Made by a program: the position numbers and the translations under genes. From NCBI GenBank assembly GCA_026390015.1, contig JAPLGS010000075.1:1-55543 (forward strand): a stretch of 55,543 nucleotides of DNA, given 5' to 3'. The notes below the pieces were generated by a model, which was not told the DNA's origin, ran no database searches, and was given only the letters and a program-made list of their open reading frames with translations. The DNA comes from Chloroflexota bacterium. Lineage in GTDB: Bacteria; Chloroflexota; Anaerolineae; Anaerolineales; Villigracilaceae. Positions 1 to 55,543 of the stretch are shown here, one piece after another (the stretch's first letter is position 1; each line of letters begins with the position of its first letter).

Positions 1-117
1 GCGCGCCTGCTTTTCGAATTTTGAGAGAATTTTTAGATGAAACACGCCTACTCACGTCGCTTTTACCGAATTCCAAAACCTCTTATGACTGTTTTTGCTT
101 TTTGTTTCGCAGAAACT

Positions 118-891
118 CTACTCTCTCCGACAGACTGCTAGTTGAAAAAATAACACAGGTAAGCCGGCGACTGCATTGATTGATCCATGTGCCAATGCTG
201 CGACCCAGGGACTCTTTGTGTTCAAATATAACCACGAGAAAATTGTCCCAAGCAAAACACAAAAGATGATCATCATAAACATACCGAGGATCGGATAGCC
301 TGGATAGTTAAGTCCCTGCATAACTGCGGGTGCATGCCACAAGCCCCAAATGACGCCGCTGATAAGAATCGCTTTCCATTGGCCAAGCGACATAAGATGT
401 GGCAGTAAAAATCCACGCCAGCCTAATTCTTCCCCGAGCGCAAAAAGCACATTGATTAAGGGTGCAAGAGTAAATGCAAGTAAAATTTGAATTGCTACTA
501 TTAATTCAACAGGGACAGAGTTTCCACTTGCAGCAGATGCCATTGATTCGCGGATCAACGTGAAATTCAAATCCAGTTTTGCGACACCAAAAAACAGAGA
601 GAGTAATCCGCCAATGCTGGTTAATCCAATTGGTAAAAGCCATGCCCACAAATAAAAATGTTTTGGACCGAGTGTATTCAAGCGTAGATTCTTGAAGGGT
701 TGTTTCATGATCAATACAGTTGTGATAATCGCTGCGATGCCCGGTCCCCACATGGCGATTGCCCATAAACCTTGAGTTATCAATTGTTTATTGACTGGTT
801 CCATCTCCCCGAATAAAAGAGGCGTCAGAAACAAAGGCCATGAAATTGAAAATGTAATTCCTAAAAACCAGCCTATTGATTTTTTGTCCAT
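118..891 (-). CDS. CPBP family intramembrane metalloprotease
   Basis: A 257-aa polytopic membrane protein of the CPBP (CAAX protease/Abi) family. The glutamate/arginine motif EELGWRGF lies at residues 154-161, the first conserved His at about 186 (WGLWHAP) and the second His/Asn motif AHGSIN at 234-239, so the catalytic metal site looks intact. Hydrophobic stretches cover most of the chain. An AGGAG ribosome binding site precedes the ATG. It is the last gene of the minus-strand operon running from 3256. Family members process prenylated or peptide substrates or give bacteriocin immunity; the substrate here is unknown. The short C-terminus (ends LAVCRRE) may be slightly truncated. Confidence 0.9.
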   Translation of the reverse strand: MDKKSIGWFLGITFSISWPLFLTPLLFGEMEPVNKQLITQGLWAIAMWGPGIAAIITTVLIMKQPFKNLRLNTLGPKHFYLWAWLLPIGLTSIGGLLSLFFGVAKLDLNFTLIRESMASAASGNSVPVELIVAIQILLAFTLAPLINVLFALGEELGWRGFLLPHLMSLGQWKAILISGVIWGLWHAPAVMQGLNYPGYPILGMFMMIIFCVLLGTIFSWLYLNTKSPWVAALAHGSINAVAGLPVLFFQLAVCRRE

Positions 892-903
892 TGTTCTTTT
901 CTC

Positions 904-1131
904 CTAATTTTGTGACGGCATGGATCTAAGTCGTTTTGTTGCAGGTGACAACAGACGTTTCGCGATCACATTGATCTTGTTCGCATTTTCAATAATATGA
1001 GTGGATACAACTTCCCAGCCTTCTTCGCCCCATTCATTCAAGAGTTGTTCCAGTTGATCTGCTTTAACGCCAGACCATAGTGAACCGACGGTCTGTACAC
1101 GATATTCCCATTGCTTGAACTCTTCAGCCAT
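904..1131 (-). CDS. DUF4177 domain protein
   Basis: A 75-aa soluble protein. The pattern WEYRVQTVG, then LNEWGEEGWEVVS, is the typical DUF4177 signature (one strand, one helix ending GWE, then strands). It has a good AGGAG site seven bases before the ATG and lies 12 bp upstream of the CPBP protease gene, so the two are probably co-transcribed. The molecular function of the family is not known. Confidence 0.8.
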   Translation of the reverse strand: MAEEFKQWEYRVQTVGSLWSGVKADQLEQLLNEWGEEGWEVVSTHIIENANKINVIAKRLLSPATKRLRSMPSQN

Positions 1132-1187
1132 TTTAGTCTCCTTATTTATTGGCAGAAAACCATGAGCTATTTTTAACAGAAGCTTCT

Positions 1188-1231
1188 ACACAGGCAATTT
1201 CTGGTGATGTTTCACGTGAAACTGCCTGTGT
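1188..1231. promoter_or_regulatory. parS-like palindrome inside a larger inverted repeat
   Basis: Positions 1208-1223 read TGTTTCACGTGAAACT, which matches the widely conserved ParB binding site parS (TGTTTCACGTGAAACA) at 15 of 16 bases; the inner 14 bases (1209-1222) are a perfect palindrome. It lies in the 111-bp gap between the DUF4177 and SdpI-like genes. Nine-base arms ACACAGGCA (1188-1196) and TGCCTGTGT (1223-1231) flank it and could make a hairpin in RNA. The parS identity is a motif match only; no parA or parB gene is present in the window. Confidence 0.6.
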
Positions 1232-1242
1232 GTAAATTTAGT

Positions 1243-1893
1243 TTAGGCCTTCGTTTCATCCCGATATAACACGTACGAATAGATCACGAGGAATAAAGAG
1301 GATCCCATCAATGGAACAAACAGAAACCAAAAGGAAGTCATGCCGCCAAAGAATCCGCCAATGATGGCAAGCGCGCCGGATGCCATGAACAAGGTTGCGC
1401 CAAGTTGATGGGTTTTGTCCCACACATAGTCGCTGGATAATGTCCACGGTGTGCGGATGCCGATGAAGAAGTTGCGCTTCGCTTTTCGCAGCAAGAATCC
1501 AATGGCGATAAATAGCACGCCCATGAATGGAAGCATTGCCGTGCTCATCTTGAAGTTCGTAAATCCGAGGCTCCAGACCAAAGTCAGTCCGTGGATGTAA
1601 AGCATAAACGCAATGATCAGTACGATGAAAACGTTGAAGGTGTCGCGGAACTGTGCGATATTCGCCTTGAGCGGATCTATGTTTGGTATAACCAGGAACA
1701 GTACCATCAATCCCAGTGTGACGAGCGGCATCATAAACACGCCCCAAAACTTGGGCGTAGTCCCGTCTACTTGATCGTTGACATTCCAATGCGAGGCCAT
1801 TTGATCGGGCAGTTGATTCCATAACACCGCGCCAACGATTATGGCAATGGCTATCAGGAAGGTTGATATGATGAATGTAGTTTTAGTAGACAT
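1243..1893 (-). CDS. SdpI-like (DUF1648) membrane protein
   Basis: A 216-aa membrane protein with about six hydrophobic segments. The N-terminal DUF1648 motif LPDQMASHWNVNDQVDG (about residues 28-44) and the later SdpI motif FFIGIRTPWTL (about 142-152) identify the SdpI family, known from Bacillus subtilis as the immunity protein and signal-transduction partner for the SdpC toxin. No SdpC-like gene is present nearby. It sits 42 bp after the slipin gene in the same operon, which fits a membrane-stress or immunity role. Confidence 0.88.
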   Translation of the reverse strand: MSTKTTFIISTFLIAIAIIVGAVLWNQLPDQMASHWNVNDQVDGTTPKFWGVFMMPLVTLGLMVLFLVIPNIDPLKANIAQFRDTFNVFIVLIIAFMLYIHGLTLVWSLGFTNFKMSTAMLPFMGVLFIAIGFLLRKAKRNFFIGIRTPWTLSSDYVWDKTHQLGATLFMASGALAIIGGFFGGMTSFWFLFVPLMGSSLFLVIYSYVLYRDETKA

Positions 1894-1935
1894 TTTATTT
1901 CTCCTTGTTGTTTTCGTTAACGTGAAACCAGTCTG

Positions 1936-2874
1936 TTATTCTTTGGGAAGATTGTTCTGCGCCAGAGAGACCATGCCGCTCATCGCGCCCAGGTTCATTG
2001 AGTCCACGGCAGAGGATGGTACGATCACTAGCGCGCCTTTTTCTTTCAAGCCTTCAAATAACATGTTCATGGCGCGCAGATGTAACGCGGTCGGATTGTT
2101 GATATAAGCTTTTGACGCTTCTGCAAACGAAGCTGCAATCTGAAGTTCGGATTCTCCCAGGATCACGCGAGATTGCCTTTCGCGTTCGGCCTGCGCCTGG
2201 CGAGACATTGCGTTTTCCAGATCTGGTGGAATGATCACGTCTCGGATCTCAACGGATTGCACGGTCACGCCCCAGGGAGTTGTTCTTTCGTCAATGATCT
2301 TTTGTAGATCGGCATCCATCTTTCCGCGGCCCACCAAAATATCCGCCAGAGTCATTTGACCGATGATCTCGCGCAGCGCGGTCTGCGCGGCCCACGAGAT
2401 CGCGGAGTTGTAATCGGTCACTTCGAGCGCGGCCTTCTCTGCATCCCACACCACCCAGAACAAAACTGCATCCACATCCACAGGCACTGTATCTTTTGTG
2501 AGCGTCTTTTCCGCAGAGAACGAAGTCACTGCCACGCGGTGATCGATCCACATCACGGCTGTATCAATGATGGGAATGACCCAGAATAGACCTGGACCTT
2601 TTAGACCAATGAATTTGCCGAGACGCAACACGACAACTTTTTCCCATTGCGAAGCGACTTTCATTGCGAATAAAAAATACGTCCCGATCAACGCACAGCC
2701 AATCACCCAGGAGCCGAGCAGCCCCTCAGAAATACGACCGTCCCCCATGATCGCGCCTAGGATCGCGATGACCAGAAATATACCAAACAATGCACCTGCA
2801 ATTGGAGAGATATGCTGCTCATCTTTTTTTATGTTTCGTTTTTCGATTGCTGACTTAATAAATTTTGTGTTCAT
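1936..2874 (-). CDS. Slipin family SPFH/band 7 protein
   Basis: A 312-aa stomatin-like protein. Two N-terminal membrane segments (about 25-44 and 52-72) are followed by the SPFH domain (about 78-250), including VVLRLGKFIGLKGPGLFW and the characteristic TPWGVTVQSVEIRDVIIP. A charged helix with QAQAERERQSR then leads to a C-terminal oligomerisation segment. Slipins form ring or cage assemblies in membrane microdomains and often pair with NfeD-like proteases; no nfeD is present here. AGGAG precedes the start. It is directly downstream of the broken GntR regulator. Confidence 0.92.
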   Translation of the reverse strand: MNTKFIKSAIEKRNIKKDEQHISPIAGALFGIFLVIAILGAIMGDGRISEGLLGSWVIGCALIGTYFLFAMKVASQWEKVVVLRLGKFIGLKGPGLFWVIPIIDTAVMWIDHRVAVTSFSAEKTLTKDTVPVDVDAVLFWVVWDAEKAALEVTDYNSAISWAAQTALREIIGQMTLADILVGRGKMDADLQKIIDERTTPWGVTVQSVEIRDVIIPPDLENAMSRQAQAERERQSRVILGESELQIAASFAEASKAYINNPTALHLRAMNMLFEGLKEKGALVIVPSSAVDSMNLGAMSGMVSLAQNNLPKE

Positions 2875-2897
2875 TTTTACATTCTCCTGGTTTATGA

Positions 2898-3256
2898 TTA
2901 TTCATTATCGTTGACAGCCGCTTCTTTCTTTAACTTCAAACTGTCTCTCACAATTCGGCTGACTTCACGCTCTGAGAATCCCAGCCGAAAAGCTTCGTTG
3001 ATGAATCTCTGAGTAAGCGCCTCAAGCGATTCTCGCCGCAATCTTTCGCTGACTTCTGGCGGAGGTATTTCTGTGATGTAGCCACTGTGTTGAAGTTGAC
3101 TCTCAAATCCTGCGCCAATGCGCGGACTGTTGGCAGCTGGTCGCCAGGCTTGATGATCCCATTCACCAATTGGCTTTGGATTTGATTCACGATCTGTGTA
3201 TAGATCGGCAGACCTGAGCGAATGTCTAAATTAAGGGTGAGTTTGTTTTCTGCCAT
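2898..3256 (-). pseudogene. GntR (YtrA-type) regulator broken by an out-of-frame deletion
   Basis: The first 62 or so residues are a clear YtrA-subfamily GntR winged helix (SGLPIYTQIVNQIQSQLV, GDQLPTVRALAQDLRVNFNTVA). The frame then becomes unrelated and stops at 2948. The other frame resumes the family C-terminus exactly where expected: YITEIPPPEVSERLRRESLE, then QRFINEAFRLGFSEREVSRI, ending at a TAA at 2898. About 20 residues of the wing (the usual RAY...GRGT segment) are missing at roughly 3078-3085, with a shift of frame. This is either a real inactivating deletion or an assembly error. The intact protein would repress this operon. Confidence 0.82.
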
Positions 3257-3269
3257 AGATCTCCTGTTT

Positions 3270-3323
3270 ATTGTACTAATTGTATCATTGTAATAATTGT
3301 ATCCTTTTTGCGCTTTTTGTCAA
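3270..3323 (-). promoter_or_regulatory. Promoter and four-repeat operator of the slipin operon
   Basis: On the minus strand TTGACA (3318-3323) and TACAAT (3296-3301) are 16 bp apart, a good sigma-70 type promoter for the operon. On the plus strand ATTGTA occurs four times (3270, 3279, 3287, 3296) with starts 9, 8 and 9 bp apart, covering the -10 box and the transcription start. This placement is typical of an autoregulatory operator for the GntR protein encoded next to it; the binding itself is inferred. Confidence 0.65.
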
Positions 3324-3336
3324 GAGGGTTTTCCAC

Positions 3337-3371
3337 AAAGTGGATTCTGTTTGTTGAGCAGAATCCACTTT
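3337..3371. repeat. Perfect 13-bp inverted repeat upstream of pdxS
   Basis: AAAGTGGATTCTG (3337-3349) and CAGAATCCACTTT (3359-3371) are perfect complements around a 9-base centre. It lies between divergently transcribed genes, so a simple terminator is not expected. It could be an operator, a leader hairpin of pdxS, or a remnant of a small mobile repeat. Confidence 0.55.
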
Positions 3372-3470
3372 CAGATTAAGAGATGAAGCGCTTTCTGTTT
3401 ACGTCTTCATATGATTTAAAGATTATCTGCATGGTAGAATTCATCCGCATTAATTAAAGGAGTCTATAAA

Positions 3471-4358
3471 ATGGAAACAAAAACTGGAACGTGGATCGAG
3501 AAAAAAGGTTTGGCTCAAATGTTAAAAGGCGGCGTCATCATGGATGTGGTGAATGTTGAGCAGGCCAGGATCGCAGAAGATGCGGGAGCGTGCGCGGTGA
3601 TGGCATTGGAGCGCGTCCCTGCGGATATTCGCGCGGATGGCGGCGTGGCGCGCATGTCTGACCCTGATATGATCTTGAAGATCATGGAAGCGGTCAGCAT
3701 CCCCGTCATGGCGAAGTGCCGCATTGGGCATTTCGTGGAAGCGCAAATTTTGGAATCACTCGGCGTGGATTACATTGATGAATCTGAAGTGTTGACTCCC
3801 GCGGATGAAGAACATCATATCTTGAAGCATAAATTCAAAGTCCCATTCGTTTGCGGATGCCGCAATATTGGTGAGGCGTTACGACGTATTGGCGAAGGCG
3901 CTGCTATGATCCGCACCAAGGGTGAAGCGGGTACAGGGGATGTGGTCGAAGCCGTCCGCCATGCGCGCAGTGTGATGGGTTCGATCCGCCAATTGCAAAC
4001 CATGGGCGATGAAGAGTTGATGACTTTCGCCAAGAATAATGGCGCGCCATACGAACTCGTTAAAGAAGTGAAACAACTGGGTAGAATGCCCGTTGTAAAT
4101 TTCGCCGCGGGCGGGGTTGCAACTCCTGCGGATGCGGCGTTGATGATGCAGCTCGGCGTGGACGGTGTCTTCGTCGGCTCTGGTATCTTCAAGAGCGGTG
4201 ATCCAGCCAAACGCGCCGCGGCCATTGTGAAGTCGGTGACTTTTTATCAGGACGCATCTGTTCTTGCGGAAGTGAGCAAAAATCTCGGCGAGGCCATGGT
4301 GGGACGCAACGTTTCACAAATGCCCGAAGGCGAAAAGATGGCGGGGCGTGGGTGGTAA
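3471..4358 (+). CDS. pdxS: Pyridoxal 5'-phosphate synthase lyase subunit
   Basis: A 295-aa TIM-barrel protein, full length for PdxS. It makes PLP from ribose 5-phosphate, glyceraldehyde 3-phosphate and ammonia delivered by PdxT, as a 12+12 complex in the cytosol. The two catalytic lysines are present: K82 in VMAKCRIGH and K150 in [22 protein letters not shown] and the phosphate-binding [17 protein letters not shown] are also conserved. AAGGAG precedes the ATG by 9 bases. pdxT follows after 76 bp, so the pair is probably one transcript. Confidence 0.98.
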
Positions 4359-4434
4359 GAGAATTTATCAATAATCAGTGAATAGTGATCAGTGGTTTCA
4401 TAACCGACTGCTTTTTACTGGCTGAAAAAAAATT

Positions 4435-5013
4435 ATGAAAATCGGCGTGCTCGCCTTACAAGGTGATTTTTCAGAACATAGTTCCATGCTAAAAAAAATT
4501 GGCGTGGATGCAGTTGAAGTACGTTTACCAAAACATCTCGACGATTTGGATGGTTTGATCATCCCTGGCGGCGAATCCACTACCATTGGCAAACTCGCAG
4601 TAGCGTATGATTTGATGGAACCATTGAAGCAATTCGGAAAGAGTCATGCCATTTGGGGAACCTGCGCGGGTGCGATCTTTCTTTCAAAAAACGCAAACTC
4701 TGAGCAACCTTTGCTTGGCTTAATGGATATCAAAGTGCAGCGCAATGCCTTTGGTCGTCAAGTGGATTCGTTCGAGACCGATCTTGAAATTGACGAGTTG
4801 ATGAAAGCAACTGGCACCGAACATCCTTATCACGCAATTTTTATCCGCGCACCATTGATCGAGTCGGTGCACGGAAAAGCGAGGATACTTTCCGCGCTTG
4901 AAGATGGACGCATCGTTGCGGCGCAGGAAGGTCGTTTGCTCGCAACTTCGTTTCATCCCGAGTTGACAAATGACACACGCTTTCATCAATATTTTATTAC
5001 GTTGGCAAGTTAA
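4435..5013 (+). CDS. pdxT: Pyridoxal 5'-phosphate synthase glutaminase subunit
   Basis: A 192-aa class I glutamine amidotransferase that supplies ammonia to PdxS. MKIGVLALQGDFSEH and IIPGGESTT are hallmark motifs; the nucleophile is C77 in GTCAGAI, and the triad is completed by H174 and E176 in SFHPELTND. The length is normal for PdxT. Its stop codon lies inside a 40-bp perfect palindrome (4997-5036). Confidence 0.98.
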   Translation: MKIGVLALQGDFSEHSSMLKKIGVDAVEVRLPKHLDDLDGLIIPGGESTTIGKLAVAYDLMEPLKQFGKSHAIWGTCAGAIFLSKNANSEQPLLGLMDIKVQRNAFGRQVDSFETDLEIDELMKATGTEHPYHAIFIRAPLIESVHGKARILSALEDGRIVAAQEGRLLATSFHPELTNDTRFHQYFITLAS

Positions 5014-5036
5014 AACGTTTTAACTTGCCAACGTAA
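4997..5036. terminator. 40-bp perfect palindrome over the pdxT stop codon
   Basis: Twenty bases on each side of the centre (5016/5017) are exact complements with no unpaired loop in the DNA; the centre is AAAACGTTTT and the outer arms are TTACGTTGGCAAG and CTTGCCAACGTAA. The pdxT stop TAA is at 5011-5013. It can form a strong hairpin in either transcript, but it has no long U tract, so termination or mRNA 3' protection is likely rather than certain. Confidence 0.6.
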
Positions 5037-5043
5037 ATACCCA

Positions 5044-5964
5044 ATGTCCATTCGCCCTCTTGATCTCCTTGATATTCCAATTATTTCACGTTATCGAAAC
5101 GACGTCATCACACTCGATAGCGCGCGTGCACTTACGCGTGGGCATCCGCTCGGGGCGATGGGACTGCTTGCGTATGTGAATCCAACTCGGCATTTATATG
5201 CGGCTATTGCCAATGGCGGAGATTCTGCCCTGCTGGGCGGAGTCATTCACACGCGTGGAGAGACATTTGCCAAATTGTTATATCTTGCGCCATCCTCCCG
5301 TTTGGATGATCTTAAACTACCCGCCTTGCTCGAACATCTTGTAGTGCAAGCGGGCGAATGGAAAGCATTTCACGTGATGGCTGAGGTGGAAGAATCGAGT
5401 CATATTTTTCCAGCGTTACGCGCTACAGGATTCTCCGTCTACGCGTGGCAGAAGATGTGGGATGTGAGTCAGATCGAGAAAACCGAAGCAACTTCCAGTT
5501 TCAGTTGGAGGCGTGTACAGTCAGTCGATCTGCCGGCGGTGCAGAGTCTGCATTATCAAATTGTCCCGCCGCTGATGCATCCAGTTGAACCTGCGCCAAA
5601 ACGGGTGATCGGGTTTGTACATTCAGAGAATATGAAATCTTACGCGAGTGTAACTTCGGGAATGTACGGCATTGTGCTGACGCCGCTCATTCATCCCGAT
5701 GAACATAATGTCAGCGAAAAAATTACGTCGCTGGTGGCGAACCTGCCAGATCGCCGCGGACGGAAAATTTATTTATGTGTGCGTTCGTATCAGACCTGGC
5801 TTGAACCCGCCTTGGAAGATCTCGGCGCGCAGGCTTCGCCGCGTCAGGCAGTGATGGTGAAACATTTGGCGCGTTTGATACAGGAAGGTCAATTGGCGCG
5901 TGCAGTTCCCGCGAACATTAACGTGCAGCCTTCGCGCATCAGCAGAATGGATGTTGACGAGTAA
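5044..5964 (+). CDS. GNAT-like protein of unknown function
   Basis: A 306-aa soluble protein. The opening SIRPLDLLDIPIISRYR is typical of the first strand and helix of GNAT acetyltransferases, and the alternating strand/helix pattern appears to occur twice (about 1-145 and 155-275), as in tandem-GNAT proteins. No clear acetyl-CoA P-loop (Q/RxxGxG/A) can be pointed to, so it may be a degenerate or non-catalytic GNAT. Its TAA overlaps the next ATG by one base, suggesting translational coupling to the HAD hydrolase. Confidence 0.6.
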   Translation: MSIRPLDLLDIPIISRYRNDVITLDSARALTRGHPLGAMGLLAYVNPTRHLYAAIANGGDSALLGGVIHTRGETFAKLLYLAPSSRLDDLKLPALLEHLVVQAGEWKAFHVMAEVEESSHIFPALRATGFSVYAWQKMWDVSQIEKTEATSSFSWRRVQSVDLPAVQSLHYQIVPPLMHPVEPAPKRVIGFVHSENMKSYASVTSGMYGIVLTPLIHPDEHNVSEKITSLVANLPDRRGRKIYLCVRSYQTWLEPALEDLGAQASPRQAVMVKHLARLIQEGQLARAVPANINVQPSRISRMDVDE

Positions 5965-6626
5965 TGCTAAAAGCGCTGATCTTTGATTTTGATGGATTGA
6001 TCCTCGATACCGAAACGCCAGAAGTTTTTGTTTGGCAATCCATTTATAAAGAATATGGATTTGAATTACCTGTGCAGGAATGGGAGAAGACGATCGGTGG
6101 ATATGGACTCTCAAACTTTGATGCGGCGGAACATCTCTCGCATCTTTCTTCGGGACGGCTGGATCCTGTTTCTTTGAGATCACGCTACCGAAAAGAATCG
6201 GACGCCATCATCCACGCCAGTCCCATTTTGCCGGGCGTGCTTGGCATGATCGAGCAGGCAAAAGCGGCTGGTTTGAAGGTCGCCATTGGTTCAAGTTCGC
6301 CGCATTCCTGGGTGGATACGCATGCGAAGCGGCTGGGAATTTTTGAGCTGTTCGATCACATCATCTGCGCGGATGACGTTGCGCCTGGCAGGACAAAACC
6401 CAACCCCGATATTTATTTGAAGGCGCTGGGTCAACTCAACGTTAAGAATGATGCGGCTGTCGTGTTCGAAGATTCTCTCAATGGAGTATTGGCCGCTCAT
6501 CGGGCAGAGATCTTTGTGGTGGCAGTACCAAATCCATTGACCGCTAAAATGGGCGTATCTGGCGATATCACAGTTTCATCGTTGGCTGAATTATCTTTGC
6601 AGGATTTGTTAGACAAGATTTCATAG
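5964..6626 (+). CDS. HAD superfamily hydrolase (subfamily IA, beta-phosphoglucomutase-like)
   Basis: A 220-aa haloacid-dehalogenase-like enzyme. Motif I is DFDGLILDTE with nucleophile D8 and acid/base D10; motif II is S110 in IGSSSP; motif III is K145 in RTKPNPDIY; motif IV is E169-D170 in VVFEDSLNG. A four-helix cap sits between motifs I and II. These enzymes cleave or transfer phosphate on sugar phosphates or related small molecules; the substrate here cannot be told from sequence. Confidence 0.92.
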   Translation: MLKALIFDFDGLILDTETPEVFVWQSIYKEYGFELPVQEWEKTIGGYGLSNFDAAEHLSHLSSGRLDPVSLRSRYRKESDAIIHASPILPGVLGMIEQAKAAGLKVAIGSSSPHSWVDTHAKRLGIFELFDHIICADDVAPGRTKPNPDIYLKALGQLNVKNDAAVVFEDSLNGVLAAHRAEIFVVAVPNPLTAKMGVSGDITVSSLAELSLQDLLDKIS

Positions 6627-6645
6627 AAAATATGGAAGGATGAAA

Positions 6646-7893
6646 ATGTTTTCTGGCCGTAAAATATTTATTTTCCTTTTGCCGATTCTGCTTGGCTTGG
6701 CAAGCGCATATTTATTTAGAACAAAAAGTTTTTCTCCCGTGGTTGCCGTCACTCCCACGCTGGCAGTAATAACCGTCGTGCCAACGATCACTCCCACCCA
6801 TATTCCCAAAATAATTTCTATTGACGAGGGTCCACTAAAAGATTCCGTCATCGCTGCCGGCGATTATTTGGTGCGCCAACAACTCACGAATGGAGAATTG
6901 TCATATCAAGTTGATATTTTTACGGGGGAAAGAGCGTATTCGCCATCTTATCTTCGCTTGGTTGCAGGTACGGGTTCTCTTTTTACGGTCTGTCGTGTTT
7001 CAGATGATCCTAAATATTGCATCGCAGGAGATTCTGCGCTTGAGCATTATCTTGAATTTCTTGTAAGTGACCCCAAAAAATTTAAAGGGACATGTCTTTA
7101 CACGGATGGCAGTTGCCAGTTAAGCGGTTCCGCGCTGACGGTGGATACTATTTACAAACGCTGGCAGGCAACAGATGGATTTTTTCTGACAGACCAAAAT
7201 TTGCTAGAGACGGCCAGCGAGCTTGGCTATTTCATTGTGTCCATGCGTAAACCTGAAGGCGGCTTTTATCATTTATTCGACCCGCATCTTGTAGGTGAAG
7301 TAAAGCCTGATTATTTTTCAGCGTTCGCTTCCAGTGAGGCTTTACTTGCGCTCACAGAACTTTATGAAATGACAAATAATGTTTTTTGGCTTGCGCAGGC
7401 GCGTGAGGTCAATGCATATATGATCACACAGCCGGTTACCGAAGATTATTGGCATAGCTATTTCTTTAGTATGCTTGCGCGGCTGGATCATTTAAATAAG
7501 GCGGATAAAGAATACGCAGTTGAGATCGCAAAAACGATCATTGTCGGGCAGGTACGCTCGCTCGATCCGAAGAATACCAGCATAGCTACTGCCACAAAAG
7601 TGGAATCGCTTGCGGCGCTTGCTCAGGCATTTTATCTTTCAGGCGCGGAACATGAATGGCTCGATCCCGAAATACGCACTTTTATTACATTCGTACAGGC
7701 GCGCCAACTTCCAGATAACAACTGTAACTGGGAGATCAGTAAAGATATGATAACAAGATATGGCGGCGGAATCTTCAGCAGTTGTGACGATGCCTCGATC
7801 CGCATTGACGGCCTTCAGCATTGGATCAATGGGGTGACAGCGTATTTGGAATATCAGAGTATGATTAACTCAGATTACGCACCCTCACCCTAG
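6646..7893 (+). CDS. Membrane-anchored extracytoplasmic protein with helical-barrel-like domain
   Basis: About 415 aa. A single N-terminal membrane anchor (about residues 4-21) and a Thr/Pro/Val-rich linker lead to a large outside domain. That domain holds repeated amphipathic helical pairs (for example PSYLRLVAGTGSLF, SAFASSEALLALTELYEM, VESLAALAQAFYLSG), like the (alpha/alpha) toroids of six-hairpin glycosidases and related proteins, plus several cysteines suited to disulfides. Catalytic residues are not recognised. The ATG at 6646 is chosen over that at 6640 because GGAAGG is then correctly spaced. Confidence 0.65.
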   Translation: MFSGRKIFIFLLPILLGLASAYLFRTKSFSPVVAVTPTLAVITVVPTITPTHIPKIISIDEGPLKDSVIAAGDYLVRQQLTNGELSYQVDIFTGERAYSPSYLRLVAGTGSLFTVCRVSDDPKYCIAGDSALEHYLEFLVSDPKKFKGTCLYTDGSCQLSGSALTVDTIYKRWQATDGFFLTDQNLLETASELGYFIVSMRKPEGGFYHLFDPHLVGEVKPDYFSAFASSEALLALTELYEMTNNVFWLAQAREVNAYMITQPVTEDYWHSYFFSMLARLDHLNKADKEYAVEIAKTIIVGQVRSLDPKNTSIATATKVESLAALAQAFYLSGAEHEWLDPEIRTFITFVQARQLPDNNCNWEISKDMITRYGGGIFSSCDDASIRIDGLQHWINGVTAYLEYQSMINSDYAPSP

Positions 7894-7963
7894 CCACTTC
7901 CCCGTTAAGGGCAAGGGTTGCGGATGAAAGAGAATTCTGCGAAAATTTAACAAGGAGTTTAAT

Positions 7964-8977
7964 ATGAGTATCGGAAAAGTAAAGTGGCAATCCATTGTTT
8001 CCAAATATGCCTATCCAGAAACATGGCGCAGTATATGGCAGGTTGTTAATTCAGCTATTCCATTCTTTATACTTTGGTATCTGGCATATCGCAGCCTTGA
8101 GATCGGATATTGGCTGACGCTGCTGATCACCATCCCCGCCGCGGGATTCATGGTGCGTATGTTCATTATCTTCCATGATTGTTGTCATGGGTCGTTCTTC
8201 AAAACCGCACTTGCCAATGACCGTTTGGGATTATTACTCGGCGCGGCAGTTTGGACTCCATACTTTGAGTGGAAGCACACTCACGCCATTCATCACGCCA
8301 CCGCCGGAGATCTTGATCGCCGCGGTGTTGGCGATGTATACACCATGACCGTGGAGGAATATCTGGCCGCCGCGTGGTATAAAAAAATCGGCTATCGGAT
8401 CATGCGCAGCCCGATCATTTTATTCACAATAGGGGCGACAATTGTTTTTACCATCACGCATCGTTTTTGGACTTCGAAATCCGGCAGGCGCGAACGTAAC
8501 AGCGTGGCGTGGACGAATATGACTCTGTTCGCTTTTGTCGGGTGGACGATCTACCAGATTGGCTGGCAGGCTTATGTTATGGTCGAACTGCCTATTTTGC
8601 TTATGGCCTGTGGCGCGGGCGTCTGGCTGTTCTATGTCCAGCATAATTTTGAACCTACTTATTGGGAACGTCATCAGAATTGGGAATTCTTCAACGCCGG
8701 TATGGATGGAAGTTCCTTCTACAAACTTCCCAAAGTTTTGCAATGGTTCACGGGTAATATCGGATTTCATCACATTCACCATCTCAGTCCGAAGATCCCC
8801 AATTACAAATTGGAGCAATGCCACAAAGAGAATCCGATCTTTCAGATCGAGCCGATCACATTCCGCGACAGTTTGAAATCTTTGTATTTTCGGCTGTGGG
8901 ATGAGAAGGAAAAAATGCTGGTCGGGTGGCGCGCGATAAAAAAATATAAGATGAAGATGCAAATAGATAAGATGTAA
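7964..8977 (+). CDS. Fatty acid desaturase
   Basis: A 337-aa membrane di-iron desaturase. All three histidine boxes are present: HDCCH at 71-75, HTHAIHH at 105-111 and HHIHH at 269-273, with an extra His in VQHNFE (227). Four membrane segments lie around residues 28-68, 150-168 and 183-225. It would introduce a double bond into membrane acyl chains; the electron donor is not encoded here. AAGGAG precedes the ATG. The stop codon is inside the terminator hairpin. Confidence 0.93.
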   Translation: MSIGKVKWQSIVSKYAYPETWRSIWQVVNSAIPFFILWYLAYRSLEIGYWLTLLITIPAAGFMVRMFIIFHDCCHGSFFKTALANDRLGLLLGAAVWTPYFEWKHTHAIHHATAGDLDRRGVGDVYTMTVEEYLAAAWYKKIGYRIMRSPIILFTIGATIVFTITHRFWTSKSGRRERNSVAWTNMTLFAFVGWTIYQIGWQAYVMVELPILLMACGAGVWLFYVQHNFEPTYWERHQNWEFFNAGMDGSSFYKLPKVLQWFTGNIGFHHIHHLSPKIPNYKLEQCHKENPIFQIEPITFRDSLKSLYFRLWDEKEKMLVGWRAIKKYKMKMQIDKM

Positions 8978-9020
8978 TAAAAATGGACTGGCGGCTTGGC
9001 CAGTCCATTTTTATTACATC
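8970..9020 (+). terminator. Intrinsic terminator containing the desaturase stop codon
   Basis: 8971-8992 pairs with 8999-9020 over 22 bases, leaving a 6-base loop GGCTTG. The inner part is AATGGACTGGC/GCCAGTCCATT-like followed by TTTTTATT on the plus strand, and the outer part contains the TAA at 8975-8977. A strong hairpin that could act in both directions. Confidence 0.85.
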
Positions 9021-9100
9021 TCAGTATCTTCGAGCATCAATTGAGGTTTGCTTATGCAAGAAGATCAGGATAAGAAATTCTGGGGATATTAACCAATATA

Positions 9101-9114
9101 TATTGCGGTAAAAT
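9101..9114 (+). promoter_or_regulatory. Shared upstream box of lipoprotein gene 1
   Basis: TATTGCGGTAAAAT is found 28 bp before the ATG and is repeated exactly at 10427-10440 before the second lipoprotein gene. TAAAAT may be the -10 box. The exact repetition may be a common promoter or a remnant of the gene duplication. Confidence 0.4.
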
Positions 9115-9141
9115 GTTTTTATATCCAAGGAGTGGAACATC

Positions 9142-10323
9142 ATGAAAAAGATAACACGCCTGTTTTATGTACTGATCATAGCCGTTTTATTTTTGGGGGC
9201 TTGCAACCTGCCTTCAATTGCTGATGGTCAAAAACTCAGCTTAACTGCCGCAGCCCAAACAGTGGAGTCTGTACTGAGCGCGATGCCAGTAGAAGTAGCA
9301 GAAGCAGAGGTTACGTCAAGTTTTACGCCTCCTGTGCCGCTCACACTGACGCCAATCCCTCAGGCTGTATTTACAAATACCGCTTTGGCTATTGCCACAT
9401 CAGACTGCAATGCAGCGCAATTCATTAAAGATGTGACGGTTCCAGATGGAACTGTTATGACTCCCGGACAAGCTTTTACCAAAAAGTGGCGCTTCAAAAA
9501 TATAGGATCATGTGCGTGGTCAGGTTTTTCTTTGGTGTTTGACAGCGGAGACTCGATGGGCGCTCCAGCTTCAACAGCGATTGGCAGTTTGGGGGCTGGT
9601 CAGGAGATCGATCTCGAGCTCCCGCTCACAGCTCCGGCCGCTGTCGGCAATTATCGTGGTTACTTCCGCATCAATGCCAGCGGCGGTGTGCAAGTAGCCA
9701 TTGTTGGTGGAAATCAAGGAAAAAACTTTTATGTGGATATAAAAGTCAAGAACGCGGTAGTTATTCCTCCCCTCGTCATTCCTTCGCTGGTCATTCCCCT
9801 TCCGCCGGCGCTTCCCCCTGCAATTGCTCAGGTAATTCTCACGAACTTATCCGCTGAGGATGGGTTTGTCAACTCAGACGGGACTGTTAACACAAATCCA
9901 AATGTCGGTGATACTGCCGCGAATTCCACAACAGAAGCATTCGTAAGTTTTGACACTTCCGTTTTACCCGCTGGAGCAAATATCATCAAAGTGGTCGTGG
10001 ATTTTGGCGGAGGACATGACACGCTCGGAAATCCGTGGAGCATTGCAGATGGCTGTCTGCGGGCATATTTACAAAATTATGGCGCTTTGGATGCCGGAGA
10101 TTTCTTTGTCGGTGATCCAACCGGCGCACTCTTTCGCTGGTGCGGTGAAGCTGAACTTAACTCCGCATTCGAAGAAGCCGGTATGAAGAGCGTAGTTCAA
10201 GGCGCGGTTGGTTCAGCCCGATTGCAATTGCGTTTGCAATTTCGCACCCCCACAACGAATGGAAATAATGTTGCAGATATGGTCCGCCTTGGAACGATCA
10301 AATTGATCGTTACGTTTGAATAG
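9142..10323 (+). CDS. Lipoprotein with NBR1-type Ig-like domain and C-terminal beta domain
   Basis: A 393-aa predicted lipoprotein. The signal peptide ends in the lipobox LGAC (about C21). A Thr/Ala/Pro-rich linker follows, then an NBR1-type Ig-like domain (about 90-200; VPDGTVMTPGQAFTKKWRFK, NIGSCAWSG, NYRGYFRI), a Pro-rich hinge (about 203-228) and a second beta domain with AFVSFDTSVLPAGANIIKV and ending LIVTFE, resembling DNRLRE/CBM96-type adhesion or carbohydrate-binding modules. It is probably exposed on the cell surface. Its neighbour at 10468 is a paralogue in the first half but has a different C-terminal domain. Confidence 0.85.
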   Translation: MKKITRLFYVLIIAVLFLGACNLPSIADGQKLSLTAAAQTVESVLSAMPVEVAEAEVTSSFTPPVPLTLTPIPQAVFTNTALAIATSDCNAAQFIKDVTVPDGTVMTPGQAFTKKWRFKNIGSCAWSGFSLVFDSGDSMGAPASTAIGSLGAGQEIDLELPLTAPAAVGNYRGYFRINASGGVQVAIVGGNQGKNFYVDIKVKNAVVIPPLVIPSLVIPLPPALPPAIAQVILTNLSAEDGFVNSDGTVNTNPNVGDTAANSTTEAFVSFDTSVLPAGANIIKVVVDFGGGHDTLGNPWSIADGCLRAYLQNYGALDAGDFFVGDPTGALFRWCGEAELNSAFEEAGMKSVVQGAVGSARLQLRLQFRTPTTNGNNVADMVRLGTIKLIVTFE

Positions 10324-10332
10324 ATCAACATG

Positions 10333-10372
10333 CACAAACAAACGCCCGGCATAACCCGGGCGTTTGTTTGTG
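10333..10372. terminator. Terminator-like hairpin after lipoprotein gene 1
   Basis: CACAAACAAACGCCCGG (10333-10349) pairs perfectly with 10356-10372 around a 6-base loop. No U tract follows, so factor-independent termination is possible but not certain. Confidence 0.6.
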
Positions 10373-10426
10373 ACAAAGTGTAAATTTCAAAGATGGATTG
10401 AAATGCATGGAATATTGGTTGTTGTG

Positions 10427-10440
10427 TATTGCGGTAAAAT
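10427..10440 (+). promoter_or_regulatory. Shared upstream box of lipoprotein gene 2
   Basis: An exact copy of the 14-base sequence at 9101-9114, here 27 bp before the chosen ATG. See that entry. Confidence 0.4.
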
Positions 10441-10467
10441 ACTTTAATAGTGAAGGAGAAGAAAAAG

Positions 10468-11400
10468 ATGAAAAAGATAACCAGATTGTTAAATATGGCA
10501 ATCATAATCACTTTGTTTTTAAGCGCGTGCAACTTGCCATCCGGTGATCAGGGACAAATAAACAGTGTTACAGCGGCAGCGCAAACAGTGACTGCTTTGT
10601 TAAGTGCAACACCAATATCAAGCGCTGCCACAGTACCTGGTTTCACACCTCCGCCAGTGCCGGCCACACTTACACTTATCCCCACGCCGATCATTACAAA
10701 TACCCCGCTGGTTACAGCCACTTCAAATTGTAATGTAGCGCAATTCATGGCAGATGTTACCATTCCAGATGGAACCATAATGACACCCGCCCAAGCCTTC
10801 ACCAAAAAATGGCGCATCAAAAATATCGGCTCATGCGTCTGGACAGGTTTTTCGTTGATATTTGACAGCGGAGACTCGATGGGCGCTCCCGCCTCAAAAG
10901 CGATCAGTGATCTGGGCCCCGGCCAGGAGATTGATCTCGAAGTTGCTCTCACCGCGCCGACCCCCGCCGGTAATTATCGCGGTTACTTCCGTATCAACAC
11001 CAATGGCGGGGTTCTTGTGCCTATTGTTAACGGCAGTCAGGGGAGATCTTTTTATGTGGATATTAAGGTGCAAGTTCCGGTAACTTCCACTTTTACGCTT
11101 CCACCCGCGATCGTGTTCGCGGTGACCAGTTCTCCAGTTACAAATGGAGGAACTTGCGGGGCATTTATCGCCACTGCTAATATCACTACGAACGGTGCGG
11201 GATCTGTAACCTATCACTGGGTTCGCAGCGACGGAGGCATAGATTCTGTTTCACATCCAGCAGTTGTTTTCGCCTCGGCTGGTACACAGTCCGTCAATAC
11301 AACATGGTCTGCATCTGCCCCAGGCACTTATTGGATTGATATTTACATAGATACTCCCAATAACCAGCAATTTGGGCGGGCTAACTTTACCTGTCCTTAG
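10468..11400 (+). CDS. Lipoprotein with NBR1-type Ig-like domain, second copy
   Basis: A 310-aa predicted lipoprotein with lipobox LSAC, Thr/Pro linker, an NBR1-type Ig-like domain closely similar to the 9142 gene (VTIPDGTIMTPAQAFTKKWR, NIGSCVWTGFSLIFDSGDS) and a different C-terminal Ig-like domain (about 215-310) with ITTNGAGSVTYHWVRSDGG. That domain resembles the end of the 49491 protein (FTTNGPLEFTFQWQQSDGN). The ATG at 10468 is preferred over a GTG at 10450 because GAAGGAGAAG is then correctly placed and the signal peptide starts MKKITR like its paralogue. Confidence 0.85.
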   Translation: MKKITRLLNMAIIITLFLSACNLPSGDQGQINSVTAAAQTVTALLSATPISSAATVPGFTPPPVPATLTLIPTPIITNTPLVTATSNCNVAQFMADVTIPDGTIMTPAQAFTKKWRIKNIGSCVWTGFSLIFDSGDSMGAPASKAISDLGPGQEIDLEVALTAPTPAGNYRGYFRINTNGGVLVPIVNGSQGRSFYVDIKVQVPVTSTFTLPPAIVFAVTSSPVTNGGTCGAFIATANITTNGAGSVTYHWVRSDGGIDSVSHPAVVFASAGTQSVNTTWSASAPGTYWIDIYIDTPNNQQFGRANFTCP

Positions 11401-11849
11401 AAGTTAGAAAAGAATTAGCAAAGCTCCCGGAAGGTGGGGCGTACAAGAATTTTTGAACCGCAGAGATGCTGAGTTCGCGGAGAAGATCTTTTAAACTCTG
11501 CGTTCTCTGCGACTCTGCGGTAATTTTTTTTTCGGCTTGTCCGAGTTAGGTTAACATGGACAATGGCTTTTGCCTCTAATTTCGCAGCGGAGATTTGGGT
11601 AACGAACGACGGTCAAATAGCAAGTTATTCTCAATTGCATCAGCAATTTGTAATCATCAGATAAAGGGCGAAAAAATCTTTTACCACGGGACACACAGTT
11701 TTACCCTGATTACCTTACATTCTTAAAACTTGGACGCAGATGAACGCTGAAAACGCTGATTCTTCGTGATTTTGGTTGACCTTTTGCTTAAAAATCTGCG
11801 TTAGTCTGCGTTTTTCAGCGTCCCGAGAATAAAGGTGTAAGGGTACCAA

Positions 11850-11891
11850 CCAGGTAACTTTGAAGTTAAGCCAGGTAACTTTGAAGTTAAA
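11850..11891. repeat. 21-bp tandem repeat, two units
   Basis: CCAGGTAACTTTGAAGTTAA plus one base is repeated head to tail at 11850-11870 and 11871-11891, just outside the 125-bp element. No function is recognised. Confidence 0.75.
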
Positions 11892-11908
11892 CCAATTAAC
11901 GCAATGGA

Positions 11909-12033
11909 GCATAACTTGCTATTGAAAAATTTGTCTATACTTTTCAATAGCGTCAACGGACCAAATTCAAGAGTGTTTTCAGACTTTTTGACAGGGCAAA
12001 GCGGCATTTTGAAAACTGAATAGCAAGTTATGC
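11909..12033. mobile_element. 125-bp MITE-like element, copy A
   Basis: The ends are 15-base inverted repeats, GCATAACTTGCTATT and AATAGCAAGTTATGC. An internal hairpin CTATTGAAAA/TTTTCAATAG lies near the left end. Copy B at 52297-52421 is the reverse complement and appears identical over all 125 bases. The shared sequence also includes GCAATGGA just outside the left end. There is no coding capacity, so a transposase acting in trans is implied. No clear target-site duplication is visible. Confidence 0.72.
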
Positions 12034-12067
12034 GACCCTGAAGCGACACCGGCAAACTGAATAAAAA

Positions 12068-12093
12068 GACGGCTTAACCAGAGTTAAACCGTC
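12068..12093 (-). terminator. Terminator of the osmC-rhodanese operon
   Basis: GACGG-TTAAC pairs with GTTAA-CCGTC around CAGAG with one internal mismatch; on the minus strand it is followed by a T run (from AAAAA at 12063-12067). Confidence 0.7.
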
Positions 12094-12164
12094 TAATTAC
12101 TCAAAATCAGGCAGGGAAAGGATTAGTGATCAGATCGATGGAATATACGGAATTCCACTCAAGA

Positions 12165-12569
12165 TTATCCTTCCACAACCTCAACGTCATGCGTGATCTC
12201 GATCGCATCACGAAGTGTGGCGTAGACTGAGCAATAATTTTCTTCGCTGAGTAAAACCGCCTTGCGGACTTTCTCCACATCAATGCCTGTGCCAGTCACC
12301 TGATAATGGATGTGGATCTTTCGAAAACGCCAGGGTGGGTTATCATCCTGAGTCGCCACCGCTGTGACTTTTAGCGCATGCAGTTGTTGTTTTTGTTTCT
12401 CAAGAATGCTGACGACATCGGTCGACGCGCATCCGATCAGCGCCATGGGCAGCAAGTCTGACGGGCTGACGCCCTTCGGCTTTTTCATGATGATCTGATG
12501 ATTATCATTATCCTGCAGACTGAACTGCTCTTGCGGATCCCAGGTGAGGTAGACGGTTTTAGCTGCCAT
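12165..12569 (-). CDS. OsmC family peroxiredoxin-like protein
   Basis: A 134-aa OsmC/Ohr fold protein. The two conserved cysteines are C47 (ALIGCASTDV) and C113 (NYCSVYATL), placed as in the OsmC/YhfA group that reduces organic peroxides or handles sulfur compounds. It follows a rhodanese-domain protein and a small CxxC membrane protein on the same strand, which points to thiol or sulfane-sulfur metabolism. Confidence 0.92.
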   Translation of the reverse strand: MAAKTVYLTWDPQEQFSLQDNDNHQIIMKKPKGVSPSDLLPMALIGCASTDVVSILEKQKQQLHALKVTAVATQDDNPPWRFRKIHIHYQVTGTGIDVEKVRKAVLLSEENYCSVYATLRDAIEITHDVEVVEG

Positions 12570-12573
12570 ATAT

Positions 12574-12750
12574 CTAACCTTGCCAGCGCAATGTGTGATA
12601 TACGATCGACGCGGCCATTAGAAGACCGATAAACACCGCTGTGATCTTCCCGATCGGCTTACGATTTTCTTCAGGCTTGGCGAGTTGGTTCACATTCAAT
12701 TTCGCGCCGACCGCCGCGGCTGCGGGAATACTTGCACAGATAATACACAT
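12574..12750 (-). CDS. 58-aa membrane protein with N-terminal CxxC
   Basis: A small frame of 58 codons with AGGAG seven bases before the ATG. It starts MCIICASIPAAAAVG, has a conserved-looking charged loop NQLAKPEENRKPIGK and one strong membrane helix ITAVFIGLLMAASIVY. It fits tightly between the rhodanese (18 bp) and osmC (4 bp after its stop), so it is almost certainly translated from the same mRNA. The CxxC could be a redox or metal site. No family name is recognised. Confidence 0.75.
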   Translation of the reverse strand: MCIICASIPAAAAVGAKLNVNQLAKPEENRKPIGKITAVFIGLLMAASIVYHTLRWQG

Positions 12751-12768
12751 TCTGATTCTCCTTTATTT

Positions 12769-13242
12769 TTATTGCAACGGCGCACCTTCGATCGGATAGC
12801 CTTTGGCGTACCAATCCTTCATTCCGCCGGCCATGCTGGTTGCATTGTAACCCGCCGCCAGCAAAATATCGCGTCCTTGTTGACTACGATTACCGGAGCG
12901 GCAAACCACCAATATTTCCTTATCCTTTGGCACTTCACTGAGACGCGCCTGCAATTGATCCAATGGAATCAGTGTGGCGTTTGGCGAGTGATACTCATCC
13001 CATTCCTCCTGTGTGCGCACATCCAGCATGAACGCACCTTCCTGAACCATTTGATAACCAGCCTCCGCATTAACTTCGGCTGACAAACTGGCTGTCTTTG
13101 CCCCTCCACCTGCTAGCGCAATTAGGTAAATGATAAACGCCACGAACGCGACCATCGCCAATTGCATGGCGGGCCGTCGCAACAGTGCGGAGAATCCGCT
13201 GCGAGTATTGATGTTTCTTTTTTTATTTTTTCTTCCAGTCAT
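12769..13242 (-). CDS. Membrane-anchored rhodanese domain protein
   Basis: A 157-aa protein: a basic N-terminus, one membrane helix (about 26-46), then a rhodanese domain (about 52-155) with MLDVRTQEEWDEYHSPNA and the active-site loop CRSGNRS starting at C114, so the persulfide-carrying cysteine is present. The domain most likely faces outward. It may transfer sulfane sulfur in partnership with the downstream CxxC protein and OsmC. Confidence 0.92.
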   Translation of the reverse strand: MTGRKNKKRNINTRSGFSALLRRPAMQLAMVAFVAFIIYLIALAGGGAKTASLSAEVNAEAGYQMVQEGAFMLDVRTQEEWDEYHSPNATLIPLDQLQARLSEVPKDKEILVVCRSGNRSQQGRDILLAAGYNATSMAGGMKDWYAKGYPIEGAPLQ

Positions 13243-13271
13243 GTTCCCTCACAAAAAAATTATTAACTGAA

Positions 13272-14492
13272 TCATACACCCGCTTTGCGCTCCAGGCGAC
13301 CGAGTCTATGATCAATTTCAGCAATCCAATGTTTACGGATGTATGCGGGCAGGTCAGCATGTTCCACTTCCTTGCGCGCAGATTTCGCCCATTTGAGCGA
13401 CATCTTCACGTCGCGCATTTTATGTTCATAGTATTTTGCCAGCTCGATGTGAGCATAGATGTGTCCCTTGCCGGCCGCCTCCTCCCACAAGCGCAGCGCC
13501 TGATTCACATCCCCGCGTTTTTTTTGCAGGATGGATAAACGCTTCACAGCTACGCCGAAATCTGATTCTGTTACCCCAAGCTCGAGTCCACGCTCGAACA
13601 GGCGGGCGGCTTCATCCCAGTGGCCGAGGTCTTCATATAATTTTCCAAGCGCGATGAAATCCAGCCCATGCTCCACGCGGCCGCTATATGGATCCGCGAG
13701 CAATTCACTGACGTGACTGAGCAAAGCTGCCATCGCCACTACATCCATCGCGTTATGATAAAACACGCCGCCCAGCGGACGCGCGTCGCCGGTTCGTAAA
13801 TAATCAAAATACAGCCAGGGAATTTCATAGCCCGGCACTTCATCGGATGTGCGCGTAAAACCAAGCACATGTTCTTCCAGATATTTCAACGCGCGCGATG
13901 GAAGCCTGTCACGCCACAATCGCCGCGCAAGCGGAAGCAGATCAATGTGTGAGTAATTTTTGAATGGAACTGGAATTCTATGTAACGAGTATCGAGTAAC
14001 AAGCAAAGGTGCGTCGAAGGATTTCCCATTGAATGTGACCAGCCCTTCACAAGGCGCGAGAAATTCGATCAACGCTTCGAGCATGGCGGGTTCTTCGGAA
14101 GGGTCGCGTAAAAAGAATTGCCGCAGGTTGAATTTGCCGTCCATAAAACGCGCCGCGCCGACCAGAAAAGCATACGTGCCTGTCCCGCCCGCCAGGCCGG
14201 ATGTTTCGGTATCAAGGAATGCAAATTTGTGGATCGGCAGTTCCGCGATACGCGGGTCATTTGCCCATTGCGATATTAATGAAAGCGGGAACGTGGAAAG
14301 ATGAGATACATTTCCGTGGAGATAATCTTCAGCAAAAATTTGCTCAGTGACGAATGCCTCGCCGCGTGCTGTGGCGCGAAAACTGCCAGCCACGACAGAG
14401 TCTATTGTGTGGCTGGCAGGCTTCGGCGACGGGAGATAAGATGTGCCCGTCTTCACGCCGAGCGATTTTAGTTTATCCGATAAGGTAGGCAT
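13272..14492 (-). CDS. YprB-like RNase H-fold exonuclease with C-terminal TPR
   Basis: A 406-aa protein. The exonuclease core (about 85-260) carries the DEDD pattern: D94 and E96 in FLDTETSGL, D160 in FNGKSFDAPLL, and H246/D250 in YHNAMDVVAM. The C-terminal part (about 270-395) is made of TPR-like helices (LGKLYEDLGHWDEAARLFERG). YprB-type proteins are predicted 3'-5' exonucleases; their nucleic acid target is unsettled. Confidence 0.85.
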   Translation of the reverse strand: MPTLSDKLKSLGVKTGTSYLPSPKPASHTIDSVVAGSFRATARGEAFVTEQIFAEDYLHGNVSHLSTFPLSLISQWANDPRIAELPIHKFAFLDTETSGLAGGTGTYAFLVGAARFMDGKFNLRQFFLRDPSEEPAMLEALIEFLAPCEGLVTFNGKSFDAPLLVTRYSLHRIPVPFKNYSHIDLLPLARRLWRDRLPSRALKYLEEHVLGFTRTSDEVPGYEIPWLYFDYLRTGDARPLGGVFYHNAMDVVAMAALLSHVSELLADPYSGRVEHGLDFIALGKLYEDLGHWDEAARLFERGLELGVTESDFGVAVKRLSILQKKRGDVNQALRLWEEAAGKGHIYAHIELAKYYEHKMRDVKMSLKWAKSARKEVEHADLPAYIRKHWIAEIDHRLGRLERKAGV

Positions 14493-14534
14493 AAAGCCTA
14501 TTTTATCTCACAAGGGGACGATGCCCCAATTTAA

Positions 14535-15218
14535 TTAATCGATATGCCTTCTGATTGAAACTAACTTCATCAGGCTGGTTTCTTCTTTGACGACATTCGC
14601 GATGGGGGTTGCTACGATAAATAATCTGCCCCAACTGGCGTTGCCGTTATTTTCAATACATGTTTGGAGGGTGAGGTGATATTCACCGCGATAGACCTTG
14701 TTGAAGAGTTCTTCGGCGGTAAATTTGGTTTGTGTTTCAAGATCACTGAATTGGCTGTATGGGTTTAGCGGATCCAAAGCCTGAAAACGTTGGATGTTTA
14801 TTGCCATAAAACTCTGCATGTGCCCATCACCGTAGACAAGAACGATCACGTCGCCTGATTTTATGTTGGAGAATAAACTGCCAGCGAGTACGTTGTGCGC
14901 CAGCAAGCCTACATTCCCAACTTCGGTGGCGATGCTGAATTGTGTGGCAACAGATTCAGCTGTGGATACATATCCGGGGTTTCCCATGGGCTGCTGGACA
15001 ATCGCCAGCGCCATCACGTTAGATACATACACACCGCGCAGTGTACCGGAGTTACCGTCTTTTACGGTTTCAATAAATGTATTTAAATCAGGAAGCGCAT
15101 TGGGGGTTTCTTTTGCATAGGCCTGCACAGGAAATATAAATGTGCAGAATAGGACACACATGAGTGTTACTGCGAGAATTCTATTATTAAATTTGGTGAG
15201 CAGGTTTTTGGATGCCAT
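14535..15218 (-). CDS. Sortase family transpeptidase under c-di-GMP riboswitch control
   Basis: A 227-aa exported sortase. A signal peptide or anchor (about 14-36, ending VQAYA) precedes the beta-barrel catalytic domain. The triad is visible: H108 in LLAHNV, C187 in LTLQTCIE, R198 in WGRLF. Sortases attach surface proteins or build pili outside the membrane. No LPxTG-type substrate is encoded nearby. GAAGGA precedes the ATG, and the leader of some 320 nt carries two c-di-GMP-I riboswitches with a terminator between them, so surface display is likely tied to c-di-GMP level. Confidence 0.88.
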   Translation of the reverse strand: MASKNLLTKFNNRILAVTLMCVLFCTFIFPVQAYAKETPNALPDLNTFIETVKDGNSGTLRGVYVSNVMALAIVQQPMGNPGYVSTAESVATQFSIATEVGNVGLLAHNVLAGSLFSNIKSGDVIVLVYGDGHMQSFMAINIQRFQALDPLNPYSQFSDLETQTKFTAEELFNKVYRGEYHLTLQTCIENNGNASWGRLFIVATPIANVVKEETSLMKLVSIRRHID

Positions 15219-15284
15219 GAATAAATTCCTTCATATGAGCATCCAGATCTTTTGCGAATTGCTAGAAATCTCGATAGCTCGTTT

Positions 15285-15372
15285 TCGGAAGCCTGGCAAT
15301 CATGGCTGTGCGGGCACAACTTTAGATCCATGGCTTTGCGTCCCTGCCTTTCAACAGGTTTGCGATTTGTCG
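15285..15372 (-). promoter_or_regulatory. Cyclic di-GMP-I riboswitch (GEMM), gene-proximal copy
   Basis: On the minus strand the aptamer core reads GCAAACC, a stem capped by GAAA, then GGGACGCAAAGCC, then ATGGATCTAAAG and a second arm closing with CATGATTGCCAGG. This matches the GEMM-I consensus, including the tetraloop in P2 and its receptor in P3. It ends about 50 nt before the ribosome binding site of the sortase gene. No terminator follows, so it may act on translation. Confidence 0.88.
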
Positions 15373-15393
15373 ATACGATTACTTTTAAGGTTC

Positions 15394-15428
15394 AAAAAAA
15401 AGCGGGTCTGGCTTTTGCCAGACCCGCT
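15394..15428 (-). terminator. Intrinsic terminator between the two tandem riboswitches
   Basis: A perfect 12-bp stem, AGCGGGTCTGGC with GCCAGACCCGCT, around a four-base loop, followed on the minus strand by eight or so T residues (A run at 15394-15401). It is immediately downstream of the distal riboswitch and is probably its expression platform. Confidence 0.92.
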
Positions 15429-15449
15429 GATGGAAACACAATTATGTGA

Positions 15450-15540
15450 TCTTCGGCGGCCTGGCGATCATGGTTGTGTTTCCACAACTTTAGATCCATG
15501 ACTTTGCGTCCCTGCTTTTCAGCAGGTTTGCGATTTATCG
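15450..15540 (-). promoter_or_regulatory. Cyclic di-GMP-I riboswitch (GEMM), distal copy
   Basis: On the minus strand: GCAAACC, stem TGCT-GAAA-AGCA, GGGACGCAAAG, then CATGGATCTAAAG, P3 hairpin GTTGTG-GAAA-CACAAC and CATGATCGCCAGG. A strong GEMM-I match. An 11-base segment of P3 (TGGAAACACAA on the minus strand, 15474-15484) is exactly complementary to 15431-15441, which lies just before the terminator. Pairing of the two would unfold P3, a plausible switching mechanism. Confidence 0.9.
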
Positions 15541-15794
15541 GATTTTTCCTGCCCATAGTTTAGCATGGGAACTGGCTTTTGTGCTTTTCACTTTCGAAAG
15601 TTTGCTTAATAGTATTGCAAGGTGACTGGAAATAATTATGGTCAGTATGTTGGGGATTTATAAGGGATTTTATTCCAACAAGCGCACGCAATTGTAAATA
15701 ATTTCCCCAGTCAATCTAATTCTTATAGATGCCAATATTGCACAAGAGCTTGCTGCCCCTCAAATATAAGTGGATGTATCCAAATGTGATCTGA

Positions 15795-16109
15795 TCATGA
15801 GTAGAACAGATTAATGCTGGCAGTTCCTCTTGAATTGCCGGATAAAATTCCAGAGGCGTCTCCCAGCACCTCACAAATTTTTCTGCGCGTTTTTTGATTG
15901 AGCGAATTATTTAGTACGATACTGATCTTTGGCTTTCTTTCAGAGAAATACTCAACGCTGATATTCAAGTGGAAATTTTGATCAGTATTATCAAGCTCGT
16001 TTTCAAGCAAATTAATTACTTCCTCGGTGAAATTAAATAGACTCTTCGCCGATTCATCAGACTCAGGAATTAATATTTCAATGCCTTCGAACGCTATTTT
16101 TTTGCTCAT
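15795..16109 (-). CDS. 104-aa hypothetical protein under c-di-GMP riboswitch control
   Basis: A small soluble protein, no signal peptide or membrane helix. It is acidic in the middle (NLLENELDNTDQNF) with a strand-rich second half (FHLNISVEYFSE, PKISIVLNN) and a Gly/Ser-rich tail. AAAGGA precedes the ATG. No family is recognised. Its leader carries a c-di-GMP-I riboswitch (16188-16276) and an intrinsic terminator, so its expression should follow c-di-GMP like the sortase gene downstream. Confidence 0.7.
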   Translation of the reverse strand: MSKKIAFEGIEILIPESDESAKSLFNFTEEVINLLENELDNTDQNFHLNISVEYFSERKPKISIVLNNSLNQKTRRKICEVLGDASGILSGNSRGTASINLFYS

Positions 16110-16130
16110 CAGGCTTTCCTTTTTATCGTT

Positions 16131-16163
16131 AAATAAAAGGGGTTATGACAAAAGCCATAACCC
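16131..16163 (-). terminator. Terminator between riboswitch 3 and the 104-aa gene
   Basis: GGGTTATG (16140-16147) pairs with CATAACCC (16156-16163); on the minus strand a T-rich run follows. It sits in the 5' leader, 22 nt before the start codon, as expected for a riboswitch expression platform. Confidence 0.85.
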
Positions 16164-16187
16164 TGAAAATAAAAACGATAATTTATT

Positions 16188-16276
16188 CTCTGGCGGTCTG
16201 GCAATCTTAATTATGTTTCCACAACTTTAGATCCATGACTTTGCGTGCTCTGCTTTTCAACAGGCTTGCGTTTTAC
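16188..16276 (-). promoter_or_regulatory. Cyclic di-GMP-I riboswitch, third copy (divergent)
   Basis: On the minus strand: GCAAGCC, stem capped by GAAA, then GAGCACGCAAAG, CATGGATCTAAAG, TTGTGGAAACATAA and GATTGCCAGACCGCC. Compared with the two copies at 15285-15540 it has one extra base and one change in the 3' strand of P2 (GAGCACGC against GGGACGC). Core positions are mostly kept, so it may be functional with altered affinity, or decaying. Confidence 0.75.
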
Positions 16277-16294
16277 AGTTGTCTGACATTGTAT

Positions 16295-16347
16295 CTCAAA
16301 CCTTACAATTTTGTGATATTATGCCTCAAACCTTACAATTTTGTGAT
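16295..16347. repeat. 30-bp period tandem repeat upstream of riboswitch 3
   Basis: A 23-base sequence beginning CTCAAACCTTACAATTTTG occurs exactly twice, at 16295-16317 and 16325-16347. It lies just upstream of the third riboswitch transcript (minus strand), where activator binding sites would be expected; it could also be a solo end of a transposable element. Confidence 0.65.
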
Positions 16348-16350
16348 GTT

Positions 16351-16800
16351 TGGAAGAGGCGGGGTGGGCGTCAGAATTTTGAAAGTTTCTTTTTTTGCCG
16401 GGGATAACCCGTATTTTCACGAAAGAGTCCACTGCAAAAACCAGTTCTACCACAGCCCACAGGGTAATAAGCCCACAGAGAAAAATGAGATCTTAAGAGG
16501 TTTTCCTCAAAGGTCTCTGCGATCTCTGTGGCAAAAATCGGATGAGACAAATCCTCAGTTTATGACCGCGTTCAGTATAAATCACCTTTTGCAGTAGAGT
16601 CACGAATTGATCAAGAAAAATCCGCGTAAATTAGCGAAATTCGCGGCAAAGGTTTTGGGGATTTCAAAAAACAGACGCACACCCCCGAGAGAACATCAGG
16701 TTGGTATCGCATATCAATTGGCACTATTTGATTGAACGCTCGGGTGTGAAATTGTTTTCGTGCTACACTTGCGCGAATTATTCTCATAGAAAATAAAATC
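16351..16800. other. Gene-free stretch upstream of the MFS gene
   Basis: No credible gene. It holds a diffuse inverted segment rich in CACAGAG/CTCTGTGG (about 16430-16545), of the same style as 11455-11525. The final 60 bp must hold the promoter of the MFS gene, but no convincing -35/-10 pair or Shine-Dalgarno site is seen. Confidence 0.5.
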
Positions 16801-18219
16801 ATGACAAAAAAACTTCCCTTTTGGTTAAAACTTTTATACGGTTCCGGTGATTGGGGATTATCCAGCCTCGGGATGATGCGTTCTATTTTTTACGCACTTT
16901 ACCTGACAGATGTGGTCGGCATCGAGCCGCGCCTCGCATCCATTGGTGCGCTGGTCGGTATCGTTTGGGACGCGGTCAACGACCCGATCATCGGCGTGAT
17001 CAGTGACCGAATGCAAACGCGCTGGGGAAGGCGGCGTCCATTCCTGCTCTGGTTCGCATTCCCTTTTGGATTAAGTTTTGTGGTCTTATGGTCTGCGCCA
17101 AACTGGGAGAGTCAGATCGGATCTCTGATCTACGTGACTCTGGCTTTTATGATATCCGACACATTGTCGACGCTCGTGTCTGTGCCCTATCTTTCCCTAA
17201 CCCCGGAACTGACTCAGGACTACGATGAGCGCACCTCCCTTTCAAGTTTTCGCACAGTCTTCCAATTACTCGCCGCGATGACCGTTGTGATCGCAGCTCC
17301 CATGATCGTGGATGAGGTCATTCGGATGGGCGGCTCGCAGCAGCAGGGATTCATGCTGGCAGGCGCGATCTTTGGCAGCTTGGGTTCTTTCCCTCTTTTC
17401 TTCATCGGCTGGTTTGTGCGTGAAAGATTTGATCCTGAAGATCAACCCGAAGCCCTGCCGTTTCGTGAGACCATGCGTGTTGCGTGGAAAAATATCCCAT
17501 TCCGATACGCAGTTGGGATCTATATGTTCAACTGGTCAGCAGTGGACATGATCGCGATCACCTTTCCTTATTTCCTCCTGTATTGGGTGGGGCAGGGAAA
17601 CTTGCTTGCCAAAGTCAACATCCTCGGGCTGGATCTTGCGCTTGAATCAGCCTTCTTTGGCGTCATGATGTTCGTCTGCGTTTTATGTGTGCCCTTCTGG
17701 TTGTGGCTGGCGCGCACGCGTAATAAAATTGAAGCATATATGCTTGGAATGGCTTTCTGGATCATCATACAGGGGCTGATCTTTACCATTCAACCAGGAG
17801 CCACCACTTATATGTTAGTTCTTGCCGCGTTGGCCGGGATCGGTGTTTCTGCGGCATACATCCTGCCTGATTCGATCCTGCCGGACGTGATCGAATGGGA
17901 CGAACTGCGTACGCACCGCAGACAGGAGGGAGTTTATTATGGCGTTCGTACTCTCATCCGCAAGTTGACGGGCGCGTTTATTATCTTCCTCACTTTGCAA
18001 ATGCTTGGTTGGTCGGGGTATCAAAGTCCGCCGGATGGCGTTACTCAATTTACCCAACCCGAATCCGCGTTGACAGCGATTCGATTAATGGTCTCATTCT
18101 TGGGGGTCATTATTCTGAGTGGTACGATCGTTCTGGCATGGTCTTATCCGCTCTCGCGTGAAAAATATGCGCGCATTCAAAAGTTGTTGATACGGCGCAG
18201 GGAAAGAGCTTCAAAATAA
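16801..18219 (+). CDS. GPH-family (MelB-like) sugar:cation symporter
   Basis: A 472-aa MFS-fold transporter with about 12 membrane segments. The GPH family motifs are clear: LLYGSGDWG near the N-terminus, WDAVNDPIIGVISDR (about 57-71) with the conserved cation-site Asp residues, then TRWGRRRPFLLW. PDSILPDVIEWDELRTHRRQEG is the typical cytoplasmic loop of the second half. Such symporters import glycosides, pentosides or hexuronides. No catabolic genes lie next to it, so the substrate is not predicted. Confidence 0.9.
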   Translation: MTKKLPFWLKLLYGSGDWGLSSLGMMRSIFYALYLTDVVGIEPRLASIGALVGIVWDAVNDPIIGVISDRMQTRWGRRRPFLLWFAFPFGLSFVVLWSAPNWESQIGSLIYVTLAFMISDTLSTLVSVPYLSLTPELTQDYDERTSLSSFRTVFQLLAAMTVVIAAPMIVDEVIRMGGSQQQGFMLAGAIFGSLGSFPLFFIGWFVRERFDPEDQPEALPFRETMRVAWKNIPFRYAVGIYMFNWSAVDMIAITFPYFLLYWVGQGNLLAKVNILGLDLALESAFFGVMMFVCVLCVPFWLWLARTRNKIEAYMLGMAFWIIIQGLIFTIQPGATTYMLVLAALAGIGVSAAYILPDSILPDVIEWDELRTHRRQEGVYYGVRTLIRKLTGAFIIFLTLQMLGWSGYQSPPDGVTQFTQPESALTAIRLMVSFLGVIILSGTIVLAWSYPLSREKYARIQKLLIRRRERASK

Positions 18220-18221
18220 AA

Positions 18222-18264
18222 GAGAACGCTGATTCGCTTTTTATCAGCATAAATCAGCGTTCTC
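18222..18264. terminator. Bidirectional terminator-like inverted repeat
   Basis: GAGAACGCTGATT (18222-18234) and AATCAGCGTTCTC (18252-18264) are perfect complements with a 17-base loop that contains a T run. It sits between the convergent MFS and mutase genes. Confidence 0.65.
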
Positions 18265-18368
18265 ACCTGCCCTTTCGGCATCGCTCCGCGAATGCGAAGC
18301 CGATGTGGCGAGTGGTGCCAGAGTCTGCGTCCAAATATTTCGATGGGGAATATTATTTTCAGTAGTTT

Positions 18369-20054
<1,686 letters not shown>

Positions 20055-20164
20055 GGCACTCTCCTTTGGTGAGATGTACGGATTATACATGAGGCGTAGT
20101 CTGGTATACTACCGAAAAGATAAACGAGACCTGTCGGGTCTCGTGTTTCAATTCAAAGGTGCCC

Positions 20165-20692
20165 ATGCCCCGTTTCGAAATTGACGTAGATCCTTGTAAT
20201 CACATTACCGCGGACGCCATTGGCGCTCCGGGGCAGCGCGTATTTTATCTTCAGGCGTATCAAGATGAACGCACGATCACCGTGCTGATCGAAAAAGCGC
20301 AGCTGCAATCGCTTGCCATTGGTATTGAACAATTCCTTTCACAGATCAGCCAGCAAAACCCAGATCTTGAAGAAGCCTCGGGCGAATACTCTGAGGAGCG
20401 CATGCGTATTCATCCACCCGTAGACCCGCTCTTTCGCGCCGGCGAGATCGGTCTGGCTTATGATAAAGACCGCGATCAGGTCGTCGTGTTCACCAAGGAA
20501 TTGTTGACCGAAGAAGATGATCCAGACTCCGCCGCGCAGATTCGTTTCTGGGTAAGCCGCTCGCAAGTTCGCAAGCTGGCGCGTTGGGGCGCTGATGTGA
20601 CGAGTCGCGGCCGGCCTGTTTGTGTGCAATGCGGTCAGCCGATCGAACCGGATGGACATTTCTGCCCGAAGAAGAATGGGCACTTGGCTTAA
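20165..20692 (+). CDS. DUF3090 family protein
   Basis: A 175-aa protein. The N-terminal part (PRFEIDVDPCNHITADAIG, then RVFYLQAYQD) is the DUF3090 signature, and the C-terminus carries a likely zinc ribbon, CVQCGQPIEPDGHFCPKKNGH, with two CxxC-like pairs. ATG at 20165 is chosen over GTG at 20159 for spacing to AAAGG. The family is best known from Actinobacteria, where it is linked to the same SCO1664-type gene that follows here. Function unknown. Confidence 0.85.
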   Translation: MPRFEIDVDPCNHITADAIGAPGQRVFYLQAYQDERTITVLIEKAQLQSLAIGIEQFLSQISQQNPDLEEASGEYSEERMRIHPPVDPLFRAGEIGLAYDKDRDQVVVFTKELLTEEDDPDSAAQIRFWVSRSQVRKLARWGADVTSRGRPVCVQCGQPIEPDGHFCPKKNGHLA

Positions 20693-20741
20693 TAAAACAG
20701 TCAAAGGTCAACGCCTTTCGACTTTTGCCCTTTGAGTTCTT

Positions 20742-21452
20742 ATGAATACTCCCACCACTGAAACAATCAACGCCGCCCTGACACACGGCGAATATGATCT
20801 CAAAGGCCAGTTCATGCTTGGCAGTAATTACACTTTTCTGGTGGATGTGCATCACGAAAATGAAATTTATCAAGCCGTTTACAAGCCGTGCAAAGGCGAA
20901 CAACCGCTTTGGGATTTTCCAGATAACACACTCGCTCAGCGTGAAGTCGCCGCGTATTTATTGAGCGAACAACTCGGCTTCAATTTTGTCCCCGTCACTA
21001 TTTTGCGCGAAGACGGTCCGCACGGGCGCGGCTCGCTTCAACAATACATCAGCTACGATGTGGAATATCATTACTTCAACTTTACAAATGAAGATAAAAA
21101 TCTGCTCAAGCCGGTCATGTTGTTTGATGTGCTTATCAACAATGCAGACCGCAAAGGCAGTCACGTTTTTTTTGAATCCGACACTCACAAGTTGTATGCC
21201 ATTGATCACGGCGTTTGCTTTCACGAAGAGAATAAACTTCGCACCGTGATATGGGATTTCGCCGGGCAGGCGATTCCTGACGAATTGCTCGCGCCTCTTT
21301 CCCAAACTGATAGTTGGCCCCGTCTCTTTGAGTCCTGTCTCAGCCCGAACGAGGTCAGCGCCCTTCAGAATCGCGCTGAAAGAGTATTCACTTCGAAAGT
21401 ATTTCCACGCGCGCCGCGTGACCGTCACGCGTTTCCATATCCACCCCTGTAA
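20742..21452 (+). CDS. SCO1664 family protein (PI3/4-kinase-like fold)
   Basis: A 236-aa protein. It has a kinase-like core: YQAVYKPCKGE (nucleotide-binding lysine), LFDVLINNADRKGSH (catalytic-loop-like, with N and D) and LYAIDHGVCFH (metal-binding Asp), as in the SCO1664/PI3-PI4-kinase-like group. Directly downstream of the DUF3090 gene (49 bp), a pairing conserved across phyla, so the two probably act together. Substrate unknown. Confidence 0.82.
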   Translation: MNTPTTETINAALTHGEYDLKGQFMLGSNYTFLVDVHHENEIYQAVYKPCKGEQPLWDFPDNTLAQREVAAYLLSEQLGFNFVPVTILREDGPHGRGSLQQYISYDVEYHYFNFTNEDKNLLKPVMLFDVLINNADRKGSHVFFESDTHKLYAIDHGVCFHEENKLRTVIWDFAGQAIPDELLAPLSQTDSWPRLFESCLSPNEVSALQNRAERVFTSKVFPRAPRDRHAFPYPPL

Positions 21453-21455
21453 GGT

Positions 21456-21553
21456 AATGTCATTGCGAGGGGGTTCTTGTTTTTGCCCGAAGCAATCTTC
21501 TATTAACTTGAGATTGCTTCGTCGGTAAGAACAGCCTCCTCGCAATGACGTAA
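21456..21553. repeat. Dispersed inverted repeat of the GTCATTGCGAGG family
   Basis: GTCATTGCGAGG (from 21459) and CCTCGCAATGAC (to 21549) form the outer arms and AAGCAATCT/AGATTGCTT an inner stem. Sequences of this type are scattered through many bacterial genomes as short repeats. Here it fills the gap between SCO1664 and homoserine dehydrogenase. Confidence 0.8.
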
Positions 21554-21567
21554 TACAAGGAGAACCC

Positions 21568-22602
21568 ATGCATTACAAACTCGCACTTATTGGATTTGGC
21601 AACGTGGCCCGCGCACTCACGCGTTTGTTGATCCGTAAACAGGATTTGCTCAAGAGCCAGTACGAAGTCACTTTTTCATTTACTGGTATTGCTACCGGTA
21701 AACATGGCTTTGCTGTGAATCCAAATGGGCTTGATATTCAAAAAGCCCTCGAACTCGTCGAAAGCAAACAATCCATTTCCGCGCTTTCCACAATTCCAGT
21801 CGGCGATTCTCTCGCTGTCATCGACAACTCTCAAGCTGATATCATGTTCGAGAATTCCCCAGTCAACACGCAGACCGGCCAGCCTGCGCTCGATCACATC
21901 CGCAAGGCGTTTGATTTGAACATGCACGCCATCACCGCGAACAAGGGCCCGGTGGTGCATGGATATCGTGAGTTGACTGCGCTTGCCAAATCAAAAGGTA
22001 GGCAGTTCAAATTTGAGTCGACGGTCTTGGGCGGTGCACCCGTGTTTTCGGTTTACCGTGAAGCCTTTCCTCTCGCGGAATTGACATCGATCAAAGGCAT
22101 CTTTAACGCCACCACCAATGTCATTCTCTCACTCATGGAAAATGGCGAAACGTATGAGAATGCAGTTGTGTACGCCCAATCCATTGGGCTGGCTGAGACC
22201 GATCCCACCAATGATGTAGATGGCTGGGATGCGGCCATCAAAGTTGCGGCGTTGGTGACTGTATTAATGGACACGCCCATGACTCCGCAACAAGTGAATC
22301 CCACAGGTATTCGCGGCATCACTTCTGAAATGATCGCCAACGCCAAAGCAGAAGGCAAACGCTATAAATTAGTTTGCTCCGCTGAAAAAATTGGCGACAA
22401 AGTTGAGGCCAGCGTTGCCCCTCAACTGGTTGACTCAACTTCTCCTTTATACGGCATGATGAATTCCAGCACGGGCATCACCTTTAGAACTGATGTCATT
22501 CTTGATTACTCGATCGTCCTCTCAGAGAAACCCGGTATGAAGGGTGGTCCTGTGGAGACTGCTTATGGACTATTCGCAGATTTTGTGAATATTGTGAAGT
22601 AA
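21568..22602 (+). CDS. hom: Homoserine dehydrogenase
   Basis: A 344-aa NAD(P)-dependent enzyme converting aspartate semialdehyde to homoserine (threonine/methionine pathway). The Rossmann motif is GFGNVA (9-14); ITANKGPVV and the catalytic-domain signature NATTNVILSLME, ETDPTNDVDGWDAAIKVAAL are all present, including the conserved Asp and Lys. There is no C-terminal ACT domain, so allosteric feedback through ACT is not expected. AAGGAG precedes the ATG. It stands alone rather than in a threonine operon. Confidence 0.94.
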   Translation: MHYKLALIGFGNVARALTRLLIRKQDLLKSQYEVTFSFTGIATGKHGFAVNPNGLDIQKALELVESKQSISALSTIPVGDSLAVIDNSQADIMFENSPVNTQTGQPALDHIRKAFDLNMHAITANKGPVVHGYRELTALAKSKGRQFKFESTVLGGAPVFSVYREAFPLAELTSIKGIFNATTNVILSLMENGETYENAVVYAQSIGLAETDPTNDVDGWDAAIKVAALVTVLMDTPMTPQQVNPTGIRGITSEMIANAKAEGKRYKLVCSAEKIGDKVEASVAPQLVDSTSPLYGMMNSSTGITFRTDVILDYSIVLSEKPGMKGGPVETAYGLFADFVNIVK

Positions 22603-22612
22603 ACAGCGCAAA

Positions 22613-22647
22613 CCCGGTGTTCTTATAGAACTCGGGGATTTTTATTT
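22613..22647 (+). terminator. Terminator after homoserine dehydrogenase
   Basis: CCCGGTGTTCT pairs with AGAACTCGGG (one bulge) and is followed by ATTTTTATTTT. Confidence 0.8.
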
Positions 22648-22717
22648 TAGAACATAGTTTCTGTTATACTTTGAGCGGCTGGAATAGCCGCTCAATTTTT
22701 TAACTGCGAGAATCAAC

Positions 22718-24139
22718 ATGGCAAAAACAAAAACACACACCCGTTATGTCTGTCAACAATGTGGACGCGTGGCCGCTTCTTATATGGGCAAATGTCCGCA
22801 ATGTTCTTCGTTCAATAGTATGGTCGAAGAAATTATCCATGAAGAACCTGTCCACAAGGGGCCGGCCAATGTTCGCGGGCTGAGCGGCCGTTCGATTCCG
22901 CGACCCATTGACGAGGTCGGAGGAGATTCGGAAGATCGAGTTCACTTGCCGATCGGTGAGTTTTCGCGCGTCCTCGGCGGCGGCATTGTGCTCGGTTCAA
23001 TTGTCTTGATCGGCGGCGATCCTGGCATTGGCAAATCCACGTTGATGCTGCAGATGGCAATGGAGATGGCGAACCTACAGCGCGTGTTGTATGTTTCGGG
23101 CGAAGAGTCGGAGCGGCAGATCAAAATGCGGGCGGTGCGTTTGTTGAACCACAAAAAGGAATTGCCGAAGAATCTTTTATTGGTGACGGAGACAAATCTT
23201 GAAGTGATCCTGAACCACGTCAACGAACTCAAACCTGACCTGCTCATTGTTGACTCGATCCAGACAGTTTATTTATCTGAACTGGATTCGTCCGCCGGTT
23301 CGGTTTCGCAGGTGCGAGAGTGCGCGTCACATTTGCGTGAGTTGGCGAAATCAACAGGTGTATCTGTTTTCCTGATCGGGCATGTGACAAAAGAGGGCGC
23401 GATCGCAGGTCCGCGCGTGTTGGAACATATTGTGGATACAGTTTTATATTTGGAAGGTGATCGATTCCAGGCCTATCGATTATTGCGCTCGGTAAAGAAT
23501 CGTTTCGGTGCAACCGCTGAAGTAGGAGTATTCGAAATGCGCGAAGGCGGATTAATTGAAGTGACCAATCCATCCGAAGCATTTCTTGCGGAGCGTTTGG
23601 TCAACGCGGCGGGTTCAACCATTGCCGTCACCATGGAAGGCACACGCCCGATCCTCGTTGAAATTCAAGGATTAACTTCTCCAACCCAATTTGGAAATGC
23701 GCGCCGCACACCGAATGGCATTGACTTCAATCGTTTGCTGTTGATCTCTGCTGTGTTGACCCGTCGGGTTGGATTGAAACTTTCAGAGCAGGATGTCTTT
23801 GTCAACGTGGTGGGCGGCATTCAAATTGACGAGCCCGCCGCAGACCTCGCGATTGCTGCTGCGATCGCTTCCTCATGGAAGGATGTGCCTGTCCGCGCCG
23901 AGGCCGTTTTGATCGGCGAGATCGGTCTGGCGGGCGAGTTGCGAATGCCAGGTCAAATGGTGGCGCGTTTGCGTGAAGCGCAAAAGCTGGGATTCAAAAC
24001 CGCCATTGTTCCCAAAGCCATTCGTCAGGGTGAGCCATATCCAAAGGGAATTGAGATCATCGAAGTCAGGTCACTCGATCAAGCGTTGAGTGCGGCGTTG
24101 AAAATGCCCGAACCCGCGCGATCAAAAAAACAGGAATAG
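22718..24139 (+). CDS. radA: DNA repair protein RadA
   Basis: A 473-aa protein, full length. The N-terminal C4 zinc finger is C12/C15/C26/C29; the RecA-like ATPase has Walker A GGDPGIGKST (99-108) and Walker B LLIVDS; the RadA-specific KNRFG motif is at 260-264; the C-terminal Lon-like domain contains NVVGGIQIDEPAADLAIAAAI. RadA is a helicase that promotes branch migration in recombination. It is transcribed alone. Confidence 0.97.
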   Translation: MAKTKTHTRYVCQQCGRVAASYMGKCPQCSSFNSMVEEIIHEEPVHKGPANVRGLSGRSIPRPIDEVGGDSEDRVHLPIGEFSRVLGGGIVLGSIVLIGGDPGIGKSTLMLQMAMEMANLQRVLYVSGEESERQIKMRAVRLLNHKKELPKNLLLVTETNLEVILNHVNELKPDLLIVDSIQTVYLSELDSSAGSVSQVRECASHLRELAKSTGVSVFLIGHVTKEGAIAGPRVLEHIVDTVLYLEGDRFQAYRLLRSVKNRFGATAEVGVFEMREGGLIEVTNPSEAFLAERLVNAAGSTIAVTMEGTRPILVEIQGLTSPTQFGNARRTPNGIDFNRLLLISAVLTRRVGLKLSEQDVFVNVVGGIQIDEPAADLAIAAAIASSWKDVPVRAEAVLIGEIGLAGELRMPGQMVARLREAQKLGFKTAIVPKAIRQGEPYPKGIEIIEVRSLDQALSAALKMPEPARSKKQE

Positions 24140-24214
24140 CTATTCTGCCTTCGGCTAATTATTGCAACCATTTTTCATCCCCGGCGTATACTTGCCAGAA
24201 GGAGATTTTTGAAA

Positions 24215-25057
24215 ATGAATACTAAACTTATTTCAGCATTTCTGGCACTCGCGATAACCAGCCTGGCCTGCGGATTCGAATTGCCCAAAGCGCCCAAGCC
24301 TGGCCCTGAAGTCACGGAAAATATATCTGTGGCAACTCCCGCCGGCGATAACGTCAGCCTAAAACTTTCATTCGGCGCTGGCGAAATGACCCTAGTCCCC
24401 GGCGCGAGTCAACTAGTGGAGGGCACTGCCACCTATAATTATTCCGCGTTCAAACCCGTTATCAAAATTGACGGAAGCAATGCTCAAGTTGGGATGAGCG
24501 AAGTGGATTTCAATGTGTTCCCTTCATTCCAAAACCTCAAAAATATTTGGGATCTCAAATTGGGCGCCGCGCCCATGGATCTGACAGTTGAAGCCGGCGC
24601 GTATACAGGGACTTTTGAATTTGGCGGACTCGCACTAAATAACCTGACGATCAAAGATGGCGCGGCAGAAGTTGAGCTCGTATTTTCAGAGCCAAATTTA
24701 TCCGAGATGTCCCTTTTCCATTATGAGACGGGCGCCTCCAACGTAAAGATGAGTGATCTTGCGAATGCAAATTTCGCCTTGATGGATTTTTCGTCAGGCG
24801 CAGGCGATTACACATTGGATTTCAGCGGTGATCTAAAACGGGATGCCTCAGTCACCATCTCAAGCGGATTGAGTAATATCATCATCGTTGTGCCGGAAGG
24901 CGTAAATGCCGTCGTCACTGTGGATAGCGGCGTATCAAATATCAGCGCAGGCTCAAGCTGGGCGCAGAACGGAAAAATCTACACACAAAAAGGGGAAGGC
25001 CCAACGCTCACGTTTTTGATCAGCATCGGCGCTGGAAATGTAACTTTAACCAAATAG
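24215..25057 (+). CDS. Lipoprotein with toast-rack-like beta domain
   Basis: A 280-aa predicted lipoprotein (lipobox TSLAC). The mature part is made almost wholly of short strands separated by turns, with repeated motifs such as LSFGAGEMTLVPGA, VEAGAYTGTFEFGG, FSSGAGDYTLDFSG and DSGVSNISAGSS, the pattern of toast_rack/DUF2154 right-handed stacks seen in LiaF-like sensors. The ATG at 24215 is favoured over a TTG at 24209. Likely a surface or cell-wall-side protein of unknown role. Confidence 0.75.
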   Translation: MNTKLISAFLALAITSLACGFELPKAPKPGPEVTENISVATPAGDNVSLKLSFGAGEMTLVPGASQLVEGTATYNYSAFKPVIKIDGSNAQVGMSEVDFNVFPSFQNLKNIWDLKLGAAPMDLTVEAGAYTGTFEFGGLALNNLTIKDGAAEVELVFSEPNLSEMSLFHYETGASNVKMSDLANANFALMDFSSGAGDYTLDFSGDLKRDASVTISSGLSNIIIVVPEGVNAVVTVDSGVSNISAGSSWAQNGKIYTQKGEGPTLTFLISIGAGNVTLTK

Positions 25058-25081
25058 AAAATTAAACAGAACACCTGTAAA

Positions 25082-25117
25082 AAAGACAGTTACTTTCCAA
25101 AGTGACTGTCTTTTTTT
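25082..25117 (+). terminator. Terminator after the toast-rack lipoprotein gene
   Basis: AAAGACAGTTACTT pairs with AAGTGACTGTCTTT around TCCA, followed by a T run. It separates this gene from the glycan cluster. Confidence 0.9.
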
Positions 25118-25149
25118 CGACTTGTTCGATTTAGGTATAATCAGCCGAT

Positions 25150-25821
25150 ATGAAACTCGCCGCACTGATCCCAATGCGCCACCACAGCCAGCGTGTGCCC
25201 GGTAAAAATTATCGTCTGCTCGCGGGCAAACCCCTTTTTCATCATATTATTGAAACGCTGCTCGCGGTTCCTGAAGTTGAAACCGTAATAGTGGATACTG
25301 ACTCCGAGCCTGTGATGGATGGAGTGCGCCGCTTCTTTCCTACCGTCAAACTGATTCAGCGCCCCGAGCATCTCCGCGCCGACGATGTGCCCATGAATGA
25401 CATTCTCCTGCACGACACCGCGCAAGTGCATGCGGATTTTTATTTGCAAACCCACAGCACGAATCCATTGTTGAAAGCAGAAACTATTTCAAAGGGCATC
25501 AAATCTTTTTTTGACGAATTCCCAAAATACGATTCGCTCTTTTCGGTGACGCGCTGGCAAACACGTTTATATTTTCAAAATGGACGCGCCATCAATCACG
25601 ACCCTGCTGTGCTGATCCAGACTCAGGATCTGCCTCCAGTGTACGAAGAGAATTCCTGCCTTTATCTTTTCACGCATGAAAATCTCATAAGAAAACATCA
25701 CCGCATTGGAGACAAACCTTTTATGTTTGAGATAGACAAGGCCGAAGCTTGGGACATTGACGAAGAGTTGGATTTTGAGATCACAGATTTTTTACTGGAG
25801 AGAAAAAAGAATGAATTTTAA
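25150..25821 (+). CDS. CMP-sugar synthetase (acylneuraminate cytidylyltransferase family)
   Basis: A 223-aa nucleotidyltransferase. The start LAALIPMRHHSQRVPGKN is a variant of the NeuA/KdsB CTP-binding motif, and KPLFHHIIETLL, VIVDTDSE and FLQTHSTNPLL-like segments fit the family. It would activate a nonulosonic-acid-type sugar as CMP-sugar. It is the first gene of the glycan cluster; a TATAAT box ends only 8 bases before the ATG, so the mRNA may be nearly leaderless. Confidence 0.85.
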   Translation: MKLAALIPMRHHSQRVPGKNYRLLAGKPLFHHIIETLLAVPEVETVIVDTDSEPVMDGVRRFFPTVKLIQRPEHLRADDVPMNDILLHDTAQVHADFYLQTHSTNPLLKAETISKGIKSFFDEFPKYDSLFSVTRWQTRLYFQNGRAINHDPAVLIQTQDLPPVYEENSCLYLFTHENLIRKHHRIGDKPFMFEIDKAEAWDIDEELDFEITDFLLERKKNEF

Positions 25822-27358
25822 AAATATGAAGAGCGTTATTACAAACTGGTTTTCCAAACCCTGGTATCCCATTCTGATCAGCGCGTATCCTGTGCTGGCT
25901 TTGTTATCAGCCAACGCGGGACAGGTTCGCCCCGATGCAGTCGTTCGCCCATTGCTGGTGTCAATTTTCTTTGGCGGATTGTTGTTCTTTATTGTCTGGC
26001 TGTTCTTTCGTAAGTTGTATAAAGCGGCATTCCTTACTGCGCTTTTGTTGGCTTTGTTCTTTACGTATGGACACGCGTATATTTTTATTGATGCAAAATA
26101 TCCAAAGACCAATTACACCCAATGGCTTGCGGCTGGCTGGATCGTTTTGTTCCTGCTCGCAATTTTGTGGACAACGCGCCCAAAGTTGACATTCGTTTCG
26201 TCAGCGCCGACTTTTAATACGGTCGCGCTGGCGCTGCTGATCATGTCAATGGCGCAGACCAATTTCGGTGACGGGCCGCGCGGCGCTCATGCTCTTGGGC
26301 TGGCGAATGCTCCAGTTGAGTCAGATCTGGTGCGGCCGGACAATCCGCCCGATGTGTATTTCTTCCTATTAGATTCGTATGGTCGCGCCGACCTGCTCAA
26401 GAGCGCATATGGATTCGATAACAGTGAATTTATCAACGAATTGGAGAAGCGAAATTTTTTTGTAGCGAAGTGCAGCCAGAGTAATTATGTGCGGACCGAG
26501 ATCTCGCTTGGGTCGTCGCTCAACATGGACTATTTGCAGGGGCTGAACGAGGCGTTTACACCACAGAGTACGGCGCGCCGCGTGTTATGGGATTCTCTTA
26601 AACACAGCGCGGTGCGCTATAACTTTGAGAGCATGGGCTACGAGACAGTGGGTTTCGAGACGGGCTTCGCATGGCTCGACTTGAATGATGCAGATCACTT
26701 CCTAAGTCCGCCGGCCATTTCTTCAGGCCTGAGCGAGTTTGAAGGGTTGTTCCTGCGCACAACTGCCGCGCGTTATATTCAAGATCTGGGTCTGGTGGAT
26801 CCAGATTACCTTTTGGGAGTTGGCTTTCGTGACCGTTTTAAATTCATATTCAACAGCATGGACGATGTTGCAAAAATACAGCAGCCGACTTTTTCATATA
26901 TCCATGTGATCTCGCCGCACCCGCCGTTTGTTTTTGATCCTAAAGGCAATCCAACGTATCCGCCGGATTTTTGGAATGATCAGCGCGAGTATCCGCCGGA
27001 CTTGTATCAAAAAGGTTATGTGAATCAATTACAGTTTCTGAACAAGACCATGCTGGAAACCATCGACACGATCGTCGCGAATTCTAAAACGCCGCCGATC
27101 ATCATTATTCAAGGTGACCACGGCCCATGGTTACAACCAAAAGATAAACGCTTCTGGAATCTGACCGCGATCTATTTCCCAGATCATATCGATAAACTTT
27201 ATTCAACGATTTCCCCTGTTAATATTTTCCGGCTTGTGTTCAATACCTACTTTGGCGGGAAATATGATATTCTCAAAGACACAAGTTATTTTTCGCCGGT
27301 GCCAAATTTATATGACTTCAGCGAAATGCCATATCCATGCAAATACCCGGACAATTAA
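25811..27358 (+). CDS. Membrane protein with extracytoplasmic sulfatase/phosphatase-superfamily domain
   Basis: About 515 aa. Four membrane helices (about 15-140) precede an alkaline-phosphatase-superfamily domain with VYFFLLDSYGRAD, SYIHVISPHPPFVF and IIIIQGDHGPW, resembling LTA-synthase/EptA-like phospho- or sulfo-transferases and hydrolases. The usual nucleophile Thr/Cys is not obvious (NYVRTEIS is the likely region). The start at 25811 overlaps the preceding gene by 11 bp. It may modify the glycan outside the membrane. Confidence 0.7.
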   Translation: MNFKNMKSVITNWFSKPWYPILISAYPVLALLSANAGQVRPDAVVRPLLVSIFFGGLLFFIVWLFFRKLYKAAFLTALLLALFFTYGHAYIFIDAKYPKTNYTQWLAAGWIVLFLLAILWTTRPKLTFVSSAPTFNTVALALLIMSMAQTNFGDGPRGAHALGLANAPVESDLVRPDNPPDVYFFLLDSYGRADLLKSAYGFDNSEFINELEKRNFFVAKCSQSNYVRTEISLGSSLNMDYLQGLNEAFTPQSTARRVLWDSLKHSAVRYNFESMGYETVGFETGFAWLDLNDADHFLSPPAISSGLSEFEGLFLRTTAARYIQDLGLVDPDYLLGVGFRDRFKFIFNSMDDVAKIQQPTFSYIHVISPHPPFVFDPKGNPTYPPDFWNDQREYPPDLYQKGYVNQLQFLNKTMLETIDTIVANSKTPPIIIIQGDHGPWLQPKDKRFWNLTAIYFPDHIDKLYSTISPVNIFRLVFNTYFGGKYDILKDTSYFSPVPNLYDFSEMPYPCKYPDN

Positions 27359-28315
27359 ATGAAACACACGATCCTTCTCACCGCTCCATATATGATCCCA
27401 TTTCTCGACCGATTCAAAGCGGTCTTCGAAAAATATGATCTTGAATTGATCGTGCCGGATGTGCAGGAACGCATGGAAGAAGATGATCTGCTCAAGTATG
27501 CCGGCCAATTTGATGGCGCCATTTGCGGGGATGACCGATACACAGTGCGCGTTCTCGAAGCATGTTCCCCGAGACTTAAAATAATTTCCAAATGGGGAAC
27601 GGGAGTTGATTCGATCGACGCTTCAGCCTGCTCCCGATTAAATATCATTCTCGCCCGAACGCCAAATGCATTCACCACTCCCGTTGCGGATTCAGTCCTC
27701 AGCTACATGCTTACCTTCGCACGCAGAATCTCATGGATGGACGCCGCCATGAAGCGCGGCGAATGGGAAAAAATTCCAGGTAAAACATTGAGTGAATGTA
27801 CTTTGGGAATCATCGGCATCGGCAATGTTGGCAAGGCCATTGCCCGCCGCGCGAAAGCATTTGGCATGAAAGTTCTCGGTACAGACGTTGTGGAGATTGA
27901 CCATGTGTTCATTTCTGAATCCGGTATTCATATGACCAATCTTAAATCTCTGCTCGCTGATTCTGATTTTATTTCAGTGAACTGCGATTTAAACCCCACG
28001 TCACATCATTTGATCAACGCGCAGACACTCTCGCAAATGAAACCCTCCGCCATTCTGATCAACACTGCGCGCGGTCCCATCGTGGATGAAAAAGCCCTTG
28101 TCGCCGCACTCCACTCAGGTCAAATTGCTGGCGCGGCTTTGGATGTGTTTGAACATGAGCCGCTGCCAAAAAATAGTCCGCTGCTAAAGATGGATAATGT
28201 CATGCTCGCGCCGCACAACTCCAATTCAAGCCCTACCGCATGGGAAAGAATCCACTGGAACACGATCAAGAATTTAGTTGAGGGATTGGGGATTCAGTAT
28301 TCAGTGAACAGTTGA
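27359..28315 (+). CDS. D-2-hydroxyacid dehydrogenase (SerA-like)
   Basis: A 318-aa NAD-dependent enzyme. The dinucleotide motif GIGNVG is at 153-158; the catalytic Arg lies in NTARGPIVD, the Glu in FEHEPL and the His in APHNSNS. The ATG follows the previous stop directly. Its place between a CMP-sugar synthetase and an SDR suggests a role in making the sugar precursor rather than serine, but this is inference. Confidence 0.88.
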   Translation: MKHTILLTAPYMIPFLDRFKAVFEKYDLELIVPDVQERMEEDDLLKYAGQFDGAICGDDRYTVRVLEACSPRLKIISKWGTGVDSIDASACSRLNIILARTPNAFTTPVADSVLSYMLTFARRISWMDAAMKRGEWEKIPGKTLSECTLGIIGIGNVGKAIARRAKAFGMKVLGTDVVEIDHVFISESGIHMTNLKSLLADSDFISVNCDLNPTSHHLINAQTLSQMKPSAILINTARGPIVDEKALVAALHSGQIAGAALDVFEHEPLPKNSPLLKMDNVMLAPHNSNSSPTAWERIHWNTIKNLVEGLGIQYSVNS

Positions 28316-28339
28316 TCTTCAACTTGGAAATCGCAACCT

Positions 28340-29095
28340 ATGACAAACACAATCCTCATAACCGGCGCGGCTGGCGGAATTGGCCGCGCAACAGTAGACA
28401 TCTTCGCTGAAAAAGGCTGGCGCGTGATCGGCGTGGACAGGGCTGAATTTGGCGAGGGTTTCCCGCAAAACGGTCTCTTCATCAGATCAGACATTGCGCG
28501 CCCCGAAGATATGCACGCCATCTTCGAGAAAGCCCGCGCCTTTACCGATTCACTTGATGCGCTGGTAAATAATGCCGCGATGCAGGTTGCCAAGCCATTG
28601 ATCGAAACCACCGTTGAAGAATGGGACGCGGTCATGGCTGCCAATTTACGTTCGGTATTTCTGGGCGTTAAGTTGGCGCATCCATTACTTAAAGCGCGCG
28701 GCGGCGCGGCGGTGGTCAACGTTTCTTCGGTTCATGCGATTCAAACCTCCGCGAATATTGCCGCGTACGCCGCATCCAAAGGCGGGTTGCTGGCGCTGAC
28801 TCGCGCTATGGCAATCGAATTCGCGCCTGATCATATCCGCGTCAACGCCATTCTGCCGGGCGCTGTGGATACCCCCATGCTGCGCGCCGGGCTTGGCCGT
28901 GGACACGTTGGCGGTGATAACGTGCAGGAGCGCCTCGACAACCTTGCGCGCAAAACAGTCAACGGGCGCGTGGGTACTCCCGCAGAGATCGCCCATGCCA
29001 TTTACTTTCTTGCTGACCACGAGCAATCATCATTTATGACGGGTCAGGCGCTGGTCATAGACGGCGGCGCGACCGCGAGGCTGAGCACCGAATAA
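28340..29095 (+). CDS. SDR family oxidoreductase
   Basis: A 251-aa classical short-chain dehydrogenase. TGAAGGIG (8-15, NAD(P) binding), NNAA (77-80) and the catalytic set S130, Y143, K147 (YAASKGG) are present. It lies in the sugar-precursor part of the cluster and probably reduces or oxidises a sugar intermediate. Confidence 0.9.
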   Translation: MTNTILITGAAGGIGRATVDIFAEKGWRVIGVDRAEFGEGFPQNGLFIRSDIARPEDMHAIFEKARAFTDSLDALVNNAAMQVAKPLIETTVEEWDAVMAANLRSVFLGVKLAHPLLKARGGAAVVNVSSVHAIQTSANIAAYAASKGGLLALTRAMAIEFAPDHIRVNAILPGAVDTPMLRAGLGRGHVGGDNVQERLDNLARKTVNGRVGTPAEIAHAIYFLADHEQSSFMTGQALVIDGGATARLSTE

Positions 29096-29099
29096 GCTT

Positions 29100-29918
29100 A
29101 TGATTCAAATTGTTAAGTCTATCCTGCCAACTCCGGCGCTTCAATTTGCGCGCAATACTTATGATGCAATTCGCCGAATCCCTGAGTTTCCTTCCGCGTA
29201 TTTTTATCCCTGGCGGCGCGAAAGCATTCGCCGACTCGCTGAACTCAAGAATATTCATAAAGGCAAACGCGCCTTCATCATCGGCAATGGACCGTCACTT
29301 CGTCAGACTGACCTGACCAAACTTAAAAAAGAAATCACCTTCGGGATGAATCGCATTTACCTGATCTTCCCTGAACTTGGTTTTCAGACAACTTATTTTT
29401 CAGCCACCAATGATCTTGTGATCGAACAATTTCATGACGACATTCTCGCGCTGCCCATGCCGAAATTTTTAGCGTGGCGTTCGCATCGTCATTTTTCTTC
29501 AGACCTGCTACTTTCAAATATCCCAACTTTTCTATACACATCCTACACCGGCCCGCGCTTTTCGACAGATGTACGCGGACGAGTTTGGGAAAGCGCGACT
29601 GTCACCAATGTGACTCTTCAACTTGCGTTTCACATGGGCATCGAGCAGGTCATCCTGATTGGCGTGGATCACAATTTCACATCAAAAGGAGAGGCGAATA
29701 AAACCGTTGTCTCGCAGGGCGATGACCCCGATCATGTTTCGCCGAACTATTTTGGCAAAGGAATTCGCTGGCAACTGCCAGATCTCGACACTTCAGAAAT
29801 TGGATACGCCCTTGCGCGCGACGCCTATCAAAAAGCAGGCCGCGAGGTTTTGGATGCGACAATTGGAGGCAAGCTGACCATCTTCCCCAAAGCGGACTAC
29901 AATTCCTTTTTCAAATGA
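29100..29918 (+). CDS. MptE-like (DUF115) protein
   Basis: A 272-aa soluble protein. GKRAFIIGNGPSLRQTDL is the DUF115/MptE-like signature; FGMNRIYLIF and VILIGVDHNF follow. Relatives include the 6-hydroxymethylpterin diphosphokinase MptE and the Maf proteins that add nonulosonic acids to flagellin. Next to a CMP-sugar synthetase the Maf-like glycosyl transfer role is the more likely one. Its end overlaps the next ATG by 4 bp. Confidence 0.8.
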   Translation: MIQIVKSILPTPALQFARNTYDAIRRIPEFPSAYFYPWRRESIRRLAELKNIHKGKRAFIIGNGPSLRQTDLTKLKKEITFGMNRIYLIFPELGFQTTYFSATNDLVIEQFHDDILALPMPKFLAWRSHRHFSSDLLLSNIPTFLYTSYTGPRFSTDVRGRVWESATVTNVTLQLAFHMGIEQVILIGVDHNFTSKGEANKTVVSQGDDPDHVSPNYFGKGIRWQLPDLDTSEIGYALARDAYQKAGREVLDATIGGKLTIFPKADYNSFFK

Positions 29919-31396
29919 TGAAAACCACGCCTCAAACCCGACCGTCAAACTGGTTCATCCTCTTCATTCTTCTCCTCGCCCTGGGTGGACTCCTTCGACT
30001 GATAGACATCACCGACCCGCCATTGGATTTTCATTCGTCGCGTCAACTGCGTAACTCACTGGTTGCGCGGGATATTTATTATTCCCTTCTCCCTTCTGCA
30101 ACCGCCGAACAACGTGAGCTCGCTTCCTCTTTCGCGAGCGCGGTTGGGAAATATGAGCCGCCAGTGATCGAGTCAATTGTGGCTGTCACATATCTATTCA
30201 CTGGTGGAGAGAATATCGCCTCCGCCAGAATTTGGGAGACGCTATTCTGGATTTTGGCGGGTATCGCATTGTTTGATCTTATGCGCCGCGCAGTCTCGCC
30301 GTGGGCTGCATTGATCGGGCTGGCATATTATCTTGTCCTTCCGTTTTCAGTGGAAGTGAGTCGTTCCTTCCAACCAGACCCATTAATGACTTCGGCATTT
30401 GTCATCGGAGTTTATTTTCTTTTTCGCTGGAGCGAAGAGCAAACTTGGAAGTGGGCGATCCTTGCCGGTATATTTTTAAGCTTCGCGACTTTTGTAAAAA
30501 TCGTAATCGCTTTTTTTGTTGGCGCGGCCGCAATCGCATTGGTATTGTTTACGCTGAACAAAGATTTTTGGAAATCGAAACAAGTTTGGGTAATGGCGGC
30601 GATAATGGTACTGCCCGCGCTTCTTTTTTATGTCCTCCTAAATCAAGGTCGTTCCACAGAATATTTCTTTAGTTGGACGGTCTCGCTCATCAAACTTATT
30701 TCGGGCAGTGATTTTTATACCAAGTGGCTGGCATTTATTGGAAGCTTGTTTGGGTTTACGATGATCTTTCTCAGCATCGCCGGGGGATTTCTTGCAACTC
30801 CGCGCTTGCGCTGGTTGTTGATCAGTTTATGGATAGGATATTTTCTTTACGGACTGACCCTTCCATTCCAAATGTATACCCACAGTTACTATCATATCCA
30901 ACTGATACCCATCGTTGCGCTGGGGTTGGCCGCTGCGTTGAATCCACTTATTGAAAGCGCGGCAGTTCAAAGCGTGGCAGGACGCGTGGGTTTCATCGCA
31001 GTGATCGTGGCTGTGATCGGATTCCAATCCTGGGTATCGCGTTCTGTTTTGGTCGCTGAGAGTTTTCGCCATGAGCCCGCATTCTGGCTAAACGTTGGTG
31101 AAGCAATTCCCATGGATGCAAAAGTAATTGGCCTCACTCAGGATTATGGCTTTCGCCTGATGCTTTACGGCTGGCGCAAAGTGACATTGTGGCCGTATAG
31201 CACCGAGCTGGCTGAAGTTCGCAACGGTAAAGTGGATTTCGCCAATCGCTTTGATGAGTTGACTGTTGGCAGGGATTATTTTTTGGTGACAGCGTTCGGC
31301 CAACTGGACAAGCAACCCTCGCTGAAAAAATTATTGGATGCCTATCCCATCGCAATTGAAGGGAATGGTTTTATTTTGTATGATTTAAATCCATGA
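29915..31396 (+). CDS. GT39/ArnT-like integral membrane glycosyltransferase, copy 1
   Basis: A 493-aa protein with about 11 membrane segments. The first outside loop carries DITDPPLDFHSSRQLRNS, the position of the catalytic acidic motif in GT39/ArnT enzymes; SRSFQPDPLMTSAF and YTHSYYHIQLIPIVALG are also typical. It would transfer a sugar from a polyprenyl phosphate carrier outside the membrane. It is a paralogue of the 34076 gene. Confidence 0.85.
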   Translation: MMKTTPQTRPSNWFILFILLLALGGLLRLIDITDPPLDFHSSRQLRNSLVARDIYYSLLPSATAEQRELASSFASAVGKYEPPVIESIVAVTYLFTGGENIASARIWETLFWILAGIALFDLMRRAVSPWAALIGLAYYLVLPFSVEVSRSFQPDPLMTSAFVIGVYFLFRWSEEQTWKWAILAGIFLSFATFVKIVIAFFVGAAAIALVLFTLNKDFWKSKQVWVMAAIMVLPALLFYVLLNQGRSTEYFFSWTVSLIKLISGSDFYTKWLAFIGSLFGFTMIFLSIAGGFLATPRLRWLLISLWIGYFLYGLTLPFQMYTHSYYHIQLIPIVALGLAAALNPLIESAAVQSVAGRVGFIAVIVAVIGFQSWVSRSVLVAESFRHEPAFWLNVGEAIPMDAKVIGLTQDYGFRLMLYGWRKVTLWPYSTELAEVRNGKVDFANRFDELTVGRDYFLVTAFGQLDKQPSLKKLLDAYPIAIEGNGFILYDLNP

Positions 31397-32322
31397 CTCT
31401 TGTTTCGATTATTACTCCATCTTTTAATCAAGCCGCATATCTTGAACAGACGATATTATCTGTTTTGGATCAAGATCATCCATACATTGAATATATCGTC
31501 ATCGACGGCGCGTCAACAGATACCAGCGTTGATGTGATTAAGAAGTACGAAAATAGACTGGCCTATTGGGTCTCAGAAAAAGATAACGGCCAGGCAGATG
31601 CAATTAATAAAGGGTTTGCTCACGCCACAGGCGATATTATTGCCTGGCTAAATTCTGATGATTATTATCTTGCAGGCACGATTTCATCTGTAGTAAAAAT
31701 ATTTGACCAGAACCCGGGAGTTACACTTGTCTATGGAAATATGTTTGCCGTAGACGAACACGGAAAAACTTTCAACACGCTGAATTATAAACAATTGACG
31801 TTGGAAGACCTGCTTTGCTTCCAGATCATCGGACAGCCTGCTGTATTCATGCGCCGCTTGGCGATGGAAAGCGCTAAACTCGATACAGATTTCCACTTTC
31901 TACTCGATCATTACCTATGGATCCAAATAGCCCAACACGGCAAGCTCCTGCATGTGGATCAAACCTGGGCCGCCGCGCGCTATCACGCCGAAGCGAAGAA
32001 CCGCGCCAAGGCCGCTGAGTTCGGGCGCGACGCTTTTCGCATTTTGGAAAATGTAAAGCAGGATAAAAATCTTGCGACGGTGCTTGCAAAAGTAAACCGC
32101 CGCGCGCGCGCTTCAGCTCACCGCGTAGATGCCCGCTATCTTCTGGATGGCGGACAGTCTGCCGCGTCATTATCTGCATGGATGCGCGCATTGTTCATTC
32201 ATCCGCCTACAGCCCTGGCACGGATTAATATTTTTGCCTCAGCTGTTTTGAATTTGTCGGGGTTGGGGAAATTTCGTGAGTCTGTTTTACAAAAGCGCAA
32301 ACAAAAAAATCAAGGAAGATAA
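31393..32322 (+). CDS. Family 2 glycosyltransferase, copy 1
   Basis: A 309-aa GT-A enzyme. VSIITPSFNQAAYLEQTI, YIVIDGASTD and IIAWLNSDDYY (the DxD-like metal site) are in order. The start overlaps the previous stop by 4 bp (ATGA). It is very similar to the 39734 gene over the first 100 residues. Cytoplasmic, using an NDP-sugar. Confidence 0.9.
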   Translation: MTLVSIITPSFNQAAYLEQTILSVLDQDHPYIEYIVIDGASTDTSVDVIKKYENRLAYWVSEKDNGQADAINKGFAHATGDIIAWLNSDDYYLAGTISSVVKIFDQNPGVTLVYGNMFAVDEHGKTFNTLNYKQLTLEDLLCFQIIGQPAVFMRRLAMESAKLDTDFHFLLDHYLWIQIAQHGKLLHVDQTWAAARYHAEAKNRAKAAEFGRDAFRILENVKQDKNLATVLAKVNRRARASAHRVDARYLLDGGQSAASLSAWMRALFIHPPTALARINIFASAVLNLSGLGKFRESVLQKRKQKNQGR

Positions 32323-32323
32323 A

Positions 32324-33904
32324 TTGAAAAAGAATAGTCTCATATCAGGGCTTTTTTTTCGGGTCATGTTTTTATGTATCCTAATATCATTATTCGTCTC
32401 AAGTTGCAACTTGATAAAACCTATACCTGAAGTTGTTGTGCTTCCCAAAGATCAACGCCCCAACATTCTCTTTATTCTCGTGGATGATCTGGATGCGAAG
32501 TTGAACTCAATTTCAACCATGAAGAATTTACAGGAATTGATGGTGGCGCACGGCACAAGTGTGGATGATTTTCTTATCACCAATCCGCTTTGCTGTCCAT
32601 CGCGCACAACCATCTTGCGCGGACAATATACACATAGTCATCAGGTTTATCACAACGATTCTCCAGATGGCGGTTTCGCAAAGTTTAATGAAGTCGGCAA
32701 CGATGCTTCAACGTTGGGAGTCTGGCTGCAAGCCGCCGGATACCGTACGGCATTAATCGGGAAATATCTAAACGGATATCCTTTCCGCGACGAGCGCACG
32801 TACATTCCGCCCGGCTGGTCGGAATGGTACAGTCCCGCGAAAAAAAATGCCTATGATGGATATGATTATGTCTTGAACGAAAATGGGGCGCTGGTAATTT
32901 ATCCCCCAACCGAAGTAAATTATTTTACTGATGTCGCCAGCCGCAAGGCGGTCGATTTTATTCAACGCGCCGATGCAGAAAAAGTGCCATTTTTTCTATA
33001 TCTTGCTCCGTTTGCCCCGCACGTTCCGGCGACCGCGGCGAACCGTCACCTGGATCTATTTCCATCGATAACCGTACCCATTTCCCCGTCGTTCAATGAA
33101 GCGGATGTGAGCGATAAACCAACGAATATGAGTCGAAATCCATTGTTGACAGATGAATTAATTTCGAAAAATAATCAAAATTATCGCCAGCGCATCCTTT
33201 CTTTGCAGGCAGTGGATGAGATGCTCGTGGAGCTCGTAAAAGTTCTCGAACAAACGGGGCAGATGGATAATACTTATATTGTGTTCACATCTGATAATGG
33301 TTTTCATCTTGGACAGCACAGATTGGTTGAAGGCAAAGGGACATTCTACGAGGAGGATATTGTTGTTCCGTTTATTGTGCGAGGGCCTGGCGTCATGGAA
33401 GGCCGAGCGGTGACGGATTTGTTGGCTGGAAATGTGGATATTCCGATCACAATTGCCGATTGGGCGGGCGTTGTTCCTCCCGATTTTGTGGAGGGCAGAT
33501 CGATTGCACCGATTTTGGCGGGCGGTACTGTTCCCCTAGAAAATGGCCGAAAGGCTTATTTGTTGGAGATTTATTCTCAGAATTCTAATAGCGATGTCTC
33601 TGCTCCTTCATTGCAGATGGCTGCCTCAGCTATTCTCGAACTCAGAGCTGTGTTTGACTTGCCATCTCCATCCCTCAAAAAGTTATCCCCCATCATGCAT
33701 GGACTTCGTACAAACGAATATAAATATATTGAATACAATGATGGTTTTGTAGAATTTTACGATCTCATTAATGATCCTTATGAACTTGAAAATATAGCAT
33801 CCACGGTTGGTTCAGCTGTGATCGATCATTTTTCGAAATGGCTCCAAGCTTTTTCCAAGTGCAGCGGGAACGGCTGCCTGCAAGTTGACATAGGACCGCC
33901 TTAA
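32324..33904 (+). CDS. Cys-type sulfatase, predicted lipoprotein (TTG start)
   Basis: About 526 aa from a TTG at 32324 that has AAGGAAG well placed; an ATG at 32276 inside the previous gene is the alternative. The signal peptide ends in lipobox VSSC (C28). The sulfatase domain has the metal pair in FILVDDLDAK (D54/D55), the formylglycine signature CCPSRTTIL with C90 as the residue to be modified, YRTALIGKYLN, and the late metal site TSDNGFHLGQH. It would hydrolyse sulfate esters outside the cell; no formylglycine-generating enzyme is in the window. Confidence 0.9.
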   Translation: MKKNSLISGLFFRVMFLCILISLFVSSCNLIKPIPEVVVLPKDQRPNILFILVDDLDAKLNSISTMKNLQELMVAHGTSVDDFLITNPLCCPSRTTILRGQYTHSHQVYHNDSPDGGFAKFNEVGNDASTLGVWLQAAGYRTALIGKYLNGYPFRDERTYIPPGWSEWYSPAKKNAYDGYDYVLNENGALVIYPPTEVNYFTDVASRKAVDFIQRADAEKVPFFLYLAPFAPHVPATAANRHLDLFPSITVPISPSFNEADVSDKPTNMSRNPLLTDELISKNNQNYRQRILSLQAVDEMLVELVKVLEQTGQMDNTYIVFTSDNGFHLGQHRLVEGKGTFYEEDIVVPFIVRGPGVMEGRAVTDLLAGNVDIPITIADWAGVVPPDFVEGRSIAPILAGGTVPLENGRKAYLLEIYSQNSNSDVSAPSLQMAASAILELRAVFDLPSPSLKKLSPIMHGLRTNEYKYIEYNDGFVEFYDLINDPYELENIASTVGSAVIDHFSKWLQAFSKCSGNGCLQVDIGPP

Positions 33905-34075
33905 TAATTTGCCAAAGTTGTTTTGAATTTACCGGGCTGGAAAAATTGCAGGTGAAGATTTTGAAATAACGGAATTAAAAGTGAGGGTCAGTGCGTCGCT
34001 GTTTTTATTTTAACATCGCGGACGCTACCTTTTTTTCTCTCTCTTTTATTTTACGTTACAATTGTCCCGCGCTCT

Positions 34076-35587
34076 ATGAAAGAAAACTCCTCGTTTTTTG
34101 CCTCCCGTGCCGCATGGCTCACAGCCTTGCTTGTACTTTTCATTCTTGGCTTTGCGATCCGTCTTTATGATCTTACGGATCTGCCGCTTGAATTTCATTC
34201 CACACGCCAGTTACTCTCCGCGCTTAAAGCGCGCGGTATGTATTATCAAACCCTCTCCGAAACAGAGGTTCCTGCCGGGTATCGTTCATTTGCCATTCAA
34301 CAATGGAAATTTCGCGCATCGGTGGAACCTGAGTTCTTCGAACGTGTTGTTGCCTTTACATATCAATTTACTGGTGAGCAGGTCTGGATCGCGCGTATTT
34401 ATTCGTCCCTGTTTTGGATGATCGGCGCGGTCTTTTTATTTTTACTCGCACGCGATCTATCATCTACAGACGGCGCGATTGCAGCCACGGCCTTTTATCT
34501 CTTATCACCTTACGCTATTGCCGCCAGCCGCAGTTTTCAACCAGACCCCTTGATGGTAATGCTTATCACCATATTTTTGTGGGCGGTTTATAAGTGGGCG
34601 CAACAACCGTCATCCTATATTTGGGCGATCATCGCCGGACTCTTTGGCGGGTTTGCCATTTTTATTAAACTCGTTGCGGCGTTCTTTGTTATCGGAGGCG
34701 GACTGGGCGCGCTGCTCGCTTCGCTCGGGCAAAGATCACTGCGTGAAGCGCTGAAGCAACCCCAAATTTATGTCATGAGCGTGTTGGGTATCCTGCCGGG
34801 CGCGGCTTATGTTGTTTATGGAGTCTTCATCGCGGGTTATCTTGGACGGCAATTCGGTGGGCGCTTCATTCCATCTCTTTTCCTCAGCCCATCCTATTAC
34901 CTTGGTTGGATCGCGATGCTCAACCTCGTCATCGGTGGTGCTACTTTGACGATGGCACTGCTCGGTCTTTTCTTTTTGGAAAAGGAAAGACTGCGATTCA
35001 TTCTCTCGCTTTGGGCTGGATACGCCCTCTTTGGAATTTATTTTAACTATCACATTTCCACCCACGATTACTACAGCCTGCCGTTAATCCCCATCGTCGC
35101 ATTATCGCTCACACGGTTGGCAGACTGGTTCTTCGCTCAACTTGCTAAACTCACAACAACCCGTATGACGCGCCTCGCCGCTTACTGCCTTCTGCTTTTT
35201 GGTATCTCCATGTCTCTTTGGAACACACGCGCCCAAATGAAATCCGTGGATTATCGCCCCGATGTTGCGATGTGGACAGAGATCAGCCAAAAGATCGGTG
35301 ATAAAACTGTGGCTGGCCTCACGAAGGATTACGGCTCACGGCTGGCATACTGGGGCTGGCGATCCGCTGCAAACTGGCCACAGGAAGGCGACATTAATTA
35401 TCGCAAAGACCGCGGTGGAAACTTCGATTTCGAAAAAATATTTAAAGAGATTACTGACGGCAAGGATTACTTCCTCGTCACCGATTTTGACCAGTTGAAA
35501 AGGCAACCACTTTTACAGGAAAAATTATCTCAACTCCCTGTTGTATTTTCTGGGGAAGGATACATTGTTTACGATCTAAGAAAGTAA
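34076..35587 (+). CDS. GT39/ArnT-like integral membrane glycosyltransferase, copy 2
   Basis: A 503-aa paralogue of the 29915 protein with the same plan: DLTDLPLEFHSTRQLLSAL in the first outer loop, SRSFQPDPLMVML and HISTHDYYSLPLIPIVALS, about 11 membrane segments and a C-terminal soluble tail ending YDLRK. It starts after a 171-bp gap and may have its own promoter. Confidence 0.86.
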   Translation: MKENSSFFASRAAWLTALLVLFILGFAIRLYDLTDLPLEFHSTRQLLSALKARGMYYQTLSETEVPAGYRSFAIQQWKFRASVEPEFFERVVAFTYQFTGEQVWIARIYSSLFWMIGAVFLFLLARDLSSTDGAIAATAFYLLSPYAIAASRSFQPDPLMVMLITIFLWAVYKWAQQPSSYIWAIIAGLFGGFAIFIKLVAAFFVIGGGLGALLASLGQRSLREALKQPQIYVMSVLGILPGAAYVVYGVFIAGYLGRQFGGRFIPSLFLSPSYYLGWIAMLNLVIGGATLTMALLGLFFLEKERLRFILSLWAGYALFGIYFNYHISTHDYYSLPLIPIVALSLTRLADWFFAQLAKLTTTRMTRLAAYCLLLFGISMSLWNTRAQMKSVDYRPDVAMWTEISQKIGDKTVAGLTKDYGSRLAYWGWRSAANWPQEGDINYRKDRGGNFDFEKIFKEITDGKDYFLVTDFDQLKRQPLLQEKLSQLPVVFSGEGYIVYDLRK

Positions 35588-35802
35588 ATTCCATTTACTG
35601 GGAAGCAAGTTTTAGCTCGAACAAGGAACTTGGCTTTCACTTGTCACAAAGCCTTTAAGTCTCAAAGAGTTTCTGATTCCTTAGTGTTTCGCTTCGAGTC
35701 AAGTTACAAATACATTAATTCATCATCTGATAAAATACACAAGCTTATGTCCGTCTTTCCTTTCCTTACATATAACATGCAAAACCCAATGCGCGAGAAC
35801 AG

Positions 35803-36540
35803 ATGTCAGCGATGACCCCTGAACTCTCCATCATCGTGCCCGCGTATAATGAAGAATCTATGATCGTGGACACCTTGGCCGGTTTGAGTTCCTATCTGAC
35901 GGCGCGCTCTGAATCATACGAGATCATCGTTGTCGATGACGGCAGCCAGGATAATACGATTGCCCTCATTCAGGATTGGAAATTACACAACAAAATAGAT
36001 TTACGCATTCTAGGCAATCAGCGGAATATGGGTAAGGGGTTTTCCATACGGCGCGGCGTGTTCGAGAGTCGCGGGCAATATGTGATCTTCACAGATGCCG
36101 ACCTGCCCTATGACCTCGATGCTATTGACGGTTTCTTGAAAGCCTTGCAAAGCGGTAGCGACCTCGCCATTGGTTCGCGAGTCCTGCCGGGTTCGCTAGT
36201 TAATGGCGTACCAACTTTACGCTTTGCCGCAGGCCAAATTTTCTCGTGGATGGTGCAGGGAATTTTATTTTCCGGCTTGCCCGATACGCAGTGCGGATTC
36301 AAAAGTTTTAAATCCGCCGCGGCCAGAGAGATATTCAAACGATTGACCATCAGCGGTTTCGGTTTTGATGTGGAGCTTCTCTTCATAGCCCGCAAACTGA
36401 AATATAAAATTAAACCGATCGCCGTGCAAATGATCCATTACCGCCGTGATAGCCGCGTCCGCATAATAGACGACTCAATTGAGATGTTCGTAAATCTGTT
36501 CAATGTCCGCTGGAATGACTGGCAGGGCAAATACAAGTAG
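35803..36540 (+). CDS. Dolichyl-phosphate-glucosyltransferase-like GT2
   Basis: A 245-aa GT2 enzyme. LSIIVPAYNEESMI, IIVVDDGSQDNT, YVIFTDADLPYD and GFGFDVELLFIARK match the DPG/DPM synthase (ALG5-like) group, which makes polyprenyl-phosphate sugars. That product is exactly the donor type needed by the GT39-like proteins in this cluster. A weak C-terminal membrane-associating region is present but no multi-spanning tail. Confidence 0.88.
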   Translation: MSAMTPELSIIVPAYNEESMIVDTLAGLSSYLTARSESYEIIVVDDGSQDNTIALIQDWKLHNKIDLRILGNQRNMGKGFSIRRGVFESRGQYVIFTDADLPYDLDAIDGFLKALQSGSDLAIGSRVLPGSLVNGVPTLRFAAGQIFSWMVQGILFSGLPDTQCGFKSFKSAAAREIFKRLTISGFGFDVELLFIARKLKYKIKPIAVQMIHYRRDSRVRIIDDSIEMFVNLFNVRWNDWQGKYK

Positions 36541-36551
36541 GAGTTCAACCT

Positions 36552-37295
36552 TTGTCTTTTGATTATCACGCCGTGTCAGGCGATTACCAATATCAAGCCT
36601 TGCATTCGGGGCATCCAATGCAGAGATTCTGGCACGGAGGCAAATTAACCATGATCGACCGATTGCTCCGTCCGCATTTGAATGCTGATTCACGTCTGCT
36701 CGAGATTGGCTGTGGAGCCGGCAATCTGCTTGTACAGGCCAGTGTGTACGGCAGTTATTCGGTGGCGCTCGATCTTTCCATGCAAGCATTGACCTTTGTT
36801 CGTTCACGTTTGGATGAAGCGATCTCTGGCCCCGAAGCACCGCGCGGCTTTGCATCCACTCAGGCAATTGGTGAGTATTTGCCGCTGGCTGATGGAACTT
36901 TTGACTGTGTGATACTCTCCGAAGTGATTGAGCATCTCGAAGCCCCGCAGATTTCCATTCAGGAGGCGGCGCGCGTTCTTCGTCCTGGCGGACGGCTGCT
37001 CATTACCACCCCAAATTATCGCAGTCTGTGGCCGTTGATGGAATGGGCTGTGGACCGTTTGAACATGGCTCCAAAAATGGGCGGGGAACAACACATCAGC
37101 CACTTTCATTCTGCGAACTTGCGACACCTGCTGACCGATCTTGGGCTGGGAATCGAATATTTCGGCACGATATACAATCTTAGCCCGTTCCTGTCTCTGG
37201 TTTCTTCTGAAAGCGCAAAACGTCAACTGGCGCGCGAGCTAAATAGCCAATCATCATTGGGGATGATATTGGTGGCCGTGGCTGTCAAACTTTAG
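36552..37295 (+). CDS. Class I SAM-dependent methyltransferase
   Basis: A 247-aa enzyme. Motif I is LLEIGCGAGNLL (49-60); later motifs are FDCVILSEVIEHLE and VLRPGGRLLITTPN. TTG at 36552 is the likely start, with AGGAG eight bases upstream. Probably methylates a glycan or its lipid-linked precursor; the acceptor is unknown. Confidence 0.85.
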   Translation: MSFDYHAVSGDYQYQALHSGHPMQRFWHGGKLTMIDRLLRPHLNADSRLLEIGCGAGNLLVQASVYGSYSVALDLSMQALTFVRSRLDEAISGPEAPRGFASTQAIGEYLPLADGTFDCVILSEVIEHLEAPQISIQEAARVLRPGGRLLITTPNYRSLWPLMEWAVDRLNMAPKMGGEQHISHFHSANLRHLLTDLGLGIEYFGTIYNLSPFLSLVSSESAKRQLARELNSQSSLGMILVAVAVKL

Positions 37296-37302
37296 GTATC
37301 GA

Positions 37303-38766
37303 ATGAAGTTAAAAAACAATCTAAAACTTCATAATCTCATACCTGTTACTCTTGTCATATTTTCTTTGGCACTTGTCGTGGGGCTGTTCGCCTTCGCTTA
37401 TTTGGGTATCTTTTCCCGCTATGGGGCGGATGATTATTGCTTTACAAGCACGATTTATCAATCAGACAATATCATTCAAGCGAGCATTATTTGGTATCTG
37501 GAAACATCCAACCGCTACACCACCATGTTGTTGATCGGCGCATCTGAATGGTTTGGTCGTTCTGCCATCTCATTTTTGCCGATGCTGGCGATACTGCTCT
37601 GGCTGGCGAGTCTTTCGTGGGCACTCGCGCAGGTCTCTAGGAAATTAAAATTCCTCCATCCGTTGTTATCAAGTTTTATGTTGGCAGCTGTGATCATCTT
37701 TTTTTCCATCCTGGAAGCGCCTAATCGTTATCAAAGTTTATATTGGCGTTCAGGTATGGTGACTTATTTTTTTCCGCTCATTGCTTTCAGCTATCTAACC
37801 GGATTAATTTTGACCGAGGCCTGGCGTAATAAGCCTCGCACTTCAGCCGGATGGATCGCCATCCTCGTATGGATCTGGCTGGGATTCTTTTTTGCCGGAG
37901 GACTTTCTGAAACCACTCTGGCGATTCAAGGCGGATCCTTGGGGCTTGCAATCATCGCAGTTTGGTTCTTGACATCTGGCGACCTGCGAAAGAAAATTCT
38001 GTCCATGTTGATTATTGCACTCGTTGCTTCCATCATAGCTCTGGTGGTGATTTTCGTTGCGCCAGCTAATTCTCTACGGATCAATCCCACGGAAGTTCGC
38101 CCGCCGCTAATAGATGTATTCCGTCATTCCTTTATATTTGCAGTGAATTTCATCCAGAAAACCATCAATTCCATGCCAACCCCCACATTAGCCACTCTGA
38201 TTTCAGGCCTGGCAATTGGTTTTGGTTTGTGGACAGGCGACACTCCATCCATAAATAAAAAATCATTTGTGGTTTCTATTGTCTCCACGCCGCTACTCAC
38301 TTATTTGCTGATCTTCTTTTCCATGATACCCGCCATGTATGGTCAGCAATCTTTTCCAGCAGCGCGCTCCCTGATGGCAGCCTGTACCATCCTGGTGACT
38401 GGTTTATTGGGATTTGGCTTGCTGGCCGGGTTGGGATTGCGAATATTCATCAACAGTTTATTTGCAAATCAAAAGTCGACATTTTCTCTGATGATATTGT
38501 CAGCCTTGCTTATATTTCTATGTTCCATTTATCCACTTTACTCAGTTCGTAAAATACTTACGCAATTATTACCAAGATATATTTCACACGCTGCGGTCTG
38601 GGATGCCCGCGATGCCCAGATCCGCCAGTCTGTTGCGCAAGGCGCTACCGACCTGGTCGTTATTCAGATCGACGATATGGATGGAGTTCTTGAATATAAG
38701 GCACATAATTGGGTCAACCGCTGCGCGGCAGATTACTACGGGCTTAATACGCTCAGCGCTCCTTAA
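37303..38766 (+). CDS. Multispan membrane protein, DUF6056-like
   Basis: A 487-aa protein with about 11-12 membrane helices. YGADDYCF in the first outer loop and NRYTTML/APNRYQSLYWRSG are typical of DUF6056-like proteins, which look like GT-C glycosyltransferases with an acidic motif in the first loop. A transferase role in the cluster is likely but unproven. Confidence 0.7.
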   Translation: MKLKNNLKLHNLIPVTLVIFSLALVVGLFAFAYLGIFSRYGADDYCFTSTIYQSDNIIQASIIWYLETSNRYTTMLLIGASEWFGRSAISFLPMLAILLWLASLSWALAQVSRKLKFLHPLLSSFMLAAVIIFFSILEAPNRYQSLYWRSGMVTYFFPLIAFSYLTGLILTEAWRNKPRTSAGWIAILVWIWLGFFFAGGLSETTLAIQGGSLGLAIIAVWFLTSGDLRKKILSMLIIALVASIIALVVIFVAPANSLRINPTEVRPPLIDVFRHSFIFAVNFIQKTINSMPTPTLATLISGLAIGFGLWTGDTPSINKKSFVVSIVSTPLLTYLLIFFSMIPAMYGQQSFPAARSLMAACTILVTGLLGFGLLAGLGLRIFINSLFANQKSTFSLMILSALLIFLCSIYPLYSVRKILTQLLPRYISHAAVWDARDAQIRQSVAQGATDLVVIQIDDMDGVLEYKAHNWVNRCAADYYGLNTLSAP

Positions 38767-38777
38767 CGGATCTATCG

Positions 38778-39716
38778 ATGCCACACCTACAGAAAAATTC
38801 CCGCCCAATTCCCATACTTGTCACAGGCGCGCACCGCAGCGGTACAACCTGGGTGGGGAAAATGTTGGCAGCTGCTCCACAAACAGCATATATCAGCGAG
38901 CCGTTAAATGTTTTGCATCGCCGCGGAGTGTACCGCGCAGATGTGGATCACTGGTACACCTATATCACGGAAGAAAATGAAACCAAATATCTCCCTGCTT
39001 TTCAGGAACTTTTAAAATTTCAATATCACCCATTCGCAGAACTTATATCATTACGTTCACGAAAAGATATTCTTCGCATGGGGCGTGACCTTGCCATATT
39101 TGTAAACGGAAAATTCCGCGATCAACGCGTCTTGATCAAAGATCCTTTCGCAGTTTTTTCCGCTCCGTGGTTCGCGCAAAAATTAAATTGTCAGATCGTG
39201 TTTACCATCCGCCATCCTGCGGGATTTGCCAGCAGCCTGAAACGACTCAACTGGCCGTTTGATTTTCAGCACCTGCTCGAACAGCCCATGCTCATGCATG
39301 AGCATCTTGAAAATAATCGCGTCGATATGGAAAAGATTCAAGCCGATGACATCGTTGGGCAATCTGCCCTGCTCTGGCGGATGGTCTACCGCTCAGTTCA
39401 TACGACCCTCGGCCTGTTCCCGCACTTCAAAATTGTCCGCCATGAAGACCTTTCGCTCGATCCCGTCACAGGTTATAAGTCACTGTATGAGTCTCTTGGA
39501 TTAAATTTTACTGACAACGTCCGTGAAACGATTCTCAACTCCAGTAGTTCCGAAAATCCATCAGAACTATCGAAGAAGAAAGTTCATTCGGTAAAATTGA
39601 ATAGCCGCGCCAACATGGACAATTGGAAAAAACGACTCGCCGCAGAAGAAATTACCCTCATCCGCAAAATGACAGAAGACGTATCCCATCTTTTTTACTC
39701 CGACAGCGAATGGTAA
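38778..39716 (+). CDS. Sulfotransferase family protein, copy 1
   Basis: A 312-aa PAPS-dependent sulfotransferase-like protein. The 5'-phosphosulfate loop is GAHRSGTTWVGKML (17-30); the 3'-phosphate-binding region is VFTIRHPAGFASSLKR (about 138-153). EPLNVLHRRGVY follows the loop. It would transfer sulfate to a sugar hydroxyl. Starts 12 bp after the previous stop, within the cluster. Confidence 0.87.
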   Translation: MPHLQKNSRPIPILVTGAHRSGTTWVGKMLAAAPQTAYISEPLNVLHRRGVYRADVDHWYTYITEENETKYLPAFQELLKFQYHPFAELISLRSRKDILRMGRDLAIFVNGKFRDQRVLIKDPFAVFSAPWFAQKLNCQIVFTIRHPAGFASSLKRLNWPFDFQHLLEQPMLMHEHLENNRVDMEKIQADDIVGQSALLWRMVYRSVHTTLGLFPHFKIVRHEDLSLDPVTGYKSLYESLGLNFTDNVRETILNSSSSENPSELSKKKVHSVKLNSRANMDNWKKRLAAEEITLIRKMTEDVSHLFYSDSEW

Positions 39717-39733
39717 ACAATCTCTGATTCCTA

Positions 39734-40519
39734 ATGCCTAACCTGCCTCTCGTCTCCATCATCACGCCATCTTTTAATCAGGCGTGCTTTCTCGAAGCTA
39801 CGATCCAATCTGTGCTTGGACAGGATTATGCGCGCGTTGAGTACATCATCATTGATGGCGGCTCCACCGATGGAAGCGTGGACGTGATCAAAAAGTACAA
39901 AAGTAGACTCGCCTGGTGGGTCAGCGAACAGGATCAAGGTCAGACCGACGCGATCAATAAAGGATTCAACCGCGCGACTGGAGAGATCCTCGCATGGCTG
40001 AATTCAGATGATACCTATAACGCCGGCGCGATCAGCGCGGCTGTTAAATATTTAACCGAAAATCCCGCTGTCGCGATGGTATATTCCGATTGTGACTTCA
40101 TCAATGAACAGGGTGATGTGATCGGAAAATTTAACTCCGCGCAGACTGATATTCGCCGCCTGCGGGAAGGCTATGTTCACATCCCGCAACAGAGCATGTT
40201 CTTCCGCGCCAAATATTGGAGGGAACTTGGACCGCTTGACCCATCTTTTTATTTCGCAATGGATTATGATCTTTGGACGCGCATCGCCGCCCGCGCACCG
40301 CTTAAATATCTGGCAGGGCAAACCTGGGCAAATTTCCGTTTACATATGTCCGGTAAAACAACCTCCGCCGATGACCGCTGTTGGCCTGAAATGCTGCGCG
40401 TCCATTATCGGGAGGGCGGTAGTTTTTTCTCTGTGATCGTGGCAAAATACTATCTAAGAAAAATAATTGGTCCGCTATGGAAATGGCGGATCAAACAAAA
40501 CAAGGAGCGCGGACTTTAG
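39734..40519 (+). CDS. Family 2 glycosyltransferase, copy 2
   Basis: A 261-aa GT2 enzyme, paralogue of the 31393 gene: VSIITPSFNQACFLEATI, YIIIDGGSTDGSVDVIKKY, ILAWLNSDDTYNAGAI. The C-terminal half differs more, as expected if acceptor specificity has changed. Confidence 0.9.
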   Translation: MPNLPLVSIITPSFNQACFLEATIQSVLGQDYARVEYIIIDGGSTDGSVDVIKKYKSRLAWWVSEQDQGQTDAINKGFNRATGEILAWLNSDDTYNAGAISAAVKYLTENPAVAMVYSDCDFINEQGDVIGKFNSAQTDIRRLREGYVHIPQQSMFFRAKYWRELGPLDPSFYFAMDYDLWTRIAARAPLKYLAGQTWANFRLHMSGKTTSADDRCWPEMLRVHYREGGSFFSVIVAKYYLRKIIGPLWKWRIKQNKERGL

Positions 40520-40565
40520 TCGGCACATTATTGCGGATTGAACTGCACATTCTATAAAATAAACT

Positions 40566-41149
40566 ATGAACTATATTTTCACTTCCCCTTCTCTCGATGA
40601 TCTTATTCACCTGCTCAAAGCGTGGCGCTTTTGGGTGATAGGCGCGCTGATCGGCGCTGTGATTGGCGCGGCGATTTACTTTATTTTCCCGCCAGCATTT
40701 CGCGCCCGCGCCACTGTCAATGTTGATTTCAACCTCGAGCAAGCCTGGCCGCAGGATACAGATCGCCAACAGTTTTATTATCTCGAACGCGAATCGCGCA
40801 AGCTGGAAGAGCTCGCGTGGTCAGATGATGTGATGAATCAATTATCCACTGAATTCGCCATCCCAGTGGAAGATCTGCGCGGCGGATTGTTGCAACTCAG
40901 TCAACCGGCCGAGGCTGGCTGGCATTTCTACGCGGACAACAGTGATGCAAAGACCGCATCCGCGATCGCTTCCGCGTGGGCAGATGCTTTTTTTATCAAG
41001 GCGCAGGCAGATATAGATGCGAAGATAATTAATGAGTTTGTCAAAATCGAAGTTACGCAATCTGCAAATTTGCCCGTCTGGCAGGTTCAATTGGCTTTCT
41101 CACGCTTGCAGTTTTTGTTGTGCTATTTATCAAACCAAAGGATCAATGA
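40566..41149 (+). pseudogene. Wzz-like chain-length protein with C-terminal frameshift
   Basis: Residues 1-171 are a typical Wzz/Wzc-N protein: membrane helix at about 21-41 (FWVIGALIGAVIGAAIYFIF), the FRARATVNVDF strand and a long coiled region. At about 41078 the frame departs. The expected second membrane helix, AGSIGFLTLAVFVVLFIKPK, is encoded in another frame directly after the break and ends at a TGA (41147-41149) that overlaps the next ATG by 4 bp as in neighbouring genes. A short out-of-frame deletion removed some residues after NLPV. Without repair the frame runs on to 41261 without the second helix. Confidence 0.82.
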
Positions 41150-42594
41150 AAAGTTCTACGCGTTCAATATTTTCCATGGACAATCTTCCCCGCATCTTGT
41201 GGGGTGCGGCGATGCTGACTGTGCCTGTGACAAGTTTTCGCTGGTTCCCATTTCTTGGTGACGGCACATTGGTTCGTCCGCTTGCATTGTATCCATTGGC
41301 GCTGCTTCTTTCACTTTTATTAATTCAATGGCGGCGTGGAAAAATAAAACTCAATTGGGCTGGCGCGTTAATCCCGCTGGGGGCGCTGATCCTGTTCATT
41401 GTTGCAGTGACCAGTTTCGGAGCGCTGATCGATCCGATTCCTTTGCGCGGGCAGATCTATTCAGGCCGCGCCATTCGCGCAATCGCAACGCTCTTCATCG
41501 GATTGTCATTCTTCATCAGCGCAATGTGGATGAACAAAAATGAAGAAGACCTGCGCTTTACGATCCGTTGGTTATTTGCGGGGCTGTGCCTCGATCTGGC
41601 GTGGAGCGGATTGCAGGCCGTCACTTTTTACACGAGCCTGCTAAAAAAAGAAATGGTGACGCACTGGCAGCTTGCGTTTTCGATGCGCGAACTTGTGCGC
41701 ACAAATCGTATCTCCGGACTTGCGTATGAACCGGCCTGGCTGGCGGGGCAACTCGCGACAATATTCATTCCGTTTTTATTTGCATCTCTCTTGACTAATT
41801 TCCACATCACGCGCCTGAAATGGCTGGAGCCCGTTCTGCTGGCATTCTCCCTGCTGACAGTTTTAGCCACCTACTCTCGCGGCGGATTGTTAATCACAGC
41901 GGCCGCGTCTGGACTAACTTTTTTATTTCTTGGCCGCGATGTGATGCGCACAATTTGGAAATGGTTCATCCATGGTTTTCGCGGACGTCTGATTGATATT
42001 TTATTTCGCGTTGGCATGCTCGGTGTGATCGTTGGAATTTTAGTAGGCTCATTTCTTTTTCTTGGGCAGAAGAATTTCTTTCGCCGTTTATGGGAGACCG
42101 ATGCGAAAAGTTTAAATGAATATGTGGTCGCCATCAACGCGGGCGCGCGCAGCGCGTACTCCAGCGGAGCATTGGCCGCTTTCGAAGAATATCCACTTAC
42201 CGGCGTTGGTCTTGGCGCGAGCGGTTTTTATATTTATCAGAACCTGCCAGATTGGGCGTTGACCACCGTGCCGGAAATCGCCAAACAATTAAATCCTCAA
42301 AATCGTTTATATCCCAACCCGAAAAATCTTTACGTTCGTTTGCTGGCTGAAACGGGACTGATCGGATTTTTCCTCTTCTTTGCATTTCAATTTTATATAC
42401 TCGGTGATATGCTCAGCTTGCTGCGCCGCCAGGAGACTTGGACACGCTTTGCGGCAGTCGCCGGGACGTTTGCATGGCTGGCAATCGCGTTATATAATCT
42501 CACACAAGATTCACTCACGACGCCAAACCTCTGGCTTGTTCCGGGCATACTGGCGGGGTTGTCTTTTACATCATCGTACAAGGAAATCAAATGA
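41146..42594 (+). CDS. O-antigen ligase/polymerase family protein
   Basis: A 482-aa polytopic protein of the Wzy/WaaL fold. RISGLAYEPAWLAGQLAT, TYSRGGLL and EYPLTGVGLGASGFY are the usual periplasmic-loop motifs, with the Arg and large loop placed as in ligases. The ATG at 41146 overlaps the natural end of the Wzz-like gene (ATGA); the frame is open further upstream to 41032, but that stretch is antisense-like noise. Polymerises or ligates the glycan made by this cluster. Confidence 0.88.
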   Translation: MKSSTRSIFSMDNLPRILWGAAMLTVPVTSFRWFPFLGDGTLVRPLALYPLALLLSLLLIQWRRGKIKLNWAGALIPLGALILFIVAVTSFGALIDPIPLRGQIYSGRAIRAIATLFIGLSFFISAMWMNKNEEDLRFTIRWLFAGLCLDLAWSGLQAVTFYTSLLKKEMVTHWQLAFSMRELVRTNRISGLAYEPAWLAGQLATIFIPFLFASLLTNFHITRLKWLEPVLLAFSLLTVLATYSRGGLLITAAASGLTFLFLGRDVMRTIWKWFIHGFRGRLIDILFRVGMLGVIVGILVGSFLFLGQKNFFRRLWETDAKSLNEYVVAINAGARSAYSSGALAAFEEYPLTGVGLGASGFYIYQNLPDWALTTVPEIAKQLNPQNRLYPNPKNLYVRLLAETGLIGFFLFFAFQFYILGDMLSLLRRQETWTRFAAVAGTFAWLAIALYNLTQDSLTTPNLWLVPGILAGLSFTSSYKEIK

Positions 42595-43316
42595 TCGTTC
42601 TCTCTGTTGGCATGCCGCGCGCGGGTTCTGGCTGGCACTATAATCTTATTCATGATCTGATGAAAACCACAGGCTGCGCGGATGCTCGTGATATCCGTGA
42701 ACGCTACCGTTTGCAAAATATTCTGACAGAAGTGAATTGCAATATCGGCGTGCTTTCTGCCAGACGGCTTGGGATGGTGGCGCTGCCTGGGCTGATAAAT
42801 ACATTCGTCATCAAGGCGCACGCCGCCCCGACGAATACCTCGCGCCTTCTCTCGGCTTTGGGGCTGCTGCGCATCACATACATTTATCGTGATCCGCGCG
42901 ACGCCATGCTCTCAGCGTATGATTTTGGTCAGCGCGCGCTCGTCAAAGGGCGCCCCAACGCCTTTTCGCATTTGGCAGACTTTGAGAAGAGCGTTGATTT
43001 TATGATGGAATATGTTCGTATTTGGGAAAAATGGGTCAAAGAGAAGAATGTACTCATCGCCCAATATGAAGACTTGCTGATGAACTATGAGGACGAATCA
43101 GCTAAACTGGCAGGCTTCCTCAATTTAGAGAGGAGCCGGCCCGAGGTTAAAGCAGTGATCGAGAACTATCGTCCCGACTCTGCTGAAGGTCAGCAGGGTC
43201 TGCATTACTATAAAGGAAGAATCGGCCGCTTCCGCGAATCGTATAATGAAGAGCAAAAAATGATCTTAAAAGAGCGACTCGGCGCATATTTGGCGCGGAT
43301 GCACTACGAAGCCTAA
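42591..43316 (+). CDS. Sulfotransferase family protein, copy 2
   Basis: A 241-aa sulfotransferase-fold protein. The phosphosulfate loop is GMPRAGSGWHYNLI (7-20) and the 3'-phosphate site YRDPRDAMLSAYDF (about 97-110). It overlaps the ligase gene by 4 bp. It is not a close paralogue of the 38778 protein, so two different positions may be sulfated. Confidence 0.83.
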   Translation: MIVLSVGMPRAGSGWHYNLIHDLMKTTGCADARDIRERYRLQNILTEVNCNIGVLSARRLGMVALPGLINTFVIKAHAAPTNTSRLLSALGLLRITYIYRDPRDAMLSAYDFGQRALVKGRPNAFSHLADFEKSVDFMMEYVRIWEKWVKEKNVLIAQYEDLLMNYEDESAKLAGFLNLERSRPEVKAVIENYRPDSAEGQQGLHYYKGRIGRFRESYNEEQKMILKERLGAYLARMHYEA

Positions 43317-43383
43317 AGGTGTAATTTAGCTGTAACGTCAAACAAGTTGTGGCAATCCATGTTATTCGTTATTATAGGGATGT

Positions 43384-45135
43384 ATGATGCGTAAATTCGA
43401 AACACCCTACATGGCAGACTGGTTTGCCATTTCATTGCGTTGGATCATGCTGGTGGGTTTGATCATATCGCTTGGGCTTGGTCAAAAATTGAGTATAGCC
43501 ATATCTTGGCCGTTGGGGTTATTGATCGCATGGAATCTCGTGATGACCGCGCTGGCGAGTTTGAATGTGCGTATGAGCCAACATCGCCGCATTAGCGTCC
43601 TGTTCGATTTTGGATTATCGGGAATATTTTACTGGATACAGGGCGGGCTGCATGGCCCGGCATTTTGGGCCGGCTTGTTACCCATATTAACCAGTTCAAT
43701 TTATTTTGAATTATCGGGCGCACTGATCGCAGCATTTTCATATTCATTACTTGTGATCTATATAGAACAGCAAGTGGATGAAAATCTGTCGATCGCCGCC
43801 ACAGTTGCGGCTACGCAGATTGCGTTGGGATTTATTTTTGGCTTTCTCGGCAAACGTATGATCATACGCATCAGACAAAACCGATCATTGTTTTTGGATT
43901 CTGAAGAAAAATCCCGCGCGATCCAGAGCGAACGTATGCGCGCCATTTACGAACTAACATCCGCGATTTCATCCACTTTGAATTACAAACGCGTGCTCGA
44001 ATCAGCGTTAGATATGAGCGCCACTGCATTAAATCCTGACCCTGAGCGATTGACCAGTGATCCGCTTGTGAGTATGGTGATGTTGTTCAATGGCGGTAAA
44101 TTGCGCATTGGTTCTGCAAGGCGTTTAACCAGCGCGGATATGCGCGTGACCTTTGACGCGGCCGAAGGTGTGCTCAAAAAAGCACTTGACGAAGGCGAGC
44201 CGGTCATTCTCAAAGATGTTGGATATGATCCGGAGCTTGGACGTGTGATCGCGCTTAGAACTTGCACAAGCGGATATTGTTTTCCATTGCGCAGCGGTTT
44301 CAATGTGTACGGGGTTTTATTGTTTGCTCATCCAAACCCCGACTATTTCAATTCAGAACGCTGTAACCTGCTCGATATTATCGGAAGACAATCGGTGATC
44401 GCAATACAAAATGCGCGTTTATACCAGGACCTTGTTGAAGAGAAAGAGCGCATGGTGGAAGTGCATGAAGAAGCGCGCAAGAAACTGGCACGCGACCTGC
44501 ACGACGGCCCGACTCAATCAGTGGCCGCGATAGCCATGCGCCTCAACATTACACGACGCATGATGACAAAAGATATAAAACTGGCCGGCGAGGAACTTAC
44601 CAAACTCGAAGAACTTGCCCACCGCACCACAAAAGAAATCCGCCACATGCTGTTTACCTTGCGCCCACTCATCCTTGAATCTCAGGGACTTACTGCCGCG
44701 GTACAAGCCATGGCCGATAAGATGAAGGAAACCTATAATCAAAAAATGGTAGTCAGTATTGAAGAACGGGTTACCATTCAACTGGAAATGGGTAAGCAGG
44801 GCGTGATCTTTTATATTATTGAAGAGGCGGTTAATAACGCCCGCAAACATGCGGTCGCCGAATCCATCGCCGTGGGTCTGAGACAAATGGAAGCCGGGAT
44901 TGCCTTGCTTGAAATTTTTGACAATGGTGTAGGCTTCGACATCAAAGCCATGTCACAAACATACGATAAACGCGCGAACAGCAGTCTTGGAATGGTCAAC
45001 TTGCGCGAACGAGCCGAACTTGTGAATGGCTTGTTCCAAATAGATTCAACTCCCGGGCAGGGGACGAAAGTGCGGGTGTATATTCCACTTACCGAAGAAG
45101 CCGCTGACCGCCTTCATCATCCTCGCGGAAAATAA
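43384..45135 (+). CDS. Membrane sensor histidine kinase (HisKA_3 type)
   Basis: A 583-aa kinase: about six N-terminal membrane helices (15-170), a GAF domain (about 195-345), the HisKA_3 dimerisation domain with phospho-acceptor H373 in ARDLHDGPTQS, and an HATPase_c domain with EEAVNNARKH, DNGVGFD and SLGMVNLRERAE. This is the NarX/LiaS-like class whose partners are NarL-type regulators; none is encoded next to it, so it is an orphan here. Confidence 0.92.
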   Translation: MMRKFETPYMADWFAISLRWIMLVGLIISLGLGQKLSIAISWPLGLLIAWNLVMTALASLNVRMSQHRRISVLFDFGLSGIFYWIQGGLHGPAFWAGLLPILTSSIYFELSGALIAAFSYSLLVIYIEQQVDENLSIAATVAATQIALGFIFGFLGKRMIIRIRQNRSLFLDSEEKSRAIQSERMRAIYELTSAISSTLNYKRVLESALDMSATALNPDPERLTSDPLVSMVMLFNGGKLRIGSARRLTSADMRVTFDAAEGVLKKALDEGEPVILKDVGYDPELGRVIALRTCTSGYCFPLRSGFNVYGVLLFAHPNPDYFNSERCNLLDIIGRQSVIAIQNARLYQDLVEEKERMVEVHEEARKKLARDLHDGPTQSVAAIAMRLNITRRMMTKDIKLAGEELTKLEELAHRTTKEIRHMLFTLRPLILESQGLTAAVQAMADKMKETYNQKMVVSIEERVTIQLEMGKQGVIFYIIEEAVNNARKHAVAESIAVGLRQMEAGIALLEIFDNGVGFDIKAMSQTYDKRANSSLGMVNLRERAELVNGLFQIDSTPGQGTKVRVYIPLTEEAADRLHHPRGK

Positions 45136-45140
45136 AAAAA

Positions 45141-45998
45141 ATGCCAATAGCCACTGAACTTTATTATTTCTCGCATGAAGCGGAAGACCTTGATAAAAAA
45201 CGCCCGCCCGTGATCCTTATTCACGGCGCCGGCGGCAATCATTTATCGTGGCCTCCGCAGATCCGCCGCATGGTTGATGAAAGAATCTATGCAATTGACC
45301 TGCCAGGACATGGAAAATCTGAAGGTGTGGGCGGGCATTCCATAGACGAATATGCCGATAACGTAATCGACTTTATGAAGGAATTAAAGATCCGCGCGGC
45401 AGTGCTCGTGGGAATATCCATGGGCAGCGCGATCTCACTCACGATTGCGTTGAAATACCCAAGGAAAGTGATTGGTCTGGGGCTGCTCGGCGCGGGCTCA
45501 AAACTGCGTGTGGCTCAAGCTATTTTGGAAAATGCGGGCAACCCAAACACTTTTGAATCTGCTGTGGAGATGGTCAACGAGAATTGCTTCAGCGAAAATA
45601 CTGCGCCGGGTTTGAAACAACTTTCAAAAGAACAAATGTTGGAACTGCGTCCGCCCGTTTTTCTTGGGGATTTTCTTGCGTGCAATAATTTTGATGTAAC
45701 GAGTCAGCTGGCTCGTATAAAAATCCCTGCCATTATCCTATGCGGCAAAGAAGATAAAATGACGCCCCCAAAATTCTCAGAATTATTACAAAATGGAATA
45801 GCCAATTCACAACTTCATGTTGTTGAAAACGCAGGTCACATGGTAATGACTGAACAGCCCGATAGAGTCGCAGACCTGTTGAAGCAATTTGTTGATAATC
45901 TTCCACTCCATAACAGGAAGAAAAAAGAGCATACCATTTATGACGGGCAAACTGCTCCTGTGCAAAAAATAGAATCCCCCCTGATAGATAGCTCATAA
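45141..45998 (+). CDS. Alpha/beta hydrolase
   Basis: A 285-aa enzyme. LIHGAGGNHLSW forms the oxyanion hole; the triad is S93 (GISMGS), D205 (CGKEDKMTPP) and H233 (NAGHMVM). Begins 5 bp after the kinase gene, so probably co-transcribed. A lipase, esterase or lactonase role cannot be told apart. The C-terminal tail beyond residue 255 is unusual and polar. Confidence 0.88.
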   Translation: MPIATELYYFSHEAEDLDKKRPPVILIHGAGGNHLSWPPQIRRMVDERIYAIDLPGHGKSEGVGGHSIDEYADNVIDFMKELKIRAAVLVGISMGSAISLTIALKYPRKVIGLGLLGAGSKLRVAQAILENAGNPNTFESAVEMVNENCFSENTAPGLKQLSKEQMLELRPPVFLGDFLACNNFDVTSQLARIKIPAIILCGKEDKMTPPKFSELLQNGIANSQLHVVENAGHMVMTEQPDRVADLLKQFVDNLPLHNRKKKEHTIYDGQTAPVQKIESPLIDSS

Positions 45999-46598
45999 TC
46001 CGAAGATTTTCTTCAAAACAGGAATTGCATTCATCACCGCTTTTGCCCGATGGCTAAGGCGGTTTTTTTCATACAAATCCAACTCTGCCATTGTTTTGTT
46101 TAATTCAGGAAATAAAAAGATGGGGTCATAACCAAAACCGTTATCACCTCTTTCTTCGGGGATGATCTCGCCGAAACAATTGCCTTCCACAACCTGCACA
46201 TCATTGTCCGGTATTGCAATCGCAATTGCAGCATGGAAGTGAGCTGCCCACGGGACAGGTTTATCTTTTAGATTCTCAAGCATATAAGCGCGGCGATCTG
46301 AATCGACTGCGCCTGATTTGGGATGATAACGCGCGGAATATAATCCGGGCGCACCATTGAGCGCATCCACTTCGAGACCGGAGTCGTCCGCGAGGGAAAC
46401 TAGTTCGCTGGCGTGGGCGAAGGCGACTGCTTTTTTTGCGGCGTTCTCAGCATATGTTGTGCCGTCTTCTTCTACTTCGAGATTTAAATTAATATCTGCC
46501 GGCGTGAGGATCTCAAGTCCGGTATCTTTCAACAGGTCTTGCAGTTCTTTTACTTTGCCTTTGTTGTTGGTTGCGATAAGAAGTTTTTTCGTTTTCAC
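45993..46598 (-). CDS. rdgB: XTP/dITP pyrophosphatase, RdgB/HAM1 family
   Basis: A 201-aa house-cleaning enzyme that removes non-canonical purine NTPs. ATNNKGKVKEL (9-19), LADDSGLEVDALNGAPG with D71/D72, FGYDPIF and LSHRAKA are all conserved. It overlaps the convergent hydrolase gene by 6 bp. Confidence 0.96.
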   Translation of the reverse strand: MKTKKLLIATNNKGKVKELQDLLKDTGLEILTPADINLNLEVEEDGTTYAENAAKKAVAFAHASELVSLADDSGLEVDALNGAPGLYSARYHPKSGAVDSDRRAYMLENLKDKPVPWAAHFHAAIAIAIPDNDVQVVEGNCFGEIIPEERGDNGFGYDPIFLFPELNKTMAELDLYEKNRLSHRAKAVMNAIPVLKKIFGL

Positions 46599-46601
46599 TT
46601 A

Positions 46602-47627
46602 TCACTTCTTCCTTTTTATTTCCTGTATTGCCCATTTTGCGTGTTCGCTTACCATCGGTTCATCATCCTGTGTGGCTTGATCGAGAATGGGAATGTCATT
46701 TTCATTTCCGTTATTTCCATTCGCAACGGCTAGGTTACGCAGATAGCCGCGTCGCTTGGCGCGTTTGAGCGGACTCTTTTTGAAGCGTTGATTAAATTCA
46801 ACGGATGTCAGAATCAGGTCTGAGCTTAAAACAGGAAGCTGGATTTTCGGCTCGAAGGCAGAGTCAGCTGGGAGGGAGAATCGATTCCACGGGCAGACTT
46901 GCTGACAGATGTCGCATCCGAAAATCCAATCCTGCATAAGCGGACGAAGTTCTTCAGGGATAGAATCTTTGAGTTCAATGGTGAGATAGGAAATGCAGCG
47001 GCGCGCATCGAGGGTGCGGTTGGGCAGAATGCATTGCGTGGGACAGGCTTCGATGCAGCGCGTGCAAGTGCCGCAATGATCGGTGGTAAATGGTTCGTCG
47101 GGCTCGAGTTCGATATCGAGCAAAATCTCCGCAAGAAAAAATGTGGAACCTGCTTTAGGGTTAATAAGGAGGGTGTTTTTACCAACCCAACCCAAGCCTG
47201 CCCGCTGCGCAAGATCACGTTCAAGAATGGGGCCTGTGTCTGTGTAGTAACGATTTGGAATTGGATGCCCGACTTGTTCTTCAATAAATTTTACGAGCGC
47301 TTGAAGGCGCGGGGGAATGATGTCGTGATAGTCATCGCCAAGCGCATATGCTGCGACCTTCAGCCTGCTCTCTTTCAATGAGAATAGTGCATTATATGGG
47401 ATGGCGAGTACAAGGATGGATTTACATTCGGGGAGTATTTGTTTGGGGTCGGCGCGGCGCGTGCGGCTTCGTTCTTCGGCAAGGTAATTCATTGTGCCAT
47501 GCAGATCGGCGTTGAGCCATGCTTCGAAAACAGAATAATGCGGGGGCGGCATGGAAGAAGTAACGCCAGCCAGGATAAACCCCAGCTGGCGCGCTTTGTT
47601 TTTGATGGCTTGTTTTAGCTCGTTCAA
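46602..47627 (-). CDS. queG: Epoxyqueuosine reductase
   Basis: A 341-aa B12- and Fe-S-dependent enzyme for the last step of queuosine synthesis. DTGPILERDLAQRAGLGWVG is the typical cobalamin-domain motif; two 4Fe-4S clusters are indicated by CGTCTRCIEACPTQC and CDICQQVCPWN. It has a short C-terminal helical extension. It lies 3 bp upstream of rdgB, on the same strand. Confidence 0.95.
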   Translation of the reverse strand: MNELKQAIKNKARQLGFILAGVTSSMPPPHYSVFEAWLNADLHGTMNYLAEERSRTRRADPKQILPECKSILVLAIPYNALFSLKESRLKVAAYALGDDYHDIIPPRLQALVKFIEEQVGHPIPNRYYTDTGPILERDLAQRAGLGWVGKNTLLINPKAGSTFFLAEILLDIELEPDEPFTTDHCGTCTRCIEACPTQCILPNRTLDARRCISYLTIELKDSIPEELRPLMQDWIFGCDICQQVCPWNRFSLPADSAFEPKIQLPVLSSDLILTSVEFNQRFKKSPLKRAKRRGYLRNLAVANGNNGNENDIPILDQATQDDEPMVSEHAKWAIQEIKRKK

Positions 47628-47628
47628 G

Positions 47629-48270
47629 TTATTGGACGACTATTTTTACACTTAATATATATTGTTTTTTACCAAAAGGGATGCCTTTTGAGTTTACCAT
47701 TTGCCAATAAGCTGTATATTCGCCGGGCGTGGTCGGCGCTTTAAGATTGACGGAGACATCAATTTCCTCACCTGGGGCGATGAGCGATGGAAGTGGAACA
47801 GGCTGACCATTCATTTTAAGATTAGGAGGATTGCTATAGGAAAAAATTAGTTGGTAACCCTCGCCCCAGGTACAGATACCAGTATTTCTAATTTTCCATG
47901 TTTTAACAAATTCCTGGCTTGGTGTCATCGGTGTTCCATCCAGGATGGTGACATCCAATGTGGCCAGATTCCAATCATAATCATCACACAATGCGGCGGG
48001 AGTTCCGAGTGCAGCCAGGGTAGGGTCATTGGTAAACGCCTCAGTCTCTGTGGCTGTTGGCTGTTCTGGTATTGGGGTCTGTGTCTCTGTAGGAGGCAGA
48101 AAAGTAGGAGTGAATGCGGCGGCAGTAAGTGTGAATTCTGCTACAACAGTATTTGCCGCAGAAGTGCGAATGGCAAACAAATCCGGGGTGGGTTGAACGG
48201 GAGTGGCGGGTGCGCAGGCTGTGAAGATAAGCATGGTTGTTATGACAACGACGGTAAATTTGTTTTTCAT
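47629..48270 (-). CDS. Lipoprotein with NBR1-type Ig-like domain, third copy
   Basis: A 213-aa predicted lipoprotein (lipobox FTAC), Thr/Pro-rich linker (about 25-85), and one NBR1-type Ig-like domain: LDGTPMTPSQEFVKTWKIRN, TGICTWGEGYQL, PTTPGEYTAYWQM. Its stop is one base before queG on the same strand, so the two may share a transcript. Confidence 0.85.
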   Translation of the reverse strand: MKNKFTVVVITTMLIFTACAPATPVQPTPDLFAIRTSAANTVVAEFTLTAAAFTPTFLPPTETQTPIPEQPTATETEAFTNDPTLAALGTPAALCDDYDWNLATLDVTILDGTPMTPSQEFVKTWKIRNTGICTWGEGYQLIFSYSNPPNLKMNGQPVPLPSLIAPGEEIDVSVNLKAPTTPGEYTAYWQMVNSKGIPFGKKQYILSVKIVVQ

Positions 48271-48308
48271 TATAGAACCTCTTTTATCTATGTTGTTTTG
48301 TCCTGATT

Positions 48309-49019
48309 CTATTTAACAGTAATCTTAACCCATACAAGTGGACCAAAGAAATTACCAGCATCATCTTTCAATTTCCAATAACCTATGTAATCTCCAGCTT
48401 TGTTCGGGGCGGTCAATTTGAGAACAAAGTTTTGGGTGCGGTCTGGTTTAGTGAAATCCTGGGGTTTGGATTTCGATATTACGATGTCGTATCCGTTAAA
48501 ACCTGGAGTGGAAAGAGCGGTCATAAAAGTAAAAGAGAATCCTTCATCCCATGGGCAGGTCCCTGTATTTCTAATATCCCATGATTTATTAAATGTCTGT
48601 AAACGTGACAGGGCTGTTCCATCTTTCACTCCATCCTCACTCTCATAGGCACCGTCATTGCAGCCATTTTTTGTAGTCACCGTCGAAATGTTACTTATCG
48701 TTGCGAACGGGGAAGCCAGCGGAGTGAATCCAGGCAGTTGTGTGTTGAAGGCTGGCGGTGTGTTTATACCGCCGACTGGGGCAAATGTGGGAAGTACCCC
48801 AAGTGTAACTGTTGGGATGGGCGTATTGGTCGGCAGGGGAATTGCCAAAGCGGTCTGGGTCTGTTGCATAGCTACCTGGGTGAACACAATACTGACAGCT
48901 TGTGTTTGGAGAGCGCCTGTATCTTCTGTCGGCGCGGGGGTGGCGCCAAGGGAGCAGGAACTCAAGACAATCGAGAGTATCATCGCGCCTATTAGCCAAA
49001 GTGATTTACGATATTTCAT
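48309..49019 (-). CDS. Lipoprotein with NBR1-type Ig-like domain, fourth copy
   Basis: A 236-aa predicted lipoprotein (lipobox LSSC) with a long Pro/Thr linker and one NBR1-type domain: VKDGTALSRLQTFNKSWDIR, TGTCPWDEGFSF, AGDYIGYWKLKD. Same plan as the 47629 protein, 38 bp downstream, suggesting a tandem duplication. Confidence 0.85.
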   Translation of the reverse strand: MKYRKSLWLIGAMILSIVLSSCSLGATPAPTEDTGALQTQAVSIVFTQVAMQQTQTALAIPLPTNTPIPTVTLGVLPTFAPVGGINTPPAFNTQLPGFTPLASPFATISNISTVTTKNGCNDGAYESEDGVKDGTALSRLQTFNKSWDIRNTGTCPWDEGFSFTFMTALSTPGFNGYDIVISKSKPQDFTKPDRTQNFVLKLTAPNKAGDYIGYWKLKDDAGNFFGPLVWVKITVK

Positions 49020-49490
49020 AATAGTAACCTCCGAAATTAGTTAACTTTATTATAACGCACCTAAGAGTGCCTTTTTGAAGTCAATAACTTATTTTCACGC
49101 CGTCGATAGCCATCTTTTGTACGTGATTTTTACGAGTGATATAAAAAAGAACAGCACATTATCTATCTGGAAACGATTCTTTATGGCACTGAAGAGCTAG
49201 TGGGTGATGAAGTAGCCGTGGAAATAACTGTCGGAGTAAGAGTGCTATAGCTTTTCAGAAAAATATTTAGAACGAGATTAACGATCAGGAAGTCGGCATC
49301 GAATACTTTTCCGTTAGCTCCAGAATGGAGTTGGGAAGGTCGGCAAAAGAGTTCAGCTTTTATAAACATAGTTTTTCTGTATAGTCTTTCTTCAAAGATT
49401 AAAGTCGAAGCTTTAAGGTAAAACTTTCCACAAAAAAGAAGAAGCCTGTTTGCTGGGCTTCTTCTTTTTTGTGGCTTATTTAAAAGATAT
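49020..49490. other. 471-bp stretch between lipoprotein genes
   Basis: No convincing gene. A 62-codon minus-strand frame (49181-49369) lacks a ribosome binding site and matches nothing recognisable, although its Ser/Thr/Pro end resembles lipoprotein linkers and may be a remnant. The right part contains the strong terminator at 49428-49474. Confidence 0.5.
49428..49474. terminator. Perfect 19-bp bidirectional terminator
   Basis: CCACAAAAAAGAAGAAGCC (49428-49446) pairs exactly with 49456-49474 around a 9-base loop; the A and T runs in the arms give a U tract in both directions. It ends the 49491 gene on the minus strand. Confidence 0.92.
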
Positions 49491-50432
49491 TTATGGTTTT
49501 ATACAATCGTAGGAAAATATAGCTGGCGGATATTCCTTATAATCCGGAGCAAGAATCGTCATGGACATCCAGCGATCATTTAATGAATTTCCACGTTGAA
49601 CCATCCACTCACGGGAAACGGTTTTAGTGCCGGCCTCTTTCATCTTTATCGTACCCTTCCCTCCCTGACTATTTCCATCGCTCTGCTGCCACTGGAAGGT
49701 GAATTCAAGCGGGCCGTTGGTTGTAAAGGTTGCGTAGATTCTATATCTGGTGTTTAACGGACAGCCCGTGGCCGGGTTACGAACCACGCTGTAATCTACA
49801 GAAGTGACCGCATACGCTGGTTTGGCTGATGAAGAAACCACAATTGTCGTGTAGAAAGGTTCGCTATACATCCCTACACCGAAATTAATCTTATCAGGTG
49901 TTTGCAGCGCCCATTCTGATTTGTACCTTCCATCAACTGCGGGAGCGGTTAGGACGAGGGAGATCGGTAAAGTCACTCCGGGGCCAGTTACCTGAGGGAG
50001 GTTATAAACGTATGCGCCGCCTAAAATATCGCCAGACCAGAACACAATCTTGTAGTTTGTATCCCATACGCAAGTACTTGTATTGGTGATCTGCCAGGTT
50101 TTTGTGAATAATTCGCCCGGTTTGTAGATCGTGCCATCGGGTATGGTTTCGCTATCAAGACTTGCTTTTGCACAATCCGATTTTGAAGGATTAACAGGCA
50201 GGGTTGGAGATGGAACTGTGACAAACGGAGTCACAATGGTGGTTGGCAGCAAAGATAATTCTGTAGGCGGTGCGGATGGTGTTTCGGTATAAGCAGCTTC
50301 CTGCGCAGCAACAGTTTGTGCGACAGCGGTTTGGATGGTTGCATCTTGTGGTATGCCCGAACCGCAGGCTGAGAGAAGGGTGGATAAAGTTAGCGTGGAG
50401 ATGAAGAGTATATATTTGATATTTTTTAACAT
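49491..50432 (-). CDS. Lipoprotein with NBR1-type and second Ig-like domain, fifth copy
   Basis: A 313-aa predicted lipoprotein from the ATG at 50432 (AAAGGA upstream); lipobox LSAC. Linker, NBR1-type domain (IPDGTIYKPGELFTKTWQIT, TSTCVWDTNYKI, DGRYKSEWALQ) and a C-terminal Ig-like domain with FTTNGPLEFTFQWQQSDGN, shared with the 10468 protein 39 kb away. The open frame extends upstream into the first direct repeat, but that stretch is not coding. Confidence 0.85.
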   Translation of the reverse strand: MLKNIKYILFISTLTLSTLLSACGSGIPQDATIQTAVAQTVAAQEAAYTETPSAPPTELSLLPTTIVTPFVTVPSPTLPVNPSKSDCAKASLDSETIPDGTIYKPGELFTKTWQITNTSTCVWDTNYKIVFWSGDILGGAYVYNLPQVTGPGVTLPISLVLTAPAVDGRYKSEWALQTPDKINFGVGMYSEPFYTTIVVSSSAKPAYAVTSVDYSVVRNPATGCPLNTRYRIYATFTTNGPLEFTFQWQQSDGNSQGGKGTIKMKEAGTKTVSREWMVQRGNSLNDRWMSMTILAPDYKEYPPAIFSYDCIKP

Positions 50433-50484
50433 TTTTTTCCTTTCATATATAAAGATAATTATACTGTTAAAAAGAAGCGTATGG

Positions 50485-50532
50485 AAACCCTCCCCCTTCA
50501 CCCCCTCACGCGGACATGCCCCACCATCAATC
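50485..50532. repeat. Island direct repeat, copy 1
   Basis: Pyrimidine-rich lead (CCCTCCCCC-like) followed by CACGCGGACATG (50507-50518), then ACCATCAATCAGCCC and TCGC. The first of five copies in the same orientation in the right-hand 5 kb. Confidence 0.85.
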
Positions 50533-50621
50533 AGCCCATCGCGTATATATCTCCAGCATGGACTTATCACACGCCAGCAAAAAGAAATTCAAGTTGTCCT
50601 TTCCAATGCTATAATCAACTT

Positions 50622-50837
50622 ATGGAAGCAGGAATTGACATCAAGTTCTACCGTGAACGATGGAAGGCCGTTGAAGAAATCGAACGGCAGGAACTTCGCG
50701 CTATGACCATGGAGGAGCACTGGCGTCAAATCAATTCCATTTTCCAGTTCGCCCTGTCAACGGGCTGGACTCGTGGAAACGACGACCACGAAATGGAAGT
50801 GTTCAATCGCTGGGCAATATTAAAAGGGGCGTTATAA
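50622..50837 (+). CDS. 71-aa partner of the nucleotidyltransferase gene
   Basis: A small helical protein, MEAGIDIKFYRERW at the start and a Trp-rich middle (MEEHWRQINSIFQF). It ends 2 bp before the 50840 gene, as in two-gene toxin-antitoxin units. TATAAT (50610-50615) ends 6 bases before the ATG and there is no Shine-Dalgarno site, so the transcript may be leaderless. Family not recognised; a partner role is inferred from spacing. Confidence 0.65.
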   Translation: MEAGIDIKFYRERWKAVEEIERQELRAMTMEEHWRQINSIFQFALSTGWTRGNDDHEMEVFNRWAILKGAL

Positions 50838-50839
50838 CG

Positions 50840-51406
50840 ATGCAGCAGGAATTGGAACCTTTTCGCTCAACTATCGAAGCGGTTCAACGCTTACTCTCAA
50901 AATTTGACAACCGTGGTGTGATCATTGGCGGGATTGCGGTAGGCTTTCTCGGTAAACCACGCTTTACCGAAGATGTGGATGCAATGTTTTTGCTTTCCAC
51001 AGGCGATATTTCAAAGTTGTTGGATGAGGCGAAAACGGAGGAAATTCAGCCAAGGATTCCAGACGCGGAAAACTTCGCCCGCAAAAGCCGCGTTTTGCTC
51101 TTGAAGCACATCCCAACGAACATAAACATTGACATTTCCCTTGGGATATTGCCTTTTGAGGAAGAAATGGTTGACAGGGGAAGCATCCAATCCACGGCAA
51201 CATTATCTGTCCGTCTTCCCACCCCTGAAGATTTGATTATTATGAAAGCAATCGCTCACCGCCCGAAAGACCTGGAAGACATTCGATCCATCATTGACAA
51301 ACATCCTGCGCTGGATAATGACCGCATCAAGCAATGGGTCAAATCTTTTGCGGAGATTCTCGAAACGCCTTCGTTATGGACTGACATAGAAGGGATGTTC
51401 AAATAA
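50840..51406 (+). CDS. Nucleotidyltransferase, AbiEii/DUF6036-like
   Basis: A 188-aa nucleotidyltransferase-fold protein. GVIIGGIAVGFLGKPRFTED leads to D45 and D47 (TEDVDAM), the paired metal-binding Asp residues of the polymerase-beta fold. INIDISLGILPFE gives the third strand and PTPEDLIIMKAIAHRPKDLEDI is typical of AbiEii-like and DUF6036 proteins. Such proteins act as toxins or antitoxins; which role applies here is not settled by sequence. Confidence 0.8.
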   Translation: MQQELEPFRSTIEAVQRLLSKFDNRGVIIGGIAVGFLGKPRFTEDVDAMFLLSTGDISKLLDEAKTEEIQPRIPDAENFARKSRVLLLKHIPTNINIDISLGILPFEEEMVDRGSIQSTATLSVRLPTPEDLIIMKAIAHRPKDLEDIRSIIDKHPALDNDRIKQWVKSFAEILETPSLWTDIEGMFK

Positions 51407-51435
51407 GAACTCGGAAGCCAGAAACTTCCGAGTTC
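51407..51435 (+). terminator. Terminator of the nucleotidyltransferase module
   Basis: GAACTCGGAAG (51407-51417) pairs with CTTCCGAGTTC (51425-51435), immediately after the stop codon. The U tract is short. Confidence 0.75.
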
Positions 51436-51480
51436 TTGATTCATGTGGGATTTATCCCCGCGCGGTGACCATCGCCATTG

Positions 51481-51526
51481 ACCCTCCCTCTCACGCGGAC
51501 ATGCCTCATCATCAATCAGTTCTCGC
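51481..51526. repeat. Island direct repeat, copy 2
   Basis: ACCCTCCCTCTCACGCGGAC then ATGCCTCATCATCAATCAG and TCTCGC. The most divergent copy, with TTCTCGC instead of CCCCTCGC. Confidence 0.82.
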
Positions 51527-51564
51527 CACAAACAAAACCCCTACAAATTTAATTTTGCAGGGGT

Positions 51565-51906
51565 TTAATCAGCGAGCAATACTTTTAAAGTCTCAATTAA
51601 TTCTGGGACGCTTTCTGTTGCAGCAACCCATACGCGGCTTATCAAAGTTTCACCGTATTCATGGGCAATTACATTACGCATTCTGATAAATTTTTCCCAG
51701 GGAATTTCAGGGTGTTTATTACGAAACTGGGGAGACAAATGATTCGCCGCCTCCCCAATCACAAGCAGTTGACGCTCCGCAGCATAACGTAAAACTTTGG
51801 TCTTCTCAAATTTCGCAAATTTAACGCCGCGCATAAAACTTTTAATTTCATTTGCGGCATTTTGCATATCCCACAAATAAGATAGTTCTTGCTCATTACG
51901 CAGCAT
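51565..51906 (-). CDS. HepT-like HEPN toxin
   Basis: A 113-aa HEPN (DUF86) protein from the ATG at 51906. The RNase signature Rx4HxY is present as R77, H82 and Y84 (RNVIAHEY). In type VII systems HepT cleaves RNA and is silenced by AMPylation of the motif tyrosine by MntA. Its start overlaps the MntA gene by 11 bp. Confidence 0.9.
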   Translation of the reverse strand: MLRNEQELSYLWDMQNAANEIKSFMRGVKFAKFEKTKVLRYAAERQLLVIGEAANHLSPQFRNKHPEIPWEKFIRMRNVIAHEYGETLISRVWVAATESVPELIETLKVLLAD

Positions 51907-52201
51907 AGACCACCTGCGCTGTGCGAAGAATCTCTTTCCTGCGATATGGGTTGCGAAGCCCTTCTTTTTCAATAAGGTCAACAGGGCGCTTGAACATGGC
52001 TTCCAGTTCCATTTGCATATCAACGATTTCAAACAATCCTATATGCGCTTTGGGATCAATGCTCACAAGCACATCCACGTCGCTATCGGGGCGGAAATCG
52101 TCGCGCAGAACAGAGCCAAATACTGCAAACTCAGTAATACTCCAACGTTTGCAAAATTCAGTGATCTTCTTTCGGGGAAGAGTGAATTTCTTTCTTCTCA
52201 T
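51896..52201 (-). CDS. MntA-like minimal nucleotidyltransferase antitoxin
   Basis: A 101-aa protein. FAVFGS followed by D41 and D43 (PDSDVDVLV) is the GSx10DxD motif of MntA, which AMPylates and neutralises the HepT toxin encoded by the overlapping downstream gene. LEAMFKRPVDLIEKEGLRNP is the usual C-terminal element. Confidence 0.92.
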   Translation of the reverse strand: MRRKKFTLPRKKITEFCKRWSITEFAVFGSVLRDDFRPDSDVDVLVSIDPKAHIGLFEIVDMQMELEAMFKRPVDLIEKEGLRNPYRRKEILRTAQVVYAA

Positions 52202-52229
52202 GTCTTAAATTATAGCACGCATCACCGTT

Positions 52230-52273
52230 GACAACTTCACGCGGACATGACTCACCATCAATCAGCCCCTCGC
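52230..52273. repeat. Island direct repeat, copy 3
   Basis: CACGCGGACATGACTCACC (from 52238) then ATCAATCAGCCCCTCGC. The pyrimidine lead is missing here. Adjacent to the 125-bp element (24 bp away). Confidence 0.85.
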
Positions 52274-52296
52274 TCCTAATAAAAAAACGCAGTACC

Positions 52297-52421
52297 GCAT
52301 AACTTGCTATTCAGTTTTCAAAATGCCGCTTTGCCCTGTCAAAAAGTCTGAAAACACTCTTGAATTTGGTCCGTTGACGCTATTGAAAAGTATAGACAAA
52401 TTTTTCAATAGCAAGTTATGC
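52297..52421. mobile_element. 125-bp MITE-like element, copy B (inverted)
   Basis: Reverse complement of 11909-12033, with no difference seen over 125 bases, including the terminal inverted repeats GCATAACTTGCTATT/AATAGCAAGTTATGC. Perfect identity at 40 kb distance means recent movement or gene conversion. Confidence 0.75.
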
Positions 52422-52484
52422 TCCATTGGTTGACGCTATTGAAAAGTATAGACAAATTTTTCAATAGCAAGTTATGCTCCATTG
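52373..52484. repeat. 56-bp tandem duplication at the end of the element
   Basis: 52373-52428 is repeated exactly as 52429-52484. The unit begins GTTGACGCTATTG and ends GTTATGCTCCATTG, so it contains one complete element end with its internal hairpin plus 7 flanking bases. Confidence 0.85.
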
Positions 52485-52533
52485 CAAAAAAATATTGGAT
52501 CATTAGCCCAGTGTTTTCTCGTTACATTTTATT

Positions 52534-53016
52534 TTATTCGTCAGCAGACAGAGGCTTGCCTAACAAGGTCATTCCATATTTCTCAAATAACGGTCCCAAC
52601 ACTTTCGGGTCTGGCGGACCGTTACGACTGATCGGACCAAATTCTTCGTAGAACTTGTGACCGCCGCCCGGTGTGTAGACCACGATGATCTCGCCCGGCT
52701 CATCAGTCAGGTTAAGAAAGGCGTGCGGCACTTTCGAAGGCAGGTAGGCAAAGCCGCCCGGATCGCAGTAGAAGGTTTCGTCGCCGATGCGGACTTTGTA
52801 GCGTCCCTTCAAGACATGGATCGTCTCCTCCTGGTGGTGATGAACATGAAGCGGGGGACCGCCATGCGGCGCCACTTGAACAATAAAATAGTCAAATGCA
52901 CCACCTGTGTCTTCGCCAGTGACTTTGAAGATCAGATCGCGGCCGGGTCCAGATTGAAGCCTGAGACCTTCGCCTTCAGCCAATACAACATAATTGCTTG
53001 CCATCGTAGTTGTCAT
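52534..53016 (-). CDS. Cupin domain protein
   Basis: A 160-aa single-domain cupin. Motif 1 is LHVHHHQEETIHVLKG (metal ligands H57, H59 and E63) and motif 2 GGFAYLPSKVPHAFLN with H98. Small cupins of this type include dioxygenases and binding proteins; the substrate is unknown. Divergently transcribed from the MarR gene, which probably controls it. Confidence 0.88.
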   Translation of the reverse strand: MTTTMASNYVVLAEGEGLRLQSGPGRDLIFKVTGEDTGGAFDYFIVQVAPHGGPPLHVHHHQEETIHVLKGRYKVRIGDETFYCDPGGFAYLPSKVPHAFLNLTDEPGEIIVVYTPGGGHKFYEEFGPISRNGPPDPKVLGPLFEKYGMTLLGKPLSADE

Positions 53017-53045
53017 AGTTCATCTCCTTTTATGATATAATACTT

Positions 53046-53074
53046 ATTATAAGCACGCTAACTATATTTGTCAA
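53046..53074 (-). promoter_or_regulatory. Sigma-70 promoter of the cupin gene with likely MarR operator
   Basis: On the minus strand TTGACA (53069-53074) and TATAAT (53046-53051) are separated by exactly 17 bp. The inverted repeat ATAATA-CT-TATTAT overlaps the -10 region, a natural site for the divergently encoded MarR protein. Confidence 0.75.
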
Positions 53075-53089
53075 GAGGCTAATTATAAT

Positions 53090-53581
53090 ATGGCTAATCA
53101 AAATTTTGTTCAAATCGCCCCAGATTTTGCCAATCGATATCCCGGTGCCAGCCCGAAAGCTACAGAGACAGCGATGAACATTGTCCGCACATCCGAGCTG
53201 TTGGTCAAGCGCATCGCGGAGTTGATCCAACCCTTTGACCTCACCCCTTCATCAGGTTTGGTTTTGGGAATTCTAGCGGATTTCGGCGAGTCGCTGCCGC
53301 CAAACAAAATCGCGGAGCGACTCATCATCAGCCGGGCTTCGGTCACGAGTCTGCTTGACTCACTGGAGCGTCGCGGATACGTACGGAGAGCGCCCCACTC
53401 AACGGACCGACGGATGCTGCTCATCGAACTGACTGACACTGGACGCCAGGCTGCTCATGATTTCCGTTTGCTTGTCCATCAAAATCAAAAAGGATGGCTG
53501 GCAGTGCTCAACGAACAGGAGCAAACCGAACTCATCGACACTCTTCATCGTATTCAAACCGCCCTTAGCGACGCTTCTTAG
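53090..53581 (+). CDS. MarR family transcriptional regulator
   Basis: A 163-aa winged-helix protein. LTPSSGLVLGILADFGE, the recognition helix IAERLIISRASVTSLLDSLE and the wing RRAPHSTDRRMLLIELTDTG are classical. N- and C-terminal helices provide the dimer interface. The 73-bp gap shared with the cupin gene suggests it represses that gene and itself in response to a small ligand. Confidence 0.93.
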   Translation: MANQNFVQIAPDFANRYPGASPKATETAMNIVRTSELLVKRIAELIQPFDLTPSSGLVLGILADFGESLPPNKIAERLIISRASVTSLLDSLERRGYVRRAPHSTDRRMLLIELTDTGRQAAHDFRLLVHQNQKGWLAVLNEQEQTELIDTLHRIQTALSDAS

Positions 53582-53605
53582 AACCTCATACATATTCTTG
53601 ATTGA

Positions 53606-53646
53606 AACGAAAAGACACTGGGCTAATTGACCAGTGTCTTTTCGTT
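53606..53646 (+). terminator. Terminator after the MarR gene
   Basis: A perfect 16-bp stem: AACGAAAAGACACTGG (53606-53621) with 53631-53646, loop of 9 bases; A- and T-rich arm ends allow use in both directions. Confidence 0.88.
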
Positions 53647-53691
53647 ATCTAAAATGCTCGCGTTGTTCAATTTCACAATATTTTTCGCTCT

Positions 53692-53735
53692 TCCCTCCCC
53701 CTCACGCGGACATGACTCACCATCAATCAGCCCCT
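53692..53735. repeat. Island direct repeat, copy 4
   Basis: TCCCTCCCCCTCACGCGG lead, then ACATGACTCACCATCAATCA and GCCCCT. Identical to copy 3 over the core. Confidence 0.87.
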
Positions 53736-53747
53736 ATATTCCCAAAC

Positions 53748-53851
53748 AAAAATCCGAAGTCTTGCGACCTTGCATAAATCGGAGCATATCGCACACCATG
53801 ATCGGAAGATATCGCACAGTTTGACCGATTTACACAAGACCTCGGATTTTT
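53748..53851 (-). ncRNA. Structured inverted-repeat element, function unknown
   Basis: Outer arms 53748-53764 and 53835-53851 pair at 16 of 17 positions (AAAAATCCGA...GTCTTG). An inner stem TAAATCGG (53775-53782)/CCGATTTA (53825-53832) follows, and the loop holds ATATCGCACA twice, 23 bp apart. On the minus strand it precedes nothing but follows the BrnA gene, so it may act as a large terminator; it could also be a small RNA or the end of a lost insertion element. Confidence 0.4.
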
Positions 53852-53858
53852 ATCAAAT

Positions 53859-54113
53859 TTATTTTGCAGCAGTTAATTCTTCACGTACCACCCGCCTGAG
53901 AATGACCTCAATAGGTTCCTGTTGATTTGTAATATATTCCCGCAGGGCATCGTTGATTAATGTTTGGTAGTTCCCGCCGCCAGCTTCATCCACCGAGCCG
54001 CGAAACCAGTCCAAAATATCATCGTCAATGCGGATAGTGATTCGTGTTTTGCCTTTTGGCGCAGGGACAACCGCACCGCGTTTGCCTTTGCTAAAATCGT
54101 ATTCCTTTTTCAT
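53859..54113 (-). CDS. brnA: BrnA-like antitoxin
   Basis: An 84-aa ribbon-helix-helix antitoxin. The strand/helix unit TRITIRIDDDILDWFRGSVD and GGGNYQTLINDALREYI are typical of BrnA (DUF4415). The ATG overlaps the end of the toxin gene by 4 bp, giving the usual toxin-first order of BrnTA. Confidence 0.88.
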   Translation of the reverse strand: MKKEYDFSKGKRGAVVPAPKGKTRITIRIDDDILDWFRGSVDEAGGGNYQTLINDALREYITNQQEPIEVILRRVVREELTAAK

Positions 54114-54379
54114 TTTTGTTCCTCATATATCTTTCTTTCGCGGACAGTGGCTTTTCTTGCGGAAATGATACGGATGACATGACCGCGAAACGTGTAAACG
54201 ACCACTAAAATTCTCAAAAAAATATCTTTGCCAATGGTGATAAAACGGTTTTCACTTTCATGTTCATCGTCAATTGTGACAGCGTTTTCATCCTCAAAAA
54301 CGGACACGGCATCTGCAAACCTGACGCCGTGTTTTTTCAGGTTTGACTTTGCCTTGTTGGGATCCCATTGATAATCCAT
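54110..54379 (-). CDS. brnT: BrnT-like RNase toxin
   Basis: An 89-aa RelE-fold toxin. DYQWDPNKAKSNLKKHGV, FADAVSVFED, and the end IRIISARKATVRERKIYEE are diagnostic of BrnT. BrnT cleaves RNA and BrnA neutralises it and represses the operon. Confidence 0.92.
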   Translation of the reverse strand: MDYQWDPNKAKSNLKKHGVRFADAVSVFEDENAVTIDDEHESENRFITIGKDIFLRILVVVYTFRGHVIRIISARKATVRERKIYEEQK

Positions 54380-54481
54380 CAGAACCTATTATATGCACAA
54401 GTGTACACAGGCGCAAGCGTGATTTTTCTCACTCATTAATCAGCCCTCGCGCAAAGGAGCCGATTCATCGCACAACAAAAG

Positions 54482-54503
54482 CCCCTTCCCATTTAGGAAG
54501 GGG
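54482..54503 (-). terminator. Short hairpin upstream of island repeat copy 5
   Basis: CCCCTTCC pairs with GGAAGGGG around a 6-base loop; on the minus strand it is followed by CTTTTGTT, so it could stop transcription coming from the right. Confidence 0.5.
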
Positions 54504-54514
54504 TGGGGGGATAG

Positions 54515-54566
54515 GTAATTCCCTCCCCCCCACGCGGACATGACTCATCATCAATCAGCCCCTCGC
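54515..54566. repeat. Island direct repeat, copy 5
   Basis: CCCTCCCCCC lead, then CACGCGGACATGACTCATC and ATCAATCAGCCCCTCGC. Separates the BrnTA module from the broken nuclease-helicase gene. Confidence 0.86.
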
Positions 54567-54657
54567 TAATATAAGTTATCTCCTTGTCCGAATAATGATT
54601 TGGCTGTATCCTTACCAAACCAAAGTAAATCTATCTCTGGGAAAACTAGAAGGATAA

Positions 54658-55424
54658 ATGAGAAGAGAATATTATTCTGACACAATCACTGATTTTCTGA
54701 AATCAGCACCAAATGAGATACTTGGCAAACTTGTGCAAAGTAATGATTTTGCTTTGGAGCAAACTCAAAGAGATTCTTGGATAGCGGAAATACATATCCT
54801 CCAAAAGACATTACAGCCATATAAAGGCTCGATATATTTTGAGTACTCAATTCCGCGCATAGGCAAACGAATTGATGTTGTGGTTATTACTGGTTCGACT
54901 ATTTTTATCCTTGAGTTCAAAGTGGGCGAAACTGAATTTCCATCATACGCAACAGATCAAGTTTGGGACTACGCACTTGATTTGAAGAATTTCCACGAAA
55001 CAAGCCACGAGCACTTTATAGCCCCAGTTTTAATAGCTACTAAGGCAAAAAATACTTTATCAACAATCTCAACCACCCCACATAATGACAAAATACTTTT
55101 TCCCATAAAATGCAATGCAGAATTGCTAAATCAGATAATTGCGGATGTTTTACTTTTTACAGAAGGCAATACTATTAACCCAACTCAATGGGAGGCTGGA
55201 AGATACCAACCAACTCCTACAATTATTGAAGCGGCTATGGCATTGTATAACGGTCATTCAGTGTCTGAAATTTCTCGAAGCGATGCAAGCGCTATTAATC
55301 TTAGCAAGACATCTGATGCTGTCTCTGAAATTATTCGACTTTCAAAAAAAAATCGCATAAATCTATTTGTTTTGTTACGGGCGTACCTGGTGCTGGTAAA
55401 ACTTTAGGAACGCTCGAAAAATAA
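54658..55424 (+). pseudogene. PD-(D/E)XK nuclease-like/DUF2075-type protein, frameshifted and truncated
   Basis: The N-terminal 249 codons give a nuclease-like domain with [10 protein letters not shown] and FILEFKVGE (the D...ExK core). The frame stops at 55407. In another frame, directly after a nine-A run (55344-55352), the expected helicase start appears: [16 protein letters not shown], a Walker A motif of DUF2075-type proteins, ending at a TAA (55422-55424). A one-base slip in the A run accounts for the change. The remaining helicase is absent. The gene is more A+T-rich than the rest of the window. Confidence 0.75.
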
Positions 55425-55543
55425 GTTACCCTATTCCAACAGTCCAATTTTGAGTATCCTTGCCTCACTTTATTTGAGGATGATAACAAAATGGACCAAC
55501 CGTACTCTGAAGCCACTGAGCAAGCGATGAAATACTTTTTCAG
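55425..55543 (+). other. Open frame running off the window end
   Basis: From 55425 one frame stays open to the end. It contains QQSNFEYPCLTLFEDDNK and, from an ATG at 55491, MDQPYSEATEQAMKYFF. It is the same frame as the Walker A fragment upstream but separated from it by a stop. It could be the start of another gene; too short to assign. Confidence 0.25.

Follow-up and report, generated by a model that had tools for sequence, protein, structure and literature searches.

The window, namely the whole stretch of 55,543 nucleotides analyzed here, from an uncultured member of the Anaerolineales, carries on its minus strand a gene coding for a protein of 227 amino acids (14535-15218) preceded by a leader with two c-di-GMP-I (GEMM-I) aptamers. 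The protein matched the NCBIfam model NF053836 (sortase_YLP) at 219 bits, the cutoff being 125, in agreement with the first-pass annotation, which had called the gene behind the aptamer pair a sortase. The Pfam Sortase model returned a weak match below its gathering score (E = 0.006), and the same model was matched at E up to 0.01 by 25 of the 26 members of the sortase set described below. Residues H108, C187 and R198, which we take to be the His/Cys/Arg triad of the sortase active site, were invariant in all 26 sequences. Sortases are the type of enzyme known for the anchoring of surface proteins. A relative of the window sortase in the PDB was sought by sequence and none was found. The sortase gene is followed by a gene with RNase_H_2 and TPR domains (13272-14492, minus strand), and inspection by eye placed a similar open reading frame after the sortase in many congeners.

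The whole window was scanned using cmscan with Rfam 15, in which the c-di-GMP-I model RF01051 has a gathering score of 35. This search, proposed as a check by the first-pass annotation, recovered both tandem GEMM-I aptamers that the latter had read on the minus strand, i.e., the distal copy at 15452-15542 (72.2 bits) and the proximal copy at 15284-15374 (72.5 bits), and also returned a third, weaker aptamer absent from that annotation (16189-16280, minus strand, 54.2 bits), which lies in the leader of a different open reading frame. By covariance-model score all three copies belong to RF01051; they are repeats, the other two showing 87% and 62% identity with the proximal aptamer, and share the GAAA loop of P2. 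A47 and C92 of the c-di-GMP-I riboswitch, as mapped by us onto these aptamers, are present in all three, within GACGCAAAG or CACGCAAAG and CCGAA (CCAGA in the third copy). From the sequence and from inspection of relatives, we also propose an outer P1 whose 5' strand UCGU (15375-15378) would pair with ACGA (15279-15282, both minus strand); these strands are invariant and so receive no support from covariation.

The open reading frame behind the third aptamer encodes 104 amino acids (15795-16109, minus strand). Its assignment as SiaC (PF09345) was considered and rejected, the score being 13.7 bits against a cutoff of 24.5 (E = 0.05), with one of ten scanned relatives matching SiaC at E = 0.06. 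Relatives of this protein occurred in 9 of 41 genomes, and two genomes, that of the window and G008, were the only ones in which an aptamer clearly lay upstream of the gene. Eight further GEMM-I aptamers were found in the genome of the window. Two of them (L001 1501-1589 and L007 1501-1582) precede, by eye, genes for large secreted subtilase-like proteins, which possibly belong to the same regulon as the sortase.

The comparative set of leaders was assembled in two rounds. The first, which drew on the genus and on a scan for aptamers with a C at position 20 (C20), yielded 26 sortase genes that have a GEMM leader; a 27th (L030) was excluded for its divergence. A profile then run against 301 genomes of the order detected the sortase in 106, and aptamers preceded many, not all, of the fetched loci, including some in other genera and families. 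Removing repeats left 54 leaders for use, of which 41 have two aptamers; leaders repeating one proximal aptamer were counted once, L203 was dropped for lack of a start, and L211, L213 and L214, which had failed the sortase motif, were re-entered as L248-L250. The window's type comprises 27 of these leaders and the non-window type the other 27.

The terminator between the aptamers and its predicted competing helix

An intrinsic terminator was located between the two aptamers at 15401-15428 on the minus strand, consisting of 12 perfect pairs (nine GC), a loop of four nucleotides and a run of seven T, with the 5' arm at 15417-15428. The first-pass annotation had described a perfect 12-bp terminator at this place and none after the second aptamer, and our scan of 14800-16200 bore out both points: the only other minus-strand site was a terminator-like hairpin behind the third aptamer (16140-16163), with none between the proximal aptamer and the start codon. 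A shuffled version of the region averaged 1.4 sites. The scan alone is weak evidence, but a GC-rich stem of 12 pairs is not marginal. Among the relatives, an inter-aptamer terminator was detected in 36 of the 41 doublets, and a different test found one in three of the remaining five.

The 3' strand of the distal P3 (GCCAGGCC, 15458-15465, minus strand) is complementary to the 5' arm of the terminator and is therefore proposed as the antiterminator strand. In the relatives the two elements tend to change together, AAG occurring with CTT, AGG with CCT and AGA with TCT. In 20 leaders, four with imperfect terminator stems having been left out, the matched duplexes averaged -16.9 kcal/mol against -14.9 kcal/mol for permuted pairs, a value as low being reached in none of 20000 permutations, while shuffled sequences gave -10.5. 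A second test on 36 leaders, which regained those four and missed L022, L026, L051, L202 and L216 (three of which had been found in the 20-leader test), returned -15.8 against -14.6, again with no permutation as low out of 10000. This covariation is a property of the family, and the window's own duplex does not stand out (-16.6, no better than its mean of -17.1 with foreign arms); the duplexes of L018 and L093 were likewise worse than their own means with foreign arms, making 3 of 20 with the window included.

When the window distal RNA was cut before the 3' arm of the terminator, it was predicted to adopt the antiterminator fold, with a probability of 0.83 for pairing between the strand and the arm, and the complete RNA folded as the terminator. 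The distal copy thus appears equipped with a terminator of its own and a competing antiterminator, as expected for the first element of a bi-mechanism tandem. In the absence of the ligand, the 3' strand of P3 would pair with the terminator arm and transcription would continue; upon ligand binding the strand would be kept within the distal aptamer, so that the terminator could form and transcription stop, which would make the distal copy an OFF switch. The earlier suggestion that this copy controls transcription termination is therefore supported, at the level of sequence, by the covariation of the antiterminator in relatives.

The start-codon stem and the proximal aptamer

A segment about 20 nucleotides upstream of the start codon was found to be complementary to the start region, usually starting at the final base of the AUG; the loop between the two encloses the Shine-Dalgarno sequence. 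In the window, the upstream arm TGGATGCT (15238-15245) faces the downstream arm GGCATCCA (15209-15216), which begins at the G of the ATG (15218-15216), and the Shine-Dalgarno AAGGA lies in the loop (15227-15231, all on the minus strand). The arms extend up to TCTGGATGCT/GGCATCCAGA within the window's type and read TTTGAGTGTC/GACACTCAAA, GAGCGCC/GGCGCTC, GGGTGCC/GGCACCC or CTCGGAGCC/GGCTCCGAG elsewhere. Such a stem could lock the start codon.

The stem score in the first 26 leaders was 20.8 against 11.7 for shuffled sequences, a figure that favours the stem because most start codons had been located by motifs including a stem arm (ATGnCATCC etc.). In 43 leaders, including 17 whose starts were chosen by eye after the sequences had been seen, the mean was 20.1 against 15.8 with permuted arms, and the maximum of 5000 permutations was 17.7. 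The fit was poor in L209, L217, L219 and L259 and partial in L088. When starts were assigned by the Shine-Dalgarno sequence alone, the mean score of the sortase leaders was 19.0 where a proximal aptamer was present (11 leaders, among them the near copies L248-L250) and 11.9 where it was absent (29 leaders; P = 0.0002). The stem was placed directly at the start codon in six of the 11, and the best arms fell elsewhere in L221, L222, L228 and L238. These data support, on a sequence basis, the earlier proposal that the proximal copy may control translation, by way of a covarying start-codon stem that accompanies the proximal aptamer, and in the window itself the coupling of the two would follow by analogy with the relatives.

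The stem might instead be a constitutive element, such as a brake, a thermosensor or an mRNA stabiliser, unrelated to a proximal aptamer that acts otherwise or not at all. This would agree with the prediction of the start stem in most free RNAs, and we consider it decidedly unlikely in view of the 29 aptamer-less sortase leaders, which scored at the level of shuffled sequences, many of their starts being uncertain: 15 of the 29 picks had no Shine-Dalgarno sequence and some were plainly internal, and the 14 scoring at least 3 for the Shine-Dalgarno sequence averaged 11.7 when computed by hand.

The covariation of the start stem also bears on the possibility that the two copies form an ordinary pseudo-cooperative pair, both acting on transcription. 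Tandem c-di-GMP-I riboswitches, whose occurrence the first-pass annotation had cited as known, are indeed common, with 347 doublets and 12 triplets, and the accessible part of a review places them in this class (PMC9481103); the tested triple of B. thuringiensis is transcriptional (PMC4759541). However, in addition to the covariation, neither the window nor 50 of the 54 leaders yielded a terminator downstream of the proximal copy, a terminator-like hairpin between the proximal aptamer and the start being present in the other four leaders, and such a pair is thus highly improbable.

As for the coupling, a linker just upstream of the Shine-Dalgarno sequence (e.g., GCCTTTATCGAA) was found in non-window-type leaders to be antisense to the P1/J1-2 strand of the proximal aptamer (TTCGATAAAGGC). 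Over the 27 leaders of this type the antisense score was 19.6 for matched pairs against 15.8 for permuted ones (none of 5000 permutations as high) and 11.6 for shuffled sequences. The linker was seen in 18 of the 27, and two of the nine leaders lacking it (L204 and L215) carry the elements of the window's type described below. Folding was then calculated for 16 leaders of our own selection, in 14 of which the linker overlaps the start-stem arm by 3-4 nucleotides. When the aptamer strand was blocked, the start stem became more probable, going from a mean of 0.60 to one of 0.90, with a rise of more than 0.05 in 10 of the 16; the stem already stood at 0.8 or above in the free RNA of 10 of the 16, and in L202 it stayed near 0 despite blocking. 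In most other genera, the folded aptamer would thus take up the partner strand of the linker, freeing the start-stem arm and leaving the start codon locked.

The antisense linker was rejected as a mechanism for the window's type, its pairing score over the 27 leaders being 10.0 against 11.5 for shuffled sequences. For these leaders we propose that the same task may be performed by GAGC, adjoining P1 (15277-15280, minus strand), as an anti-sequester strand with GCUC at the end of the arm (15237-15240) as its partner. The assignment is suggested by co-retention, since GAG[C/T] next to P1 and GCTC at the arm end occur together in 29 of 29 leaders (the 27 of the window's type plus L204 and L215) and in one of the 25 others; the pairing does not covary. 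In the free RNA of the window's type the start-stem probability was at least 0.5 in 25 of 26 leaders. Imposing the aptamer raised it by more than 0.05 in eight of the 26 and lowered it in one (L038), and in the window (locus L002) it went from 0.62 to 0.87.

The two steps could also have opposite signs, the bound proximal aptamer opening the start stem and activating translation, so that the leader would respond within a window of ligand concentrations and not as a double OFF switch. The GAGC:GCUC coupling is a proposal, and folding of the window's type gave no clear switch, which leaves room for this arrangement. Nevertheless, the antisense linker of other genera couples aptamer folding with a free start-stem arm, and the imposed aptamer raised the stem far more often than it lowered it, which makes opposite signs unlikely.

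We therefore consider it probable that the leader is a bi-mechanism tandem GEMM-I riboswitch, whose distal copy would act on transcription and proximal copy on translation, both shutting sortase synthesis off when the ligand is high. The aptamers, the terminator, the covarying alternative helices and the link between start stem and proximal aptamer are supported by the computations; ligand binding, the OFF sign of both steps and the role of GAGC:GCUC are our inferences.

Comparison with known tandem riboswitches

The comparisons that follow draw on portions of the cited papers. The window pair resembles the tandem c-di-GMP-I riboswitches already described (PMC9481103; B. thuringiensis Bc3-5, PMC4759541) in its aptamer class and in having one expression platform per copy. 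The tandems of the review, however, are classed as using the same mechanism twice, whereas the second copy of the window appears translational, and the Bc3-5 triple is a transcriptional ON system, whereas the first copy of the window would be OFF. A parallel in design is provided by the SAM-II/SAM-V tandems, with a first copy before a terminator and a second on translation initiation, which differ from the window pair in their aptamer classes and ligand (PMC9481103). In the accessible portion of that review bi-mechanism tandems are given for SAM classes only, and its authors did not evaluate all tandems. The Bc1 c-di-GMP-I riboswitch likewise acts on both transcription and translation (PMC11218506), but it does so with one aptamer and a double terminator, and its regulation is incoherent, while the window has two aptamers with separate platforms.

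A search of the open literature, with subscription papers mostly outside its reach, returned nothing that appeared to deal with this tandem arrangement, nor with cyclic-dinucleotide signalling tied to sortase synthesis in Chloroflexota. If our reading is correct, c-di-GMP-I would join the tandem riboswitches that control transcription first and translation second, the supporting covariation being drawn from several families within a single order, and cyclic-dinucleotide signalling would be linked to sortase synthesis in Chloroflexota.

Position 20 and the ligand

Position 20 of the Vc2 riboswitch was mapped by us to position 11 of the RF01051 model, immediately 5' of P2; J1/2 of the c-AMP-GMP riboswitch spans A9-A14, and its P2 starts from C15 (PMC6274999, in the part consulted). 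According to the accessible text of the review, G20 goes with c-di-GMP and A20 with better c-AMP-GMP binding (PMC9481103). All three window aptamers carry a C at this position (15532 in the distal, 15364 in the proximal and 16270 in the third copy) and thus lack the A20 of the c-AMP-GMP class GEMM-Ib. Since the position is described as a selectivity factor and not a hard filter in the available portion of PMC9262584, C20 was not treated as excluding membership of the c-di-GMP-I scaffold. Nothing on the effect of C20 was found in the open literature consulted, where one modelling paper, seen in part, concerns G20A/C92U.

The other eight aptamers of the window's genome have G20 (five) or A20 (three). 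With a strict core pattern, C20 was found in 23 stretches from 84,980 genomes, 14 of Chloroflexi type and nine from Firmicutes, the phylum being taken from the titles. Within the order, four of 301 genomes returned C20 with this pattern, against 58 of 301 when position 20 was left free. Some of the C20 aptamers stand, by eye, before genes for membrane-receptor-like proteins in Cohnella and Paenibacillus (L084, L092, L094 and L101), and C20 is therefore not confined to Chloroflexota.

Written as distal then proximal, the position-20 bases were GG in 18 of the 41 doublets, AG in 13, CC in five, GC in two, and CA, CG and GA in one each. A quick sortase tree of 54 rows required at least 11 changes at the distal and five at the proximal position, counts that are minima on an uncertain tree, 25 of its 51 inner branches being under 80. 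Among the 93 of 95 aptamers whose J1/2 could be measured, a length of seven nucleotides was seen in 14 of the 17 with C20 and in 4 of the 76 with G20 or A20, an association lying mostly inside one clade. In non-window-type leaders the proximal base was G in 26 of 27; in most of them this G takes part in the antisense helix as well, a pairing that may keep it in place. The position-20 change on a common scaffold, with neighbouring copies differing at this base, recalls GEMM-Ib and the Desulfobacca c-di-GMP/c-AMP-GMP/AdoCbl array, as far as the accessible text of PMC9481103 goes. GEMM-Ib, however, has A20 and the window C20, and the relatives pair A20 with G20 before one gene in the 13 AG doublets.

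The nature of the ligand was approached through the enzymes that make cyclic dinucleotides. The window's genome contains 13 GGDEF matches. Hypr GGDEF enzymes, which make cGAMP, carry a Ser where others carry Asp (PMC6456294, in the part consulted). Ten genomes, several of which are incomplete, gave 171 GGDEF matches; of the 133 inspected at this specificity position, 128 had Asp and two Asn, and three were unreadable. No Ser was found among the 133, and no SMODS domain in the same 10 genomes. One of the Asn proteins belongs to the window's genome and the other to G008 (L109 and L318), whose sortase leader has C20 in both copies. Given the prevalence of Asp, with neither Ser nor SMODS detected, c-di-GMP would be the simplest ligand, and position 20 perhaps tunes affinity or selectivity.

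The coupling of C20 with a longer J1/2 in 14 of 17 aptamers would also fit copies that sense a ligand other than c-di-GMP, or that have lost binding; the wiring would then be as described, but the pair would be no c-di-GMP switch. We judge this rather unlikely, as the copies retain high RF01051 scores and most members of a clade of nine sortases still carry C20, which argues against loss of binding, while the GGDEF matches of the genome point to c-di-GMP. A broader hypothesis, which we advance tentatively as a possibility, is that the C20 copies with a seven-nucleotide J1/2 form a ligand-shifted GEMM-I subtype, the selectivity base of each half of the transcription-then-translation switch having changed independently in the sortase leaders of Anaerolineales; mixed pairs would then integrate two cyclic dinucleotides, or two thresholds of a single one. 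The sortase leaders offer a natural series in which to ask how ligand choice or affinity depends on the base at position 20.

Finally, back-to-back triple GEMM-I arrays with copies 80-88 nucleotides apart, usually with A, A and G at position 20, were observed in the window's genome (L006 1501-1760, C150) and at loci such as L049, L060, L064, L069 and L072. The gene following such arrays in some congeners was, by eye, ruvB-like (L049, L065 and L069) or response regulator-like (L034, L050 and L070).
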